In this document: one piece after another, positions 1 through 64,000 of the stretch
How the letters are laid out: each line of letters opens with the position of its first letter
Position numbering within the stretch: position 1 is the stretch's first letter
Origin: Sphingomonadales bacterium
GTDB taxonomy: Bacteria; Pseudomonadota; Alphaproteobacteria; Sphingomonadales; Sphingomonadaceae
Assembly: GCA_027490095.1 (NCBI GenBank)
Contig: JAIXYT010000007.1
Location: forward strand, 1 to 64,000
Direction of reading: 5' to 3'
DNA: 64,000 bases
Notes under the pieces: generated by a model
Database searches by the model: none
What the model was told of the DNA's origin: nothing
The model's input: only the letters and a program-made list of their open reading frames with translations
Program-made: the position numbers and the translations under genes

Positions 1-664
1 GCACGCTGGCCATGGTGCCTTCGACCAGTTTCAGCAGAGCCTGCTGCACGCCCTCGCCCGACACATCGCGGGTGATGGAGGGGTTGTCGGCCTTGCGGCT
101 GATCTTGTCGATCTCGTCGATGTAGACGATGCCCTTCTGCGCCCGCTCGACATTGTAGTCGGACGCCTGGAGCAGCTTCAGGATGATGTTCTCGACATCC
201 TCGCCCACATAGCCGGCTTCCGTCAGCGTGGTGGCATCGGCCATCGTGAAGGGCACGTCGAGGATGCGGGCCAGCGTCTGGGCAAGCAGCGTCTTGCCGC
301 ACCCGGTTGGGCCGACCAGCAGGATGTTCGACTTGGCGAGCTCGACCTCGGCGCCCTTGGTGCCGTGCTGGAGCCGCTTGTAATGGTTGTGGACTGCGAC
401 GGACAGGACCCGTTTGGCGTGGTTCTGGCCGATCACATATTCGTCCAGGACCTTCATGATCTCGCGTGGGGTCGGGACGCCGTCGCGCGTCTTCACCAGC
501 GCGTTCTTCGTCTCCTCGCGGATGATGTCGTTGCAGAGCTCGACGCATTCGTCGCAGATGAAGACGGTTGGGCCGGCAATCAGCTTCTTCACCTCGTGCT
601 GGCTCTTTCCGCAGAAAGAGCAGTAGAGGATATTCTTGCCGTCGCCGCTCGATACCTTGGTCAT
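1..664 (-). CDS. clpX: ATP-dependent Clp protease ATP-binding subunit ClpX (3' end outside window)
   Basis: Reverse-strand translation [44 protein letters not shown]...; zinc-binding Cys4 domain and Walker A GPTGCGKT. Confidence 0.96.
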
Positions 665-776
665 GATCTCGCTTTCGCACCCATGCCATGGCGGGATGGG
701 CGTCGGTCTAAGTTAGCGCTGAATTCCCCCGCTGCAAGTGCGAATGGGTTCGTGCCGGTGGGTACAGCCATGCCGT

Positions 777-1352
777 TCAACGCGCATCCCGCCACATCGG
801 GTGCATCGGAGGGCTGGAACCGACCTGTATTTCCCCCGCGACCCTGAAGCCAAACCGTTCATAGAGCGGGATGTTCCGCGGGTTCGTGCTTTCCAGATAG
901 GCGGGCATGTGATCGGCATCCACCTCCGCGAGGGCTGTGCGAAGCAGCGCCGAACCGAGCCCCTTCCCCTGTGCGCCCGGGTCGACTCCGATGAAGGGAA
1001 GATACCAGTGCGGGGATTCGGGGTGATGGCGCGCCATCGCCTCGAACACGTCCGGGGCCTCCTCTGGCATGGCGAGGTCGGCGAGCGCGCTGCCCAGCGC
1101 ATCCATGTCCGGGCCATGCCCAGGCGGGATCCACAGGGCCGCCGCGCGATGGTCCACGGCAAGAAAGCCGCGTCCGGCCGGGTGCCCGAGCGCGCCCATA
1201 TGGGCGAGCACATGGGGGAAGGCCTCAAGGAAGGCTGCAGGATCGGGCATTGCCCACCTGGTGAACGGATCGGCGGCGAACGCCGTTATCAATGTTGCCC
1301 GGGCAAGGGCCGTGTCCGATGCCGATGCAATCGGCCTGACGGCCGCTTCCAT
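777..1352 (-). CDS. GNAT family N-acetyltransferase
   Basis: GVDPGAQGKGLGSALL acetyl-CoA-binding motif; start codon overlaps clpP stop. Confidence 0.85.
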   Translation of the reverse strand: MEAAVRPIASASDTALARATLITAFAADPFTRWAMPDPAAFLEAFPHVLAHMGALGHPAGRGFLAVDHRAAALWIPPGHGPDMDALGSALADLAMPEEAPDVFEAMARHHPESPHWYLPFIGVDPGAQGKGLGSALLRTALAEVDADHMPAYLESTNPRNIPLYERFGFRVAGEIQVGSSPPMHPMWRDAR

Positions 1353-2056
1353 CAGGCCGCCTTCAGCTCGCCTTCAGCCGGGGTCGGGCGCTTTTCCATC
1401 ACTTCGTCGACCAGCCCGAACACCTTGGCTTCCTCGGCCGACATGAACTTGTCGCGCTCCATCGCATTCTCGATTTCCTCGAGCGGCTTGCCGGTGAACT
1501 TGGCATAGAGCCCGTTCATGTGCGCGCGGATGCGGATGATCTCGCGGGCCTGGATCTCGATGTCGGTTGCCTGGCCCTGCGCACCGCCCGAAGGCTGGTG
1601 CACCATGATGCGAGCGTTGGCGAGGCTGACGCGCATGCCGGGCTCGCCGGCGGCCAGCAGGAAGCTGCCCATGGAGGCGGCCTGGCCGATGCAGACGGTG
1701 CCGACCTTCGGCCGGATGTACTGCATGGTGTCGTAGATCGCCATGCCGCTGGTGATCACGCCGCCCGGCGAGTTGATGTACATGAAGATGTCCTTCTTGG
1801 GGTTTTCCGCCTCAAGAAAGAGCAGCTGCGCCACGATCAGCGACGCCATATTGTCCTCGATCGGGCCGTTCACGAACACGATCCGCTCGCGCAGCAGGCG
1901 CGAGAAGATGTCGAACGACCGCTCCCCCCGGCTCGACTGCTCGATCACGATGGGGACAAGTCCTCCCTGCGGCTGCAGGCTGGAGAACGGCATGCCCTCC
2001 GCGCCGGGCGCGGAAAACGGCGAAAGGGGGTCCATCCGGAACAGGTCACGATCCAT
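1352..2056 (-). CDS. clpP: ATP-dependent Clp protease proteolytic subunit ClpP
   Basis: Translation contains [11 protein letters not shown] and [14 protein letters not shown] catalytic motifs; start chosen at MDRDLF, downstream of the long ORF start. Confidence 0.95.
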
Positions 2057-2220
2057 GACTCCTAAGTCGGGCGTCGCTGCCGCGCCGTCAAGCCCCCGGC
2101 ATGGTCGGCATGGTCGCGGGGCCGGCAGCTCGGTCTCGGGCCGCTTCGGCAGGGCAAAATTGCGTCCGGATTGGAGGCGTCTTCGAGCCGGTCGGCGCGG
2201 CTTCTTGGTACTGACAGCGC

Positions 2221-2970
2221 ATGACAGCCCTGCCCGCTCCTTCAGGCCCTCCGGCCGGCGCGTCGGCCGGCCGCCTCTCGGCGGCTGCCGGGCGCGTGGC
2301 GCCGGCCCTTGCAGAGGCCTCCCGGCGCACCGGGGTCCCCTTCGACGCCCTGTTCCAGACGGCACGTCTTGAATCCGGTTTCGATCCCGACGCGCGGGCG
2401 CGAACCTCGTCGGCAACCGGGTTGTTCCAGTTCATCGACTCGACCTGGCTGAAGACGCTTGCCCGGCATGGGCCGCGCCATGGCCTTGCGCCGGCCACCC
2501 GGGCGGACGCGCTGGGCCTCCGCCGGGACCCTTTTGCCGCAAGCCTGATGGCAGCCCACCACATGGCCGACAATGCCGCCGTGCTTGCGGCCCGCACCGG
2601 TCGGGCGCCGGGTCAGGTGGAGCTCTATCTTGCGCATTTCCTGGGTGCCGGGGGCGCAGCGGACTTTCTCGATGGCCTGGCGTCGACCCCCGACCGCTCG
2701 GCCGCAGAGCTGATGCCCGCTGCCGCCCGGGCCAACCGCAGCATCTTCTTCGCCGGCGGGCGGGCGCAAAGCCTTGCCGAGGTGTATGAACGGTTCGCCC
2801 GGAAGCTCGGGGGCGGGCCCACACCGGAGGTGCCGTCGCAGCCGACCTTGCCGACCGTCGATGCCATCGGCACTGGCTCCGCACAGGCCGGATCTGCCGG
2901 TGATGCGCTGCCGAATGCGCTCCACACGGCGCGGCTCGCCTATCTCCTGCTGGCCGATCTCGGGGCCTGA
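2221..2970 (+). CDS. Lytic transglycosylase (SLT-like), flagellum-associated
   Basis: [33 protein letters not shown]-type motif; immediately upstream of flhA. Confidence 0.82.
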
Positions 2971-2973
2971 TCG

Positions 2974-5079
2974 GTGGCAGCGCTCGATCGCCTGCTGAGC
3001 GCCCGGGCTGCCGCCCCCCTGCTGGGGCAATCCCTGCTGCCCGTGGCCATGCTGCTGATCGTGCTGTTGATGGTGGTGCCGGTTCCGGCGCTGCTGCTGG
3101 ACACCTTCTTCGTCGGCAACATCCTGCTGTCCCTCGTGATGCTCATGCTGGTGCTGCAGGCTGCCCGGCCGCTCGATTTCTCGGCCTTTCCCACCATCCT
3201 GCTTGTGGCCACGCTGTTTCGCCTGTCGCTGAACGTCGCCTCGACCCGGGTGGTGCTGGTGGCCGGGCACGAAGGGACGGATGCGGCCGGCAAGGTGATC
3301 GAGGCGTTCGGCGCCGCGCTCATCGGGGGGAATTTCGTCGTCGGGCTGATCGTGTTCGTGATCCTGATGATCGTGAATCTCGCCGTCATCGCAAAGGGCG
3401 CGGGGCGCGTGTCGGAAGTGTCCGCGCGGTTCACCCTGGATGCGCTGCCGGGCAAGCAGATGGCAATCGATGCCGATCTCAACGCCGGCATGCTGACGCC
3501 CGAAGAAGCACGGGCCCGCCGGGGCGAGGTTGCGGCCGAGGCCGATTTCTACGGTTCGATGGACGGCGCCTCGAAGTTCGTGAAGGGCGATGCGGTTGCC
3601 GGCATCCTGATCCTGCTGGTCAACATCTTCGGCGGGTTGATCATCGGCCTGACGAGCCATGGCATGACGCTGGCAGAGGCCGCTGATCTCTATGTCCTGC
3701 TGTCGATCGGCGACGCGCTGGTGGCGCAGATCCCTGCCCTTCTGCTGTCGATCGGTGCTGCCATCCTGGTGACCCGCAGCGCTGAGGATCGCGGCCTTGC
3801 TGCCCAGATCGGCGGGCAGTTCGCGCGGGCGTCGGCCTGGTGGCCGGCTGCCGGCGTGATGGGCGCGATGGCGCTGGTGCCGGGCTTGCCGGCTTCGGTT
3901 CTGCTGCCGGCGGCCGCCGTTGCGAGCACGATTGCCTGGCGCCTGTCGCGCACGCCAGACGTTCCCCCCGCCGAGCCTGTGACACCGCCTCCGCCCTCCA
4001 CCACGATCGAGTGGAGCGACGTGTCGGAATCCGCCCCGGTGCTGCTGGAAATCGGCTACGGCCTCATTCCGCTGGTCGACGAGGCCGGCCCGCTCATGAC
4101 CCGGATCACGGGCATCCGCCGGCAGCTTTCGCAGGAGCTTGGCTTCGTGCTGCCGATGGTGCGCGTGCGGGACAATCTGGGCCTGCCGCCGCAGGCCTAT
4201 CGCATCAGTGTTGCCGAGGAGCCCGCCGGCCAGGGCGAGGCATGGCCGGCGGACCTGCTGGCGCTTGAAGCTGAACCCGTTCGGGTGGAAGTCGCCGGTC
4301 GGGCTGTCCGGGACCCGGCTTTCGGCATGGCTGCGCGGTGGATTGACCCGGCCCTGGAAGACGAGGCGCTGGCAGCCGGCTACACCGTGGTCGATTGTGC
4401 AACCGTTGTTGGAACACATGTCTACAAGCTGTTGAAGGACCGTTCTTTCATTCTGTTTGGGCAGGATGACATGCAGGGTCTTCTGGATGCGCTTGCCACC
4501 CGCCATCCGCAGCTGGCCGCCAGTCTCTCGCCCAAGACCGTCCCGCTGGCGCTGACGACCGAGGTTGCGCGCAGCCTGCTGGAGGAGGGGGTCAGCCTGC
4601 GCGGATTTCCGCGGATTGCGGCTGCGCTGTCGCAGCATGCGCCGGCCATTGCCGACCCTGCCCTGCTGACGGAAGCGGTGCGGGCGCGGATCGGTGGGCT
4701 GATCGTCGCGGGCCTGTCCGCCGAAGCGGCCGACCAGCCGCTGCACGTGATTGCGCTCGCGCCCGGGCTCGAACAGCTGCTTGTTTCGGCGCACCGGGCA
4801 GCACCGGGAAGCGAATATCCGTTCGAACCGGGGCTCGGGAGCCGGCTTGTGGAGGCCGTTGCGGAAGCAGCGGCCGGCCCGCTGGCCGACGGCAAGCCGG
4901 TGGCGCTCGTCACCCAGCCCGGCCCCCGCCGAGCATTGTGGCGCTTGCTCAGGCTTCGCCCCGGAATCCCTGTGCTCGCCTTCCCGGAACTGCAGGACAA
5001 TCGGGCGATCGAGGTGGTTGCAGTCGTGGGTGAGGAACTGGTCGGCGCTGGTGTCGGCGGGGGGCTGGAGAAGGTCTGA
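2974..5079 (+). CDS. flhA: Flagellar biosynthesis protein FlhA
   Basis: FPTILLVATLFRLSLNVASTRVVL and conserved FHIPEP-type N-terminus; GTG start; 701 aa. Confidence 0.96.
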   Translation: MAALDRLLSARAAAPLLGQSLLPVAMLLIVLLMVVPVPALLLDTFFVGNILLSLVMLMLVLQAARPLDFSAFPTILLVATLFRLSLNVASTRVVLVAGHEGTDAAGKVIEAFGAALIGGNFVVGLIVFVILMIVNLAVIAKGAGRVSEVSARFTLDALPGKQMAIDADLNAGMLTPEEARARRGEVAAEADFYGSMDGASKFVKGDAVAGILILLVNIFGGLIIGLTSHGMTLAEAADLYVLLSIGDALVAQIPALLLSIGAAILVTRSAEDRGLAAQIGGQFARASAWWPAAGVMGAMALVPGLPASVLLPAAAVASTIAWRLSRTPDVPPAEPVTPPPPSTTIEWSDVSESAPVLLEIGYGLIPLVDEAGPLMTRITGIRRQLSQELGFVLPMVRVRDNLGLPPQAYRISVAEEPAGQGEAWPADLLALEAEPVRVEVAGRAVRDPAFGMAARWIDPALEDEALAAGYTVVDCATVVGTHVYKLLKDRSFILFGQDDMQGLLDALATRHPQLAASLSPKTVPLALTTEVARSLLEEGVSLRGFPRIAAALSQHAPAIADPALLTEAVRARIGGLIVAGLSAEAADQPLHVIALAPGLEQLLVSAHRAAPGSEYPFEPGLGSRLVEAVAEAAAGPLADGKPVALVTQPGPRRALWRLLRLRPGIPVLAFPELQDNRAIEVVAVVGEELVGAGVGGGLEKV

Positions 5080-5819
5080 TGGACGCGCGTGCTGCCAATG
5101 CCCTGGGGCTCTATCTGCCGGGCGCCCGGACTCCGCCGGATCCGGATCGCCTGGTGCGCACGCACTTGTCGCTGGTGCGCAAGATTGCCTGGCACACACA
5201 TGCCAGGGTATCGTCTGCCGTCGAGGTCGAGGAGCTGGTGCAGACCGGAATGGTCGCCCTGATCGAGGCTGCCCGCAATTTCGAGGATCGCGGCCAGGCG
5301 GTCTTTTCCACCTATGCCAGCGTCCGGATCCGCGGCGCCATGATCGACTCCCTGCGCAAGCACGCCACGCTCTGCCGCTCGGCCTTGCGCAAGCGGCGGG
5401 ACCTTAACGCCGCGCGGGACAGGCTGGCCGGCCTGCTGGGTCGGGCGCCCACCCACACGGAACTCGCCGAAGAGATGAGCCTTTCCGAAGGGGAGCTGCG
5501 GGAGCTTCTCAGCGCCACCCAGGGCATCCGCTACGAATCCATCGACGAGGTCTACTCCGACCACAGCATCTGGTTTGCGGCCGACGAACCCGACGCCTTC
5601 GACGCGCTCGCCGGCAGCGACCTGCGCAGCGCAATGGTGGAGGCGATCCGCGACCTGCCCGAACGCGAGGCGATGGTGCTGCAGCTTTATTTCGTGGAGG
5701 AGCTGAACCTGGAGGAAATCGGCCAGACGCTGGGTGTGGGGGCGGCGCGGGTGTGCCAGATCAAGAAGGTTGCTCTTGAGAAAGTACGAAAGCGGCTCGG
5801 GGGCTGGGAAAATCGCTGA
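5079..5819 (+). CDS. fliA: RNA polymerase sigma factor for flagellar operon (FliA, sigma28)
   Basis: Sigma70 region 2/3/4 signatures (FSTYASVRIRGAMIDSLR, LNLEEIGQTLGVGAARVCQIKK); overlaps flhA stop. Confidence 0.93.
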   Translation: MDARAANALGLYLPGARTPPDPDRLVRTHLSLVRKIAWHTHARVSSAVEVEELVQTGMVALIEAARNFEDRGQAVFSTYASVRIRGAMIDSLRKHATLCRSALRKRRDLNAARDRLAGLLGRAPTHTELAEEMSLSEGELRELLSATQGIRYESIDEVYSDHSIWFAADEPDAFDALAGSDLRSAMVEAIRDLPEREAMVLQLYFVEELNLEEIGQTLGVGAARVCQIKKVALEKVRKRLGGWENR

Positions 5820-5852
5820 ATAGCCGCTATTGGGACCAGGCGACCCACTGGG

Positions 5853-5883
5853 CCCCGGTCAGGCTGACCGGGGTCTTTTTTTT
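5853..5883 (+). terminator. Rho-independent terminator after fliA
   Basis: CCCCGGTCAGGCTGACCGGGG perfect hairpin followed by TCTTTTTTTTT. Confidence 0.92.
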
Positions 5884-6063
5884 GGCCGCAGGCGGCTGGA
5901 GCCAAGAGACGGGTTGCGCAGCAATCCGGCGGAACCGCATGTCAGCGCAGCTGAACGCCTTCAGATTCGCCGCAGGCCCGGCAAGCCTGCCGCGAAGCGG
6001 ACAGGACTGAGGACCGGCCCTGTTGACCCGGGATCTGCTGTCCTAGGAATTCCGGAACTTCCC

Positions 6064-6420
6064 TCAGCGATCTTCCTCCAAGGATTTGTCGAGGTTATGC
6101 AAGAGCGAGAATGCTACCAAGGCAAAAATGCTGAGCACGCACAAAGCGTATGCAGCTGTCGTAACATAATGCTTAAGCCCAACAGTTTTCTTGAAAATCT
6201 CAGCCATTGTTACAAAAAAGAAAGGAAGCGGAGCAAAGGCTGCCAATATCCAGCCTTCTGATCGTTTGAAGAGCGTGACAGACAAAACAATCAACAGAAT
6301 GCTCAGAACCGTCGTAATTGAAGAGTCAATATCATTCTTTATGATGAATGTGACGTAGGCTGAAAAAGCCAAGGCGAACAGGTAAGATTTTCCAACGCCA
6401 ACTTTACCTTGATATGCCAC
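6064..6420 (-). CDS. Hypothetical small membrane protein (118 aa)
   Basis: GTG start with GGAG upstream; several predicted TM segments (SILLIVLSVTLF, WILAAFAPLPFFFV, YALCVLSIFALVAFSLL); visibly lower GC than surroundings. Confidence 0.6.
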   Translation of the reverse strand: MAYQGKVGVGKSYLFALAFSAYVTFIIKNDIDSSITTVLSILLIVLSVTLFKRSEGWILAAFAPLPFFFVTMAEIFKKTVGLKHYVTTAAYALCVLSIFALVAFSLLHNLDKSLEEDR

Positions 6421-6790
6421 TTGGACCCTCCGTCTCCTTGCCTTGGCCGCGTGTCAGACGTCGAGGGCCTGAGTGGACTCTGTGCCGGAGCGTCTGGTTG
6501 GTAACCTTGTCCGCAGATATCAGACACTCGCGACCATAGCCCAATGTCGCCACGACTGAAAAGGGAGTTACGCCTCGGATCCGTCGCCTTCGTGGACGGG
6601 ACGTGTTTGGGGTGATTGGGGTTCGCACCCAGCTGGACGTGTGCGCGCCCTGCCCTCGCTGGGCTGAAGGAGCCTTTTGGCGCCTGCCTGGGGTGAAGGG
6701 GGCGGCGCCCCTTTCTTCTTGGTTCGGTCCGGACGGCGGGCCGCAGCCGGCGGCTGAGCCGCCGAGTCTGCTTTGGGAGGAAGAAGAAGC

Positions 6791-6816
6791 GAAAAAAGAG
6801 CGCGGCAAAGCCGCGC
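6791..6816 (-). terminator. Second rho-independent terminator downstream of flagellin
   Basis: On the minus strand: GCGCGGC-TTT-GCCGCGC followed by TCTTTTTT. Confidence 0.8.
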
Positions 6817-6829
6817 CGTCGGACGAGTC

Positions 6830-6857
6830 AAAAGGGCGGGGGTGATGGCCCCCGCCC
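6830..6857 (-). terminator. First terminator hairpin downstream of flagellin
   Basis: On the minus strand: GGGCGGGGG-CCATCA-CCCCCGCCC-TTTT. Confidence 0.8.
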
Positions 6858-6918
6858 TTTCGCTCGCCGGCCGAGTTGCCGGTAGAGTCGCGGATCAGCG
6901 CTGCGCGCTGACCGTCGC

Positions 6919-9111
6919 TTACCGAAGCAACTGGATCACCCCCTGCTGGCTCTGGTTGGCCTGACCCAGCATCGCCTGGGCTGCCTGGGTGAGGATCTGG
7001 CCGCGGGCGAGCTGCGTGGTTTCCGCTGCGAAGTCCGCGTCCTGGATCCGCGAGCGGGCGGCCATGGTGTTGGTGTTGGCGCTCGTCAGGTTGTTGATGG
7101 TTGCCTCCAGACGGTTCTGGACGGCACCCAGTTCGGCGCGGTTGATCGAGATCGACTTGAGGGCCTCGTCGATCGCGTTCAGGGCCTCGGTTGCGCCTTC
7201 CTGGCTGCTGATGTCCACGTCCTTGATCTTCAGGCCGCCGAGGTCTGCGCCGTAGCGGTTTTCCTCGAAGCCCAGCGCCGTGAAGTTGGACGCCGTGGCG
7301 AAGCCCTGGCTGCCGGCACGAATGTCGATCGCCTTGGAGCTCGACAGCGTGACCTGCGAGTAGGCGGTGTTGATCGTGGCAGCGGCGATGCTGGTCGGGT
7401 CGGTCACGCCCGTCACGGTGTAGGCCGTGCCGGTGCCGGCGATGGTGGCGCCCGCAAGGCCGAAGTTGGCTGCAACCGCTTCGTCGCTGTCGAACCAGAC
7501 CGAGACGTTGCGCCCGTCGGCTGCCGTCAGCGACAGGCCGCCGCGACCATTGTCGACGGCCGTCACGCCCGTTGCACCGCTGTTGTTGTTGATCACGTTC
7601 GCGACATTCTCGCGCGTCTGCTGCGCGCTGTCGGCCGCATCGAGCGCGATGTCCATCGACACGCCGTTGATGACGAGCGTCGCCGTGGCGCTGGTGCCGA
7701 TGACGGTGGTGGTCGTCGCGTCGATCTGGGTCGGCGCGGCGGTTGCCGTGACGCCCGTTTCGGCCGAACTCTCGTTGATCGCGGCCGCGATGGCGATCCC
7801 GCTCGCGGCCTTCTGGCTGCTGCCGGCCCGGGTGTCGGAGAAGGTGTCGTCCGACGCCTTGGAGGCGCGGATGGAGACACCGTTCAGCACCAGGTCGCCG
7901 GTGTTGAGCACCCGGACGTCCGCGCCGGTGGCCGACGAGGCGACCGCGCGGGCGTCGGTCGTCACCGTGGACACGCCACGGTCGAAGCTGCCGACCGACA
8001 AACCGGCGCGCGAGATGCGGCCGGCGCCGACCGTTCCGAGCTCGATCGGGCCGCCCGAGGTGGAGACCAGGCTGTAGGTGCCCGACTGGGCGCCGACCTT
8101 GAGGCCGGTGGAGGCCGCTGTCAGGGTGTCGAGCGAGACTTCGATGTTGCGGCCGTCTGCAGCTTCCAGGCGGATGCCGAGGTTGCTGTCGCCGGTGTCG
8201 ACGGCGCGGACGCCCGTCTGGCCGGAGATGAGGTTGATCGCATCGACAACGGCCGTGCGCGAGGCGGCCGCGTTGGTCGTGGTTGTGATCGACTGGGTGG
8301 TGACGCCGTTGATGGTGACCGTGCCGGTGAGCGCAGCAGCCGTCATGGCCGAGCCCGTCATGGTGGTGGCGCCGACGACGGCGCGGACGCCCGTCTCGGA
8401 CGACAGGCGGTTGATTGCCGCCGCCTTGGCGATGGCGCTGGCTTCCTTGTTGGTGGAGGACAGCGAGTCATCCTCGGCCTTGGAGCTGCCGATCGCGACG
8501 CCGTTGATGGTGAGGTCGTTTGCCTGCAGCGCCTGGTTGGTGGCGAGGTTCGCGGCCGTTGCTTCGAAGGCGCCGGTGGCGGTGAGGCCGGGGACGCTGC
8601 CCGTGCCCAGATCGCCGGCGCGGGCCGAACCGATCGAGAGCTGCACCGTCTGGCCGGCGCGCGAGCCCGTCTGCAGCGAGAGGCGGTTCGACGAGCCGTC
8701 GAGCAGGCGGATGCCGTTGAAGCTGGTGCGGTTGGCGACATTGTCGATTTCGCTGACCAGCTGGCCGACTTCGGCCTGCAGCGCCTCGCGATCTTCGCCC
8801 GAGATGGTGCCGTTGGCGGCCTGGACGGCGAGTTCGCGCATCCGCTGCAGCATGTTGGTGACTTCGCCCATGGCGGTTTCGGCCGTCTGGGCGAGGCTGA
8901 TCCCGTCGCCGGCGTTGCGGATGGCGACGGACAGGCCGCGCACATCCGCGGTCATGCGCTGCGAGATCGCGAGACCGGCGGCGTCGTCCTTGGCGCTGTT
9001 GATGCGCAGGCCCGTCGACAGCCGTTCCATGGCCTTGTCGAGACTGGCCTGGGCCATCCGATTGCCGTTCTGCGCCTTCAGCGCAGACAGGTTGGTGTTG
9101 ATGATGGTCAT
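6919..9111 (-). CDS. fliC: Flagellin, 730 aa, with expanded central region
   Basis: N-terminal [15 protein letters not shown]...[20 protein letters not shown] and C-terminal [30 protein letters not shown] flagellin D0/D1 domains; four internal xINGVxx repeats. Confidence 0.95.
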
Positions 9112-9180
9112 CGTCCTGATCCTCGTTCAAGCTGCGGGGCTCATCCCCCGGAAGCCTCAAGGTCGAAGCCTCGAAGCGCC

Positions 9181-9207
9181 TTCACGGCCGGGGCCGGAAG
9201 CGGTTAA
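9181..9207 (-). promoter_or_regulatory. Putative sigma28 (FliA) promoter for flagellin
   Basis: Minus strand TTAA-N15-GCCGTGAA, about 70 nt upstream of the flagellin ATG. Confidence 0.6.
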
Positions 9208-9221
9208 ACGACAGCAATCCC

Positions 9222-9905
9222 ATGACTGCGAACAGGCCTCCGATCCCGATCCTTGGCGAAGGAAAGACCTGGCTGGTCGTCGACAAGCCTGCCGGCCTTG
9301 CCGTGCATCCGGGGCCCCGCACGCCCGACAGCCTGGAGGATCTGCTGCCGGCGTTCGCGCAGCATGGCACGGTGCCGCAGCCGGTGCATCGCCTTGACCG
9401 CGACACCTCGGGCTGCCTGCTGCTGGCCCGCAGGCCGAGCGCGCTTCGCACACTTGCCCGCGCATTCGCGGCCGCCGCGGTCGAGAAGGTCTATTGGGCG
9501 CTGGTGGAAGGCATATTGCCCGCCGAAGCCGGGCGAATCGATGTGCCGCTTGCAAAGCGATCGCGCCCCGGGTCCGGTTGGCGGATGGTGCCGGATCCCA
9601 CGGGTCAAGCTGCCGTCACCGGTTGGCGCCGGCTTGCGGCCGTCGGCGCGCTGTCGTTGGTGGAATTCAGGCCGGAGACGGGGCGGACGCACCAGATCCG
9701 CGTGCATGCGACGCTGATCGGAACCGGCACGGCGCTGGTGGGCGATCCGGTCTATGGGCGCGGGTCCCCTCTGGGCATGATGCTGCATGCCCGGGCGCTG
9801 GGCTTTGCCGAACCACAGACCGGGGTTCGGATCGACCTGGTCTCGCCGGTTCCGGCGCGCTTTCATGCGGCCGGCCTCTCGCGGGAGGCAGACAGCGATC
9901 GCTGA
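9222..9905 (+). CDS. RluA-family RNA pseudouridine synthase
   Basis: HRLDRDTSGCLLLAR catalytic motif; RTHQIRVH. Confidence 0.92.
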   Translation: MTANRPPIPILGEGKTWLVVDKPAGLAVHPGPRTPDSLEDLLPAFAQHGTVPQPVHRLDRDTSGCLLLARRPSALRTLARAFAAAAVEKVYWALVEGILPAEAGRIDVPLAKRSRPGSGWRMVPDPTGQAAVTGWRRLAAVGALSLVEFRPETGRTHQIRVHATLIGTGTALVGDPVYGRGSPLGMMLHARALGFAEPQTGVRIDLVSPVPARFHAAGLSREADSDR

Positions 9906-9914
9906 GGCTGGAGA

Positions 9915-10247
9915 TCAGCCGCGCAGCAATCCCGGTTCCGACTGCAGCATCGCATCTGCAATGCGATCGGGATCGACCGTGTATCGGCCTACGGCTATGG
10001 CCTCCCGAAGCTCGGCCACCCGCCGCGTGTCGACGGGCGGTTCCGATGCCATCTGGCGTGCGGCTTCGCGCCCCCTGCTCACCACATCGGGCGCTTCGGG
10101 TGCGGAGGTCCCGGTGCCGGCCGGGATGACCCGGCCCGGCACTTCGAGGCGGCCGGGGCGATTTTCGACCAGGTCTCGCCCGGTTGCAAGCTGAAGATCC
10201 GGTCGAGCCGACCGGGATGCCGCGTTGCCTGAAACCGAGTCCACCAT
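9915..10247 (-). CDS. flgM: Anti-sigma28 factor FlgM
   Basis: C-terminal VDTRRVAELREAIAVGRYTVDPDRIADAML typical of FlgM; adjacent to flgA; start revised to ATG at 10247. Confidence 0.85.
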   Translation of the reverse strand: MVDSVSGNAASRSARPDLQLATGRDLVENRPGRLEVPGRVIPAGTGTSAPEAPDVVSRGREAARQMASEPPVDTRRVAELREAIAVGRYTVDPDRIADAMLQSEPGLLRG

Positions 10248-10400
10248 GTCCCGTCCTGTCCTGCACGTCTGCCCTGCCGGCGACCGTGTCCGCCTGGGTC
10301 CCGGCGTTAACCCTTGCGGTTGCCGGGACCGGAGGGACCCGGCACCCACAGGGTCCTGCAGTTCCACCGAATTCGGCAAACTGCAGTCCGATTTCCAGCC

Positions 10401-10427
10401 CTGACGGCCTGGCACCGCGAAGGTTTA
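10401..10427 (-). promoter_or_regulatory. Putative sigma28 promoter for flgM
   Basis: Minus strand TAAA-N15-GCCGTCAG, upstream of flgM. Confidence 0.55.
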
Positions 10428-10430
10428 GCG

Positions 10431-10922
10431 TTAATCGTCGGAGTCCGACACGATAATCCGCCCGGATTGGTCCAATCTGGCGCCGAAGCGCTGACCGCTC
10501 CGGCTGTTCCGCAGCGTCACACGGCCGTCGGGGCTGCTTCCGTCGGCGACCGCGCCCACGCTGATGCGAAAGCCGCTGCCCACATAATCCGCCTGCACGG
10601 ATTCGCCCCGCTTCAGCCGCGCCTGCTCCGGCCTTTGGCGCATGGGCAGAAGCAGGCGCTCGCCGGTGGCAGGGCAGCGGGCCTCGACCGCAGGCCCGGC
10701 CCAATCGAACCGGAATCCCTGGGGCGGGCATGTCCGGCCGGCCAGACGCGGGTCCAGATCGACCGCAACACCGGCAAATTGCTGCGCGCCCGCCCCGAGA
10801 TTCAGGGATGCAGCAGATGCGTCGGCGGGTAGCGCCGACAGCATCGAGACCAGCAGACAGACCGCGGGCCGCGTGCGGCCGCTGACATTCAAGCCCTGAC
10901 GTCGATGCACCGAGACCTCCAT
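10431..10922 (-). CDS. flgA: Flagellar basal body P-ring formation chaperone FlgA
   Basis: SAF-like C-terminus (LKRGESVQADYVGSGFRISVGAVADGSSPDGRVTLRNSRSGQRFGARLDQSGRI); signal peptide; divergent from flgB; start revised to 10922. Confidence 0.85.
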   Translation of the reverse strand: MEVSVHRRQGLNVSGRTRPAVCLLVSMLSALPADASAASLNLGAGAQQFAGVAVDLDPRLAGRTCPPQGFRFDWAGPAVEARCPATGERLLLPMRQRPEQARLKRGESVQADYVGSGFRISVGAVADGSSPDGRVTLRNSRSGQRFGARLDQSGRIIVSDSDD

Positions 10923-10948
10923 TCGGCAAGTTATCCGGCGCCCGGCCG

Positions 10949-10964
10949 TGCAACAGCCATGCCA
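10949..10964 (-). promoter_or_regulatory. Putative sigma54 (-24/-12) promoter for flgA
   Basis: Minus strand TGGCATGGCTGTTGCA, compared with TGGCAC-N5-TTGCA. Confidence 0.68.
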
Positions 10965-11009
10965 CGCGCTGCCTCTGCCTGTGCCGGCGTTCGGCAAGAC
11001 CCGGAGACC

Positions 11010-11055
11010 GGCACATGGGTGCCGCCGACGCGGCCGCAACCGGCACAGATGTGCC
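11010..11055. promoter_or_regulatory. Two palindromic candidate activator (enhancer) sites between flgA and flgB
   Basis: GGCACATGGGTGCC (11010-11023) and GGCACAGATGTGCC (11042-11055), centres 32 bp apart. Confidence 0.5.
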
Positions 11056-11099
11056 GCCAGAAGCCCTGATCCGACCCCGGCCTGCCCTGTTCGCCGGGT

Positions 11100-11116
11100 T
11101 GGCATGCACCTTGCTT
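11100..11116 (+). promoter_or_regulatory. Putative sigma54 (-24/-12) promoter for the flgB operon
   Basis: TTGGCATGCACCTTGCTT; GG/GC dinucleotides with sigma54 spacing, 51 nt upstream of flgB. Confidence 0.7.
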
Positions 11117-11166
11117 CACCACCGGAGCGGCACTGTCGCCGCAACAGGCACAAAGGTTCGGCAGGG

Positions 11167-11562
11167 ATGGACAGGCTCGACCAGTTCTTTGGCGTGCACG
11201 GGCAGGCGCTGCAGCTGCGCAGCGAGCGCATGGGGCTGCTCGCCTCGAACATCGCCAATGCGGCAACGCCCAACTACAAGGCCCGTGATCTGGATTTCGC
11301 GGCCGCCCTGTCGGGCGAACAGGGCCTTGGCCTTGCCCGCACGAAGGCCGGGCATCTGCCGGCACGGGGGACGGGCCCGGGAGATGGCCCTGCGGTTCGC
11401 TACCGCCAACCGCTCCAGCCCTCGCTCGACGGCAACACGGTGGAGCTTGCAACCGAGCAGCTGCAGTTCGCCGAGTCGGCGCTGCGCTATCGATCGACCA
11501 TCGGAATCCTGAACAGCCGGATCCAGGGCCTCACTTCGGCCCTGAAGGGAGACCAGGGATGA
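11167..11562 (+). CDS. flgB: Flagellar basal-body rod protein FlgB
   Basis: MGLLASNIANAATPNYKARDLDF rod-protein motif. Confidence 0.94.
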   Translation: MDRLDQFFGVHGQALQLRSERMGLLASNIANAATPNYKARDLDFAAALSGEQGLGLARTKAGHLPARGTGPGDGPAVRYRQPLQPSLDGNTVELATEQLQFAESALRYRSTIGILNSRIQGLTSALKGDQG

Positions 11563-11960
11563 CGCTGGGTGTCTTCGACATCGCCGGCCGCGCCATGTCG
11601 GCACAGCTTGTGCGGCTGAACAGTTCGGCCTCCAACCTCGCGAACGCCGGTGCGGTCTCGGCTTCGGCCGACACGGCCTACCGTCCGCTGAAACCGGTTT
11701 TCGCGACCGAGTATGAAGGCCGCACGGGGCGGGCCACGGTTTCCGTGCTGGGCGTCGTGCAGGCCAATGCAGCGCCCCAGCGCCGGCATGAGCCAGGGCA
11801 CCCGCTCGCCGACGCGCAAGGCTATGTCCATGTGTCGGCGGTCGACGCCAATGCCGAGCTGGTGGAGGTGGTGGAAACCGCCCGCCAGTACCGCAACAAC
11901 ATCGAGGTTCTGGAAACCGCCAAGTCGCTGACGCTCGAGACGCTGAGGCTCGGCCGGTGA
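11559..11960 (+). CDS. flgC: Flagellar basal-body rod protein FlgC
   Basis: LNSSASNLANAGAVSASADTAYRPLKPVF; VEVVETARQYRNNIEVLETAKSLTLETLRLGR. Confidence 0.93.
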   Translation: MTLGVFDIAGRAMSAQLVRLNSSASNLANAGAVSASADTAYRPLKPVFATEYEGRTGRATVSVLGVVQANAAPQRRHEPGHPLADAQGYVHVSAVDANAELVEVVETARQYRNNIEVLETAKSLTLETLRLGR

Positions 11961-12367
11961 GCGCGTTCGACCCCGCGGCGCTGGGCCTGCGCGCCGCCAC
12001 CGGGCCGGCCGCGGCTGAACCGCGCGACACGCTGGGCCAGGGCGATTTCCTGACCCTCCTCATCACCCAACTCCGCAACCAGGATCCATTGAGCCCGCTC
12101 GACAACGAGGCCTTCGTGGCCCAGCTCGCGCAATTCTCGACCGTGTCGGGCATCAACGCCTCGAACGAGAAGCTCGACCGGCTCGCCGGCTTTGCCGGGA
12201 GCGATGCCCGCGCGTCCGCGCCCCAGTGGATCGGGCGGGCCGTCGAGGGCGAGGCCGGGGTGTCCGGACGGGTCGCCTCGGTCAGCATTGCCCCTGACTC
12301 CACCCTCAGCCTGACGCTGGACGACGGCCGCACCCTGCCCGCCGCCGGCGTCACGCGGATCAGCTGA
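11957..12367 (+). CDS. flgD: Flagellar hook assembly protein FlgD
   Basis: LGQGDFLTLLITQLRNQDPLSPLDNEAFVAQLAQFSTVSGI. Confidence 0.94.
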   Translation: MSAFDPAALGLRAATGPAAAEPRDTLGQGDFLTLLITQLRNQDPLSPLDNEAFVAQLAQFSTVSGINASNEKLDRLAGFAGSDARASAPQWIGRAVEGEAGVSGRVASVSIAPDSTLSLTLDDGRTLPAAGVTRIS

Positions 12368-12377
12368 AAGGACGCCC

Positions 12378-13613
12378 ATGACCTTCTTCATCTCGCTGAC
12401 CGGCCTCAACGCCGCCCAGACCGAATTGTCGGTCCTCAGCAACAACATCGCCAACGTCGGCACCTCGGGCTTCAAGAAGAGCCGGGTGGAGTTCGGCGAC
12501 ATCGTCACCCGCTCGGCCACCCAGGCGGCGAACCGCGCGAACGGGGCCGGCGTTGCCGTGATGTCGGTGAAGCAGCAGTTCGGCCAGGGCGGCTACCAGA
12601 CCAGCAGCAACGCGCTCGACCTGTCGATCGAGGGCCAGGGCTTTTTCCTGGTGCGCAGCGGCACGGGGCCAACCGCCAACCTGGTGCTCAGCCGGAACGG
12701 CGCCTTCGGGGTCGATGCCGAACGCTGGGTGGTCGACAATGAAGGCCGCCGCCTGCAGGTGCTGCCCACGACATCCGACGGGGCCGTCACGGGGATCGGG
12801 GCCTCGTCGCTCCAGGACCTGCGCCTGCCGACCAGCTCGGGCGAGCCGCGCGCAACGACCGAGATGCGGATCGTCGCCAACCTGCCGGCAACCGCCCTGC
12901 CCCCTGTCGCCACCTTCGCGCGCGACAACCCTGCGAGCTACAACCATGCAACCTCGCTGACCGTCTATGATGCGGCAGGCACGGCGCGCACGGCGACGCT
13001 CTATTACCGCCAGATCGATGCGCCGGCGGTTGCGCCCAACAAGCAGTGGGAGGTGCACGCCTTTCTGGGTGATGCCCCGATCGATCCGGTGCCGGGCCCC
13101 GGGCCCCAGCTGCTCACCTTCGATCCCGACGGCGTGCTGCTGACCCCGGCGGGGCCGGTGCCCTACAGCGCCGGATTCTCGATCAGCCACGCCGACACCG
13201 TGTCCGAGAACCAGCCCTTCTCGGTCGGCTTTGCCGAACAGAATGGCTATGCGCCCGGCCGGCTCGAGAGCGTTGGCATCGACCAGAGGGGGATTGTCCG
13301 CGCAAGCTTCTCGAACGGCGAGACGCTTGCGCTCGGCAAGGTCGCGCTGGGCAATGTGCCCAACACGCAGGGGCTGCGCCAGAACGGCAATGTCAGCTGG
13401 ACCGTTTCGGCAACTTCCGGCGCGCTGACGGTCGGCGAGCCGACGGTCGACGGCCTGGGCGGCCTGTCGGCCGGCTCGCTCGAACGCTCGAACGTGGACC
13501 TGACCGAGGAACTGGTCGGGCTGATCACGGCGCAGCGCAACTTCCAGGCCAATGCGCGGGCGATCGACACCGCCTCCACCCTTCTCCAGACCATCATCCA
13601 GCTGAGGAACTGA
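12378..13613 (+). CDS. flgE: Flagellar hook protein FlgE
   Basis: FISLTGLNAAQTELSVLSNNIANVGTSGFKKSRVEFGD; LITAQRNFQANARAIDTAS. Confidence 0.95.
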   Translation: MTFFISLTGLNAAQTELSVLSNNIANVGTSGFKKSRVEFGDIVTRSATQAANRANGAGVAVMSVKQQFGQGGYQTSSNALDLSIEGQGFFLVRSGTGPTANLVLSRNGAFGVDAERWVVDNEGRRLQVLPTTSDGAVTGIGASSLQDLRLPTSSGEPRATTEMRIVANLPATALPPVATFARDNPASYNHATSLTVYDAAGTARTATLYYRQIDAPAVAPNKQWEVHAFLGDAPIDPVPGPGPQLLTFDPDGVLLTPAGPVPYSAGFSISHADTVSENQPFSVGFAEQNGYAPGRLESVGIDQRGIVRASFSNGETLALGKVALGNVPNTQGLRQNGNVSWTVSATSGALTVGEPTVDGLGGLSAGSLERSNVDLTEELVGLITAQRNFQANARAIDTASTLLQTIIQLRN

Positions 13614-14347
13614 TGGACCGGCTCGTCTATACCGCGCTCACCGGCCTCCAGCGCGCAGCCGAAGCGCAGGCGGTTACCGCGCACAATCTCGCCAATGTGT
13701 CGACGCCGGGCTTCCGCCGCGAAATGGCCGCGCTGTCGGCGGGCTATGTGGCGGGCGGCGGAGCCAGTGTCGGCGCCCGCGTGCAGTCGGGCGGCGAGGC
13801 GCCCCACGATCTGTTGAACCCCGGCCGCCTGGAACAGACCGGGCGCCCGCTCGACATCGCGATGGAGGGCGGCGCCTGGCTTGCCGTGCAGGACGCCGGC
13901 GGTGGCGAAGCGCTCACCCGCCGCGGCGATCTCAGGCTCGATTCCGATGGCCGGCTGCTGACGGGCGATGGCCGGCCGGTGCTGGGCGAAGGGGGCACAA
14001 TCACGATTGCGGCCGGCTTCCAGTCGCTGAGGATCGCGCGCGACGGCACGCTGGAAACGCGTGCAACCGACGATGCCCCCTATGCCGCAGTGGGGCGACT
14101 GCGCCTGGTGACCCCCGATCCCGCAACGCTGGAGCGCGGCCCCGACGGCCTGTTCCGCAGCCCGGGCGCGGACGCCGACCCGGCTGCGACCGTCAGCGTC
14201 GGTACGCTCGAACGCTCGAATGTCGAACCGGCCGCCGCCCTCGTCGAGCTGGTGCAGCAGAGCCGAAGTTTCGAGCTGCAGACAAAGCTGCTCTCGGCTG
14301 CGCGCGAGATGGACGAGGGCAGCGCAGCCCTGATGCGCGTCGAATAG
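13613..14347 (+). CDS. flgF: Flagellar basal-body rod protein FlgF
   Basis: TALTGLQRAAEAQAVTAHNLANVSTPGFRRE; RPLDIAMEGGAWLAVQ; between flgE and flgG. Confidence 0.93.
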   Translation: MDRLVYTALTGLQRAAEAQAVTAHNLANVSTPGFRREMAALSAGYVAGGGASVGARVQSGGEAPHDLLNPGRLEQTGRPLDIAMEGGAWLAVQDAGGGEALTRRGDLRLDSDGRLLTGDGRPVLGEGGTITIAAGFQSLRIARDGTLETRATDDAPYAAVGRLRLVTPDPATLERGPDGLFRSPGADADPAATVSVGTLERSNVEPAAALVELVQQSRSFELQTKLLSAAREMDEGSAALMRVE

Positions 14348-14358
14348 GAAGGATCTCC

Positions 14359-15144
14359 ATGCCCTCGGCTCTGAACATCGCCCGCTCCGGCCTCGAAGCC
14401 CTCGATGCCCGGCTGCGGACCATCTCCAACAACCTCGCCAATGCGAACACGGTCGGCTTCAAGCGGGACCGGGCCGCGTTCGAGACCCTGCTGTACCAGA
14501 CGAGCCGGCCCGGCGGTGCGCCGCAGGGGGCTGACGCCCGCTTCGGCATGGGCCTGTCGACCGGCGCCGGCGTGCGCGTGGCCGGCACGGAGCGCGTGCA
14601 CAGCCAGGGCGGGTTCACCACCACGGGCAATGCGCTTGATCTCGCGATCGACGGCGAGGGGCTGTTCGAGGTTACCCTGCCCGACGGCCGGGCCGCTTTC
14701 ACCCGCGCCGGTGCGTTGACCCGCAATGCGGAAGGGCTGATCGTGACGCCGCAGGGCTATCCGCTGGCCCCGGGCCTGCAGATTCCCGAAGGGGCGACCG
14801 GAATCACGGTTGGCGCCGACGGCACGGTGTCGGCCCAGCTTCCGGGCGAGGCGGCGCCGACCCAGGTGGGCCAGATCACGCTGACGGCCTTCATCAACCC
14901 CGCCGGCCTCGAGCCGATCGGCGAGAATCTCTACCTCGAATCCGGCTCGTCCGGGGCGCCCCTTCCGGGTGCGCCGGGCGCCAACGGGCTCGGCCGGATC
15001 CGCCAGGGCAGCCTTGAAAGCTCGAACGTGTCGACTGTGCAGGAGCTGGTCGAGATGATCGAGACGCAGCGCGCCTACGAGATCAATTCCAAGGTGATTT
15101 CGGCCGCAGACGAGATGATGCGCTATGTCAACCAAGCTGTTTAA
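14359..15144 (+). CDS. flgG: Flagellar distal rod protein FlgG
   Basis: ISNNLANANTVGFKRDRAAFETLLYQT; MIETQRAYEINSKVISAADEMM. Confidence 0.95.
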   Translation: MPSALNIARSGLEALDARLRTISNNLANANTVGFKRDRAAFETLLYQTSRPGGAPQGADARFGMGLSTGAGVRVAGTERVHSQGGFTTTGNALDLAIDGEGLFEVTLPDGRAAFTRAGALTRNAEGLIVTPQGYPLAPGLQIPEGATGITVGADGTVSAQLPGEAAPTQVGQITLTAFINPAGLEPIGENLYLESGSSGAPLPGAPGANGLGRIRQGSLESSNVSTVQELVEMIETQRAYEINSKVISAADEMMRYVNQAV

Positions 15145-15793
15145 CATTTTGATAGTATGCATGGTACCGCTTTCGGGATGCGGGATCGACCGTCGCCTGT
15201 CCGACAAGGTGCCGGCTGTCCCTGCAGCGCTTGCAGAGGCACCCGAACCCCCTGCCCCCACCGGGGGCATCTGGCACGCAAGCCTCGGCGGACTGGCGCT
15301 TGCCGAGGATCGCCGTGCCCGCCGCGTGGGCGATCTGCTGACGATCCGGCTCGTCGAACGGATCCAGGCCGAGAAGAGCGTAGACCAGACCGCCGCGCGC
15401 AACAGCCAGCGCAGTGTCGACCTGCCGGATGCAGCCCCCTTCAACCGGATCGACGAGGGGCTGTTCAGTGGCGGCACCCAGTCCAGCTTCACCGGGTCTG
15501 GCAGCACCAGCCAGGCCAATCGCCTGTCCGGCGAGTTCACCGTCACGGTTGTCCGCCTGTTGCCGAACGGTGCGATGATGGTCGCCGGCGACCGGCGGAT
15601 CCGGCTCGTCCGCGGAGAGGAGCAGGTGCAGCTGACGGGCATCGTGCGGCCCGAGGATATCGGCCCTGACAACCGCATTCCCTCCACCCGGGTGGCCGAC
15701 GCCCGCCTGCGCTTCACGGGCACGGGCGAAGTCGCCAACCAGGCGCGTCAGGGCTGGCTCAATCGCTTCTTCGCGGCCGTGACGCCCTTCTGA
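15125..15793 (+). CDS. flgH: Flagellar L-ring lipoprotein FlgH
   Basis: Lipobox PLSGC; VGDLLTIRLVERIQAEKS; NGAMMVAGDRRIRLVRGEEQVQLTGIVRPEDI. Confidence 0.94.
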   Translation: MSTKLFNILIVCMVPLSGCGIDRRLSDKVPAVPAALAEAPEPPAPTGGIWHASLGGLALAEDRRARRVGDLLTIRLVERIQAEKSVDQTAARNSQRSVDLPDAAPFNRIDEGLFSGGTQSSFTGSGSTSQANRLSGEFTVTVVRLLPNGAMMVAGDRRIRLVRGEEQVQLTGIVRPEDIGPDNRIPSTRVADARLRFTGTGEVANQARQGWLNRFFAAVTPF

Positions 15794-16917
15794 TGCGCCT
15801 GATTTTGCTCATTGCTGCGCTCTGGCTGTGGTTCACGGCCCCGGAGCTGATGGAACCGGCAGCCGCGCAGGTGCCGGCGGAGCGCATCCGCGACCTCGCC
15901 CGGTTCCAGGGCGTGCGCGCGAACAGTCTTGTGGGCTATGGGTTGGTGGTCGGCCTGCCCGGCACCGGCGACGAGAACCTGCCCTACACCATCCAGTCGA
16001 TGCGCTCGGCGGCCTCTGCACTGGGCGTGCAGCTTGGGCCGGGCCCAATACCGCAGCTCAAGAATTCCGCCGCAGTCATCGTCACGGCGGAGCTTCCGCC
16101 CTTCGCCAAGCCCGGCCAGCGCATCGACGTTACGATCTCGGCGCTGGGCCGGGCGAAATCCCTTCGCGGGGGAACGTTGCTGCTTGCGCCGCTGAAAGGC
16201 GCGGACGGGGAGACCTATGCGCTGGCGCAGGGCAACCTCACGGTCGGCGGCTTCGGCGCCGAAGGGGCGGATGGTTCGCGCATCGTCGTGAACACGCCCA
16301 CCTCCGGTCGCATCCCCGGGGGTGCAACCGTCGAGCGCGTGGTGCCGACCCCGTTCGCGGGGACCGACCGGCTGCTGCTCGATCTTGTCACCCCCAGCTT
16401 CACGACCGCCCAGGCCATGGCGGATCGCATCAACGGTGCGCTTGGCCGCCCGGTCGCGCGCGCCGTCGACGCCGTGTCGGTGGAAGTGGAGGCGCCGGGA
16501 ACCGTGATGGAACGGGTGGCCCTTGCTGCGCGGATCGAGGCGCTGGACGTGCAACCCGGCTCTCCGGCTGCGCGGGTGGTGGTGAATGCGCGCACGGGCA
16601 CGGTGGTGATCGGCGGGGATGTAAGGATTCTGCCGGCTGCCGTGTCGCACGGGAACCTGACGCTTGCGGTGTCGGAGGATTTCCAGGTTTCGCAACCGGC
16701 GCCCTTCAGCCGGCGAGGTGATACAGCCATCACGCCGCGATCGGATGTCTCCGCCCGCGAAGACCCTGTGCGCATGGCCTTGTTTGCGCCGGGCGCCCGC
16801 CTGTCGGACATCGTGAAGGCCGTGAATGCGCTTGGCGCGGCCCCGGGCGACCTTGTCGCGATCCTGGAGGCGCTGAAGGAGGCCGGCGCGCTTCGGGCGG
16901 AGCTGGTGGTGATATGA
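15793..16917 (+). CDS. flgI: Flagellar P-ring protein FlgI
   Basis: RIRDLARFQGVRANSLVGYGLVVGLPGTGD. Confidence 0.96.
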   Translation: MRLILLIAALWLWFTAPELMEPAAAQVPAERIRDLARFQGVRANSLVGYGLVVGLPGTGDENLPYTIQSMRSAASALGVQLGPGPIPQLKNSAAVIVTAELPPFAKPGQRIDVTISALGRAKSLRGGTLLLAPLKGADGETYALAQGNLTVGGFGAEGADGSRIVVNTPTSGRIPGGATVERVVPTPFAGTDRLLLDLVTPSFTTAQAMADRINGALGRPVARAVDAVSVEVEAPGTVMERVALAARIEALDVQPGSPAARVVVNARTGTVVIGGDVRILPAAVSHGNLTLAVSEDFQVSQPAPFSRRGDTAITPRSDVSAREDPVRMALFAPGARLSDIVKAVNALGAAPGDLVAILEALKEAGALRAELVVI

Positions 16918-17132
16918 TCGACGGCCTTGCATCCAGCCCGCAGTTTGCGCCGGAACCTGCGCAGCTCCGCGAAGCCGGCACTGCCTTCGAGGCGCTGATC
17001 CTGCAGCAGATGCTGGGCGCTGTGCTGCCCGAGGCCAATGCTGCGGGCGGACTTGCCGTCCAGGCGCTCGCCCGCCAGCTTGCCGAAGCCAGCCCCTTCG
17101 GCGTGGCCCACCTGCTGGAGACCCGAGGATGA
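16914..17132 (+). CDS. flgJ: FlgJ-type rod-binding protein (no muramidase domain)
   Basis: 72 aa: FEALILQQMLGAVLPEA...; located between flgI and flgK. Confidence 0.82.
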   Translation: MIDGLASSPQFAPEPAQLREAGTAFEALILQQMLGAVLPEANAAGGLAVQALARQLAEASPFGVAHLLETRG

Positions 17133-18982
17133 GCGACATGCTCTCCATCGGCCAGTCGGGCGTGCGCGCCTATTCGCGCGCGCTCGACACGCTGGCCGAC
17201 AATGTCGCCAATGCGACGACGCCGGGCCATGTGCGCCGCACGGCCGAACTGTCGCCCGCCAACCAGGGCGGCAGCCGGGGGCCGCTGGATCTCGATCCGG
17301 GGGGCGGAGCCGGCGTCCGGCTGACCGCGATCGTCCGAGCCGTCGACCAGTTGCAGCTCGATACGCTGCGCCGGGCCGAGGGGGATGTGGCAGCGCTGGA
17401 CGTCTCGACCCGCTGGCTGCGCACGGTCGAGGCGGCCATCACGGGCCCAAATGCGCTTGCAACGCCGCTGAATGCCCTGTTCGGCAGCCTGTCAGATCTG
17501 GCGAGCGACCCGACGAACCCCGCGGTTCGCGAAACGGTGCTCACCCGGGCCACTACGCTTGCCGACCAGTTCAACCGCAGCGCGGCCGATCTCGACCGGC
17601 TCGATCTCGACCTGCTGGCCGAGACCCGGACCGAGGCGCGCGCGCTGAACGACCTGTCCCAATCGATTGCCGACGTGAACGGCCGGCTGCGGCGCGCGAC
17701 CGAGGGCAGCGCGGCCTTTGCCGCGCTTGCCGATGAGCGGGACCGGCTGCTGGCGAGGGTTGCCGGCATCACCACCATCGACGTGCAGATCGATGCCAAG
17801 GGGCAGGCGACCGTGCGCATCCCGGATGCGGGTGGCGCCCTGCTGGTGTCGGGCAGCGATGCGGTGTCGGCCCGCGTGATCCCGGCGGCAACCGGGGTCG
17901 AGCTTCGCCTGGGCCCGACGGGCGCCGACGAACGCGCGACCCTGCTGTCCGGAAGCCTCGCCGGCCTGTCAGCCGCGCGCATCCAGCTGGCCGAGGCCCG
18001 CACGCGCCTCGATTCCCTGGCCGACCGGGTGGCCGGCGAACTGAATGCCGCGCACGCACAGGGCATCGATTTCGACGGAAACGACGGCGGCCTGCTGTTC
18101 GACACGCGCCGGCCGGTGCCCGACGCCGCGCGCGCCAATGGCGGGAGCGCCCGGATCGATGCGACGCTTGCCGACGGCGCAGCCCTGCTGCCGATGACCC
18201 TGCGCTTCGACGGCGGGCAATGGATCCTGGCGCGCGATGATCTGGGCGGCAGCGTGACGGGCGCCCTCCCCCTCACGCTCGACGGCCTGACGGTGGACGG
18301 TCTCGGCACGCCCCGCAACGGCGATGTCTTCCGAATCCGCAATGCCGGGGGGGCCGCCGCAATCCGCCTGCGCGACATTCCGGCAGCGCAGCTCGCGACG
18401 GCCCAGCGCTGGGTTTCGGCCCCTGCTGCCGCCAACACGGGGAGTGCAGGGGTCACGCTCGAGGTCGGCGCAGCGCTTGCCCCGCCTGCGACGCCGCCAT
18501 TCCTCCTGTCAGTCGCAGCCGGCACCCAGACGCTGACCGACAGCCTCGGCACCGTGCTTGCCAGCGGACCGGTCGGGACTGTCCTTGCCGGCGACGGGTT
18601 CACGGTCCGCCTGAACGGAACGCCTGCCGATGGCGACAGCTTTGCCATTCGCCGCAACGAGCCGCGCTCCGGCGGCAATGGCAATGCCCTTGCGCTTCTG
18701 GCGGTGCGGGATCTTGCAGGGCCCGCCGGCACCATCGGCGAACAGGCGGACGCGCTGGTCAGCCGGGTCGCCGTGTCGCTCAACGCACAGCAGGGCCGCT
18801 TTGCAACGGCGCGGGAAAGCCGCAACCAGGCAGCCGAGGCGCTGTCGCTGCAATCGGGCGTCGATCTCGACACCGAAGCCGGCGAGATGCTGCGCCTGCA
18901 GCAGGCCTACAATGCCAATGCGCGCGTGCTGCAGGCCGCGCGCGAGATCTTCGAAACCCTGTTGTCGTCCAGCCGCAGCTGA
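17129..18982 (+). CDS. flgK: Flagellar hook-associated protein FlgK
   Basis: DMLSIGQSGVRAYSRALDTLADNVANATTPGHVRRT; C-terminal AGEMLRLQQAYNANARVLQAAREIFETLL. Confidence 0.95.
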   Translation: MSDMLSIGQSGVRAYSRALDTLADNVANATTPGHVRRTAELSPANQGGSRGPLDLDPGGGAGVRLTAIVRAVDQLQLDTLRRAEGDVAALDVSTRWLRTVEAAITGPNALATPLNALFGSLSDLASDPTNPAVRETVLTRATTLADQFNRSAADLDRLDLDLLAETRTEARALNDLSQSIADVNGRLRRATEGSAAFAALADERDRLLARVAGITTIDVQIDAKGQATVRIPDAGGALLVSGSDAVSARVIPAATGVELRLGPTGADERATLLSGSLAGLSAARIQLAEARTRLDSLADRVAGELNAAHAQGIDFDGNDGGLLFDTRRPVPDAARANGGSARIDATLADGAALLPMTLRFDGGQWILARDDLGGSVTGALPLTLDGLTVDGLGTPRNGDVFRIRNAGGAAAIRLRDIPAAQLATAQRWVSAPAAANTGSAGVTLEVGAALAPPATPPFLLSVAAGTQTLTDSLGTVLASGPVGTVLAGDGFTVRLNGTPADGDSFAIRRNEPRSGGNGNALALLAVRDLAGPAGTIGEQADALVSRVAVSLNAQQGRFATARESRNQAAEALSLQSGVDLDTEAGEMLRLQQAYNANARVLQAAREIFETLLSSSRS

Positions 18983-18993
18983 GGAGCCGCCCC

Positions 18994-19908
18994 GTGCCGA
19001 CCCCCGTCCTCGTCAACAGCCGGAACCCGCTCTCCCTGCAGGCGGATCGCATGGGGCGCCTCGATCGCGAAATCGAGACGCTGGGCCGCCAGATTTCCGT
19101 GGGCGAGCGGTTCACGACGCCGTCGGAGGACCCCATCGCCGCCAACCGTGCAGCCCTCGTCGAGCGCCTTCAGGGGCGCCTGGAGGCCGACCAGCGGAGC
19201 ATCGACCGCGCCAGTGCCAGGCTGTCGCTGGCGGAATCGGCGGTCGTGACTGCGGGCGAGGCCCTGATGCGGGCGCGCGAGCTGGCCCTGTCGGCGGCCA
19301 ATGGCACCCTTGGCCCGGACGACCGGCAGGTCATCGCGCGTGAGGTGCAGCTTCTGCAGGACCAGCTGCTCGGCAGCGCAAACGCGCAGGACGAAAGCGG
19401 TCGGTACCTGTTTGCCGGCAGCCGTTCGGCGAGCCCTGCCTATGCCCTTCTGCCGGACGGCACGATCAGCTGGGACGGCATCGATGCCGGGGCCGGAGCC
19501 GAAGCGGCGGGCTTTGCGCGGACAGCACCGCCCAATGGTCCCTTTCTGTTCGGGGAAGGCGACACCTCTGCCTTCGCAGCATTGGCGACGCTTGCAACGG
19601 CCCTGGCCGAGCCGGACCCGGAGCTGCGCGCAACGGGCTTCGCTGCGGCGATCGAGGGCCTCGAAGTGGCAACCAACCGTCTTCTCGACGGCCAGGCCCG
19701 GATCGGCGCAGGGATGGCGCGGCTGGAGGATGAAGACGAGCGCCTGGCATCCGCCCGGTTGCAGGCAGCCGAAGCGCTTGCCGATGCCAAGGGCCTTGAT
19801 CTCACTGAGGCGATTGCCCGGCTCGATGCGCTGAAGATCACGCTGGAGGCGGCGCAGGGAAGTTTCGTGCGGATCTACGACGGCACCCTGTTCGACCGGC
19901 TGGGCTGA
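18994..19908 (+). CDS. flgL: Flagellar hook-associated protein FlgL
   Basis: Flagellin-like N-terminus (LDREIETLGRQISVGERFTTPSEDPIAANRAA); downstream of flgK. Confidence 0.9.
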   Translation: MPTPVLVNSRNPLSLQADRMGRLDREIETLGRQISVGERFTTPSEDPIAANRAALVERLQGRLEADQRSIDRASARLSLAESAVVTAGEALMRARELALSAANGTLGPDDRQVIAREVQLLQDQLLGSANAQDESGRYLFAGSRSASPAYALLPDGTISWDGIDAGAGAEAAGFARTAPPNGPFLFGEGDTSAFAALATLATALAEPDPELRATGFAAAIEGLEVATNRLLDGQARIGAGMARLEDEDERLASARLQAAEALADAKGLDLTEAIARLDALKITLEAAQGSFVRIYDGTLFDRLG

Positions 19909-19921
19909 CACCCGGCGGGCC

Positions 19922-19948
19922 TAAAGCCGATGCGCACCGGGCCGTAGC
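19922..19948 (+). promoter_or_regulatory. Putative sigma28 promoter for motAB
   Basis: TAAA-N15-GCCGTAGC, about 47 nt upstream of motA. Confidence 0.5.
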
Positions 19949-19994
19949 GGGCGGGTCACCAAACCCGATCTCGAGCGACAGGGAGCAGCAGCGC

Positions 19995-20858
19995 ATGATG
20001 GCCATTGTCGGACTCGTCGTGCTTCTGGTGATGGTGTTCGGCGGCTTTGCCATTTCGGGGGGCTCGCTGACCCCGGTGCTGAAGGCGTTGCCGTTCGAGA
20101 TGCTGATCATCGGCGGTGCGGCGATCGGGGCGCTGATCGTGTCGAACGACATGGCCACGCTGAAGCAGCTGGGCGGGGGCTTCGGTCGGTTGCTGAAGGG
20201 CCCGCGGTTCGGCAAGGTCGAATATCTGGGCGCCATCTTCCTGACCGTGAAGCTGATGCGCCTGCTGAAGACCGACGGTGCGGTCGCTGTGGAGCCGCAT
20301 GTGGAGAACCCCGAGTCCTCGGCCCTGTGGGCCGAGCACCCGAAGCTGAAGGCGGATCATTTCTTCGTCCACCTTGTGTGCGACACGCTGCGCCTCCTGG
20401 TGGTGAGCACCGGCACGGTCAGTTCGGTTGCGATCGAGGATGTGCTGGACACTGCAATCGAGACCCATCACCACGACGCCATGCGACCGGCGGAACAGCT
20501 GCAGTCGCTGGCCGATGCCCTGCCCGCGCTGGGTATCGTTGCAGCCGTGCTCGGGGTGGTGAAGACCATGGGGTCGATCGACCAGCCCCCGTCCGTGCTG
20601 GGGGGCATGATCGGTTCGGCGCTGGTCGGTACCTTCCTGGGCGTGCTGCTGGCCTATGGCATGGTCGGGCCGATGGCGACGCGACTGAAGGCGATCATCG
20701 AGGCGGATGCGGAGATCTACCAGGTCGTGCGCCGCGTGATACTGGCATCACTGCGCAACCAGCCCCAGCCCATCGTGCTCGAAACCGCCCGCACGGCCAT
20801 CCGCCCAGCCAACCAGCCAGCCTTCAGCGAGGTGTTCGAAGGCCTTAGGGGCAAGTGA
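19995..20858 (+). CDS. motA: Flagellar motor stator protein MotA
   Basis: ALGIVAAVLGVVKTMGSIDQPPSVLGGMIGSALVGTFLGVLLAYGMVGPMA. Confidence 0.95.
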   Translation: MMAIVGLVVLLVMVFGGFAISGGSLTPVLKALPFEMLIIGGAAIGALIVSNDMATLKQLGGGFGRLLKGPRFGKVEYLGAIFLTVKLMRLLKTDGAVAVEPHVENPESSALWAEHPKLKADHFFVHLVCDTLRLLVVSTGTVSSVAIEDVLDTAIETHHHDAMRPAEQLQSLADALPALGIVAAVLGVVKTMGSIDQPPSVLGGMIGSALVGTFLGVLLAYGMVGPMATRLKAIIEADAEIYQVVRRVILASLRNQPQPIVLETARTAIRPANQPAFSEVFEGLRGK

Positions 20859-20859
20859 C

Positions 20860-21702
20860 ATGACCCAGATGGGCCCCCTTCCCGAACCCGAAGTCCTGAT
20901 CAAGAAGATCAGGGACAAGGGCCATGGCGGCCACCATGGCGGCGCCTGGAAGGTGGCCTATGCCGACTTCGTGACGGCCATGATGGCCTTCTTCCTGCTG
21001 ATGTGGCTGCTGGGCGCCACCGACGAGGACAAGCGCAAGGGCCTCGCCGACTATTTCGCGCCAACCTTGATGGAGCACTCCACCTCGGGCGGATCGAACG
21101 GGCTGCTGCAGGGCCGATCCATCGAGGAGCCGGACGGGGTGGCGGCCTTTGCAAAGCGTTCCGGCATGGTGGCGAGCGCGCCCTTCCAGCAGGCGAATGG
21201 CGCGCGCTCCCCTGCCCTTTCCGACGATGGCCAGCTGCGCAAGGTGGAATCCGAGCTGCGCCGGCGCATGGAGAAGGACCCGGGCCTGAAGGACCTGATC
21301 GGCCAGGTTCGCCTCTCGCGCACGCCGGAAGGAATCCGGATCGAGCTGATCGACAAGGCGGACTATTCGATGTTCACCAGCGGCACCAACGCCATGGACC
21401 CCCGTGCGCGCCGCCTGATCGATCTCGTCGCACAGACCATCGACGGCCTGCCCCACCGGATTGCGATCCGCGGCCACACGGATTCGCAGCCCTTCACCGC
21501 CCCGGGCCGGCTTGCGACCGAGAACAACTGGACCCTGTCGGCCGCCCGGGCCGAGGCCACGCGGGTCGCGCTGTCGCAATCCGGCATTCCCGACGAGCGC
21601 TTTTCCCGGCTGGAAGGTGTCGCCGACACCGAACCGATGATCCCGGAGAATCCGCTGGACCCGCGCAACCGACGGCTGAGCATCACCCTGCTGCGCGGTT
21701 GA
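20860..21702 (+). CDS. motB: Flagellar motor stator protein MotB
   Basis: GGAWKVAYADFVTAMMAFFLLMWLL plug/TM; OmpA-like IRGHTDSQPF...NWTLSAARAEATR. Confidence 0.95.
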   Translation: MTQMGPLPEPEVLIKKIRDKGHGGHHGGAWKVAYADFVTAMMAFFLLMWLLGATDEDKRKGLADYFAPTLMEHSTSGGSNGLLQGRSIEEPDGVAAFAKRSGMVASAPFQQANGARSPALSDDGQLRKVESELRRRMEKDPGLKDLIGQVRLSRTPEGIRIELIDKADYSMFTSGTNAMDPRARRLIDLVAQTIDGLPHRIAIRGHTDSQPFTAPGRLATENNWTLSAARAEATRVALSQSGIPDERFSRLEGVADTEPMIPENPLDPRNRRLSITLLRG

Positions 21703-21751
21703 TGCGCGGCCCCTGTTGCGGGGAGGCGCCGGGCCCCATATCGGATGCGCC

Positions 21752-23689
21752 ATGGCCCGCCCTCCCGCCAACCAGCTGCCCGGAAGTCCCGACCGCTTTG
21801 CCGAAGAGGCCGCCACCTACGCCGTCACGGGTAGCCGGCCCGACATCGAGACCGGCGTTGCCGCCATCCGCAACACGCTGAAGACCCTTCCCCCCGAACC
21901 GGGCGTCTATCGCATGCTCGATGCGAACGAGCAGGTGCTCTATGTGGGCAAGGCCCGGTCGCTGAAGAACCGGGTGGCGAACTACACCCAGGTGATGCGC
22001 CTGCCGCGCCGCCTGCAGCGCATGGTGGCGCAGACGCGCAGCATGACGATCGTCGTCACCCGGTCCGAGGCGGAGGCACTGCTGCTGGAAGCCCAGCTGA
22101 TCAAGCGGTTCCGCCCGGCCTACAATGTGCTGCTTCGCGACGACAAGAGCTTCCCCTTCATTGCGCTGGACGAGAGCACGGGGTTTCCGCGCCTGTCCAA
22201 GCATCGCGGCGCGCGGCGGCCGCAGACCCAGTATTTCGGTCCCTTCGCGTCGGCCGGATCGGTCAACACCACCTTGAATGCGCTGCAGAAGGTGTTCCTG
22301 CTGCGATCCTGTTCCGACAGCTACATGGCCAACCGCACGAGGCCCTGCCTGTTGCACCAGATCCGCCGCTGCTCGGCGCCCTGCACCGGGCGGATCGACG
22401 TGCCGGGCTATGCCGAGTTGGTGGAGGATGCGCGCGGCTTCCTGCTGGGCCGCAGCCAGCAGGTGCAGAAGAAGCTGGGCGAGCGCATGGGCGAGGCGGC
22501 AGCCGCACAGGATTATGAGCTGGCCGCTGTTCTGCGTGACCGGCTGAAAGCGCTGACGGCCATCCAGGGCAGCCAGGCGATCAACGCGGAAACCGACAGC
22601 ATCGACGCCGACGTGATTGCGATCGCCACGCGCGACGGCATCGCCTGTGTGCAGATCTTCTTCATTCGCGGCGGACAGAACTGGGGCCATCGCGCAGTGT
22701 TTCCGACACATGTGGGCGACGTGCCCGAAGACGAGATCCTTTCGGCCTTCCTCGGCCAATTCTATGCCGATCTCGCGCCGGCGCGCTCGATCCTGCTCGA
22801 CCGCGAGATCGCCGAGCCCGAACTGGTGGCCGAGGCGCTCGCCGAATCCGCCGGCCACAGGGTGGAGATCCGCGTGCCCCAGCGCGGCCACCTGAAGCGG
22901 CTGGTGGAGCAGGCCGAGCGCAATGCCCGCGACGCGATCGACCGGAGGCTTGCGGAATCGACCACCCAGCGCCGCAACCTGGAGGCGCTCGCCGATTTCC
23001 TCGGCCTATCCGAGGCGCCCGAGCGGATCGAAATCTACGACAACAGCCACATCCAGGGCACCAATGCGCTTGGTGCAATGGTGGTTGCCACGCCCGAGGG
23101 CTTTGCAAAGTCGCAGTATCGCAAGTTCAACATGAAGGCCGCCGACCTCGTGCCGGGGGATGATTTCGCGATGATGCGGGCGATGCTGACCCGCCGCTTT
23201 GTGCGGCTGCAAGCCGAGGCGCCCGATGGGGGTGAGGACTGGCCCGACCTTCTGCTGATCGATGGCGGCAAGGGGCAGGTGTCAGCGGTCGCCGCGGCCC
23301 TGTCCGAGCTCCAGGTGGAGGGAGTTCCGTTTGTGGGGGTCGCCAAGGGCCCGGATCGCAACGCCGGCCGCGAAGTCTTTCATTTTCCGGACGGCAGCGA
23401 ACAGACGTTGCCGCCCAACGATCCGCTGATGTTCTTCCTGCAGCGCCTGCGCGACGAGGCGCACCGCTTCGCGATCGGGGCGCACCGCGCCAAGCGCAGC
23501 AAGGCGCTGACGGTTTCGACGCTGGATGAGGTCCCGGGCATCGGCCCGGCCCGCAAGAAAGCGCTGCTGATGCATTTCGGAACGGCCCGCGCGGTCAAGG
23601 GCGCAGCGCTGGAAGACCTGCTGAAGGCACCCGGAATCAACCAGGCGACTGCTGAAGCTGTCTATCAGCATTTTCATCCAAACCGTTAG
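21752..23689 (+). CDS. uvrC: Excinuclease ABC subunit C (UvrC)
   Basis: GIY-YIG region PGVYRMLDANEQVLYVGKARSLKNRVANY; EIYDNSHIQGTNALGAMVV; C-terminal HhH; start set at MARPPAN. Confidence 0.96.
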   Translation: MARPPANQLPGSPDRFAEEAATYAVTGSRPDIETGVAAIRNTLKTLPPEPGVYRMLDANEQVLYVGKARSLKNRVANYTQVMRLPRRLQRMVAQTRSMTIVVTRSEAEALLLEAQLIKRFRPAYNVLLRDDKSFPFIALDESTGFPRLSKHRGARRPQTQYFGPFASAGSVNTTLNALQKVFLLRSCSDSYMANRTRPCLLHQIRRCSAPCTGRIDVPGYAELVEDARGFLLGRSQQVQKKLGERMGEAAAAQDYELAAVLRDRLKALTAIQGSQAINAETDSIDADVIAIATRDGIACVQIFFIRGGQNWGHRAVFPTHVGDVPEDEILSAFLGQFYADLAPARSILLDREIAEPELVAEALAESAGHRVEIRVPQRGHLKRLVEQAERNARDAIDRRLAESTTQRRNLEALADFLGLSEAPERIEIYDNSHIQGTNALGAMVVATPEGFAKSQYRKFNMKAADLVPGDDFAMMRAMLTRRFVRLQAEAPDGGEDWPDLLLIDGGKGQVSAVAAALSELQVEGVPFVGVAKGPDRNAGREVFHFPDGSEQTLPPNDPLMFFLQRLRDEAHRFAIGAHRAKRSKALTVSTLDEVPGIGPARKKALLMHFGTARAVKGAALEDLLKAPGINQATAEAVYQHFHPNR

Positions 23690-23833
23690 TTTACCTGTAA
23701 CAACATGGTTAACCATTGACACGGTGGTTGCCACAGCTTCCGTCGTTTCCCTCCAATACCCCCCGGTTTCCTCCTGCTACTGCGCACTTCGGCGGGAACG
23801 GCCGCGCCAGGGTCGGCCTGAGGGAGACAGAGG

Positions 23834-24103
23834 ATGAGCAATCGTTTCGTTGTGGATCTTGGCGACATGAAACTGGACGACGCTGCGAAGCGCCGTATCA
23901 GCAACGCCCTGCAAACGGCTGCACTTGGAGAGATTGCCCGGCTCGATGCCGCGATGGCCGAGCCCTTCGCCGTGTTCGATCCGGTGCGGATCCGCAACCC
24001 GGAGTGGTACGGCATCTGGATCAAGACGCTGCGCGATCGGGCACAGCTTCCCCAGTTCGATGTGGACATGAAGCAGATTCAAGAATTCACTGCCGGACGT
24101 TGA
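23834..24103 (+). CDS. Conserved-looking hypothetical protein, 89 aa
   Basis: Complete ORF MSNRFVVDLGDMKLDDAAKRRISNALQ...; preceded by AGGGAGACAGAGG; coupled to next ORF. Confidence 0.75.
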   Translation: MSNRFVVDLGDMKLDDAAKRRISNALQTAALGEIARLDAAMAEPFAVFDPVRIRNPEWYGIWIKTLRDRAQLPQFDVDMKQIQEFTAGR

Positions 24104-24107
24104 GGAA

Positions 24108-24509
24108 ATGGATGAGCCGGTAACGCAACTGGCCTGTCCGAGTGCGCGCGCCGAGCCGGGAAATCTGCTCTACGGGCATGTGTCCGAAGGACAGGTCCAT
24201 CGGCTCGGCACGCCCATTGCGGTCACGCCGGAATTCGTGGACGCCGTGTCAGGCAACGGCCCGCCGGAGCAGCGATTCCGCTTTGCCGGCACCTGCCAGG
24301 AGGGGCGCTGCGCCCAGTGGACCGGAACGGGTTGCGGCGTGATCGAACGGGTGCTGGCAGACCTGCAGCCGGCAGCCGGTGCGGGCCCCCTGCCCCGATG
24401 CTTTCTGCGCTCGACCTGTCGCTGGTTCGCGCAGGCAGGTGGCACGGCCTGCAGCGCCTGCAGCCATGTCGTCACTGATGCCCGAAAGTCGGTGGGGGCT
24501 CAGGCCTGA
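24108..24509 (+). CDS. Cysteine-rich hypothetical protein, possible metal/Fe-S binding (133 aa)
   Basis: C-x4-C-x7-C ... C-x5-C-x10-C-x2-C pattern; start 4 nt after upstream stop with TGAGGAA overlapping it. Confidence 0.72.
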   Translation: MDEPVTQLACPSARAEPGNLLYGHVSEGQVHRLGTPIAVTPEFVDAVSGNGPPEQRFRFAGTCQEGRCAQWTGTGCGVIERVLADLQPAAGAGPLPRCFLRSTCRWFAQAGGTACSACSHVVTDARKSVGAQA

Positions 24510-25393
24510 CGAAAGGGCTGCACTGCGATCCGCAGGGCCGTTGCCAGCACGGCTTCGTCCTCGGGGCGAATGCCATCGGCGGTGGGCACCTCGAGGAAGG
24601 CGGCGACCACCAGCGGCGCCCGGTGCGGAGGCCACAGCACCGCGATGTCGTTGATCCGGGTCGGCCTGCCCGGGCCGTGGCCCGTGCCCGTCTTGTCGCC
24701 GACCCGCCAGCCAGCCGGCGCCCCGGCCCTCAGGCGGCGCAGGCCTGTCTGCGTGTCCTCCATCCACTGCGCCAGGTCTGCCCGGGATTCGGGCGTCAGC
24801 ACGTCGCCCACCACCAGCGCGGCCGTGGTTCTCGCCACGGCTTCGGGCGTGCTCGTGTCCCGCGGGTCGCTTCCGGTCACCAGGTTCATGTCGGGCTCGT
24901 AGCGATCGATCCGCGTCACCTGGTCACCGATCAGGCGCAGCCGCCGGGTGACGCCCTCAGGCGCACCCAGCTTGCGCATCAGCAGGTTTGCTGCAGCATT
25001 GTCGCTGGTCTTCTGCGTGCCCTCGGCCAGATCCCGCACGGTCAGCGACTTGCCGGCAAAAGGCCCCGCCACCGGCGATGGCGGCACAAGATCCGCCTCA
25101 AGGATCGGCACCCGGTCGCCGAGCCCAAGTTCGCCTTGGTCTGCTGCCTGCAGGACCAGCCCAGCCAGGAACAGCTTGAAGGTGGAGCAGAGCCCGAAGC
25201 GCTCGGATTGGCGATGCCCGCTGATGCGGCCTGTGGCGGTGTCGAGCAGCGCAAGGCCAAGACGATCGGCCGACGCCGCTTCCAGCCCGGCGAGCGAGGT
25301 GGGCGCAACCGGCGCAGCGCCCCCGACGACCAGGCCGCCCAGTCCTGCCAGGACGCCCCGGCGCGCAAGTGGCCAATCGTGCCGATGCCCCAT
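24500..25393 (-). CDS. Class A beta-lactamase
   Basis: CSTFK (S70xxK), SDN, EPDMN (E166xxxN), KTG; twin-arginine-like leader [17 protein letters not shown]. Confidence 0.93.
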
Positions 25394-25472
25394 TCATTCC
25401 TCTCCCGGCCTGAAGCTGTTGCGGCCCGTCCCGGCTTCGGTAAAGCAGTGGCAACGGACTGAAAGGGACCCG

Positions 25473-26159
25473 ATGATCGAGCTTTACACGGCAGCGACGC
25501 CCAATGGCTACAAGGTGTCGGTTGCGCTGGAGGAAATGGCGCTGCCCTACACGGTGCACGCGGTGAACCTGATGTCGGGCGAGCAGAAGTCCCCCGCTTT
25601 CCTTGCTCTCAACCCGAACGGCCGGATCCCGGCGATCGTGGACGACGGCTTTGCAGTCTTCGAGTCGGGCGCGATCCTCATCTATCTTGCGGAAAAGACA
25701 GGTCTTCTGATGCCGGCCGACGTCAAGGGCCGCAGCCAGGTGATCCAGTGGCTGATGTTCCAGATGGGCGGGATCGGCCCGATGATGGGGCAAGCCAATG
25801 TCTTCTACCGCTATTTCCCGGAACGCATCCAGCCCGCGATCGACCGCTACCATGGCGAGGTGAAGCGGCTGTTCGGCGTGCTGGACCGGCATCTTGCCGA
25901 CCATGAATGGCTGGCCGGCGACTATTCCATCGCCGACATCGCCAACTGGTGCTGGACCCGAACGGCCCGCTGGTCGGGTGTCGACCCGGAGCCGTTCGAG
26001 AACATGGCCCGCTGGCACCGCGCGATCGCCGAACGGCCCGCCGCCATGCGCGGAATCGCCGTTCCCCAGGCCGCCGAGCTTCCGGCGAAGGACGAGGATG
26101 CGGCAAAGAAATTTTCCGAACAGGCACGCACCATGGTCGAAATGGGGCGCAAGGAATGA
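25473..26159 (+). CDS. Glutathione S-transferase family protein (YghU-like)
   Basis: [54 protein letters not shown]. Confidence 0.92.
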
Positions 26160-26211
26160 GGGCGGGACGGCGTTCGCACGCCTGTCACACGAAGCTGTCA
26201 GGCGGCTGTGC

Positions 26212-27270
26212 ATGCCCCGGTTTGGAAACATTGCCGCTGCCCTTGCACTCGCCCTGCTGACAGGCACGGGCGCAATGGCGCAATCCGCCCCGATCCTGAT
26301 CGCCCATCGTGGCGCATCGGCCGACCGGCCCGAGCACACGCTGATGGCCTACAAGCTGGCGATCGACCAGGGCGCCGACTTCATCGAGCCGGATCTGGTG
26401 GCGACCAAGGATGGCCATCTGGTTGCCCGGCACGAGAACGAAATCTCGAGCACCACGAACGTGGCTGACAAGTCCGAATTCGCGTCGCGCCGGACGAAGA
26501 AGACCATCGACGGCGTCGCGATGGAGGGCTGGTTTACCGAGGATTTCACGCTCGCCGAGTTGAAGACGCTGCGCGCCCGCGAGAGGTTGCCGCAACTGCG
26601 GAGCGCGAACACCGCCTTCGACGGGCAGGAAACGGTGCCGACGTTCGAGGAGATACTGGCGCTGGTGAAGGCGGAGGAAGCCCGGACCGGGCGGCGCATT
26701 GGCGTCTACCCCGAAACCAAGCACCCCAGCCATTTCCGCGCGCTCGGCCTGCCCCTGGAGGAGCCGCTTCTCGCAGCGCTCGGCAGGGCCGGGTATCGCA
26801 ACAGGGCCGATCCCGTCTTCATCCAGAGCTTCGAGGCCGGAAACCTGGAGGCGCTGCGCCCGCGCACAGACCTGCGGCTCATCCAGCTGATGGCGGCCGA
26901 GGGCGGTCCGCCCGACCGGCCGGGCACCAGCTACGGCAAGATGCGCTCGCCCGCCGGCCTGAAGGCGCTGGCCGCCCATGTCGACGGCATCGGCGTGGAA
27001 AAGCCGCTGGTGATCCCGCGCGATGCCAATGGCCGCCTTGGGGCGCCCACAAGCCTTGTCGCCGATGCGCATGCAGCCGGGCTGAAGGTGCATGTGTGGA
27101 CCTTCCGGCCCGAGAATTACTTCCTGCCGGCCGAGCTGCGCAGCAGCGAAAGCCCGATCGCGCGCGGCAAGGCCGTGGCAGAGATCCGCGCCTTTCTTGA
27201 CGCCGGGATCGACGGGCTGTTCAGTGATTCGGTGCCCGACGCTGTGGCAGCGCGCCGGCCAGGGCCCTGA
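26212..27270 (+). CDS. Glycerophosphodiester phosphodiesterase (exported)
   Basis: Signal peptide; ILIAHRGASADRPEHTLMAYKLAIDQGADFIEPDLVATKDGHLVARHE. Confidence 0.94.
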   Translation: MPRFGNIAAALALALLTGTGAMAQSAPILIAHRGASADRPEHTLMAYKLAIDQGADFIEPDLVATKDGHLVARHENEISSTTNVADKSEFASRRTKKTIDGVAMEGWFTEDFTLAELKTLRARERLPQLRSANTAFDGQETVPTFEEILALVKAEEARTGRRIGVYPETKHPSHFRALGLPLEEPLLAALGRAGYRNRADPVFIQSFEAGNLEALRPRTDLRLIQLMAAEGGPPDRPGTSYGKMRSPAGLKALAAHVDGIGVEKPLVIPRDANGRLGAPTSLVADAHAAGLKVHVWTFRPENYFLPAELRSSESPIARGKAVAEIRAFLDAGIDGLFSDSVPDAVAARRPGP

Positions 27271-27273
27271 CGC

Positions 27274-27666
27274 TCAGCCGGCGGCCTCGCCGGCCTCGCG
27301 CAGGATGAGGATGTTCATGCGGGCCGCTGCGATCAGCCGCGCCCGATCGGTCTGCCAGGCTTCCACACGCACATTGGCGACCCGCCGGCCCATACGCTGG
27401 ATGAAGGCCTGGGCGGATGTGTCCTCCATCGCGCCCTCGCGCAGATAGTCGACCGTCACGTTGATCGGCTTCAGGGTCGCCGCCTCCCCGGCCAGCGCGT
27501 CGCGCACGGCAAGATTGGCGGCGATCTCCATCAGACCGGCAACCGAGCCGCCGTGCAGCCGCCCGGGCGAGCCGATCAGGAGCGCCTGGAAGGGCATCAC
27601 CATCGCGTCGCCCTGACGCCTGAGGCCGAGCATTGCGGCATAGGGTGGAAGCGGGTTTGCCGTCAT
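27274..27666 (-). CDS. PaaI-family thioesterase (hotdog fold)
   Basis: RLHGGSVAGLMEIAANLAV; KPINVTVDYLREG; start revised to ATG at 27666. Confidence 0.85.
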   Translation of the reverse strand: MTANPLPPYAAMLGLRRQGDAMVMPFQALLIGSPGRLHGGSVAGLMEIAANLAVRDALAGEAATLKPINVTVDYLREGAMEDTSAQAFIQRMGRRVANVRVEAWQTDRARLIAAARMNILILREAGEAAG

Positions 27667-28112
27667 GCGGCGCCCGTGAACATGAAGGTGCCGGCCACAT
27701 GCGCGATCGGATGATCCGGATCGCCGTCGTGCGCGATGCCGCGGGTGAAGGCCACGCGCCGTGTCATCTTGTAGCATTCGGCCCGGCCGACCACCGTCTT
27801 GCCCGGCTCGGCGGGCCGCAGATAGTCGCATCGCAGGTCCAGCGTGGCGTGCGGCTCCATCTTGCCCCGCGCCACCAGCACCGAGAAGCCGGCCGCGGAA
27901 TCCATCAGGCTGAAGATGGTGCCCGAGGCGATGACCCCCGTTTCGGGATAGGCCACCAGCTGGGGCGCATAGGGCATCTGCAGCTCGACCCAGCGGTCGC
28001 CCATCGCGCGGAAGCCGATTCCCAACGCCTGCAGATGCGGAACGGCCGACATGAAGCGGTCGACATAGCGCCGCAGCCGCTCATCCTCGGAAAGCGCCGG
28101 CTTGTCGGTCAT
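27663..28112 (-). CDS. PaaI-family thioesterase (hotdog fold)
   Basis: IASGTIFSLMDSAAGFSV; ATLDLRCDYLRPAEPGKTVVGRAE. Confidence 0.86.
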   Translation of the reverse strand: MTDKPALSEDERLRRYVDRFMSAVPHLQALGIGFRAMGDRWVELQMPYAPQLVAYPETGVIASGTIFSLMDSAAGFSVLVARGKMEPHATLDLRCDYLRPAEPGKTVVGRAECYKMTRRVAFTRGIAHDGDPDHPIAHVAGTFMFTGAA

Positions 28113-28519
28113 GCGGCAAGCCGGCTTGCAGCCTCGCGGACGCGGGCGATCATGTTGGGGACGCCCTGCGTGCGGTTGGCCGAGAGATGGCGTTTCAGCC
28201 CCAGCGCCTCCAGCTCCCCCTCGATCGGGGTCGCCAGGATCTCGGCGGCCGTCTTGCCGTCGACGAGGCTGACGATCAGCGCGACAACCCCGCGCGTGAT
28301 GTCGGCATTGCTGTCAGCCTGGAAGCGCAGCCGGTCGCCATCGGCCAGGGGATAGACCCACACATCGGCCGAACAGCCCGGAACCTTTGTGGCAGCGGTC
28401 TTCAGCGCGGGGTCCATCGGCGCAAGCCCGCGCCCGAAGTCAATCAGGGCACGGTACCGGTCGTCAGCGTCCAGCGCGGCGTCCCACTCGTCGACGAAGT
28501 CCTGAAAGGCGAAAGGCAT
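28109..28519 (-). CDS. sufE: SufE-family cysteine desulfuration protein
   Basis: KVPGCSADVWVYPLADGDRLRFQADSNADITRGVVALIVSLVDGKT (catalytic Cys motif). Confidence 0.92.
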   Translation of the reverse strand: MPFAFQDFVDEWDAALDADDRYRALIDFGRGLAPMDPALKTAATKVPGCSADVWVYPLADGDRLRFQADSNADITRGVVALIVSLVDGKTAAEILATPIEGELEALGLKRHLSANRTQGVPNMIARVREAASRLAA

Positions 28520-28575
28520 GGCACCCGGATAGGCGGGGGTGCCATGCCCTTCAAGAGCCATCCGGCCGATGGGCG

Positions 28576-28899
28576 TTATGGCCGCGGCTGGTCGCGCCGG
28601 GTGTCCCGCGGCGGGATCGCCCGCAGCTTCTCGATCTCGTCGGCCAGCTGGCGGCCGGGATCGGTTGCCAGCTTTTCCAGCGTGATCACCCGGTCCTTCA
28701 AGCCGGCGATCTCCTTGCGCAGCTGGGGCACGTCGTCGAGCTGCCCCATGCGGACGTCGAGGTTCTCCATCCGCACATAGGGGTTGTCGGCCGAATAACG
28801 CTCCCAGCGGCGGGTTTCCTTGTTCCAACGCCCGCCGGCCGCAACCCGCCCGATCACCACGATTGCGACGATCAGGACGACGGCTTCCCAGAAATCCAT
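28576..28899 (-). CDS. Psp-operon-associated small membrane/coiled-coil protein (X3)
   Basis: 107 aa, N-terminal TM, C-terminal LKDRVITLEKLATDPGRQLADEIEKLRA motif shared with neighbours. Confidence 0.78.
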   Translation of the reverse strand: MDFWEAVVLIVAIVVIGRVAAGGRWNKETRRWERYSADNPYVRMENLDVRMGQLDDVPQLRKEIAGLKDRVITLEKLATDPGRQLADEIEKLRAIPPRDTRRDQPRP

Positions 28900-28938
28900 G
28901 GTCTCATGCTCCCCCGGTTGCCCCGGTCACTCAGGCGC

Positions 28939-29238
28939 TCAGTGGCGCAGATTGTCGATTTCGCGGCTGAGGCGTCGGCCATCGTCGGTGGCGATCCGCT
29001 CCAGCACCTGCACCCGATCCTTCAGCGCGCCGAGCTCGGCCTGCAGCTGCGCATTCTCGGACGTGACCAGCTTCAGCCGCTCCAGCGCCTCGTTGTTCTG
29101 CACCGGCTTCAGCGCCTGGCCCCAGCTGCCTTCCAGCGGATAGCCGTGCTTCACCCGCAGCCAGGTGGTGAACACCCATCCGGCGATTGCGGCCATTCCC
29201 AGCACCACGAAGGCGGGATGTGTCATCAGGTCCAGCAT
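28939..29238 (-). CDS. Psp-operon-associated small membrane/coiled-coil protein (X2)
   Basis: 99 aa, N-terminal TM, C-terminal LKDRVQVLERIATDDGRRLSREIDNLRH. Confidence 0.78.
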   Translation of the reverse strand: MLDLMTHPAFVVLGMAAIAGWVFTTWLRVKHGYPLEGSWGQALKPVQNNEALERLKLVTSENAQLQAELGALKDRVQVLERIATDDGRRLSREIDNLRH

Positions 29239-29241
29239 GTC

Positions 29242-29487
29242 TCAGTTCCCCAGTCTGTCGATTTCGTCGGCGAGGCCGATGCGCTTGTCCGTCACGATGC
29301 GCTCCAGCACCACGATCCGCGCCTCCAGCTTCTCGATCCGGGCCTGTGCGGCCCTGTCCATGTCCATCGCCCCTCGGGCCATCAGGTCCAGTTTCTTGTC
29401 CTGGATCTTGCGCCAGTTGGTCATCACGATGGCCACGATCGGGATCATCAGCGCGAAAATCGGAATCAGTACGCCAAGGCTGTTCAT
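29242..29487 (-). CDS. Psp-operon-associated small membrane/coiled-coil protein (X1)
   Basis: 81 aa, N-terminal TM, C-terminal LEARIVVLERIVTDKRIGLADEIDRLGN. Confidence 0.78.
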   Translation of the reverse strand: MNSLGVLIPIFALMIPIVAIVMTNWRKIQDKKLDLMARGAMDMDRAAQARIEKLEARIVVLERIVTDKRIGLADEIDRLGN

Positions 29488-29523
29488 CCAAATGCCCCTC
29501 TCTCGCCCAGTCCGTTGCCCAGG

Positions 29524-29916
29524 CTATTGCTGGCGCAGGTCGTCGATCTCGCGCGCCAGGCGGCTGTTCGGGCTGGTGTAGGTCAGCTCGATGTCGCGCA
29601 GCCGGCGGTCGATGTCGCGGAAGCTCGAGCGCACTTCGCGGATCGAGCGGCCGGGCGCGGCGCGGGTCTTCTGCCAGAACTGCCGGTCCTCTGGATCGGC
29701 CTCTTCCAGGGCATAGACGCTGCCCGGCTTGGCATCGGCCATCCAGCCGATCACGAAGTAGATGAGGACGGGGGCGCCGCTGCCGAACAGCGTGGCGAGC
29801 ACGGTGCCGACGCGCACCCAGAGGACATCGAAGCCGGTGTAGTCGGCGATGCCGGCGCAGACGCCCATCAGCTTGGCATTGCGCTTGTCGAGGTAAAAGC
29901 CCGTGCGGCGTGCCAT
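29524..29916 (-). CDS. pspC: Envelope stress response membrane protein PspC
   Basis: RRTGFYLDKRNAKLMGVCAGIADYTGFDVLWVRVGTVLATLF PspC domain; C-terminal coiled coil. Confidence 0.93.
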   Translation of the reverse strand: MARRTGFYLDKRNAKLMGVCAGIADYTGFDVLWVRVGTVLATLFGSGAPVLIYFVIGWMADAKPGSVYALEEADPEDRQFWQKTRAAPGRSIREVRSSFRDIDRRLRDIELTYTSPNSRLAREIDDLRQQ

Positions 29917-29974
29917 GGTCAAATTCCTTCCTGTTCCCTCTTGGCCGGGCCCGTTCGTGCCGGGCCCATGGCGT

Positions 29975-30274
29975 TCAGATTGCGCGGTCCCGCCGCTGAA
30001 GCTGCGGGTGAAGTTCCACATTGTTCAGTTCGTTGCGGAGGTCGGTGATCCGGGCCGGTTCGCCCCGGTCGGCGGCGATGATCCGCTCGATCGTGGTCAT
30101 CCGGTCATCGAGGCGCCGCGCGATGTCGTGCAGCTCGTCCAGCAGGTTCTCGTCCTCCAGCGTGATGCTCTTCGCCTGCTTCCACTTGGTCATATAGTGA
30201 AGGAGCAGCCAGGGCAGCCCGACGAAGATGGAGAGGACCGCGGTCAGCGGGATGGCGGCTTCATAAGCTTCCAT
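29975..30274 (-). CDS. pspB: Envelope stress response membrane protein PspB
   Basis: TM plus LPWLLLHYMTKWKQAK...RMTTIERIIAADRGE; between pspA and pspC. Confidence 0.9.
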   Translation of the reverse strand: MEAYEAAIPLTAVLSIFVGLPWLLLHYMTKWKQAKSITLEDENLLDELHDIARRLDDRMTTIERIIAADRGEPARITDLRNELNNVELHPQLQRRDRAI

Positions 30275-30289
30275 TGCTCAGCCCTTCCC

Positions 30290-30958
30290 TCAGTGCTTGG
30301 ACTGCATGCGGGCCTTGAGCTCGGCGAGCTCGGCGGCGACCGCATCGGTGGTGCGAAGCTCGGAAATCTCCTCTTCCAGGCTCTTCGGGACGGGGGCGAG
30401 ATCATAGACCTCGGCACGACCCTCGGCCAGATCGACACGGCGCTCCAGCACCTCGAAGCGGGAGAAGGCCTCCTCGACCCGGTTGCCGCGCGTCATGGCA
30501 CGAGCCCTCGCCCGGGTCTGCGCGCTTTCCAGGCGGGTCATCAGCGCATTCTGCCGGCTGCGCGCCTCGCGCAGCTTGGCTTCCAGCTTGGCGATGTCGT
30601 CCTCGAAGGCGCGGAGCTGCTCGTCGAGCGCGTCCACCTCGCCCTTCAGCATGGCGGCCGTCTGGCCCACCTTCTGCTTTTCCATCAGGGCAGCCGTCGC
30701 CAGGTCCTCGCGCTCCTTGGACAGCGCCAGCTCGGCCTTGTCCGCCCAGTTGGCCTGCGCCTGCTCCAGCTTCAGGATGGTGCGCCGCATTTCCTTCTGG
30801 TCGGCGATGGTGCGCGCGGCAGAGGCGCGGACTTCGACGAGCGTCTCCTCCATCTCCATGATCACAAGGCGGATGGTCTTGGCCGGATCCTCGGCGCGTT
30901 CGAGCAGGTCGCTCACATTGGCCTGGATGATGTCGCGGGCGCGGGAGAAGATACCCAT
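30290..30958 (-). CDS. pspA: Phage shock protein A (PspA/IM30 family)
   Basis: MGIFSRARDIIQANVSDLLERAEDPAKTIRLVIMEMEETLVEVRASAARTIADQKEMRR; 222 aa coiled coil. Confidence 0.97.
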   Translation of the reverse strand: MGIFSRARDIIQANVSDLLERAEDPAKTIRLVIMEMEETLVEVRASAARTIADQKEMRRTILKLEQAQANWADKAELALSKEREDLATAALMEKQKVGQTAAMLKGEVDALDEQLRAFEDDIAKLEAKLREARSRQNALMTRLESAQTRARARAMTRGNRVEEAFSRFEVLERRVDLAEGRAEVYDLAPVPKSLEEEISELRTTDAVAAELAELKARMQSKH

Positions 30959-31051
30959 TGTCAGCTCCTGATGTCGTTTGGGCCGATCGGTGGCCAGGAA
31001 TTCGGGGATCAGTATATCCGGTTTGCGGGGTTCAACCACCACCAGAAACCG

Positions 31052-31098
31052 GCCCGGGCGGGGAGAGGAGAGAGGGGATGTTCCCTCCCCGCCCGGGC
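31052..31098. repeat. Inverted repeat between the 60-aa leader ORF and pspA
   Basis: GCCCGGGCGGGGAG (31052-31065) and CTCCCCGCCCGGGC (31085-31098), perfect 14-bp arms with 19-nt loop. Confidence 0.85.
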
Positions 31099-31112
31099 TG
31101 GGGTCCACCTGA

Positions 31113-31295
31113 TCAGGATGCATGCGCACCCCGGGGATCGGCAGGCGGATTGCTGGAGGAGGCGGACAACCGGGCCCCGTCCCGCTCGACGGCAAGCGCC
31201 GGGCCGGTCGCCACCAGCAGCGTCAGGCCGGCGACCAGGATGGCAATGGTGCCGAACAGCGGCGCCTTCACCGGGGATTGGGAACGGGCAGTCAT
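31113..31295 (-). CDS. Small predicted membrane/exported protein, 60 aa, first ORF of the psp operon
   Basis: GAGGAG upstream; MTARSQSPVKAPLFGTIAILVAGLTLLVATGPALAVERDG...; lies between the sigma54-type promoter and pspA. Confidence 0.6.
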   Translation of the reverse strand: MTARSQSPVKAPLFGTIAILVAGLTLLVATGPALAVERDGARLSASSSNPPADPRGAHAS

Positions 31296-31329
31296 CGTCG
31301 GTGCTCCTCAAATTCGATGCCAGGTGCCC

Positions 31330-31345
31330 TGCAGCTTCCGTGCCA
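31330..31345 (-). promoter_or_regulatory. Putative sigma54 promoter of the psp operon
   Basis: Minus strand TGGCACGGAAGCTGCA: one mismatch to TGGCAC-N5-TTGCA; opposite to pspF. Confidence 0.72.
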
Positions 31346-31475
31346 AGTTCGCTTTCCCCCAAAAGTGCGGCGAATTCAGACACTTGAGAAAAGCAGCGTT
31401 GGCGATTCCGGCCCAAGAATTCGCACGATTCACGAACTGTTGGCAAAATTCCCCGAAGGCCCTAATCTCGGCCGC

Positions 31476-32534
31476 ATGGCAGACAAGCCCACCCAACTCA
31501 TCGGCCAGTCCGGCCCCTTCCTCGACGCCGTCGAGCGCGCCAGTGCGGCCGCGGCCCTCAGCCGCCCCGTCCTCGTCGTCGGCGAGCGCGGCACCGGCAA
31601 GGAAATGATCGCCGAACGCCTGCACCGCCTGTCGCCGCGCTGGGAGGAGCCGCTCGTCAGCCTGAACTGCGCAGCACTTCCCGAAACCCTGCTCGATGCC
31701 GAGCTGTTCGGCTACGAGGCCGGCGCCTTCACCGGCGCCGTCAAGGCCCGACCGGGCCGCTTCGAGGAAGCCGATGGCGGCACCCTCTTCCTCGACGAGG
31801 TGGGCATGCTCACTGCTGCGGGCCAGGAGCGGTTGCTGCGGGTGGTCGAATATGGCGAGCTCACCCGCCTGGGCAGCACGCGCGTCACCCAGGTGGACGT
31901 CCGCGTGGTGGCCGCCACCAACGAGGATCTTCCGCGCCTCGCGGAAAAGGGCCGCTTCCGCGCCGACCTTCTCGACCGCCTCTCGTTCGAGGTCATCACC
32001 CTGCCCCCCTTGCGGGCCCGCCGCGAGGATATCCGCCAGTTGGCCGACTTCTTCGGCCGCCGCATGGCCTCGGAGCTTGGCTGGCGCGGGTTTCCGGGCT
32101 TCACGCCGAAGGTGCTCGAAGAGCTCGAGGCGCATGACTGGCCGGGCAACGTCCGCGAGCTCAAGAACGCCGTGGAGCGCGCTGTCTATCGCTGGGGCGA
32201 GGCGGACCGCCCGGTGGGCATCCTCGATCTCGATCCGTTCGACAGCCCCTGGCGGCCCACGGGTGCCTTCGCAGGCCCTGCGGCCGCCCGTGCAGGCCTG
32301 CCCGACATATCGCCGCCGGCAGACCTTCAACAGCCTGTCGCGCAACCGGCCAATGATCCGGACGGCGATGCCCCGAAGGATTTCCGCGGCGCCGTCGCCC
32401 GCTTCGAACGCAGCCTTCTGGAACAGGCACTCGCCGCAAGCCGGCACAACCAGCGCAGGGCAGCCCAGATGCTGGGGCTCAGCTACGACCAGCTGCGCCA
32501 CTGCCTGAAGCGGCACAATCTGCTGGCAGGCTAG
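31476..32534 (+). CDS. pspF: Sigma54-dependent activator PspF
   Basis: GERGTGKE Walker A, ELFGYEAGAFTGAVKARPGRFEEADGGTLFLDEV AAA+ (GAFTGA), C-terminal Fis-type HTH; no receiver domain; divergent from pspA. Confidence 0.94.
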   Translation: MADKPTQLIGQSGPFLDAVERASAAAALSRPVLVVGERGTGKEMIAERLHRLSPRWEEPLVSLNCAALPETLLDAELFGYEAGAFTGAVKARPGRFEEADGGTLFLDEVGMLTAAGQERLLRVVEYGELTRLGSTRVTQVDVRVVAATNEDLPRLAEKGRFRADLLDRLSFEVITLPPLRARREDIRQLADFFGRRMASELGWRGFPGFTPKVLEELEAHDWPGNVRELKNAVERAVYRWGEADRPVGILDLDPFDSPWRPTGAFAGPAAARAGLPDISPPADLQQPVAQPANDPDGDAPKDFRGAVARFERSLLEQALAASRHNQRRAAQMLGLSYDQLRHCLKRHNLLAG

Positions 32535-33445
32535 GCCTGTTCCTGCATCGCCGGCTCGGCATCCGGCGGATGGAGCACAACCCGTTCCACGCGCCGCCCA
32601 TCGCTTGCGGCAATCTCGATTGTCCACCCATTGGGGTGTTGAAGCGTCTCGCCCGTTTCCGGAACCCGGCCGGCCATCAGGAAGCTCAGACCCCCGAGCG
32701 TGTCGACCTCGTCGCCGAGTTCGGTGTCCACGAAGCTGGCGCCGACCACCTTTTCGAGGTCATCGAGGTCGAGCCGCGCGTCCGCCTCGAAGCCGCCGTC
32801 TGGCCGCTTCAGGATCAGCGCCGCCTCTTCCTCGTCATGCTCGTCCTCGATCTCGCCGACGATCTCCTCGACGATGTCCTCGATGGTGACCAGCCCGTCG
32901 GTGCCGCCATATTCATCGACGATGATCGCCATGTGGGTGCGCTTGCGGCGCATTTCGGTCAGCAGGTCCACGACAGGCATCGACGGCGGCACGAACAGCA
33001 CCGGCCGCAGCAGCTCGTCCATGGTCGGAAATCCGGTCGCTGGCCGCTTGCCGAAGCGGTCCGCGATCACGGCATAGACGTCCTTCACATGCAGCATGCC
33101 GATCACGGAATCGAGATTGTCGGCAAACACCGGCAGCCGGCTGTGCCCGGCCTCGCGGAACTGGCGAACGATCGCCTTGAAGTCACACGCGCTTGAAATC
33201 GCGAGAATATCCGAACGCGGAACCGCAATGTCGCCGGCCTGCTGCTCCGACAGGTGGAGCATGTTGCGCAGCATGGTGCGCTCGTCCTGGTCCAGGTCGT
33301 CGGGGTCTGCGCTTTCCTCCAGATGGTCGTCGATCGCTTCCTCGATCGACTCTCGCAGCGAGCCGGGGGCCTTCAGGTGCAGCAATTCGCGAACGGCGCT
33401 CCAGAAGGAGGCGCCGCCCGCGCTTCTAGGGGAAGGGTCGCTCAT
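32531..33445 (-). CDS. CBS-domain hemolysin/CorC family protein
   Basis: VPRSDILAISSACDF..., MAIIVDEYGGTDGLVTIEDIVEEIVGEIEDEHD. Confidence 0.93.
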   Translation of the reverse strand: MSDPSPRSAGGASFWSAVRELLHLKAPGSLRESIEEAIDDHLEESADPDDLDQDERTMLRNMLHLSEQQAGDIAVPRSDILAISSACDFKAIVRQFREAGHSRLPVFADNLDSVIGMLHVKDVYAVIADRFGKRPATGFPTMDELLRPVLFVPPSMPVVDLLTEMRRKRTHMAIIVDEYGGTDGLVTIEDIVEEIVGEIEDEHDEEEAALILKRPDGGFEADARLDLDDLEKVVGASFVDTELGDEVDTLGGLSFLMAGRVPETGETLQHPNGWTIEIAASDGRRVERVVLHPPDAEPAMQEQA

Positions 33446-33966
33446 CGGCTTTCGTCCACCATTGTTCCATGTCGCTCCACATAGGGGTCGTCGATGCCAA
33501 GGCCGGCAAGGATCCTCGTCTCCAGCGCCTCCATCGCCTGCGCGGACACATCGTTCTGATGGTCATGGCCCAGCAGGTGCAATGTGCCATGCACCAGGAG
33601 GTGCGTCACATGCGCCTCGACCGTGATGCCCTTCTCGGCCGCCTCGCGCACCACCGTCTCGTGGCCCAGCGCCAGGTCCCCCAGAAGCAGGTCGGTCTCA
33701 CCCGCCTCTGCCCAGCCCGCCAGCACATCCGCGTCGTGCATCGGAAAGCTCAGCACATTGGTCGGCTTGTCCTTGCCGCGATAGTCGTTGTTCAGGCGCT
33801 GCATTTCGGCATCATCCGTCAGCCGGACGGAAACTTCGACCATGCCGCGGCCGAAATCGGCGCCGGCGCCCGAAAGGGCCGCCCGCACCGCCTGTTCGGC
33901 AAGCACATCCCAGTCGATGTCGGCGTCCCAGTCCCCGCCGACAATATCGCAGTCGATATCAGCCAT
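33442..33966 (-). CDS. ybeY: Endoribonuclease YbeY (16S rRNA maturation)
   Basis: NNDYRGKDKPTNVLSFP; HLLVHGTLHLLGHDHQ zinc motif. Confidence 0.95.
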   Translation of the reverse strand: MADIDCDIVGGDWDADIDWDVLAEQAVRAALSGAGADFGRGMVEVSVRLTDDAEMQRLNNDYRGKDKPTNVLSFPMHDADVLAGWAEAGETDLLLGDLALGHETVVREAAEKGITVEAHVTHLLVHGTLHLLGHDHQNDVSAQAMEALETRILAGLGIDDPYVERHGTMVDESR

Positions 33967-34966
33967 TGGGCCCCTCATAGGCATCGACGATCTGGCCGAC
34001 GATCGGGTGGCGCACCACGTCCTTCGACGAAAAGCGCTGCACGGCCAGGCCCTTGATGCCTTCCAGGCGGCCGACCGCATCGGCAAGCCCGCTCTTGCCG
34101 GCATCCGGAAGGTCCACCTGGTTCGGGTCTCCGCAGATCACCATGCGGCTGCCCTCGCCAAAGCGGGTCAGGAACATCTTCATCTGCATCGGAGTCGTGT
34201 TCTGCGCCTCGTCCAGGATCACGAAGGCATGGGCCAGCGTGCGCCCACGCATGAAGGCGATGGGTGCGATCTCGATCTCGCCGCTGGCGATCCGCCGCTC
34301 CACCTGCTCGGACGGCAGCATGTCATAGAGCGCATCATAAAGTGGGCGGAGATAGGGATCGACCTTCTCCTTCATGTCGCCCGGCAGGAAGCCCAGGCGT
34401 TCGCCGGCCTCGACCGCCGGGCGCGACAGGATCAGCCGGTCGACGGAGCCTGCCACGAGCTGGCTGACGGCCTGGGCGACCGCCAGATAGGTCTTGCCGG
34501 TGCCCGCCGGCCCCAGCGCGAAGATCATGTCGTTCTTCGACAGGGCCTGGATATACTGGGCCTGCGCAGCGTTGCGGGCCATGATGGTCTTGCGCCGGGT
34601 GCGGATCATCGGCGGCGGCCCGCCGCTGCCGCCTTCCAGCGCGACTCCGTCGGCCGGCGCCTCGGCTGCCAGCACGATCGCTGCCTCCACGTCGGCGCTG
34701 TCCACCGACATCCCGCGTTCCAGACGCGCATAGAGCTCGGTCAGCACATCGCGCGCCCGCGCAATGGCCTGGCTGTCGCCTTCAACGGCGACGCGATTGC
34801 CGCGCGCCGCGATATAGACACCGAGCCGGTTCTCGATGGTGATGAGGTTCTGGTCGAACTGCCCGAACAGGCTGCCCAGCAGCGCCGGGCGATCGAATTC
34901 CAGCTCCAGCCGGGCGCGGCCGTTGGAGGGGGCGGGAGCGGCCGGTTCGGCCTGGCGCTTCACCAT
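33959..34966 (-). CDS. phoH: PhoH family ATPase
   Basis: FALGPAGTGKTYLAVAQAV; FVILDEAQNTTPMQMKMFLTRFG. Confidence 0.95.
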   Translation of the reverse strand: MVKRQAEPAAPAPSNGRARLELEFDRPALLGSLFGQFDQNLITIENRLGVYIAARGNRVAVEGDSQAIARARDVLTELYARLERGMSVDSADVEAAIVLAAEAPADGVALEGGSGGPPPMIRTRRKTIMARNAAQAQYIQALSKNDMIFALGPAGTGKTYLAVAQAVSQLVAGSVDRLILSRPAVEAGERLGFLPGDMKEKVDPYLRPLYDALYDMLPSEQVERRIASGEIEIAPIAFMRGRTLAHAFVILDEAQNTTPMQMKMFLTRFGEGSRMVICGDPNQVDLPDAGKSGLADAVGRLEGIKGLAVQRFSSKDVVRHPIVGQIVDAYEGPNG

Positions 34967-36285
34967 CAGGCAGCGGTCTTCATCTGGAGCATTCGTCCTT
35001 CCACACTGTTGGGGCCGGCACCCACGATTTCCACCGAGACGATATCGCCCACCGTCAGCGTCGGATCCGTGACAACCACGGACTGCAGCCAGGGCGATTT
35101 TCCGATCCACTGTCCGGGTTGCCGTCCGCGCCGCTCGATCAGGATATCGCAGGCCCGCCCCACAGTACCGGCATTGAAGGCCAGCGACTTCTCCTGGAGC
35201 AGGGCCTGCAGGCGCTGCAGCCGGTCGCTCTTCACCTCTTCGGGCACCTGGTCGTCGCGCTCGGCGGCCGGCGTTCCCAGCCGCGGCGAGTATTTGAAGC
35301 TGAAGGCCTGGGCGTAACCCACCTCCTCCACGATCCCCAGCGTGTCCTGGAAGTCCGCCTCGGTCTCGCCGGGGAAGCCGACGATGAAGTCGGATGTGAT
35401 GGCGATATCCGGTCTTGCCGCGCGGAAGCGGGCGATGATGTCGAGATAGAAGGCCCGCGTGTGTTTCCGGTTCATGGCGGCAAGGATCCGGTCGCTTCCC
35501 GACTGCACCGGCAGGTGCAGATAGGGCATCAGCTGGGGAATCTCGGCATGGGCCAGGATCATCGCCTCGGTCACGTCGCGCGGATGGCTGGTGGTGTAGC
35601 GCAGCCGCTCGACCCCGGGGATGGCGGCGATCTCGGCCAGCAGTTCGCCGAAGCGCATGTTGCCCTGCCCCCAGGCGTTCACATTCTGCCCCAGAAGCGT
35701 GATTTCGCGCGCGCCGGCAGCGACCAGCTGCCGGGCCTCCTCGACCAGCGCGTCCATCGGGCGCGAGGCTTCCGCACCCCGCGTGTAGGGCACCACGCAG
35801 AAGGCGCAGAACTTGTCGCAGCCTTCCTGGATCGTCAGGAAGGCCGAAGGCCCGCGCCTCTGCCGACCGGGCAGCGCGCCGAACTTGCTGTCGGCCGGCA
35901 TGTCGAGGTCGACGAGGCGCTCTTCGCCGGCCGCCTGCCGCTTCAGCAGCTCGGGCAGCCGGTGATAGGCCTGCGGGCCCACCACCAGATCGACGGCGCC
36001 GGCCCGGCGCATGATCTCTGCGCCCTCGGCCTGCGCGACGCAGCCGGTCACCGCGATCACCGGCTTGCGGCCGTCTTCCCGCGCCCGCTTGGCGATCCGC
36101 CCCACCTCGGAATAGAGCTTCTCGGCCGCCTTTTCGCGGATGTGGCAGGTGTTCAGGATCAGCACATCGGCCGACTCCGTGCCCGCCTCGTGCAGCCCGT
36201 CCGCTGCCAGCGCCTCGCCCATGCGCTCGGCGTCATAGACATTCATCTGGCATCCGAAGGACTTGATGGCAAAGGTGCGGGTCAA
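34966..36285 (-). CDS. miaB: tRNA-2-methylthio-N6-dimethylallyladenosine synthase MiaB
   Basis: [15 protein letters not shown]; radical [21 protein letters not shown] start inferred, overlapping plsC stop. Confidence 0.94.
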
Positions 36286-37097
36286 ATCGGGTCTCGCATG
36301 AGCTTCTGGTAGCTCGCCCGTATCACGGCATGGCAATGCCGCGCGAGGGCCTTCCTGTCGGCGAAGTCCGCCCGTCGCACCGGCTCGTGGCACAGGATGC
36401 GCGCCTCGATCCGGCCCAGCTTCATCAGGTCGACGGCATGGGGGCCCAGTTCCATGTCGCCGATCCAGGCAATGTCGAGCAGCCGCTGCCGGGTCAGCGG
36501 CAGGCCGTTGAGACGGGTATAGGCCAGCGTGACCGGCTGGATGCGCACATCCTCCAGTGCATCGCCCTCGACAACCGAGAAGAGGCTGCTCTTGAACGGC
36601 AGCACATGCACGCCGTCGTTGCTGGTTCCTTCCGGAAACAGGATGATGTTGTGGCCCTGCCCCAGCCTCTGCTGGATTTCCGATGCCTGCTCGCCGGCCC
36701 GCGTGCGCCGCTCGCGCTCGACATAGATGGTGTCCTGGATATCGGCCAGATGGCCGACGATCCCCATGCTGCCCACCTCGGCCTTGGCCACGAACGAACC
36801 GCGGATCCGACTGCCCAGGACCGGAATGTCGAGCCACGAGATGTGGTTCGCGACATAGAGGACACCGCCGGTCGCCGGCGCACCTTCAAGGCGGCTCGTC
36901 ACCCCCAGCGAGCGGGCGACCGCCTGGTGCCACAGCATGGGGATGCGCCCGGCGCCGCGCCGATCGATCAGCTTGTGCACATGGGCAGGCGCCACCAGCG
37001 TGCCGGTGGCCGCCAGCGCACCGGCAACGGATTTCAGATGTCCCAGCGGCTGGAAGGGCTCGGGCGGCCTTGCCCCGCGCGCCGGCATGGATGACAT
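36282..37097 (-). CDS. plsC: 1-acyl-sn-glycerol-3-phosphate acyltransferase
   Basis: [12 protein letters not shown] (NHxxxxD-type); [20 protein letters not shown]. Confidence 0.9.
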
Positions 37098-37105
37098 GGG
37101 CGTGG

Positions 37106-37540
37106 TCAGGCGCGGCCTTTCGCGCCGTCCTTCTGCGGAACGCCATACAGTTCGAGCCGGTGGTCGACGAGGCGGAAGCCCAGCCGCTCGGCGATGGCGT
37201 TCTGCAGCTTCTCGAGATCCGCATCGTGGAACTCGATCACGTTTCCGGTCTCGATGTCGATCAGATGGTCGTGATGCTCGTCGGGAGTCGGCTCATAGCG
37301 GCTGCGCCCGTCGCGGAAATCATGCCGCTCGAGGATGCCGGCCTCTTCGAACAGGCGCACCGTGCGATAGACGGTCGCGATCGAGATGCCCTTGTCGACG
37401 GCGGACGCCCGCCTGTGGAGCTCCTCGACATCGGGGTGGTCGCGCGCTTCCGACAGCACGCGCGCGATCACGCGGCGCTGCTCGGTGATCCGCAGCCCCT
37501 TGGCGTGGCACAAGGCCTCGATGTCGATCGTTCCCGGCAT
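37106..37540 (-). CDS. fur: Fur family transcriptional regulator
   Basis: LRITEQRRVIARVL; EEAGILERHDFRDGRSRYEPTPDEHHDHLIDIETGNVIEF. Confidence 0.93.
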   Translation of the reverse strand: MPGTIDIEALCHAKGLRITEQRRVIARVLSEARDHPDVEELHRRASAVDKGISIATVYRTVRLFEEAGILERHDFRDGRSRYEPTPDEHHDHLIDIETGNVIEFHDADLEKLQNAIAERLGFRLVDHRLELYGVPQKDGAKGRA

Positions 37541-37610
37541 TCACCCACCTGTCCCGGCAAAAGGCACCGTGCCCTTCACAGATAGAGCGCGCAAGCCGAA
37601 GGGGCAAGGC

Positions 37611-37644
37611 AAACAGGCCCGGCGCCAGGGCACCGGGCCTGTTT
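37611..37644 (-). terminator. Terminator hairpin downstream of mucR
   Basis: AAACAGGCCCGG-N10-CCGGGCCTGTTT, perfect 12-bp arms just past the mucR stop. Confidence 0.8.
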
Positions 37645-37649
37645 GTGCA

Positions 37650-38072
37650 TCACTTCTTGCGGGTCGTCCGGCTCTTCGTCGTGCCCAGCCCGATCGACTT
37701 GGCAAGCTGGCGCCGCGCCTCGGCATAGTTGGGGGCAACCATCGGGTAATCCGCCGGAAGGCCCCACTTCACGCGATACTCGTCCGGCGTCATGCCATAG
37801 GCGGTCATGAGGTGCCGCTTCAGCATCTTCAGCTTCTTCCCGTCTTCCAGGCAGACGATGTAGTCGGGCTTGATCGACGAGCGGATCGGAACCGCCGGCT
37901 CAAGCTTCACCTCGGGCGCCTTCGTCGGCGTGCCGAGCCCCGACAGGGTCGCGTAGACGTTCTGGATCAGTTGCGGCAGGTCATTCACGGCCACGCTGTT
38001 GTTGGCGACGTGGCTGGAAACGATGTCGGCCGTCAGGGCCAGCAGGTCATTGTGCTCGATCTGGTCAGGCAT
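37650..38072 (-). CDS. mucR: MucR/Ros family zinc-finger transcriptional regulator
   Basis: SIKPDYIVCLEDGKKLKMLKRHLMTAYGMTPDEYRVKWGLPADYPMVAPNYAEARRQLAKSIGLG. Confidence 0.93.
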   Translation of the reverse strand: MPDQIEHNDLLALTADIVSSHVANNSVAVNDLPQLIQNVYATLSGLGTPTKAPEVKLEPAVPIRSSIKPDYIVCLEDGKKLKMLKRHLMTAYGMTPDEYRVKWGLPADYPMVAPNYAEARRQLAKSIGLGTTKSRTTRKK

Positions 38073-38290
38073 TCGTGTCTTCCTTGCTTCGTTCATGCAG
38101 GGCTGTCCCTGCAACTGCGGCCTGGTGCGACAGGTTCGTAACCATCATCTGTTCGAGCCCAACATTTGCACCGCGGCTGCGACCTTATCCTTGTCTACGC
38201 GGATGGCCCGCCATGTCAGCTTCGGGCAGAGACTTCAACCGATTTGTCGGCAGTGGTCGATGACCTGGCCCAATATTGGGCCAGTAACCA

Positions 38291-38803
38291 TTACAGCGAG
38301 AGCGACAGCGTTATTGCATCAATGCTTTCGCCCGTCAGCGTGCGGTAATAGCCGGGACGCCGCCCCTGGGGAAGGAACCCGGCCGACCTGTAGAGCGACA
38401 GGGCTGCCGCGTTGCTCGCCCGCACTTCCAGGAACAGGCGGCGGGCTCCGCGGGACTTCGCAGATTGCGCAACGGCCGCCATCATGCGGCGCCCTTCCCC
38501 ACGCGCGCGCCGCCCTGGCGCAACTGCGCACAGCAGCAGTTCCACTTCGTCGAACGTCTGCCGGCTCATGGCGAACGCCACCAGTTCACCGTCCGCGTGG
38601 CCGAGGTCGAACCAGGCGCCGGCGGTGGCCAGCAGTGCCGAAATCTGCATCGCCGTCCACGCCTCCCGGTAGAGCGGCTCGAAGGCGGCTTCAGCCAGGC
38701 GCGCGACGGCCTCGCTGTCGGCGAGCCCGCCCGTGCGCCACACGACGTGGCCGCCGTCAGCCGTCGGCGTGCAGTCTGTCTCCAGGTTCCGGTGGGCGGA
38801 CAT
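38291..38803 (-). CDS. rimI: GNAT family acetyltransferase, RimI-like
   Basis: ARRLFLEVRASNAAALSLYRSAGF; overlaps tsaB; start revised to 38803. Confidence 0.85.
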   Translation of the reverse strand: MSAHRNLETDCTPTADGGHVVWRTGGLADSEAVARLAEAAFEPLYREAWTAMQISALLATAGAWFDLGHADGELVAFAMSRQTFDEVELLLCAVAPGRRARGEGRRMMAAVAQSAKSRGARRLFLEVRASNAAALSLYRSAGFLPQGRRPGYYRTLTGESIDAITLSLSL

Positions 38804-39410
38804 ACAGAATCTCTGCCCCGCCAAGGTCCGACATGGCAAGAGCCCGAACAGCGCAGGCCCGCGGCGGTGTCGGAGCATGCCCGTCGGCCAGCAGGGCCGT
38901 GCCGACGACATGGGGGTATCGATCCGCCAGCCGCCGGGCCTGATCGGGCAGCAGGGACTGCGGCGCAAGCGCGGCGCCCTCACCGAAGCCTTCCACCCAG
39001 ATCTGGCCGCGCGGCGCCGCCAGCGCGACAAGAAGGGGGCTGCCATCCGCAGGGCTGCCCGCTTCGGCTGCGACCAGCTGGGTCGAACGGACACCATGCA
39101 GCGTCGCGCCCCAGGCAAGCGCAAGGGCGCGGGCCGCGGCAAGCCCGATCCTGAGCCCGGTGAAGCTGCCCGGACCGGTTTCGACGACAATCCGCCTGCA
39201 CGGGTGCCCCGCGCCGCCGAACGGCGCCAGAAGGGCTGCGATCGCCGGCATCAGGGCCTCGGCATGGCCCTTGGCCAGGGCCTCGTGATGCACGGCTGCC
39301 GGAACCCCGTCGTGCAGCAGCGCCAGCGACAGGTCATGCCCGGTCCCGATCACCAGCGTTGCGCCCTCCCAGTCCCGGGCTGGCGCCCCGGTGCCTAGAG
39401 AATCCGGCAT
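38757..39410 (-). CDS. tsaB: tRNA threonylcarbamoyladenosine biosynthesis protein TsaB
   Basis: VVETGPGSFTGLRIGLAAARALALAWG; adjacent to rimI. Confidence 0.92.
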   Translation of the reverse strand: MPDSLGTGAPARDWEGATLVIGTGHDLSLALLHDGVPAAVHHEALAKGHAEALMPAIAALLAPFGGAGHPCRRIVVETGPGSFTGLRIGLAAARALALAWGATLHGVRSTQLVAAEAGSPADGSPLLVALAAPRGQIWVEGFGEGAALAPQSLLPDQARRLADRYPHVVGTALLADGHAPTPPRACAVRALAMSDLGGAEILYVRPPEPGDRLHADG

Positions 39411-39985
39411 GCATCCTCGAACGGAAGGCGCGGCAGCCTGGGGAACAGCTTCTCGCCCGTGCCATGCCCGATCGAGCAGATGAAATTGGTCTCGACCCGC
39501 GTGCCCGCCCAGAAGGCCGCGTCGACTGCGGCGGAATCGAAGCCGGACATCGGCCCCGTGTCGAGCCCGAGCGCTCGCGCCGCCATGATCAGCCAGGCGC
39601 CCTGCAGGCTGCTGTTGCGGAACGCGGTCGCGCGGATCAGATCGGCGCTGTCTGCAAACCAGCTGCGCGCATCGGCATGCGGGAACAGCTCGGGCAGGCG
39701 CTCGTGCCAGTCGAGGTCCATGCCCACGATCACCGTCACCGGCGCCTGCCGCACCTTGTGGGCATTCTGCGCCGACACGCATTGCGCAAGACGGTCGCGG
39801 GCCGCCTCGCTGGCGCAGAACAGGAAGCGCGCAGGCGACCCGTTGGCGGATGTCGGGCCGAACTTCAGCAGTTCGTACAGCTGGCGCAGCACCGTCTCGG
39901 GCAGCGGGTCGGTGTGCCAGTCGTAATGGGTGCGCGCCTCGGTGAACAGCTGCTCCAGCGCGGATTCGGTCAGCGGCTCGGCCAT
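39395..39985 (-). CDS. Nitroreductase family protein, malonic semialdehyde reductase-like (RutE/HadB)
   Basis: LYELLKFGPTSANGSPARFLF; TRVETNFICSIGHGTGEKLFPRLPRLPFEDACRIL. Confidence 0.9.
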   Translation of the reverse strand: MAEPLTESALEQLFTEARTHYDWHTDPLPETVLRQLYELLKFGPTSANGSPARFLFCASEAARDRLAQCVSAQNAHKVRQAPVTVIVGMDLDWHERLPELFPHADARSWFADSADLIRATAFRNSSLQGAWLIMAARALGLDTGPMSGFDSAAVDAAFWAGTRVETNFICSIGHGTGEKLFPRLPRLPFEDACRIL

Positions 39986-40545
39986 CAGACAGCCCGGACT
40001 TCCGTGACTTCGGGCACATAATGGCGCAGCAGATTCTCGATCCCGCCCTTCAGCGTGGCCGTCGACGACGGGCAACCGGCGCAGCTGCCCCGCATGTGCA
40101 GGTAGACGATGCCCTTCTGGAAGCCGCGATAGACGATGTCCCCGCCGTCATTGGCGACCGCCGGGCGGACGCGGGTGTCGAGCAGGTCGCGGATCTGGGC
40201 CACGATGTCGGCATCGGCCGGGTCATCATGCGTTTCCTCTTCGGCAGCATCGCCCGCCAGCAGCGGCGCGCCACTCGCGAAATGGTCCATGATCACGCCC
40301 AGCACGTCGGTCTTCAGGGTCGACCAGTCGGCACTGCCCGGCGCCTTGGTCACGCTCACGAAATCCTGCCCGAAATAGACCCGCTCCACGTCGCCCAGTG
40401 CAAACAGCGCGCGCGCCAGCGGCGACCGCTCGGCTGACTCGGGCGACGCGAAATCGACGCCCTCCCCTGCCATCACCTCGCGGCCGGGCAGGAACTTCAG
40501 CGTTTGCGGGTTGGGTGTGCGTTCGGTCTCGATCAGCATGGACAT
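39985..40545 (-). CDS. nfuA: NifU-family Fe-S scaffold protein (NfuA-type)
   Basis: MSMLIETERTPNPQTLKFLPG; RGSCAGCPSSTATLKGGIENLLRHYVPEV (CxxC). Confidence 0.94.
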   Translation of the reverse strand: MSMLIETERTPNPQTLKFLPGREVMAGEGVDFASPESAERSPLARALFALGDVERVYFGQDFVSVTKAPGSADWSTLKTDVLGVIMDHFASGAPLLAGDAAEEETHDDPADADIVAQIRDLLDTRVRPAVANDGGDIVYRGFQKGIVYLHMRGSCAGCPSSTATLKGGIENLLRHYVPEVTEVRAV

Positions 40546-40615
40546 GCTCCTTTGTCGCCGATCGACATGGCCCGGCCGCAGCCCTTAATCAAGACCGGAT
40601 TGCTCGGAATTGCCC

Positions 40616-41083
40616 TCAGGTCAGCCGGTCGAGGTCGGCATCGGCAATGCCGCCCGGCACGATCATTACCATGCACGGCAGCGTGCCGGCGGCATCGCCT
40701 GCGAAATGTTCGACCAGCGGCCCCGGCTTGCCCTTCGCGGCAGCCGCCAGAACCAGTGCCCGGATCGAGCGGTCGGACTTCAGCACGTCCATGACGGCTT
40801 CGGTCGCCCGCCCGCGTGTCAGCCGCACACCCGGCCGCACGCCCGTCAGCGCTTCGACTTCGGCGGCCTTGGCGGCCAGCACGGCCCGGCCGATGTCCTC
40901 GGCCTCGGCTTCCATGTCCTTCTGCACCCCGCCCCATTGCAGGAACTGGCTGGGCTTCAGCACGTGGAGCAGCGCGACCTGGGCCCCCGTGTGCTGCGCC
41001 CGAAGCGCTGCAAAGCGAAGCGCCTTCGCGCTTTCGGCGGTGTCGTCCACCACAACCAGAAAGGTCTCGGCTGCGTCGTTCAT
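40616..41083 (-). CDS. Universal stress protein family protein
   Basis: FLVVVDDTAESAKALRFAALRAQHTGAQVALLHVL; start revised to 41083. Confidence 0.85.
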   Translation of the reverse strand: MNDAAETFLVVVDDTAESAKALRFAALRAQHTGAQVALLHVLKPSQFLQWGGVQKDMEAEAEDIGRAVLAAKAAEVEALTGVRPGVRLTRGRATEAVMDVLKSDRSIRALVLAAAAKGKPGPLVEHFAGDAAGTLPCMVMIVPGGIADADLDRLT

Positions 41084-41124
41084 GGTTCGCCCCTCACCCC
41101 CCATCCGCCCGTCGCGAAGCCCGG

Positions 41125-42078
41125 TCAGCCCTGTCCGGCCAGAATGGCACGAAGGCCGTTGGCCGCGACCAGCAGCGCATAGCCCGATCCTACCAGATCG
41201 CTTTCGCCGGCGAAAACAGGGTCCATCTTCGCTGCCCGGTCGAGCGCATCCTGCACCTCGCTCCACCGGCCGGCGCGGCCCGACAGCCGAATGGCTGCCG
41301 CCTCGTCCTCGCGCAGCCCCCTCAGCAACAGGGTCGCGGCATAGGCCGTTCCGCGTGCCCGGGCCAGTTGAACGCCGGCAGAGCCGGCCCCGGGATCCCG
41401 GATCAGCCTGTCCCCTCGCTCCGCCTCGGCCTCGATCGCCTCCAGAAGCGCGCCCAGCACGGCGAGGCTCTGGCCCGAAATCCGGCGGGCGCCTGGCTGC
41501 ACGCCGCCCCCCGAGCGGGCCGCGGCGCGCTCCATGTTATAGGCCCGCAGTTCGCTTCGTCCGTCCAGCAGATGATGTTCGGCGGGCCGGCCGATCGGCG
41601 GCATCCCGGGCCGGATCCACCACAAGGTCGGATCGGTGGCAAGGGATTCGGCGGCGGCCGTCAGCCGGGGTGTCCGGCCGGAATCCGCCATTGCCTGCAC
41701 CGACCCGCTGATCGTGCGGACCAGCGCCTCCTGGAAGGCCGGTGTGCGCCGCGCGAGCCCGGTCGGATAGAAGATGGGATCATTGGGCGTGAAGGCCCTG
41801 TCGGCGACCTGCTGCGACAACAGCCGGGCTGCCATCCCGGCCGTCACGGATCCGCCCGGCGGCAGGTCCGCCCGTTCGGGGCGCGTCGCCAGGTCCACTT
41901 CGATTCCGGCCCGGATCGTTCCGATGACCCCGTACCAGACGCCAAGCAGGCCGAAGAGGAGCAGGAGCAGCCGGAGCGGAGGCGGCACGCGGGCCAACAG
42001 GCCCTGCGCGCCCGGCGCGGGGGGCTGGGCTGTGGTCGCACCGGCTGCATCCCGCCGCTGGAAGGGGTTCAGGGCCAT
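41125..42078 (-). CDS. DUF2333-type membrane protein
   Basis: Single N-terminal TM then RAxIEVDL...GGSVTAGMAARLLSQQV...AFTPNDPIFYPTG. Confidence 0.75.
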   Translation of the reverse strand: MALNPFQRRDAAGATTAQPPAPGAQGLLARVPPPLRLLLLLFGLLGVWYGVIGTIRAGIEVDLATRPERADLPPGGSVTAGMAARLLSQQVADRAFTPNDPIFYPTGLARRTPAFQEALVRTISGSVQAMADSGRTPRLTAAAESLATDPTLWWIRPGMPPIGRPAEHHLLDGRSELRAYNMERAAARSGGGVQPGARRISGQSLAVLGALLEAIEAEAERGDRLIRDPGAGSAGVQLARARGTAYAATLLLRGLREDEAAAIRLSGRAGRWSEVQDALDRAAKMDPVFAGESDLVGSGYALLVAANGLRAILAGQG

Positions 42079-42127
42079 GGCTCGGCTTAGGCCGGTCCCG
42101 AAGATGCGTCCAGCATGGTCCGCCCTG

Positions 42128-42775
42128 CTAGCGCCGGGGCGGAACCTTCACCGTCGTGCTCCGGGCGGAGGCCCCCGGAAAGTCCGTGAACAGCGCGGTG
42201 ACGAGATTGGGCATCGTCGACGGCAGGTCGTTCACGCGGGTCGTGGTTTCGGCGCGGCCCTCGAACAGCGAGGCGTTGTCCGCCTTGCGGATGATGTCGA
42301 CCTCCAGAAAGGCCGGATAGACGGTGAAGCTGTAGACCTCGGGCTGGCTCCAGGCACCCCAGCCGGGGCCCCAGAAGGGATCGTACCAGCCCCAGCCGCG
42401 CCCGTACCAGCCGCGGCCGCCCCAGCCGCCCCAGCCCCACGCCGGGGCCATGCCAGGCCGGCTCGAAATCCGCTCGCGCCCGGGCCCGGCGCCGAAGTCG
42501 ACGAGCACCTTCAGATCAGCCTGGTCCGCCGACGCGGCCGGCTGGAAGCCCAGCTTCTGCAGTTCGGTCGCCACCAGGCCCGCATAGGCCGCAAACTCCA
42601 GGCTGCCGGCCCGCGCTTCCACGGCCGGTTGCACGGTGAAGGTCTTGCCGCGCTCGGGCGGCATGGACTGGAAGCTCTGCACACGTGCCTCGAACGGCGA
42701 GGCGCAGGCGGCCAGCAGCCCGAGGGCAAGGATGGCGATCAGCTGCGGAAGACGCTGCAGCGAGGAGGCATTCAT
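42128..42775 (-). CDS. DUF4136-type lipoprotein
   Basis: Lipobox LLAAC; internal Gly/Trp-rich WGWGGWGGRGWYGRGWGWYDPFWG; YPAFLEVDIIRKADN. Confidence 0.82.
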   Translation of the reverse strand: MNASSLQRLPQLIAILALGLLAACASPFEARVQSFQSMPPERGKTFTVQPAVEARAGSLEFAAYAGLVATELQKLGFQPAASADQADLKVLVDFGAGPGRERISSRPGMAPAWGWGGWGGRGWYGRGWGWYDPFWGPGWGAWSQPEVYSFTVYPAFLEVDIIRKADNASLFEGRAETTTRVNDLPSTMPNLVTALFTDFPGASARSTTVKVPPRR

Positions 42776-42948
42776 GATCTTTGGTCCCGACCTGATGTTT
42801 GGCTGCTTCTAGGCTGCATCAACTGAACCGAAGCTGTCGAACTGGCAAGCCGGATTGCAGCCGGGCGCGACGTCCCGTCGCCGGCTCGGCTTGTCCCCGC
42901 CGCCCCGGGCAGGTAAGGCGCGGGTCCGTGTCGGCCAAGGCAGGCATT

Positions 42949-43026
<78 letters not shown>

Positions 43027-43443
43027 CTTTCCGCGACGACGGCAGCGATTTATCGGGCAAACCGCGCAACGCAGGCTTGCGATGCCGCCCGATTGTAGCC
43101 GGTGTGCACGCAAGCCGCTCACGCAGCTTCGCCGATTGGCTTGGCCTCGGGTTCGTTGTTCATCATCCGCGCAATGAACGCGGCCGCGGTGTTGGCCGCA
43201 ACGTGGTCGGCCTATGATCCGCATCAGCGCAAGGCCGCCGATGATGGTCGATGTGGTGGTCTTTGCGTACCGGATTGGCAGTGGATGAGGCTTCGCAACG
43301 CTCGTGCTTTCGTCACAAGCCGGCTTGGCGAGCCCGCAAGATCGACTTCATCTTCGCGTGCGCGCAAAGCCTTCTCCTCTCGGTTCGACTGACGACTCGC
43401 CCCATGTCGCCTTTCACCGCGAATGCTGTAGAATTGAAGCATC

Positions 43444-44556
43444 ATGTCCCCAGAGGACGAGGGCGGATTGACCAGTACAGCGCGGATGGAAATCGCAAAC
43501 GGCTGTGACAAAGGCTTGGAAGATGAGATCCGAGACGTTCTCGGCCGTCTCGGAACCATCGCGGATCAGTTGGGGTCACGAGCTCCCGTAGCCCAGTATG
43601 AAGCGGATATCGGCGACCCGTGTGCAACGCGTCGGGGGACGTCCATCCAGAGCAGCACCGGCCCGCTGCCCCGATTCCTGGCTGTGCGTGATATCCTTCG
43701 GATCGCCTTCAACATCGAATCGCTGGTGCCGATCGGCACTGTACCGCGCCGGCAGGAACGAAGCTCACGCAGCCCGACCGACGACAATCTGGCGACCGCA
43801 CTGCCCTATGCGCCGACTCTGCTGGACGCCCTTCAGCTGATGGCCCGTTACGGCGATGCAGCGGTGCCCTGGTACCGGCGGGCCATCGTGAAGCAGGGGG
43901 ACCGGCTGGTCATCTCCTACTGGCCCACGGTTCCGATCGGCCGGATCGAGGCGCTCGCCACCGAAGTCGCAATGGGCACGATCCACCGGCTGGTCGAGAC
44001 CTTCGTCGGTCCGCGAGTGGAGGAGGCGCGGGTCGTGCTGTCGATGGCGCCCGTGTCCGGCGTCAGTGCAATGCGGGAGCGCTTTTCCTGCGCCGTCGAG
44101 GTGGGCGCCGGACCCAGCAGGATGATCCTACCGGCGGCCTGGAGCCGTGTACCCAGCCCCTATCACGACCCTGAGCTTTGGAAGCAGGGGGTGGCACGCT
44201 GCGATGCCGATATCGCGATGCTGGTGGAGGCACCGCTGGTGAGCCGGGTTCGGGCCCATATCGTGCAGGGCCTGGATGCGCGGCACCTGGTCACGATCGA
44301 GGAGACCGCCCGAGCGCTCAACATGTCCGCGCGCACGCTGGTGCGTTCACTTCAGCGGGAGGGATATACCCACCACAGGCTGCTCGACATGGAGCGGCGG
44401 CAGAAGGCGGAGCAGCTGCTGGCGGGCGGGCACCTGTCGCTCGGCCATGTGGCCGAGGCGCTGGCCTTCACGGACCAGTCGAGTTTTGGCCGGAAATGCC
44501 GCGACTGGTTCGGCACGAGCCCGCTGCGCCTGCGCCGCCAGCTTTCGCCGCGTTGA
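43444..44556 (+). CDS. AraC family transcriptional regulator
   Basis: C-terminal HTH: TARALNMSARTLVRSLQREGYTHHRLLDMERRQKAEQLL...VAEALAFTDQSSFGRKCRDWFGTSPLRLRRQ. Confidence 0.9.
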   Translation: MSPEDEGGLTSTARMEIANGCDKGLEDEIRDVLGRLGTIADQLGSRAPVAQYEADIGDPCATRRGTSIQSSTGPLPRFLAVRDILRIAFNIESLVPIGTVPRRQERSSRSPTDDNLATALPYAPTLLDALQLMARYGDAAVPWYRRAIVKQGDRLVISYWPTVPIGRIEALATEVAMGTIHRLVETFVGPRVEEARVVLSMAPVSGVSAMRERFSCAVEVGAGPSRMILPAAWSRVPSPYHDPELWKQGVARCDADIAMLVEAPLVSRVRAHIVQGLDARHLVTIEETARALNMSARTLVRSLQREGYTHHRLLDMERRQKAEQLLAGGHLSLGHVAEALAFTDQSSFGRKCRDWFGTSPLRLRRQLSPR

Positions 44557-44678
44557 CCGGGCGTGGCGTGAATCATCCAAAAATTGGCGGGCGCTGTCCT
44601 TTTGGCCGACAATGGGGCGCGCAATAATCGGGTCACGTCTTCGCGCGTCCGGCGCCGGAGACCCTGGGGAGTCATGGG

Positions 44679-45575
44679 ATGACAGATCAAGACGAAATGC
44701 CGGCTGCTGGCCCGGCCGCGGGATTGCGCCCGGTGGCCAGGCAGCTTGTGGCAGGCCTTGCCGTCGCGGCGCTTCTGCTTTCGTCGGTGTCGGCGCTGGC
44801 AAGCACCTTCACCGACCTGGAGGGCGTGCGCGCGTCCGCCGCCGAAAACACCATCATGCAGCGCGGCTATCACGCGCATCACAGCTCGCCGGCATCGAAT
44901 GGGCGCTACACCTATTGGTGGAACAACCTGTCCAAGAGCTGCATCCGCACATTTACCAGCGACGGTGTGATCGCGGCGACCAAGACTGTAAGCGGCGCCG
45001 ACTGCGGCTGGTACGGCGGGGCGACCAACAACAGCAGCAGCAATTCGGGCGGGAACAAGGACGCCGCGGCGGCAGCGGCGGTTGCAGCGGCCGCGCTGAT
45101 CGGGGTGGCTGCCCTGTCGCACAAGTCGCACCATCGCGAGGACCAGGAGTATCAGGAGCCGCAAGGCTATGGTGATTTCGAGATGGGCTACCGCGACGGT
45201 CTCTATAACCACAGCTTCGAGGGCCGCGGCCGCTCGGACGCCTATTCGCAGGGCTATCGGGCCGGCGTTCAGGAGCGTGACCAGCAGAGCAGCTATCGCC
45301 GCGGCAACGGCTATGCCGACAGCTCGGGCGGGCGCGGCTATGGCGGCGGCGCGCAGCCGGCGCAGTTCAACGACCTGGTCGGGGCCCGTGCCGGGGGCGT
45401 CGAGACCGAGCTCCAGTCACGCGGTTTCCGCAATGTGGACGGCTTCGAATCCGGCAGGACCGGAAAGGGCACCATCTGGTGGAACGGGCGCACGCGCCAG
45501 TGCCTCCAGATGATCACTGTGGACGGGCGGGCCGACAGCATCGAAGATATCCAGACCCATCAGTACTGCCGCTGA
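44679..45575 (+). CDS. Exported/membrane protein with two copies of an unnamed WWN/RQC two-Cys domain
   Basis: N-terminal TM; domain copies at aa 44-111 and 230-298; Ala-rich second TM-like segment between. Confidence 0.8.
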   Translation: MTDQDEMPAAGPAAGLRPVARQLVAGLAVAALLLSSVSALASTFTDLEGVRASAAENTIMQRGYHAHHSSPASNGRYTYWWNNLSKSCIRTFTSDGVIAATKTVSGADCGWYGGATNNSSSNSGGNKDAAAAAAVAAAALIGVAALSHKSHHREDQEYQEPQGYGDFEMGYRDGLYNHSFEGRGRSDAYSQGYRAGVQERDQQSSYRRGNGYADSSGGRGYGGGAQPAQFNDLVGARAGGVETELQSRGFRNVDGFESGRTGKGTIWWNGRTRQCLQMITVDGRADSIEDIQTHQYCR

Positions 45576-45598
45576 TTCGTACCGACAGGAGCCTTTCC

Positions 45599-46237
45599 AT
45601 GCACAGGATCTTCTTTGCAGCCGCCGCTGTCTCGGCGCTGCTCGTCGCCGTTCCGGCCGTGGCCCAGCAGGTCGTCCCCGTCACCTTCGCCAAGGGCAAG
45701 AGCTCGGCGACCCTGACCGGCAGCATCAAGGGCGACCAGGATCGCACCTACACGGTCGACGCCAAGGCCGGGCAGAAGATGACCGTGACCCTGAAGTCGA
45801 CCAAGGGTTCCGCGGAAATGAACATCTTCGCGCCGGGCAACGACACGGCGATCTCGCTGGGGGCGACCGATCCCTACAATGTCACCACGGTGCTGCCGGC
45901 GACAGGCCGCTATCGCGTGCAGGTCTATCAGATGCGTGCTGCGGCGCGGCGCGGCGAGGTTGCGAACTATACCCTCACCATCGGCATCACGGGCGCGGCA
46001 GGCGCCGCGAAGCCGGCGCCGGTGAAGCTGGATGATCTGCAGGGTGCGCGCGCGGCGGGTGCACTGGACGAGATGGAGCGGCGCGGGTTCCGCAATGTCG
46101 ACGGCTTCCAGTCGGGGGCAAACGGCTCGGGCACGGTCTGGTGGAACGGCGCCACCAGGCAATGCATGCAGCTGATCACGGTGGATGGGCGCATCGACAG
46201 CGTCACCGACATCAAGACCCATCCGAAGTGCCGGTGA
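45599..46237 (+). CDS. Exported protein: PPC-like beta-sandwich plus WWN/RQC domain
   Basis: Signal peptide; GDQDRTYTVDAKAGQKMTVTLKS...YRVQVYQMRAAARRGEVANYTLTIGI; C-terminal 69 aa about 65% identical (hand count) to upstream gene. Confidence 0.82.
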   Translation: MHRIFFAAAAVSALLVAVPAVAQQVVPVTFAKGKSSATLTGSIKGDQDRTYTVDAKAGQKMTVTLKSTKGSAEMNIFAPGNDTAISLGATDPYNVTTVLPATGRYRVQVYQMRAAARRGEVANYTLTIGITGAAGAAKPAPVKLDDLQGARAAGALDEMERRGFRNVDGFQSGANGSGTVWWNGATRQCMQLITVDGRIDSVTDIKTHPKCR

Positions 46238-46277
46238 GGGGCAGCTGTCGACCGCCCAGCATTGGAGGCTTGCCAGA

Positions 46278-47252
46278 ATGTCAGCACCCCTGAGCCGCAG
46301 GGCCCTCATCGGCATGGGCGTTGCAACGGTGTCGATACCGGCGCTCGGCCAGCAGGTGGTGAAGGCCATATCCGACCTGAAGCCCGGCGAGTTCACCTGG
46401 CACCCCGAGCGCTCGCCGGCGGGGCCGGTTGCGATCGTCGTTTCGGTCCCCGACCAGCGGGTCCATGTCTATCGCAACGGCATCCGGATCGGCGTCTCCA
46501 CCTGCTCCACCGGCAAGCCCGGGCACGAAACTCCGACGGGCGTCTTCACCATCCTGCAGAAGGACAAGGACCACCGCAGCTCCACCTACAACAATGCGCC
46601 GATGCCCAACATGAACCGGCTGACCTGGGACGGCGTCGCGCTGCATGCCGGCAAGCTGCCCGGCTATCCGGCGAGCCACGGCTGCGTGCGGCTTCCGATG
46701 GAATTCTCGGAGAAGCTGTTCGGGGTGACGCATGTGGGAACGCCCGTCATCGTGGCAGGCGCCCACACCGATCCTGTCGATGTCGTGCACCCGGGGTTGG
46801 TTCTGGGCAGCTATGCAACCAGCGAGTTCGAGACGGCTGAAGCTGCCCTCAAGGGCAAGGCCCTGCCCGAATGGAATGGGCAGCAGACCGCAACGTCGAT
46901 ACTTGTTTCGGGGGCGGACCAGCAGGCCGTCCTACTGGAAAACGGCCGGCAGATCGCCAGCGGCAGGATCGATCTTGCAGCGGACCGTCGGCTCGGCGAG
47001 CATGTGTTCGTGCTGATCGACACGCACGATGCCCAGCGCGGCCTGCTGTGGCACGGAATCGGCTATGCCGATGCGGCCGGCAAGCCGGTCGAGCCGCCCG
47101 AAGGCAGCATCCTCAGGTCCGTGGGGGCCGAGCCGGATTTCCGCCGCATGGTCCATGACCGGCTGCATCCGGGTGCCCTGTTGATCACCACGGCCTTGCC
47201 GCTCAGCCCCGACCAGCGGACCCAGGGCGGCTTCGTCATCATGACCGCCTGA
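46278..47252 (+). CDS. L,D-transpeptidase (YkuD) family protein
   Basis: LHAGKLPGYPASHGCVRLP catalytic motif; twin-Arg-like N-terminus SRRALIG. Confidence 0.93.
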   Translation: MSAPLSRRALIGMGVATVSIPALGQQVVKAISDLKPGEFTWHPERSPAGPVAIVVSVPDQRVHVYRNGIRIGVSTCSTGKPGHETPTGVFTILQKDKDHRSSTYNNAPMPNMNRLTWDGVALHAGKLPGYPASHGCVRLPMEFSEKLFGVTHVGTPVIVAGAHTDPVDVVHPGLVLGSYATSEFETAEAALKGKALPEWNGQQTATSILVSGADQQAVLLENGRQIASGRIDLAADRRLGEHVFVLIDTHDAQRGLLWHGIGYADAAGKPVEPPEGSILRSVGAEPDFRRMVHDRLHPGALLITTALPLSPDQRTQGGFVIMTA

Positions 47253-47273
47253 GCAACACACAGGGAGACAAGC

Positions 47274-47954
47274 ATGCCCATGCGAAACGGATCCGGAGCC
47301 GCCCTTGCCGCAGCCCTTCTGCTGGCGGCCTGCGGCCAGGGGAGCAAGGCGCCAGAGGCGGCCCAGACGACCGCTGCCGCCAAGCCAGCGGCAATCCCGA
47401 CAAGCCTTGCGCCCTTCGGCGAGGGCTGGCCCAAGGCCGGCGACCCCTGCCGCCGACTGGGCGAGAGCGCGGCCACCGCAAACTGGCTGGATGACAGCGC
47501 CGTGCTGGTCGGCTGCCCAACGGCCGAGGCAGCGGCTGCGCTGGGTGGGAAGACGGTTGCGACCGTCGAAGGCGTCACGGTCGTTTCCGTGCCGACCGGC
47601 GACGCCAATGCCGGCATGGTGATGACAGACGACGCCCGCGTCGAAGGAACGGACTTCAACGCGACGGCCGAACTGCCGTGCGCGACCGACGGCGGCGACA
47701 CCAAGCTGCGCTGCAAGGCGGGCGTGAAGCGCAAGTGGGGCGAGGACGGCACCACCATCGTCGAGGTGACGAGGCCCGATGGCGGCACGCGGTCGCTGTT
47801 CTTCCGGGGCACGGAAGCCTTCAGCGCCAGCAGCTCCGAGGCCGACGGCTCGGCGGCCTACGCGTTCAAGGCGGTTCGTTCGGGCGACGAGACGCGGATC
47901 AGCTTCGGGCCCGAGCGCTATGTTGTGCCCGATGTGTTCGTGGTGGGCGACTGA
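47274..47954 (+). CDS. Hypothetical lipoprotein
   Basis: Lipobox LLAAC; conserved-looking Cys pairs (GDPCRR...LVGCP, LPCATDGGDTKLRC). Confidence 0.8.
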   Translation: MPMRNGSGAALAAALLLAACGQGSKAPEAAQTTAAAKPAAIPTSLAPFGEGWPKAGDPCRRLGESAATANWLDDSAVLVGCPTAEAAAALGGKTVATVEGVTVVSVPTGDANAGMVMTDDARVEGTDFNATAELPCATDGGDTKLRCKAGVKRKWGEDGTTIVEVTRPDGGTRSLFFRGTEAFSASSSEADGSAAYAFKAVRSGDETRISFGPERYVVPDVFVVGD

Positions 47955-47982
47955 AGCGGTTGGCAGACGAAAGGACGATGCC

Positions 47983-50016
47983 GTGAATTCCCTGTTCATC
48001 CTCTCCAGCGCCATGGCTCTCGTGGCGCTGATGCCGGCCCCGGCGGCCGCTCAGAAAGCCGACATCGGCGCCTGGGGGGTCGATACCGCGACGCTTTCGA
48101 AGACGGTGCGCCCCAACGATGACTTCTATCGCTATATCAACGAGACATGGCTGAAGGGCGCGAAGATCCCGGCCGGGCTGCCGGGAACGGACAGCTTCAC
48201 CGAGGTGTTCCTGTCGACCGAGCAGCGCGTGGCCGGGATCATCAAGGAGGCGCGCGAAGGCAATGACGCGCCGGGAACCCCGGAGCAGCTGATCGCAGAT
48301 TTCCACCGCTCGCATTCGGACATGGCGAAGCGCAATGCGCTGGGCATCTCGCCGATCGCCAGCACGCTCGGCATCATCGGCGGCCTGAAAACGCGCGAAG
48401 AGCTTGCCCGCGCCATGGCCATGCCCTGGATGGACGGCATGATCTCCAGCGGCATCGGCGCGGATTCCAATGATCCCAAGCGCCAGATCGTCATTGTCGG
48501 CGGGTCGGGCACCTCCTTGCCGTCGCGCGACTATTATCTGAACACCGGAGAGCCCTATGAAGGCGTTCGCAAGGCGCTGAAGGCCTACATGGCCGACAGC
48601 TTCCGCCGGGCCGGCTTCCCGGATGCCGACGCCCGGGCCGAGCGCGTCTTCGCGCTGGAGATGGAGGCGGCGAAGCGGCAGTGGAGCCCGCTCGAGATGC
48701 GCGACGTGGTGCGCATGAACAATGTGATGACACCCGCTGAGCTGAAGGCCTATGCCCCCGGCTTTCCGTGGGACGCCTATTTCGCCGAGGCGGGCTACAC
48801 CGGCCAGCAGCGGGTGAAGGTGGTGACGGACACCGCCACGCGCGACATCGCGAAGCTGTTCGCCGACACGGCCGTAGAGGACATCCGTTCGCTTATGCTG
48901 TTCCGGACGCTCGATTTCTGGGCGCCCTATCTGTCGGAGCCCTGGGTGCAGGCGCATTTCGATTTCCACAACAAGACGCTGCAGGGCGCGACCCAGCGCC
49001 GCCCGGCCGAGCTGGAGACGGTCGCTGCCGTCAACGCCGTGCTGAGCGAGGAGATCGGGCGCATCTATGTCGCCGAATATTTCGGTGCGTCGGACCGCGC
49101 GAAGGTCGCCGAGATGGTGGACTATCTGCGGGCGACCTATCGCGAACGCATCGGCAAACTCGACTGGATGGACGAGCCGACCCGCAAGGAAGCGCTGACC
49201 AAGCTCGACCGGATCGCGAGCTATATCGGCTTTCCGGACCGCTGGCACGACCGCTCGAACGTGCGCATCGCGAGCGACGATCTGGTCGGGAACATGAACC
49301 GGCTGATCCAGTGGCAGAAGGCCGACAGCCTGAAGAGGCTGGCCGAGGGCACCCGCGACTGGGAGTTCGCCTATCCCCCGCAGGAGATCAACGCGGGCTA
49401 CAGCCCGGCGCGCAACTCGATCACCTTCCCGGCCGGAATCCTGCAGGCGCCCTTCTTTGATCCCAAGGCCGATGCCGCGGTCAACTTCGGCTCGATCGCG
49501 GCGGTGATCGGGCACGAGATCGGCCACGCCTTCGACGACCAGGGCAGCCGCTCTGACGGGGACGGCAAACTGCGCGACTGGTGGACGCCGAAATCCCGCG
49601 CGGAGTTCGACAAGCGAACCGCAGGCCTTGTCGAGCAGTTCAATCAATATGAGCCGCTGCCAGGCCTGAAGATCAACGGCAAGCAGAACCTGGGCGAAAA
49701 CATCGGCGACCTGGGCGGGCTGTCGGTGGCGCACGCGGCCTACCGGAAATATGTGGCCGACAAGCAGGGCGGCACGGCCCCAGTGCTCGATGGCTTCACC
49801 GGCGACCAGCGCTTCTTCCTCGCCTGGGGACAGCTGTGGCGCGAGCTGATCGCGGACGCCGAGCAACGCCGCCGGATCCTGTCGGACCCGCACAGCCCCG
49901 GCGAATTCCGCGCCAACGGCGTCGTGCGCAACGTGGACGCCTGGTACGAGGCCTTCGGCGTGAAGCCCGGCGACAAGCTCTACCTGCCGCCCGAAAAGCG
50001 GGTGACGATCTGGTAG
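47983..50016 (+). CDS. M13 family metallopeptidase (neprilysin-like)
   Basis: AVIGHEIGHAFDDQGS zinc motif, ENIGDLGGLSVAHAAY; signal peptide; GTG start inferred. Confidence 0.95.
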   Translation: MNSLFILSSAMALVALMPAPAAAQKADIGAWGVDTATLSKTVRPNDDFYRYINETWLKGAKIPAGLPGTDSFTEVFLSTEQRVAGIIKEAREGNDAPGTPEQLIADFHRSHSDMAKRNALGISPIASTLGIIGGLKTREELARAMAMPWMDGMISSGIGADSNDPKRQIVIVGGSGTSLPSRDYYLNTGEPYEGVRKALKAYMADSFRRAGFPDADARAERVFALEMEAAKRQWSPLEMRDVVRMNNVMTPAELKAYAPGFPWDAYFAEAGYTGQQRVKVVTDTATRDIAKLFADTAVEDIRSLMLFRTLDFWAPYLSEPWVQAHFDFHNKTLQGATQRRPAELETVAAVNAVLSEEIGRIYVAEYFGASDRAKVAEMVDYLRATYRERIGKLDWMDEPTRKEALTKLDRIASYIGFPDRWHDRSNVRIASDDLVGNMNRLIQWQKADSLKRLAEGTRDWEFAYPPQEINAGYSPARNSITFPAGILQAPFFDPKADAAVNFGSIAAVIGHEIGHAFDDQGSRSDGDGKLRDWWTPKSRAEFDKRTAGLVEQFNQYEPLPGLKINGKQNLGENIGDLGGLSVAHAAYRKYVADKQGGTAPVLDGFTGDQRFFLAWGQLWRELIADAEQRRRILSDPHSPGEFRANGVVRNVDAWYEAFGVKPGDKLYLPPEKRVTIW

Positions 50017-50030
50017 GGGGAGGCCGCGCC

Positions 50031-51461
50031 ATGCTGATCAGCCGACGGGGGGTGGCTGGGCTGGGCCTTGCGCTGGCGGCCATGCCGCATCTGGCGCGGG
50101 CGGCGCCGTTGCCGCCCTACACGGCGAAGGCGGCGATGATGCCGATCGCACAGGGGGAAGGCCCGCCGGACGCCGAGATCTTCCATGTGAGCTACCTCGC
50201 CAAGGGAGCCGATCCGGCGAAACGGCCCGTCACCTTCGTGTTCAACGGCGGGCCGGGCGCTGCCAGCATCTACCTCCATATCGCGGCCCTGGGCCCAAAG
50301 GTTCTGGCCACGGCAGGCGACGGCAGCTTCCCGCCGGCGCCTGCCCGCCTCGCCGACAATCCCGACAGCTGGCTGGCCTTCACCGACCTTGTCTTCATCG
50401 ATCCCGTCGGCACCGGCTACAGCCGGATGCTGCCGGGCGCAGACGGCAAGACCGGCGACCCGAAGCCCTACTTCGGCGTTGGCGGCGACGTGACGGCATT
50501 CGCGGTGTTCATTCGCAACTGGCTGACGCAGAACGACCGCTGGGCCTCACCCAAGGCCATCGTCGGCGAAAGCTATGGCGGGCGGCGGGCCGCGGCGCTG
50601 ACGCGCCGGCTGGCCGAGGGCTACAATGTGAATCTCAACCGCGTCGTGCTTCTGTCGCCCGAATTCCGGATGCAGCTGGCCGACGGAAGCTACGGGCTGG
50701 TAGCGCCTATGACCCTGCTGCCGTCCCAGGCGGCGATTGCCAGCCATCATGGCCTCTCGACCATGAAAGACCTGACGGGCCTGAAGCAGGTCGAGGCCTA
50801 TGCGATGGGCGACTATGTAAGCGGGCTTGCCTCGCTGGGCGAAGCCACGGACGCCGAGCGGGAGGCCTTCTTCGCGAATGTCGGCGCGCTGATCGGGATC
50901 GACCCCGCCGTTGTCGCCCGGCACAACGGCCGGGTCTCGGAGTCCGTCTTCAGCGCGACCCTGCTGTCGAAGCGGGGCCAGGTGATCGACAGCTATGACG
51001 GCAGCCAGGTGAGCGGCAACCCGACGCCGGAATCCGAGGAGCTGGGGGTGTTCGACCGCACCGTCAGCGTGTTCGGCGGGATCATTCTGCCGCCCTTCCT
51101 GGACTATGTGCGCGGCACGCTGGGCTATCGCACCGACCGCCCCTACACGGTTCTCAACCTCGAGGCGAACGCCCTGTGGGACCGGTCGGAGGCCATCGGC
51201 GGCGCCGATGATCTCGCCATCGCCCTGGCGCAGAATCATGACCTGAAATTGATGGTGAACAACGGGGTCTATGATCTCGGCTCCAACTACATGATGCCGC
51301 GCTACCTGCTGGGCGAGGTGACGCGCGACCGGAGCGCGCGGGAGCGCACCGCCTTCCACACCTATGTCGGCGGGCACATGTTCTATCTGCGGAGCGGAAG
51401 CCGAATGGAGCTGTCGGACAATGTCCGGCGCTTCTTTGGCGAGGCGTCGGCGAAGGGCTGA
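50031..51461 (+). CDS. S10 family serine carboxypeptidase-like peptidase
   Basis: FVFNGGPGAASIYLH; IVGESYGGRRAAAL; GVYDLGSNY; HTYVGGHMFY; N-terminal ISRRGVAGLGLALAA. Confidence 0.92.
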   Translation: MLISRRGVAGLGLALAAMPHLARAAPLPPYTAKAAMMPIAQGEGPPDAEIFHVSYLAKGADPAKRPVTFVFNGGPGAASIYLHIAALGPKVLATAGDGSFPPAPARLADNPDSWLAFTDLVFIDPVGTGYSRMLPGADGKTGDPKPYFGVGGDVTAFAVFIRNWLTQNDRWASPKAIVGESYGGRRAAALTRRLAEGYNVNLNRVVLLSPEFRMQLADGSYGLVAPMTLLPSQAAIASHHGLSTMKDLTGLKQVEAYAMGDYVSGLASLGEATDAEREAFFANVGALIGIDPAVVARHNGRVSESVFSATLLSKRGQVIDSYDGSQVSGNPTPESEELGVFDRTVSVFGGIILPPFLDYVRGTLGYRTDRPYTVLNLEANALWDRSEAIGGADDLAIALAQNHDLKLMVNNGVYDLGSNYMMPRYLLGEVTRDRSARERTAFHTYVGGHMFYLRSGSRMELSDNVRRFFGEASAKG

Positions 51462-51734
51462 CCTATCGCCTCGCCAGTCGGAAGCCGGCCGCCGCGCAGG
51501 ACTGCCAGGTCGCGCAGCGCACCGAGATGATCAGCTGCGTTGCCCCCACACGGTAGCAAACGGTCCAGGGCATCCGTCTGAAACGGCAAGCCGGTTTCGG
51601 CGTGCATGCATTGAGCAGGCATCACCGCCCGCGGATCGATGCGCATGGGCAGGAACGAGCGTGCCAACCGACGAGCCCGGCTTTGCAGAATCCTGAATTC
51701 GCGTGAATTTGCGTGCCCCGGCAGACCTGTCGGA

Positions 51735-52826
51735 TCAGCTGCCGGCTGTGCCTGCCCCCGCACCCGCCCGCTTCTCCGCCCCATCGCCCGAGAACAGCTC
51801 GGCGATCCACGCCGCAGACGGCACCACGCGCAGCACGGCAAGCACCACGATCATGATCTGCACCCCGATGAAGGCGCCCGGGATGCCCCATATGATGGCC
51901 CAGAAGAACACCGAGAACAGCACCAGCACGGCCGACATGGACAGCGCCGAGCCCGCGATCAGCGGCTCGATGTAGCTGCCCAGCACGAAGTTGATCGCCG
52001 TCGTCCCGCCGACGGCCAGCAGCACCATCCACAGGCTGCCGAACTGCGCGGCGGCAAACACTCCCAGGAAAACGGCCACGATCAGCGGCCCGATGAAGGG
52101 GATGAAATTCAGCGTTCCTACCAGGATCGCCCAGGCGAGCGGCTCGTCGAGGCCGATCATCCGGAAGAAGAGATAGCACAGGATCGCATCCACGATGCTG
52201 ACGATCAGCCGGACCTTCATGTAAAGCCCGAACTTGGCCGACACGTCGCGGCAGACCTCGCTGATCCTGAGCGCGGGCCGGTCGGCCTCGATGCGCTGCA
52301 GACGCCGCGCCATGCCTTCGAGCTCGGTCAGCCCCAGCACCGCAAACACGAACACCAGCAGCGCAAAACCGCTGATGAGACGGGCCTGCTCGATGAAGGC
52401 CGTGACGGGCCCGACGATCCAGCGGACGTCGAACCGGGCCGGGATCAGAAGATCGAACGGCAGGTTCCGATCGGCAAGCGCAGCTTCGAGATCGCGGTAG
52501 ACCGCCTCGAAGCGCGGAAGGTTGCCGATCACCCACTGGGTCACCTGCCCGATGCCCCACATCACCGCCAGGCCGAACAGAATCAGGGTGACAAGCGTGA
52601 GAAGCAGGGTCGCCACAAGGGCCACCCCCTTGCCGACCACAGGCTGCAGCCGCTGCATGAAGGGCGCCGTCAGGGCGATGATGAACAGGGCAAAGGCCAG
52701 CGGCTCGAACACGGGCGCCCCGAACCACATGAGGGCCATCAGCGCCACGAAGCCCATCAGGATCAGCGAGACGCGGACGAAGCCGGTCGAGGCACCGATG
52801 TCAGCCACGTCAAATGCCTCCCCCAA
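51735..52826 (-). CDS. AI-2E family transporter (permease)
   Basis: Multiple TM; ILVGTLNFIPFIGPLIVA; FWAIIWGIPGAFIGVQIMIV. Confidence 0.9.
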   Translation of the reverse strand: MGEAFDVADIGASTGFVRVSLILMGFVALMALMWFGAPVFEPLAFALFIIALTAPFMQRLQPVVGKGVALVATLLLTLVTLILFGLAVMWGIGQVTQWVIGNLPRFEAVYRDLEAALADRNLPFDLLIPARFDVRWIVGPVTAFIEQARLISGFALLVFVFAVLGLTELEGMARRLQRIEADRPALRISEVCRDVSAKFGLYMKVRLIVSIVDAILCYLFFRMIGLDEPLAWAILVGTLNFIPFIGPLIVAVFLGVFAAAQFGSLWMVLLAVGGTTAINFVLGSYIEPLIAGSALSMSAVLVLFSVFFWAIIWGIPGAFIGVQIMIVVLAVLRVVPSAAWIAELFSGDGAEKRAGAGAGTAGS

Positions 52827-52878
52827 GCCAGCAGGCGGCGACGATAGACGCGATGGTGCGGGAAAGGCCAGTCCGTCA

Positions 52879-52953
<75 letters not shown>

Positions 52954-53050
52954 ACACCATGACGCTGGCCGACAGGCAGGGCCTGTCGCAGGGCGCGGCC
53001 TATTCCGGATGCAGCCCGCGATGTCAAGCCGGATGCCCGTGCCCGCCGCC

Positions 53051-54496
53051 TCAACCCTTCCGCGGCTCGGCCCTGCCCTTCGCCTCGTCGCACGCCGGAA
53101 GGCGCAGCGTTGCCATCAGCCCGCCCAGGTCCTCCGAGGCGGCAAGCGTGACCGAGCCGCCGTAGATCCCGGCCACATCGCGCACGATCGCAAGCCCAAG
53201 GCCCGTGCCCGGCTTTCCGGTATCGAGCCGGGCGCCCCGCTCGAACAGGCCCTCGCGCAGCTTCGCAGGGATGCCCTGCCCGTCGTCCTCCACCGTGATG
53301 GTCACGAAGCCGGCATCGGCCCCCTCCCCCCGCGCCACCGTCACGAACACGCGCCCGCCGCCATATTTCGCGGCATTGTCGATCAGGTTGCCGGCAAGCT
53401 CCTCGAGATCCTGCCGTTCGCCGCGGAACACCGCCGTGCGGTCGCCGGCAAGGTCGATCACCACGCCCCGGTCGGCGTAGATGCGCTCGATGGCCGAAAC
53501 CAGCCGCTCCAGCGAGGGCCAAACCTCTGCCCGCGCCGTGGCCGCCGTCCGCCGGCCCATCGCCCGGGCGCGGGCGAGATGGTGGTCGATGTGGCGCCGC
53601 ATCGTCGACAGTTCGCGAACCACCGCATCGGCCAGATCCGGGCTTCCGGCGGCCGCCTCGTTCATCAGCACGCTCATCGGGGTCTTCAGGGCGTGGGCCA
53701 GATTGCCGGCGTGCATCCGCGCGGATTCGGCGGTCTCCTCATTGTGGTCCAGCAGCGCGTTCAGCTCCTGCACCAGCGGCGCGATCTCGGGCGGCACATC
53801 GTCCGTCGGCGCGCGGCTCATCCGGCCGGCCCGGATCGCGGCAATCGCCGCCGAAACCCGCCTCAGCGGCATCAGCCCGAAGGTCGCCTGCACGATCGCA
53901 AGCGCGAACAGCCCGGCGCCCAGCGCACCGAGCGACCACCAGAGCGTCGCCCGGACCGTGCGGATCTGCGCGTCCAGCTGGTCGGTGCCCTGCGCCACCT
54001 GGAACCGCCACACGACCGCCGAACCCGGAATGATCCCGTCCCGCTCCACGATCCGCAGGGGTTCGTTCCGGAAGGCGCGGGTGCGGGACGCGCAGGGCTC
54101 GATGCACGAGACCGAGAGATCGGCCGGCAGCTCCCTGTCCCACAGCGATCGGCTGCGGAACGGCATGTGCCCTTCGGCCGACACCTGCCAGTAGAGGCCG
54201 GAATAAGGTTCGTTGAACCGCGGATCGACCGGCGGGCGGTTGAACCGCACCTCGCCGAAGGGATCGAGCTCGGCGGCCGCGATCATCGCCGGCAGGGCGG
54301 CGGCAAGCTGGGTGTCGAAGTTGCGCGTGATCGTGCCGGTCACGATGCGGTCCAGCGCGATGCCGCCGATGCCCAGCAGCGCGAGGATCCAGGCAGCCGC
54401 AAGCAGCAGCAGGCGCCGGCTGATCGAGCCGGGCGCCCTGGGTGCAGCTGCGGGCCCGGCCCTGGGCGTGCCGGATGACCGGGTGCCGGCGGGCAT
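53051..54496 (-). CDS. Sensor histidine kinase (PhoQ-like)
   Basis: H-box NLAHALKTPMSVL, N-box GNLIDNAAKYGGG, GTGLGLAIVRDV; downstream of response regulator; start uncertain. Confidence 0.93.
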   Translation of the reverse strand: MPAGTRSSGTPRAGPAAAPRAPGSISRRLLLLAAAWILALLGIGGIALDRIVTGTITRNFDTQLAAALPAMIAAAELDPFGEVRFNRPPVDPRFNEPYSGLYWQVSAEGHMPFRSRSLWDRELPADLSVSCIEPCASRTRAFRNEPLRIVERDGIIPGSAVVWRFQVAQGTDQLDAQIRTVRATLWWSLGALGAGLFALAIVQATFGLMPLRRVSAAIAAIRAGRMSRAPTDDVPPEIAPLVQELNALLDHNEETAESARMHAGNLAHALKTPMSVLMNEAAAGSPDLADAVVRELSTMRRHIDHHLARARAMGRRTAATARAEVWPSLERLVSAIERIYADRGVVIDLAGDRTAVFRGERQDLEELAGNLIDNAAKYGGGRVFVTVARGEGADAGFVTITVEDDGQGIPAKLREGLFERGARLDTGKPGTGLGLAIVRDVAGIYGGSVTLAASEDLGGLMATLRLPACDEAKGRAEPRKG

Positions 54497-54530
54497 GGCC
54501 CCTTCGGGCCCTGCCGCCGCCGGCGCCGGC

Positions 54531-55187
54531 TCAGCCGTCGAGGCTGTAGCCGAGGCCGCGGATGGTGGTGATGAGATCTGCACCCAGCTTCTTCCGGATC
54601 CGCGTGATGAAGACCTCGATGGTGTTCGAATCCCGGTCGAAGTCCTGGTCGTAGATATGCTCGATCAGCTCGGTGCGCGAGACCACCTTGCCCTTGTGGT
54701 GCATCAGGTACGACAGCAGCTTGTACTCCTGCGCGGTCAGCTTCACCGGTTCGCCGGCAAGCGTGACCCGCCCCGAGCGGGAATCGAGCCGCACATCGCC
54801 TGCCACCAGCTCCGACGAGGCATTGCCCGACGCCCGGCGGATCAGCGCCCGCAGCCGAGCGATCAGCTCCTCCGACTGGAAGGGCTTGGCGAGATAGTCG
54901 TCGGCCCCGGCATCGAGGCCCGCCACCTTGTCGGACCAGCTGTCGCGTGCGGTCAGCACCAGCACGGGCATCTTGTGGCCGGCCTTGCGCCAGCGGTCGA
55001 GCACGGTCAGCCCGTCCACTTCCGGCAGGCCGAGATCCAGGATCACCGCGTCATAGCTCTCGGTTTCCCCCAGGAACTGGCCTTCCTCGCCGTCCTCGGC
55101 GCTGTCGACGGCATAGCCCGCCCCCTCCAGCGTCTGGCGCAGCTGGCGGGCTAGGCTCGGTTCATCCTCGACGATCAGAATTCGCAT
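54531..55187 (-). CDS. OmpR/PhoP-type response regulator
   Basis: MRILIVEDEPSLARQL, VILDLGLPEVDGL, winged-helix LTAQEYKLLSYLMHHKGKVVSRTELIEHIYDQDFDRDSNTIEVFITRIRKKLG. Confidence 0.95.
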   Translation of the reverse strand: MRILIVEDEPSLARQLRQTLEGAGYAVDSAEDGEEGQFLGETESYDAVILDLGLPEVDGLTVLDRWRKAGHKMPVLVLTARDSWSDKVAGLDAGADDYLAKPFQSEELIARLRALIRRASGNASSELVAGDVRLDSRSGRVTLAGEPVKLTAQEYKLLSYLMHHKGKVVSRTELIEHIYDQDFDRDSNTIEVFITRIRKKLGADLITTIRGLGYSLDG

Positions 55188-55208
55188 AAGGGGCCTGTCT
55201 CCTGAGGC

Positions 55209-55655
55209 TCAGTCGCGTTCGGCAATCACCCGCCCCGTACGGCCATCGACGTCCACCCAGACGACATTGCCACCGGACCGCAGAAACTTGAAGCGATAGA
55301 CGTTGCGGCTGATGTCGGGCTCGACGCCCAGATACTCGCCCCGCCCGCGCGACTGGGCCGAGCGCATCAGCTCGTCGAAGCCGCGGTTCTCGCCGGCGCG
55401 CGCCGTCTCGCGGGCATGGTCATGGTCCGACACCGGGCGCCCGCGCGGAGGCACGGGGCTGTACTGGGCAATCTGCTCCGCACCTGGCGTGTCTGCGGGA
55501 AGCGGCCCCGCAATGGGGTCCGTCGGCAGGGTTTCGGTGGAGGCCGCGGGAACGGCGGTGGTCGAGAAGCTCCCGGCAGATGCGGGGCCTGCGACGGCCG
55601 CGCACAGCAGGGCGACGGAAAGCGGGGCGGAAATGCTGTTTCGGGTCATGGACAT
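55209..55655 (-). CDS. PepSY-domain exported protein
   Basis: Signal peptide; C-terminal YRFKFLRSGGNVVWVDVDGRTGRVIAERD; upstream of response regulator. Confidence 0.8.
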   Translation of the reverse strand: MSMTRNSISAPLSVALLCAAVAGPASAGSFSTTAVPAASTETLPTDPIAGPLPADTPGAEQIAQYSPVPPRGRPVSDHDHARETARAGENRGFDELMRSAQSRGRGEYLGVEPDISRNVYRFKFLRSGGNVVWVDVDGRTGRVIAERD

Positions 55656-55765
55656 GGCAACACGCGCATGGCCTATGCCCGAAGCCGTGAACACCTTCTG
55701 AATGACACCCCGCATCGGATGGTGCCGTTGCCATGGGCAGCCCTGCGTGGCAAGCGCTGCCCGCC

Positions 55766-57553
<1,788 letters not shown>

Positions 57554-57577
57554 GCGCGGGCGCGCCAAGGGCCGCCA

Positions 57578-58888
<1,311 letters not shown>

Positions 58889-59025
58889 CGCTATCGTCCT
58901 TGCCCGCTTCGCTTTTGTGCGCTTATGCCGCAGCGCAGCGCCACAAAAGAGTCATAACGGCACCTGTCTCTTTTGCGTGTCACTCGGAGAGGCTAGCTCT
59001 CCGGCATCAAGAGTGCACATGATTT

Positions 59026-59036
59026 CTGCATTGCAG
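59026..59036. promoter_or_regulatory. Possible PhaR-type operator between phaZ and bdhA
   Basis: CTGC-ATT-GCAG, matching the CTGC-N3-GCAG form described for PhaR in some alphaproteobacteria. Confidence 0.4.
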
Positions 59037-59060
59037 CAGAGTTAACGCGATCGTCGAGGA

Positions 59061-59867
59061 GTGAGCCACATGCAGCATGCGTCGCCGGGCACCCGCCCCC
59101 TTGCCGGCCGAAGGGCCGCCGTCACCGGGTCCACCAGCGGGATCGGGCTGGCGATCGCGGAAGGGCTGGCCCGGGCAGGGGCCGATGTGGCGCTGAACGG
59201 GTTCGGGGACACGGCCCCCGCCCTCTCGGCCGTGGGAGCGCATGGCACGAAGGTGGTGTTCGTCGGCGCCGACCTTTCGAAGGGGCCGGACAGTCAGAAA
59301 TGGGTGGCGGATGTCACCCAAGCCCTTGGCGGGCTTGACATTCTTGTGAACAATGCCGGCATCCAGCATGTGGCCGCCGTGGAGGAGTTCCCCGACGACA
59401 AGTGGGATGCGATCCTGGCGATCAACCTGTCGAGCAATTTCCACACGATGAAGGCCGCGATCCCGGCGATGAAGGCGCAGAACTGGGGGCGGATCATCAA
59501 CATCGCATCGGCCCACGGCCTTGTCGCCTCGCCCTTCAAGAGTGCCTATGTTGCTGCAAAACATGGCGTATTGGGCCTGAGCAAGGCCGCAGCCCTGGAG
59601 CTTGCGGAGACGTTGGTGACAGTGAACACGGTGTGCCCGGGCTTTGTGGACACGCCGCTGGTGCGGGGGCAGATCGCGGACCAGGCGAAGGTGCGCGGGA
59701 TGAGCGAGGAGCGGGTGATCAACGAAGTGATCCTGGCATCACAACCGACGCACCGGTTCATCACCAGTGAGCAAGTGGCTGAAATGGTTCTGTTTCTCTC
59801 CTCGGATGCGGCAAGCGGGATTACCGGCGCGAGCTTTTCCATCGACGGCGGCTGGACCGCCCGCTGA
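59061..59867 (+). CDS. bdhA: 3-hydroxybutyrate dehydrogenase (SDR)
   Basis: AAVTGSTSGIGLAIAEGLARAGADVALNGFG; SAHGLVASPFKSAYVAAKHGVLGLSK; CPGFVDTPLV; divergent from phaZ. Confidence 0.92.
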   Translation: MSHMQHASPGTRPLAGRRAAVTGSTSGIGLAIAEGLARAGADVALNGFGDTAPALSAVGAHGTKVVFVGADLSKGPDSQKWVADVTQALGGLDILVNNAGIQHVAAVEEFPDDKWDAILAINLSSNFHTMKAAIPAMKAQNWGRIINIASAHGLVASPFKSAYVAAKHGVLGLSKAAALELAETLVTVNTVCPGFVDTPLVRGQIADQAKVRGMSEERVINEVILASQPTHRFITSEQVAEMVLFLSSDAASGITGASFSIDGGWTAR

Positions 59868-59915
59868 GGCGGTTTCTCTGCATCACATACATGACATGTC
59901 GCCTGTATTCGGCGC

Positions 59916-61118
59916 TCAGTTATGGAGATAATCGCGTGTCAGCGGCACGGAATCGCGCGTCCGGCTGAGCTGGACCTGCCAGACGAGGTGATCATCGTGC
60001 CGAAAAGCCATGATCGCGCCGGCGAGGTAGAATTCCCACATGCGGAAGAAGCGTTCGTCGTACAGCGCGACGATCTCGGCCTTGCGGGCGCGGCAGCGCT
60101 TCAGCCAGTGTTCCAGCGTCCAGGCATAGTGCATCCGCCAGACCTCGATGTCGGTCGGCCAGAGCCAGGCGCGCTCGATGTGTTTTGCAAGTTCGGAATA
60201 GGCCGGGGTGTAGCCGCCGGGGAAGATGTATTTCGCCGTCCAGGGGTCGGTGGCGCCCGGGCCCCCTGCCCTGCCGATGGTGTGGATGAGGGCAATGCCG
60301 TCGTCGGTGAGGAGCCGGGCGACGGTGTCGAAATAGACGCCGTAGTTGGGGCGGCCGACATGTTCGAACATGCCGACCGAAACGATGCGGTCGAAGGGGC
60401 CCTGCACGTCGCGATAGTCCATCAGCTCGTAGCGGACATGCTGCGCGATCCCCAGCTCCTGCGCCTTGGCCCGGGCGTAGCGGAGCTGTTCCTCGGACAG
60501 GGTGACACCGAGAACCTCGGCGCCCGAGATCTTGTGGATGTGGCGCGCCATGCCGCCCCACCCGCAGCCGATGTCGAGCACGCGCATGCCGGGCTTCAGG
60601 CAGAGCTTCTTCGCGATATGGTCGAGCTTGTCGCGCTGGGCCTTCGAAAGATCGCTGTCGGGCCCCCTGTTGTCCTCGCGGAAATAGGCACAGCTGTACT
60701 GGCGCTCCTCGTCGAGGAAGAGGTCGTAGAGCTGGTCCGAGAGGTCGTAATGGTGGGCGACGTTGCGCTTCGAGCGGGCCCTTGCGTTCAGCTCGTCCCA
60801 GCGGGCGGCCAGGCGCTGCTGGTTCCAGAGCGCGACGCGCAGGGCATTCGAACGGTCCCAGCGGAGATTGCCTGAGACCAGATCGAGAAGGTCGAGGACG
60901 TCGCCGCTTTCGACCACGAGGCGCCCATCCACGAAGGCCTCGCCGGCACCGAGCGCCGGATTGCGGGCGATGCGGCCGGCGGTTGCCGCATCGGTGAGGC
61001 GCACAGCGACGGGCGTGGCCGCCGGATCGCCATAGCGGCGGACTTCGCCGTCATGGGTCGTCACCTGGATCGCACCGCGATTGATGGCCCGGCGAAGGAG
61101 TCGGTCGAGAAGCCACAT
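59916..61118 (-). CDS. cfa: Cyclopropane-fatty-acyl-phospholipid synthase family methyltransferase
   Basis: HHYDLSDQLYDLFLDEERQYSCAYF; MRVLDIGCGWGGMARHIHK; SVGMFEHVGRPNYGVYF. Confidence 0.93.
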   Translation of the reverse strand: MWLLDRLLRRAINRGAIQVTTHDGEVRRYGDPAATPVAVRLTDAATAGRIARNPALGAGEAFVDGRLVVESGDVLDLLDLVSGNLRWDRSNALRVALWNQQRLAARWDELNARARSKRNVAHHYDLSDQLYDLFLDEERQYSCAYFREDNRGPDSDLSKAQRDKLDHIAKKLCLKPGMRVLDIGCGWGGMARHIHKISGAEVLGVTLSEEQLRYARAKAQELGIAQHVRYELMDYRDVQGPFDRIVSVGMFEHVGRPNYGVYFDTVARLLTDDGIALIHTIGRAGGPGATDPWTAKYIFPGGYTPAYSELAKHIERAWLWPTDIEVWRMHYAWTLEHWLKRCRARKAEIVALYDERFFRMWEFYLAGAIMAFRHDDHLVWQVQLSRTRDSVPLTRDYLHN

Positions 61119-61288
61119 GCGGCATTTCTGTCGCACCTTTCGCCCAAAGTGCAAGGGAGGAGGCCCCCCTGCTGGCTTTGGGAGTGGAAGCTTTGGCGCG
61201 AGGGGAAGACAAATCGCCGCAACAAGCCGGAAAAGAACCGGCAAGCCCGGCCGGGCAATCAGGCCCGGCTGACATCGGGAGGATCGAT

Positions 61289-63574
61289 ATGGCGTCGACG
61301 GTTCGTCTTGCCCATTCCCTGCTTGCGTCCTGCGCAGTTGCAACAACCCTTGGCGCCTTTGCGGCCCCGGCGCTGGCCCAGGCCGTGCCGCAGGCTGCGA
61401 CTTCGACCGGGGTCGAGGACATCATCGTTTCGGCCCGGCGCCGGGCGGAATCGATCCAGGACGCGCCCGTCGCGGTGACCGCGATCTCGCCGCGCGAACT
61501 GACCAATCTTGCAGCGCCCGACATCCGCGACCTCGTGGGCCGCACCCCGAACCTAGTGATCGATCCCGTCAACGCCGGGCCTTCGGCGGCGGCCATCTCC
61601 ATCCGGGGCATCAGCTTCGAGGATATCGAGAAGAGCTTCGATCCTGCCGTCGGCGTGCTGATCGACGATGTGTATATCGGGACCAACACCGGCCAGCTGC
61701 TGGACTTCTTCGACTTCGAGAGCGTCGAGGTGCTGCGCGGACCGCAGGGCACGCTGTTCGGGCGCAACACGACGGCCGGCGTGATCCGGCTGCAGCGCAC
61801 CAAGCCCACCGGCGAGTTCGGCGTGCGCGCCCAGGGCACCATCGGCAACTACGGCCGGCGCGACCTTCGCCTTGTGGTGAACACGCCCAAGATGGGGGAT
61901 CTCATCAGTTTCAAGGGCTTCTGGATCCGCGCGCAGACCGACGACTTCTACGACAACCAGACGCTGGGCAAGGAGTATGGTGGGCGCCGCTATGACAATT
62001 TCGGCGTGAGCGCCCGAGTCGAGACCGGCGACCTCGACGTCGTCGCCACCTGGGACCGGATCGACGAGCGCACCGAGATCGACCAGTCGGCGACGTCGCA
62101 GACGGGGCTCGACCTGATCTGCCTTCAGGTGCCGGTGCCGGGCGTCGGCCTCATCCGGCCGACCGGGATCCCGAACGAGCAGTGCGACCGCAACACGCGC
62201 GGCGACCTCTACACCACTTTCTCGAACGTGGGCGGCCTTGCCAAGAACAAGGGCGACAACTTCACCATCAATGCCGTGCTGACGCTTGGTGATCTGAACA
62301 TCAGCTCGGTAACGGGTTGGCGGAGCAGCAACGAAAGTGTGCGGCAGGACTTCGATTCGACGTCGATCAACTTCTTCGACACCAACCGGGTGCAGACCTA
62401 CCGGCAGTTCAGCCAGGAGTTCCGTGTTGCCGGTAACCTGACCGACACGATCGATTTCGTGACCGGCTTCTACTACTTCAACAGCAACTACACGCTGGAC
62501 CAGACGACCTTCTTCGGACCGTTCCTGCAGGCGGCGGCCGGCTTGCCGGCCCAGGGCGGCAACCTCGTCGACCATGATTCCAAGTCGACCGCGCTGTTTG
62601 CCGATGTGCAGTGGCAGATCACCGAGCAGCTGCGGCTTTCGGTGGGCGGCCGCTACACCTGGGACGACAAGAGCATCTTCAACGACTTCCTGAAGACCGG
62701 GATCACCGCGCTGATCGCGAACGAGAGCGCGAGCTGGTCGCAGTTCACGCCGCGCGCCTCGATCGACTACAGCTTCGGCGACCAGTCGAACACGCTGGTC
62801 TATGCGAGCTACTCGCAGGGCTATCGCGCGGGCGGCTTCAACGGGCGCGGGCAGACGGCGGCGTCGGCCCGGACCCCGTTCGACCCGGAGACGGTGGACA
62901 GCTTCGAGCTGGGCTTCAAGACCGAGTTCTGGGACAGCCGGATCACCTTCAACGTGGCGGCCTTCCTGACCAAATATGACAACAAGCAGGAAGAAATCGT
63001 TCGCCCTGCCCCGCCGCCGGCCGGCCAGGAAACGCTGGTGCTGAACGCCGCGACGGCGACCATCAAGGGCCTGGAAGCGGAGTTCCGCGGACGGCTTGCG
63101 GAAGGGTTGAACGTCTTCGGCTCGCTGGGCCTGCTGGACGCCCAGTATGACGAGTTCGAGACGCTGGTGAACGGCGTGGTGACCGATATCTCGAACCGCG
63201 ACCTCAGGCGGACACCCGACCTGAGCTTCGCGATCGGCGGCGACTACACCGTGCCGCTGGGCGATTTCGCCGACCTGCTGCTGACGGGCGTGTTCCGGCA
63301 CGTTTCGTCGCTGCAGACGACCATCGTCGGCGATCCCACCGATCCGACCCGGAACGATCCGCGCGGCCTTGCGCAGCCGCGGGACAATCTGGACGCGAGC
63401 GCCGGCCTGATCTTCGACCTGGGGAGCGAGCGCACGGCGAGGGTGTCGCTGTTCGGGCGGAACCTGACCGACAACCGTGGGCTTTCCTCGACGCTGCCGG
63501 TGGCCGGGCTGTTCACCTTCTCGGCAGCGCGCCCGCCGAGGACCTGGGGCCTTGAACTGGGCTTCGACTATTGA
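61289..63574 (+). CDS. TonB-dependent receptor
   Basis: Signal peptide; IIVSARRRAESIQDAPVAVTAIS; VEVLRGPQGTLFGRNTTAGVIRL; C-terminal RPPRTWGLELGFDY. Confidence 0.95.
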   Translation: MASTVRLAHSLLASCAVATTLGAFAAPALAQAVPQAATSTGVEDIIVSARRRAESIQDAPVAVTAISPRELTNLAAPDIRDLVGRTPNLVIDPVNAGPSAAAISIRGISFEDIEKSFDPAVGVLIDDVYIGTNTGQLLDFFDFESVEVLRGPQGTLFGRNTTAGVIRLQRTKPTGEFGVRAQGTIGNYGRRDLRLVVNTPKMGDLISFKGFWIRAQTDDFYDNQTLGKEYGGRRYDNFGVSARVETGDLDVVATWDRIDERTEIDQSATSQTGLDLICLQVPVPGVGLIRPTGIPNEQCDRNTRGDLYTTFSNVGGLAKNKGDNFTINAVLTLGDLNISSVTGWRSSNESVRQDFDSTSINFFDTNRVQTYRQFSQEFRVAGNLTDTIDFVTGFYYFNSNYTLDQTTFFGPFLQAAAGLPAQGGNLVDHDSKSTALFADVQWQITEQLRLSVGGRYTWDDKSIFNDFLKTGITALIANESASWSQFTPRASIDYSFGDQSNTLVYASYSQGYRAGGFNGRGQTAASARTPFDPETVDSFELGFKTEFWDSRITFNVAAFLTKYDNKQEEIVRPAPPPAGQETLVLNAATATIKGLEAEFRGRLAEGLNVFGSLGLLDAQYDEFETLVNGVVTDISNRDLRRTPDLSFAIGGDYTVPLGDFADLLLTGVFRHVSSLQTTIVGDPTDPTRNDPRGLAQPRDNLDASAGLIFDLGSERTARVSLFGRNLTDNRGLSSTLPVAGLFTFSAARPPRTWGLELGFDY

Positions 63575-63587
63575 TGGGACGCCTGGC

Positions 63588-64000
63588 GTGATCACGGGGC
63601 CAGCTGCATTGGGTGCGCCCATGCAGCTGGCTTTCGTGCCGGTCGATATCGACCGCGCGCTGGAGTGGTGGACCGGCCGGATGAAGGCCGGTCCCTTCTT
63701 TCATCTGCCGCATGTGGTGCTGGAGGACGTGCGGTATCGGGGCGCGCCGACGGCGCCCGATTTCAGCCTGTGGCTGGGATACTGGGGCAACATGCAGGTG
63801 GAGCTGATCGTGCAGCATGACGACGCGCCCTCCATCTATTCGGCCGGTTTCCCGGGCGTCGGGGAGGACGGGCGGCTGCACCATATGTGCCTGCTGGTGG
63901 ACGATGTGGCAGCGGCGATTGCTGCGGTGGGCCCTGCCGAGATGCTGCAGGAGGGCATTGTGCCGGGCGGCGGGGCGGTTGCCTATGTGCAGCCGCCGGT
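63588..64000 (+). CDS. VOC (glyoxalase-like) family protein, partial
   Basis: MQLAFVPVDIDRALEWWTGRMKAGPFF...LHHMCLLVDDVAAAIAAV; runs off window; start GTG 63588 or ATG 63621. Confidence 0.78.
   Translation, partial: MITGPAALGAPMQLAFVPVDIDRALEWWTGRMKAGPFFHLPHVVLEDVRYRGAPTAPDFSLWLGYWGNMQVELIVQHDDAPSIYSAGFPGVGEDGRLHHMCLLVDDVAAAIAAVGPAEMLQEGIVPGGGAVAYVQPP

Follow-up and report, generated by a model that had tools for sequence, protein, structure and literature searches.

Downstream of pspA in the window (the whole stretch of 64,000 nucleotides that was analysed, from a Sphingomonadales bacterium), pspB and pspC are followed by three further small genes, whose products are here called X1, X2 and X3. 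Psp biology has been modelled largely on enterobacterial PspA, PspB, PspC and PspF. The question raised by this locus is whether X1–X3 are Psp components at all and, if so, what they might contribute to the response. An earlier note on this DNA had described the region as an expanded psp operon in which five consecutive membrane proteins carried related C-terminal tails on divergent N-terminal anchors, and had proposed a multi-sensor or decoy array feeding one PspA/PspF switch.

Gene order and predicted control of the psp locus

The five open reading frames of the earlier note were found on the minus strand with correct coordinates, and the tails that it quoted were their translations. The expansion of the operon was borne out as well: pspB, pspC and X1–X3 lay downstream of pspA and reached up to a sufE-like gene, in the minus-strand order pspA, pspB, pspC, X1, X2, X3 and sufE-like, with intergenic gaps of 3–58 bp. 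The better start of pspC was at 29916, which gave a protein of 130 aa. The features of the locus were as follows:

31476..32534, plus strand: pspF, divergent sigma-54 activator, start inferred at MADKPTQ
31330..31345, minus strand: predicted sigma-54 (-24/-12) promoter TGGCACGGAAGCTGCA, 1 mismatch to TGGCAC-N5-TTGCW
31113..31295, minus strand: small leader ORF of 60 aa with one hydrophobic segment and a GPA motif, first gene past the promoter
30290..30958, minus strand: pspA (TIGR02977 E=4.7e-77, over cut-off)
29975..30274, minus strand: pspB (PF06667 E=1.8e-20; TIGR02976 over cut-off)
29524..29916, minus strand: pspC (PF04024 E=4.1e-16; TIGR02978 E=5.4e-34, over cut-off), C-terminal tail related to the X tails
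29242..29487, minus strand: X1, group C tail protein of 81 aa (tail model match; sub-threshold full-length PspB match)
28939..29238, minus strand: X2, group B tail protein of 99 aa (tail model match; homologs in the family)
28576..28899, minus strand: X3, group D tail protein of 107 aa (tail model match)
28109..28519, minus strand: sufE-like gene, downstream boundary of the array

X1–X3 were encoded within the pspFABC operon in their own locus, in the loci of relatives and in an independent record, a placement characteristic of the PspB family. The orthologs of pspF were divergent from pspA in the compared loci, and the gene is so annotated in the syntenic record of Sphingomonas parapaucimobilis. 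Elsewhere in the window, an ORF with STFK, SDN and KTG motifs (24500-25393, minus strand) resembled a class A beta-lactamase, and two tRNA genes were recognised by Rfam (42949-43022, plus strand; 52882-52953, minus strand).

The sequence features expected of the PspF/sigma-54 regulon, an upstream sigma-54 site and a divergent pspF, were both present. A sigma-54 site with at most two mismatches was located upstream of pspA in all 36 loci, at a distance of 259–539 bp except for one at 60 bp, and the 3.2 kb downstream contained no sigma-54 site with one mismatch or fewer in these 36 loci. The region yielded no sigma-70-type promoter. If the predicted PspF/sigma-54 promoter drives the operon, most accumulation of the X proteins should come after induction; such timing would suit effectors or adaptors no less than primary sensors.

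In nearly all of the 36 loci, the stretch from the sigma-54 site to pspA contained a small ORF equipped with a ribosome-binding site. The ORFs in this leader position were mostly 35–61 aa long, with one hydrophobic segment and often a GPA motif (L034-L068; L110:3418-3564), and their pooled pN/pS was 0.39 in other sphingomonads. The equivalent gene is annotated as a hypothetical protein in NZ_CP155749.1, and E. coli has no gene annotated at the leader position (NC_000913.3). In Zymomonas mobilis, ZMO1062 is numbered between ZMO1061 and pspA (ZMO1063). One paper listed it as hypothetical and another named it pspD (PMC3495753, PMC8645129); the latter found it upregulated together with pspABC. Judging from the locus numbering, the leader gene probably corresponds to ZMO1062/pspD.

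The tail module and its relation to PspC and PspB

Queried against the whole 3.15 Mb genome, X1 recovered, besides itself, only X3 (E=0.047) and X2 (E=0.2) at E<=10. An X-tail model of 36 positions was built from 39 diverse X-tail rows, without any PspB or PspC. Over the genome it returned X2, X3 and X1 at E<=9e-14, values that are in-sample because the window's own tails were among the 39 rows, followed by the PspC tail (E=0.21) and one match at 1.35. The informative part is thus the absence of other matches in the genome; the model found nothing else except, weakly, the PspC tail, so the tail is not a generic coiled coil.

The X-tail HMM also matched every one of the 36 PspB and 36 PspC proteins, with medians of 13.6–13.7 bits (13.2 bits for the window's PspC). 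Among the controls, column-shuffled HMMs reached at most 9.3 bits for PspB and 5.4 bits for PspC, shuffled targets 7.4 and reversed targets 8.4 bits, and PspA, a different coiled-coil protein, gave a maximum of 12.0 and a median of 3.0 bits. In profile-profile comparisons (hhalign), the tail proteins of groups A–D scored 31.2–45.8 against the PspC tail (column-shuffle maximum 17.0; probability 77–95%) and 26–42 against PspB (column-shuffle maximum 17; probability 93% for group C). Group E proteins resembled groups C and D, and their similarity to PspB/PspC was not above shuffles in the same kind of comparison. PspB compared with the PspC tail scored 16.0, at noise level. For E. coli, whose PspB and PspC sequences were verified against NC_000913.3, the X-tail HMM matched PspB (15.2 bits, E=0.0027) and did not detect the PspC tail (1.7 bits).

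Judged by these profiles, X1–X3 have a single module in common; its kinship with the sphingomonad PspC tail is clear, and with PspB it extends over a core of ~20–30 residues. The tail likeness thus withstood the shuffled-sequence HMM test that the earlier note had named as its own check, being above shuffles and specific genome-wide, and the proposal of paralogous tails on divergent anchors was confirmed by the tail homology and the differing anchors. The picture of five related tails held in part: the relation was strong among X1–X3, moderate for PspC and weak, over a short core, for PspB, whereas the mutual likeness of the PspB and PspC tails did not rise above noise.

The AlphaFold2 model of X2 (mean pLDDT 75.7, pTM 0.33) comprised a membrane helix (8-31), a loop and a long helix (46-98). 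Positive residues immediately followed the span, and the loop carried the GYPLExSWG motif; in the juxtamembrane motif WVFTTWLRVKxGYPLExSWG, the GYPL and WG residues were invariant across group B. For X1 and X3, an N-terminal span and a cytoplasmic tail were predicted by sequence inspection only, X1 having one predicted span and a predicted zipper tail. Groups A and B had a hydrophobic residue at every zipper d position, and group B had an invariant Asn at an 'a' position (N62). Asn at the 'a' position of leucine zippers is linked to parallel dimers. The PspC model was of low confidence (mean pLDDT 63.3) and was used for its long C-terminal helix only, which was common to the X2 and PspC models. 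Foldseek detected no significant PDB match for the X2 model, and PDB sequence searches with PspB and PspC returned nothing informative.

Distribution of the array and co-occurrence with pspA

In the window's family, 104 of 121 genomes had a homolog of X2. The matching named loci, 35 in number, belonged to Sphingomonas, Sphingopyxis, Sphingobium, Novosphingobium, Erythrobacter, Sphingosinicella and others, which points to Sphingomonadaceae as the family. Every full locus had a divergent pspF and then the order pspA-pspB-pspC-tail genes-sufE, and a SufE ortholog came after the array in 34 of the 35 fetched loci; the remaining contig (L034) ended before it. The neighbourhood check proposed earlier therefore came out in favour of a linkage to pspA that is conserved in the family. 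The tail genes between pspC and sufE fell into groups, typically in the order A-B-C-D-E, and 12 of the 36 loci (window counted) had exactly this set; the number of tail genes per locus ranged from 3 to 8 among related genera (group E counted). The array in the window was C(X1)-B(X2)-D(X3), without A and E, like that of the closest named locus, L044. By gene order and tail similarity, X1–X3 are part of a larger sphingomonad array. In Sphingomonas parapaucimobilis NZ_CP155749.1, the tail genes are annotated as hypothetical proteins. Group E proteins (RIEIADLKERIRKLEAIAAGVDL ending) were encoded by the last gene before sufE in 32 loci (L035-L068) and were missing in the window and its nearest named relative.

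Groups A–D were each monophyletic in a quick tree (support 0.72–0.99). The group labels came partly from motif rules written after the sequences had been viewed, and the tree, made without those rules, agreed with them. Between groups, the anchors had median identities of 0.17–0.23 (0.34 for A-B) and the tails 0.36–0.55. Tails within one locus were no more alike than tails from different loci, which, with the monophyly of the groups, indicated that the paralogs are old and distinct. Within-locus gene conversion, considered as a cause of the tail likeness, was rejected on the same equality. X1–X3 were under purifying selection in the window's genus, with pN/pS of 0.26–0.50 (X1 0.29–0.50; X3 0.26–0.41) compared with 0.38–0.46 for pspB.

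Among the 121 genomes of the family, 109 had both pspA and a tail gene, seven had neither, four had pspA only and one had a tail gene only (Fisher p=4e-8, shared ancestry ignored). Two of the four pspA-only genomes (G099, G119) were highly fragmented assemblies, and the sole tail-only genome was 66% complete. In the sister families of the order, all 45 tail-positive sampled genomes had pspA, with one or two tail genes each; these tail sequences, which were outside model building, matched at E=1e-8 to 1e-15. Most of the copies were unlinked, lying within 2 kb of pspA in only ~6 genomes (G418, G426, G444, G447, G457, G459). Seventeen sister-family genomes were tail-negative, four of them without pspA, and the pooled co-occurrence had a Fisher p of 1.6e-9 (shared ancestry ignored). 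The tail genes are almost never found without pspA, which suggests that they are probably unstudied parts of that stress system, by which the inner membrane is protected.

In a class-wide sample, 6 of 290 genomes matched, five of these in the window's family; the tail family is thus rare beyond the order, and no broader origin in the class was found. The simplest history would be that one ancestral C/D-like gene was functionally tied to pspA and that expansion inside the psp operon followed in the window's family. Two outlying arrangements were also observed. In the sister-family genome G418, a second tail gene (L105:5896-6168), separate from the psp operon, lay immediately downstream of an rpoD-like gene. 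In G272, a genome outside the order, two adjacent tail genes (L074, 1246-1440 and 1498-1728) lay beside a dut-like gene, ~81 kb from pspA.

Possible roles and comparison with known Psp proteins

The reading that we favour, with about even confidence, is that X1–X3 form a sphingomonad family of Psp inner-membrane proteins acting as PspF-induced adaptors that provide membrane docking for PspA and PspBC. Sequence comparison has established its groundwork: the tail homology, the orthologous groups, the position after pspC, the purifying selection and the near-obligate co-occurrence with pspA even when unlinked. X1–X3 would be co-transcribed from the sigma-54/PspF promoter, and their level would rise once membrane stress frees PspF from PspA. 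The tails would pair with one another and with PspB/PspC, so that the X proteins could serve as extra membrane docking or adaptor subunits bringing PspA to the stressed membrane, and they might adjust how PspA is held off PspF. Their different anchors may direct them to distinct sites or complexes in the membrane. In E. coli, both PspA binding and psp induction require the zipper of PspC (PMC3068692); from this role and the zipper features of the X tails, we infer that the latter would pair and add PspA docking sites after induction. The conserved position of the array, the co-occurrence with pspA, and the tail homology to PspC/PspB above shuffles support the adaptor reading, as do the single upstream sigma-54 site with none internal in all 36 loci, the zipper heptads, and the long C-terminal helix in the X2 and PspC models. 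It is weakened by the E. coli PspC tail, which the X model missed, by E. coli PspB-PspC pairing, which goes through membrane regions and does not need the zippers (PMC3068692), by the low confidence of the PspC model, and by group E, which has no similarity to PspB/PspC above shuffles.

The diversity of anchors might instead point to sensing. Here each X anchor would detect a different membrane stress and the common tail would signal to the PspA-PspF switch in the manner of enterobacterial PspB and PspC, which are positive signal transducers (PMC3068692). Anchors differ between groups A–D, the tails are common and each group is monophyletic, which suggests that each anchor type was kept separately. 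However, with the predicted span at the N-terminus the X proteins would have no periplasmic domain, under predicted PspF control they would themselves result from induction (as would PspB and PspC), and related genera differ in copy number (3 to 8); such sensing is possible but rather unlikely. A combinatorial sensor/adaptor, in which anchored zipper proteins form varied hetero-oligomers with PspB/PspC and many membrane-specific inputs reach one PspA/PspF switch, would be unlikely; no such arrangement was found described for any Psp system.

Accumulation after induction, as predicted from the PspF promoter, together with a tail common to the X proteins and PspC, would also suit a negative-feedback or decoy array, the X tails competing for PspA with PspB/PspC, or for PspF with PspA, and ending the response. 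Yet the paralog tails are equally alike within and between loci; each group is an old clade that has kept a distinct anchor and tail, without homogenisation inside a locus, which argues against interchangeable decoys, and the invariant GYPL and WG juxtamembrane residues of group B exceed the needs of a bare decoy. We regard this role as distinctly improbable. The X proteins could also simply belong to the PspF regulon as small proteins that stabilise the membrane or confer secretin tolerance, acting without PspA signalling. E. coli PspG, a membrane effector of the PspF regulon with PspC as binding partner (PMC3068692), offers a precedent, and operon position and predicted sigma-54 control fit; the PspC-like tail and the dependence on pspA even when unlinked nevertheless suggest physical coupling to the Psp complex and leave this reading a low probability. 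Coiled-coil heptads are easy to align by eye, and a chance run of unrelated small coiled-coil membrane proteins might have produced the same impression. It was refuted by the shuffle controls, the genome-wide specificity of the tail model and the co-occurrence with pspA, with conserved ortholog order and purifying selection also against it, and its probability is negligible.

No description of the array, its groups or its pspA dependence was found in the open-licence literature, most subscription journals being outside this search. The earlier statement that no description was known thus holds for the array itself within that literature, but not for its elements: PspB duplicates in psp operons were recorded in 2024 (PMC11237479; accession cited there AOL22920.1), and the same paper describes the C-terminal tail of PspC as a divergent PspB domain fused to PspC. 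The array is therefore best seen as a variant, spread across the clade, of a system already known. In an entire family of common environmental bacteria, the same predicted operon has retained several additional and distinct PspB/PspC-like proteins. This adds Psp components so far annotated only as hypothetical proteins, offers a testable natural experiment on the role of the PspB and PspC tails, and may bear on the stress tolerance of industrial and bioremediation sphingomonads.

Against the curated PspB models, X1 stayed below cut-off (Pfam E=0.018, 15.5 of 25.6 bits; TIGR02976 E=0.0011, 19.2 of 51.7 bits), as did X2 (10.1 of 51.7 bits with TIGR02976, no Pfam PspB match), and X3 matched neither PF06667 nor TIGR02976. 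No curated Pfam or NCBIfam family was assigned to X2 or X3, and PF04024, the PspC domain, was not found in X1–X3 at E<=10. The possibility that the X proteins are plain PspB copies was rejected on these cut-offs. PspD and PspG are small enterobacterial proteins of the PspF regulon, and X1–X3, small and under predicted PspF control, would be like these accessory Psp proteins in that respect; the comparison was made via Pfam/NCBIfam, with no matches. The X tails share with the PspC C-terminal tail (TIGR02978) a similar E....T[SD]....L..EI..LR pattern, although the X proteins are without the PspC domain. Their likeness to PspB (PF06667/TIGR02976) lies in the position in the psp operon and in the predicted architecture of one N-terminal membrane span and a cytoplasmic helical tail. 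In contrast to PspB, the X tail extends into a second conserved L..EI..LR stretch, and the operon of X1–X3 retains a separate true PspB.

Follow-up and report, generated by a model that had tools for sequence, protein, structure and literature searches.

The window, that is, the whole stretch of 64,000 nucleotides that was analysed, encodes three copies of a two-cysteine domain. The domain is a true family of 65–69 residues; it is uncatalogued, is predicted to be periplasmic, and occurs in about a fifth of the sampled Sphingomonadales genomes. It is specifically associated with PliG, the inhibitor of g-type lysozyme, and working with PliG is the lead on its function. The evidence best supports a periplasmic task that the domain shares with PliG, namely the protection or control of peptidoglycan cleavage.

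Gene cluster of the window

The three copies lie in the first two genes of a five-gene cluster (Table 1), and the initial annotation, which had placed them in two adjacent exported proteins, gave all of them at the right coordinates and strand. The order of elements in gene 1 was signal peptide, copy 1, Ala-rich segment, GYxxG helices and copy 2, with a His/Lys-rich stretch (SHKSHHRED) after the Ala-rich segment. By inspection, the proteins of genes 1 and 2 both had signal-peptide-like starts, the export signal of gene 2 being MHRIFFAAAAVSALLVAVPAVAQ. Gene 2 was separated from gene 1 by 23 bp and had an AGGAG ribosome-binding-like site immediately 5'. The L,D-transpeptidase, lipoprotein and M13 peptidase genes came after genes 1 and 2 on the same strand with gaps of about 20–40 bases, and genes 1–5 look like one transcription unit; a promoter and terminator scan of the cluster gave chance-level matches only. 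Homologues of the AraC-family regulator were located close to a domain gene in seven other loci.

The helix pair between the two domains of gene 1 (GYxDGLYN...SDAYSxGYxAGVxER) had invariant Gly, Tyr and Asp columns in alignment A2 and had no Pfam family. Over 18 residues it weakly resembled ribosome modulation factor (E 0.019), probably by chance.

Table 1. Features of the cluster (44,679–50,016) and of the gene upstream of it, in window coordinates
Feature	Position	Strand	Basis or remark
AraC-family transcription regulator, upstream of the cluster	43444..44556	+	Pfam HTH_18 2.6e-15, Arabinose_bd 2.7e-11
Gene 1, exported two-domain protein, 298 aa	44679..45575	+	Architecture common to ~40 homologues
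Domain copy 1, N-type (gene 1 residues 44-111; Cys codons 44940, 45003)	44808..45011	+	
Ala-rich hydrophobic segment of gene 1, KDAAAAAAVAAAALIGVAAL	45057..45116	+	Mean hydropathy 2.15 over 19 residues
Gene 1 helix pair, conserved GYRDGLYN...SDAYSQGYRAGVQER repeat	45159..45299	+	Two predicted helices, residues 161-175 and 187-207
Domain copy 2, C-type (gene 1 residues 230-298; Cys codons 45501, 45567)	45366..45572	+	
Gene 2, exported PliG-domain fusion protein, 212 aa	45599..46237	+	Signal-peptide-like start, PliG homology
PliG domain of gene 2, residues 25-130	45671..45988	+	phmmer against solved PliG structures
Domain copy 3, C-type, fused to PliG (gene 2 residues 144-212; Cys codons 46163, 46229)	46028..46234	+	
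Gene 3, exported L,D-transpeptidase (YkuD)	46278..47252	+	Pfam YkuD 9e-24; NCBIfam PRK06132 subfamily
Gene 4, lipoprotein, LLAAC lipobox	47274..47954	+	Homologue adjoins domain gene in ~16 loci
Gene 5, exported M13-family metallopeptidase, PepO-like	47983..50016	+	Pfam M13_N 4.4e-92, M13 5.5e-66

The domain family and its predicted fold

Copies 2 and 3 were identical at 45 of 69 positions (tblastn E 1.6e-29), the same count as had been obtained by hand. Copy 1, which had been called degenerate, matched copy 2 with an E value of 1.6e-6 (33% identity) and the family profile with an E value of 1.7e-20, so its likeness is real and not due to chance. Searching the 3.15-Mb genome of the window gave these three clear copies only; two further matches at E 0.3–0.4 were noise. 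Beyond the locus, the domain recurred, with 107 non-redundant copies in total.

Every one of the 107 copies had two Cys, neither more nor fewer, and their positions were the same throughout. Both Cys and one Gly (of an RG pair) were invariant across these rows, which were picked by a profile that includes the same Gly and Cys positions. The proposed signature of WWN plus two Cys thus stood for the Cys but was not universal for WWN: the first W was nearly fixed in N-type copies and often Q in C-type copies, which often had Q or Y at one of the WWN positions. Since the two Cys are fixed and the host proteins carry signal peptides or lipoboxes, a disulfide in the periplasm is the natural inference from these sequences, which lends indirect support to the bond suggested earlier.

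With one copy as query, a search of 151 genomes of the family gave homologues of the domain in 27. Alignment searches found them in at least 55 of 301 genomes of the order, at least 2 of 289 of the class, counting that of the window, and at least 9 of 299 of the phylum; these three counts are lower bounds, because only ~20 candidates per genome were scored. The domain was mainly found in Sphingomonadales and was rare elsewhere in Proteobacteria; two plasmid records, of Sphingomonas paeninsulae and Plesiomonas shigelloides, also carried it.

At least six architectures were found. The commonest was that of gene 1 (domain, Ala-rich hydrophobic stretch, GYxxG helices, domain). Others were the domain with a C-terminal 'YRLNGLNKP' region; the domain with a YsaB-like C-terminal region (sub-threshold, E 5e-4); short lipoproteins with the domain at the end, in other alphaproteobacterial families; domain, hydrophobic stretch, GYxxG and DUF3011 (3.8e-18), in another class; three-copy proteins; and PliG followed by the domain, as in gene 2. 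In L105, L115, L100 and others, the C-terminal region LIPPIHSRGDxGWWDL...YRLNGLNKPR...IDRRSGRI, which had no Pfam family, occurred alone (L105, 5381–5914) or fused to the domain.

The phylogenetic tree separated the N-type and single copies from the C-type copies with support of 100/100, the sole exception being a divergent protein (L115). N-type and C-type copies are two deep, cleanly separate lineages, and most copies follow them stably within one conserved two-domain protein. Of the earlier description as a mobile module, 'module' is apt because the domain is combined with different partners; 'mobile' applies only in part, as the scattered copies in other classes and the two plasmid records were the only signs of horizontal mobility.

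The three copies had no Pfam or NCBIfam model above cut-off, in agreement with the earlier statement that no named family could be assigned, and no convincing Pfam match was found for 41 diverse members. Scans of Pfam, NCBIfam, PHROGs and PADLOC gave sub-threshold matches only, mostly unrelated to one another. Among solved structures, a search with one sequence gave no match, and a search with the domain profile gave chance-level matches only, such as conkunitzins. The viral structure library gave many weak, uninformative matches to uncharacterised phage proteins. No publication on the domain turned up in a literature search.

AlphaFold modelling of the domain with 41 sequences gave a confident prediction (pLDDT 95, pTM 0.80) of a short helix, a long helix and four antiparallel strands. 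The model of full gene 1 had the same fold and the same four-strand order in both domains; the Ala-rich segment and the rest of the linker were of low confidence, except for the two helices. Foldseek against 350,542 PDB chains placed the beta-lactamase inhibitory protein BLIP (3e2k) first, weakly, both for the single domain (E 0.098, prob 0.97) and for the whole gene 1 protein (E 0.047); the structural match had a TM of 0.52, and no Foldseek E value was below 0.001. The BLIP repeat consists of a short helix, a loop and a long helix followed by four antiparallel strands (PMC2954215), and BLIP, PepSY and OmlA proteins have been described as members of a single periplasmic superfamily that probably serves in inhibition or binding (PMC2954215; PMC10653890). 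However, alpha-beta4 is a simple fold at 69 residues, one that chance or convergence may produce. The 41 members had no Pfam match to BLIP, PepSY, BamE or DUF2874, and hhalign of the domain profile against a local BamE profile gave a probability of 0.4%. As the Foldseek E values were weak and the BamE profile test failed, likeness and not membership is stated: in its predicted form the domain resembles those of the BLIP superfamily.

Association with PliG

Residues 25–130 of gene 2 are a PliG homologue, predicted from sequence to be a periplasmic g-type lysozyme inhibitor. Phmmer matched this domain over its full length to 4dzg (E 3.3e-20; 6–113 of the 114 residues of 4dzg_A), 4dy3 (4.5e-13) and 4dy5 (2.7e-11), the last of which is a Gifsy-1 prophage protein. 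The initial annotation had described this part as a PPC-like beta-sandwich, and the Pfam PPC model was just under its cut-off; the present result corrects this annotation, which masks the lysozyme-inhibitor homology. PliG binds g-type lysozyme tightly and helps E. coli to survive in the haemolymph of mussels (PMC10609593).

Fusions of PliG with the domain were found in four genomes (window, L120, L121 and L116) and contained C-type copies only. A single origin of the four fusions was rejected at a modest p-AU of 0.029 over 67 columns, and the fusion probably arose more than once.

The domain-carrying genomes contained 18 PliG places. Four were fused to the domain (window, G143, G266, G297), six were within ~2.5 kb of it (G001, the second copy of G143, G331, G370, G532, G741), one was at 6 kb (G346) and seven were elsewhere. 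Fused or near places thus made up 10/18 against ~0.05 expected (P ~2e-21, under a rough uniform null that ignores genome relatedness). These ten places spanned seven genera and three families, and some of the six nearby genes belonged to genomes outside the order. As controls, MliC was near the domain at 0/17 places and BamE at 0/29. Among the 301 genomes of the order, 11 of the 55 with the domain also had PliG, against 6 of the 246 without it (Fisher P 1.6e-5, shared ancestry ignored). The association of PliG with the domain is specific, and a link to MliC was rejected. About 70% of the domain-carrying genomes had no detectable PliG; therefore, the domain must also work without it.

Other neighbours recurred as well. 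YkuD was a close neighbour of the domain in 6 of 41 genomes against ~0.5 expected (~10x), and domain genes of six genera and of one plasmid had an L,D-transpeptidase next to them. In L008 and L099, and by eye also in L122, PliG was joined to the C-terminal part of the gene 4 lipoprotein, and this lipoprotein may be a further member of the same protection set.

In one genome outside the class (L118, G741), DUF3011 took the place of the second domain and a PliG gene was directly adjacent, so DUF3011 shares the lysozyme-inhibitor context. PliG-like domains were seen in tandem in L123 (G532), with an SH3-like segment between them, and after an unnamed two-Cys region in L124 (G866); both lay near lipoprotein-like proteins ending in the two-Cys domain.

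Proposed function and comparison with known systems

The recurrent fusion and adjacency with PliG suggest a role in cell wall protection. Our preferred reading, held tentatively and at somewhat less than an even chance, is that the domain is a disulfide-locked periplasmic protein-binding module acting with PliG in peptidoglycan protection. It would be part of a set of genes for cell-wall protection, with PliG at the centre. Gene 2 would use its PliG head to block a peptidoglycan-cleaving enzyme similar to g-type lysozyme, and the two-Cys domain fused to this head would supply another binding head, directed at that enzyme or at a different one that acts on the wall. Gene 1 would present two binding heads on one exported protein, tethered by its Ala-rich hydrophobic segment. 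Binding of a protein through a face of the beta-sheet is the most likely mode of action. The association with PliG is shown by computation; inhibition, rather than anchoring, is our inference for the outcome.

Anchoring or targeting is a possible but fairly unlikely alternative, in which the domain would hold PliG, lipoproteins and other partners at the peptidoglycan or outer membrane and have no inhibitory activity of its own. The many unrelated partners (PliG, DUF3011, two uncharacterised C-terminal regions and lipoproteins ending in the domain) are consistent with it, since binding modules typically show a promiscuous partner range, as are the co-occurring Ala-rich hydrophobic stretch and the adjoining L,D-transpeptidase and conserved lipoprotein. 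However, the domain had no Pfam likeness to known peptidoglycan-binding domains, and a second anchor would be redundant in the lipoprotein forms because these already carry a lipid anchor.

A bolder form of the protection reading is unlikely as a whole. Here the domain would itself inhibit peptidoglycan-cleaving enzymes, as a new class of protein inhibitor built on a BLIP-like scaffold, and the cluster would be a two-headed anti-lysozyme locus of PliG and a second inhibitor together with a wall-hardening L,D-transpeptidase. If the domain does inhibit a wall-cleaving enzyme, it would found a new inhibitor family, and free-living alphaproteobacteria would be stacking lysozyme inhibitors on single proteins.

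We consider it rather improbable that the domain acts as a regulator of endogenous wall enzymes (L,D-transpeptidases, PBPs, lytic enzymes), with PliG directed against the cell's own lytic enzymes and not foreign lysozyme. This could be argued by analogy to PepSY-domain proteins, which in other bacteria bind PBPs or lytic enzymes; for TseB and CopD, which have the PepSY/BLIP fold, an interaction with PBPs is described (PMC10653890). The L,D-transpeptidase neighbours and the frequency of the domain where PliG is absent also point this way, but YkuD adjacency was confined to 6 of 41 genomes and the PliG link was stronger.

It is very improbable that the domain is a divergent member of a known family, BamE (SmpA/OmlA) or PASTA. 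The helix-plus-sheet layout resembles BamE, but a true BamE (PF04355) was encoded separately elsewhere in 25 of 25 genomes, and PF04355 did not match the domain. As for PASTA, the profile search matched PknB PASTA repeats (best E 0.077) over the first 20 residues, which are similar (DLxGxxxxxAxxxLxxRGF). The likeness ended there, however: the domain had no Pfam PASTA match, and its model has helices first and then four strands, without the N-terminal strand ahead of the helix that the strand-helix-strand-strand order of PASTA needs.

MliC (PF09864), a further lysozyme inhibitor that is common in proteobacteria, resembles PliG in its general role and was carried by 16 of the same 53 genomes, but it belongs to another Pfam family and was never near the domain. 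The BLIP superfamily (PepSY, SmpA_OmlA/BamE, DUF2874) shares with the domain the helix and strand elements that are predicted for it, a periplasmic location and the frequent occurrence of two copies per protein. It differs in having no detectable sequence relation to the domain, and the gene 1 copies are ~120 residues apart, whereas those of BLIP are packed in tandem. The gene 2 half is homologous to PliG (4dzg, 4dy3, 4dxz, 4dy5), is likewise exported, and retains both Arg of the QxRxxAR stretch in the alignment. In contrast to the solved PliG chains, which are single-domain proteins of 111–114 aa, gene 2 adds the C-terminal two-Cys domain, and its PliG sits in a cluster with a wall enzyme.
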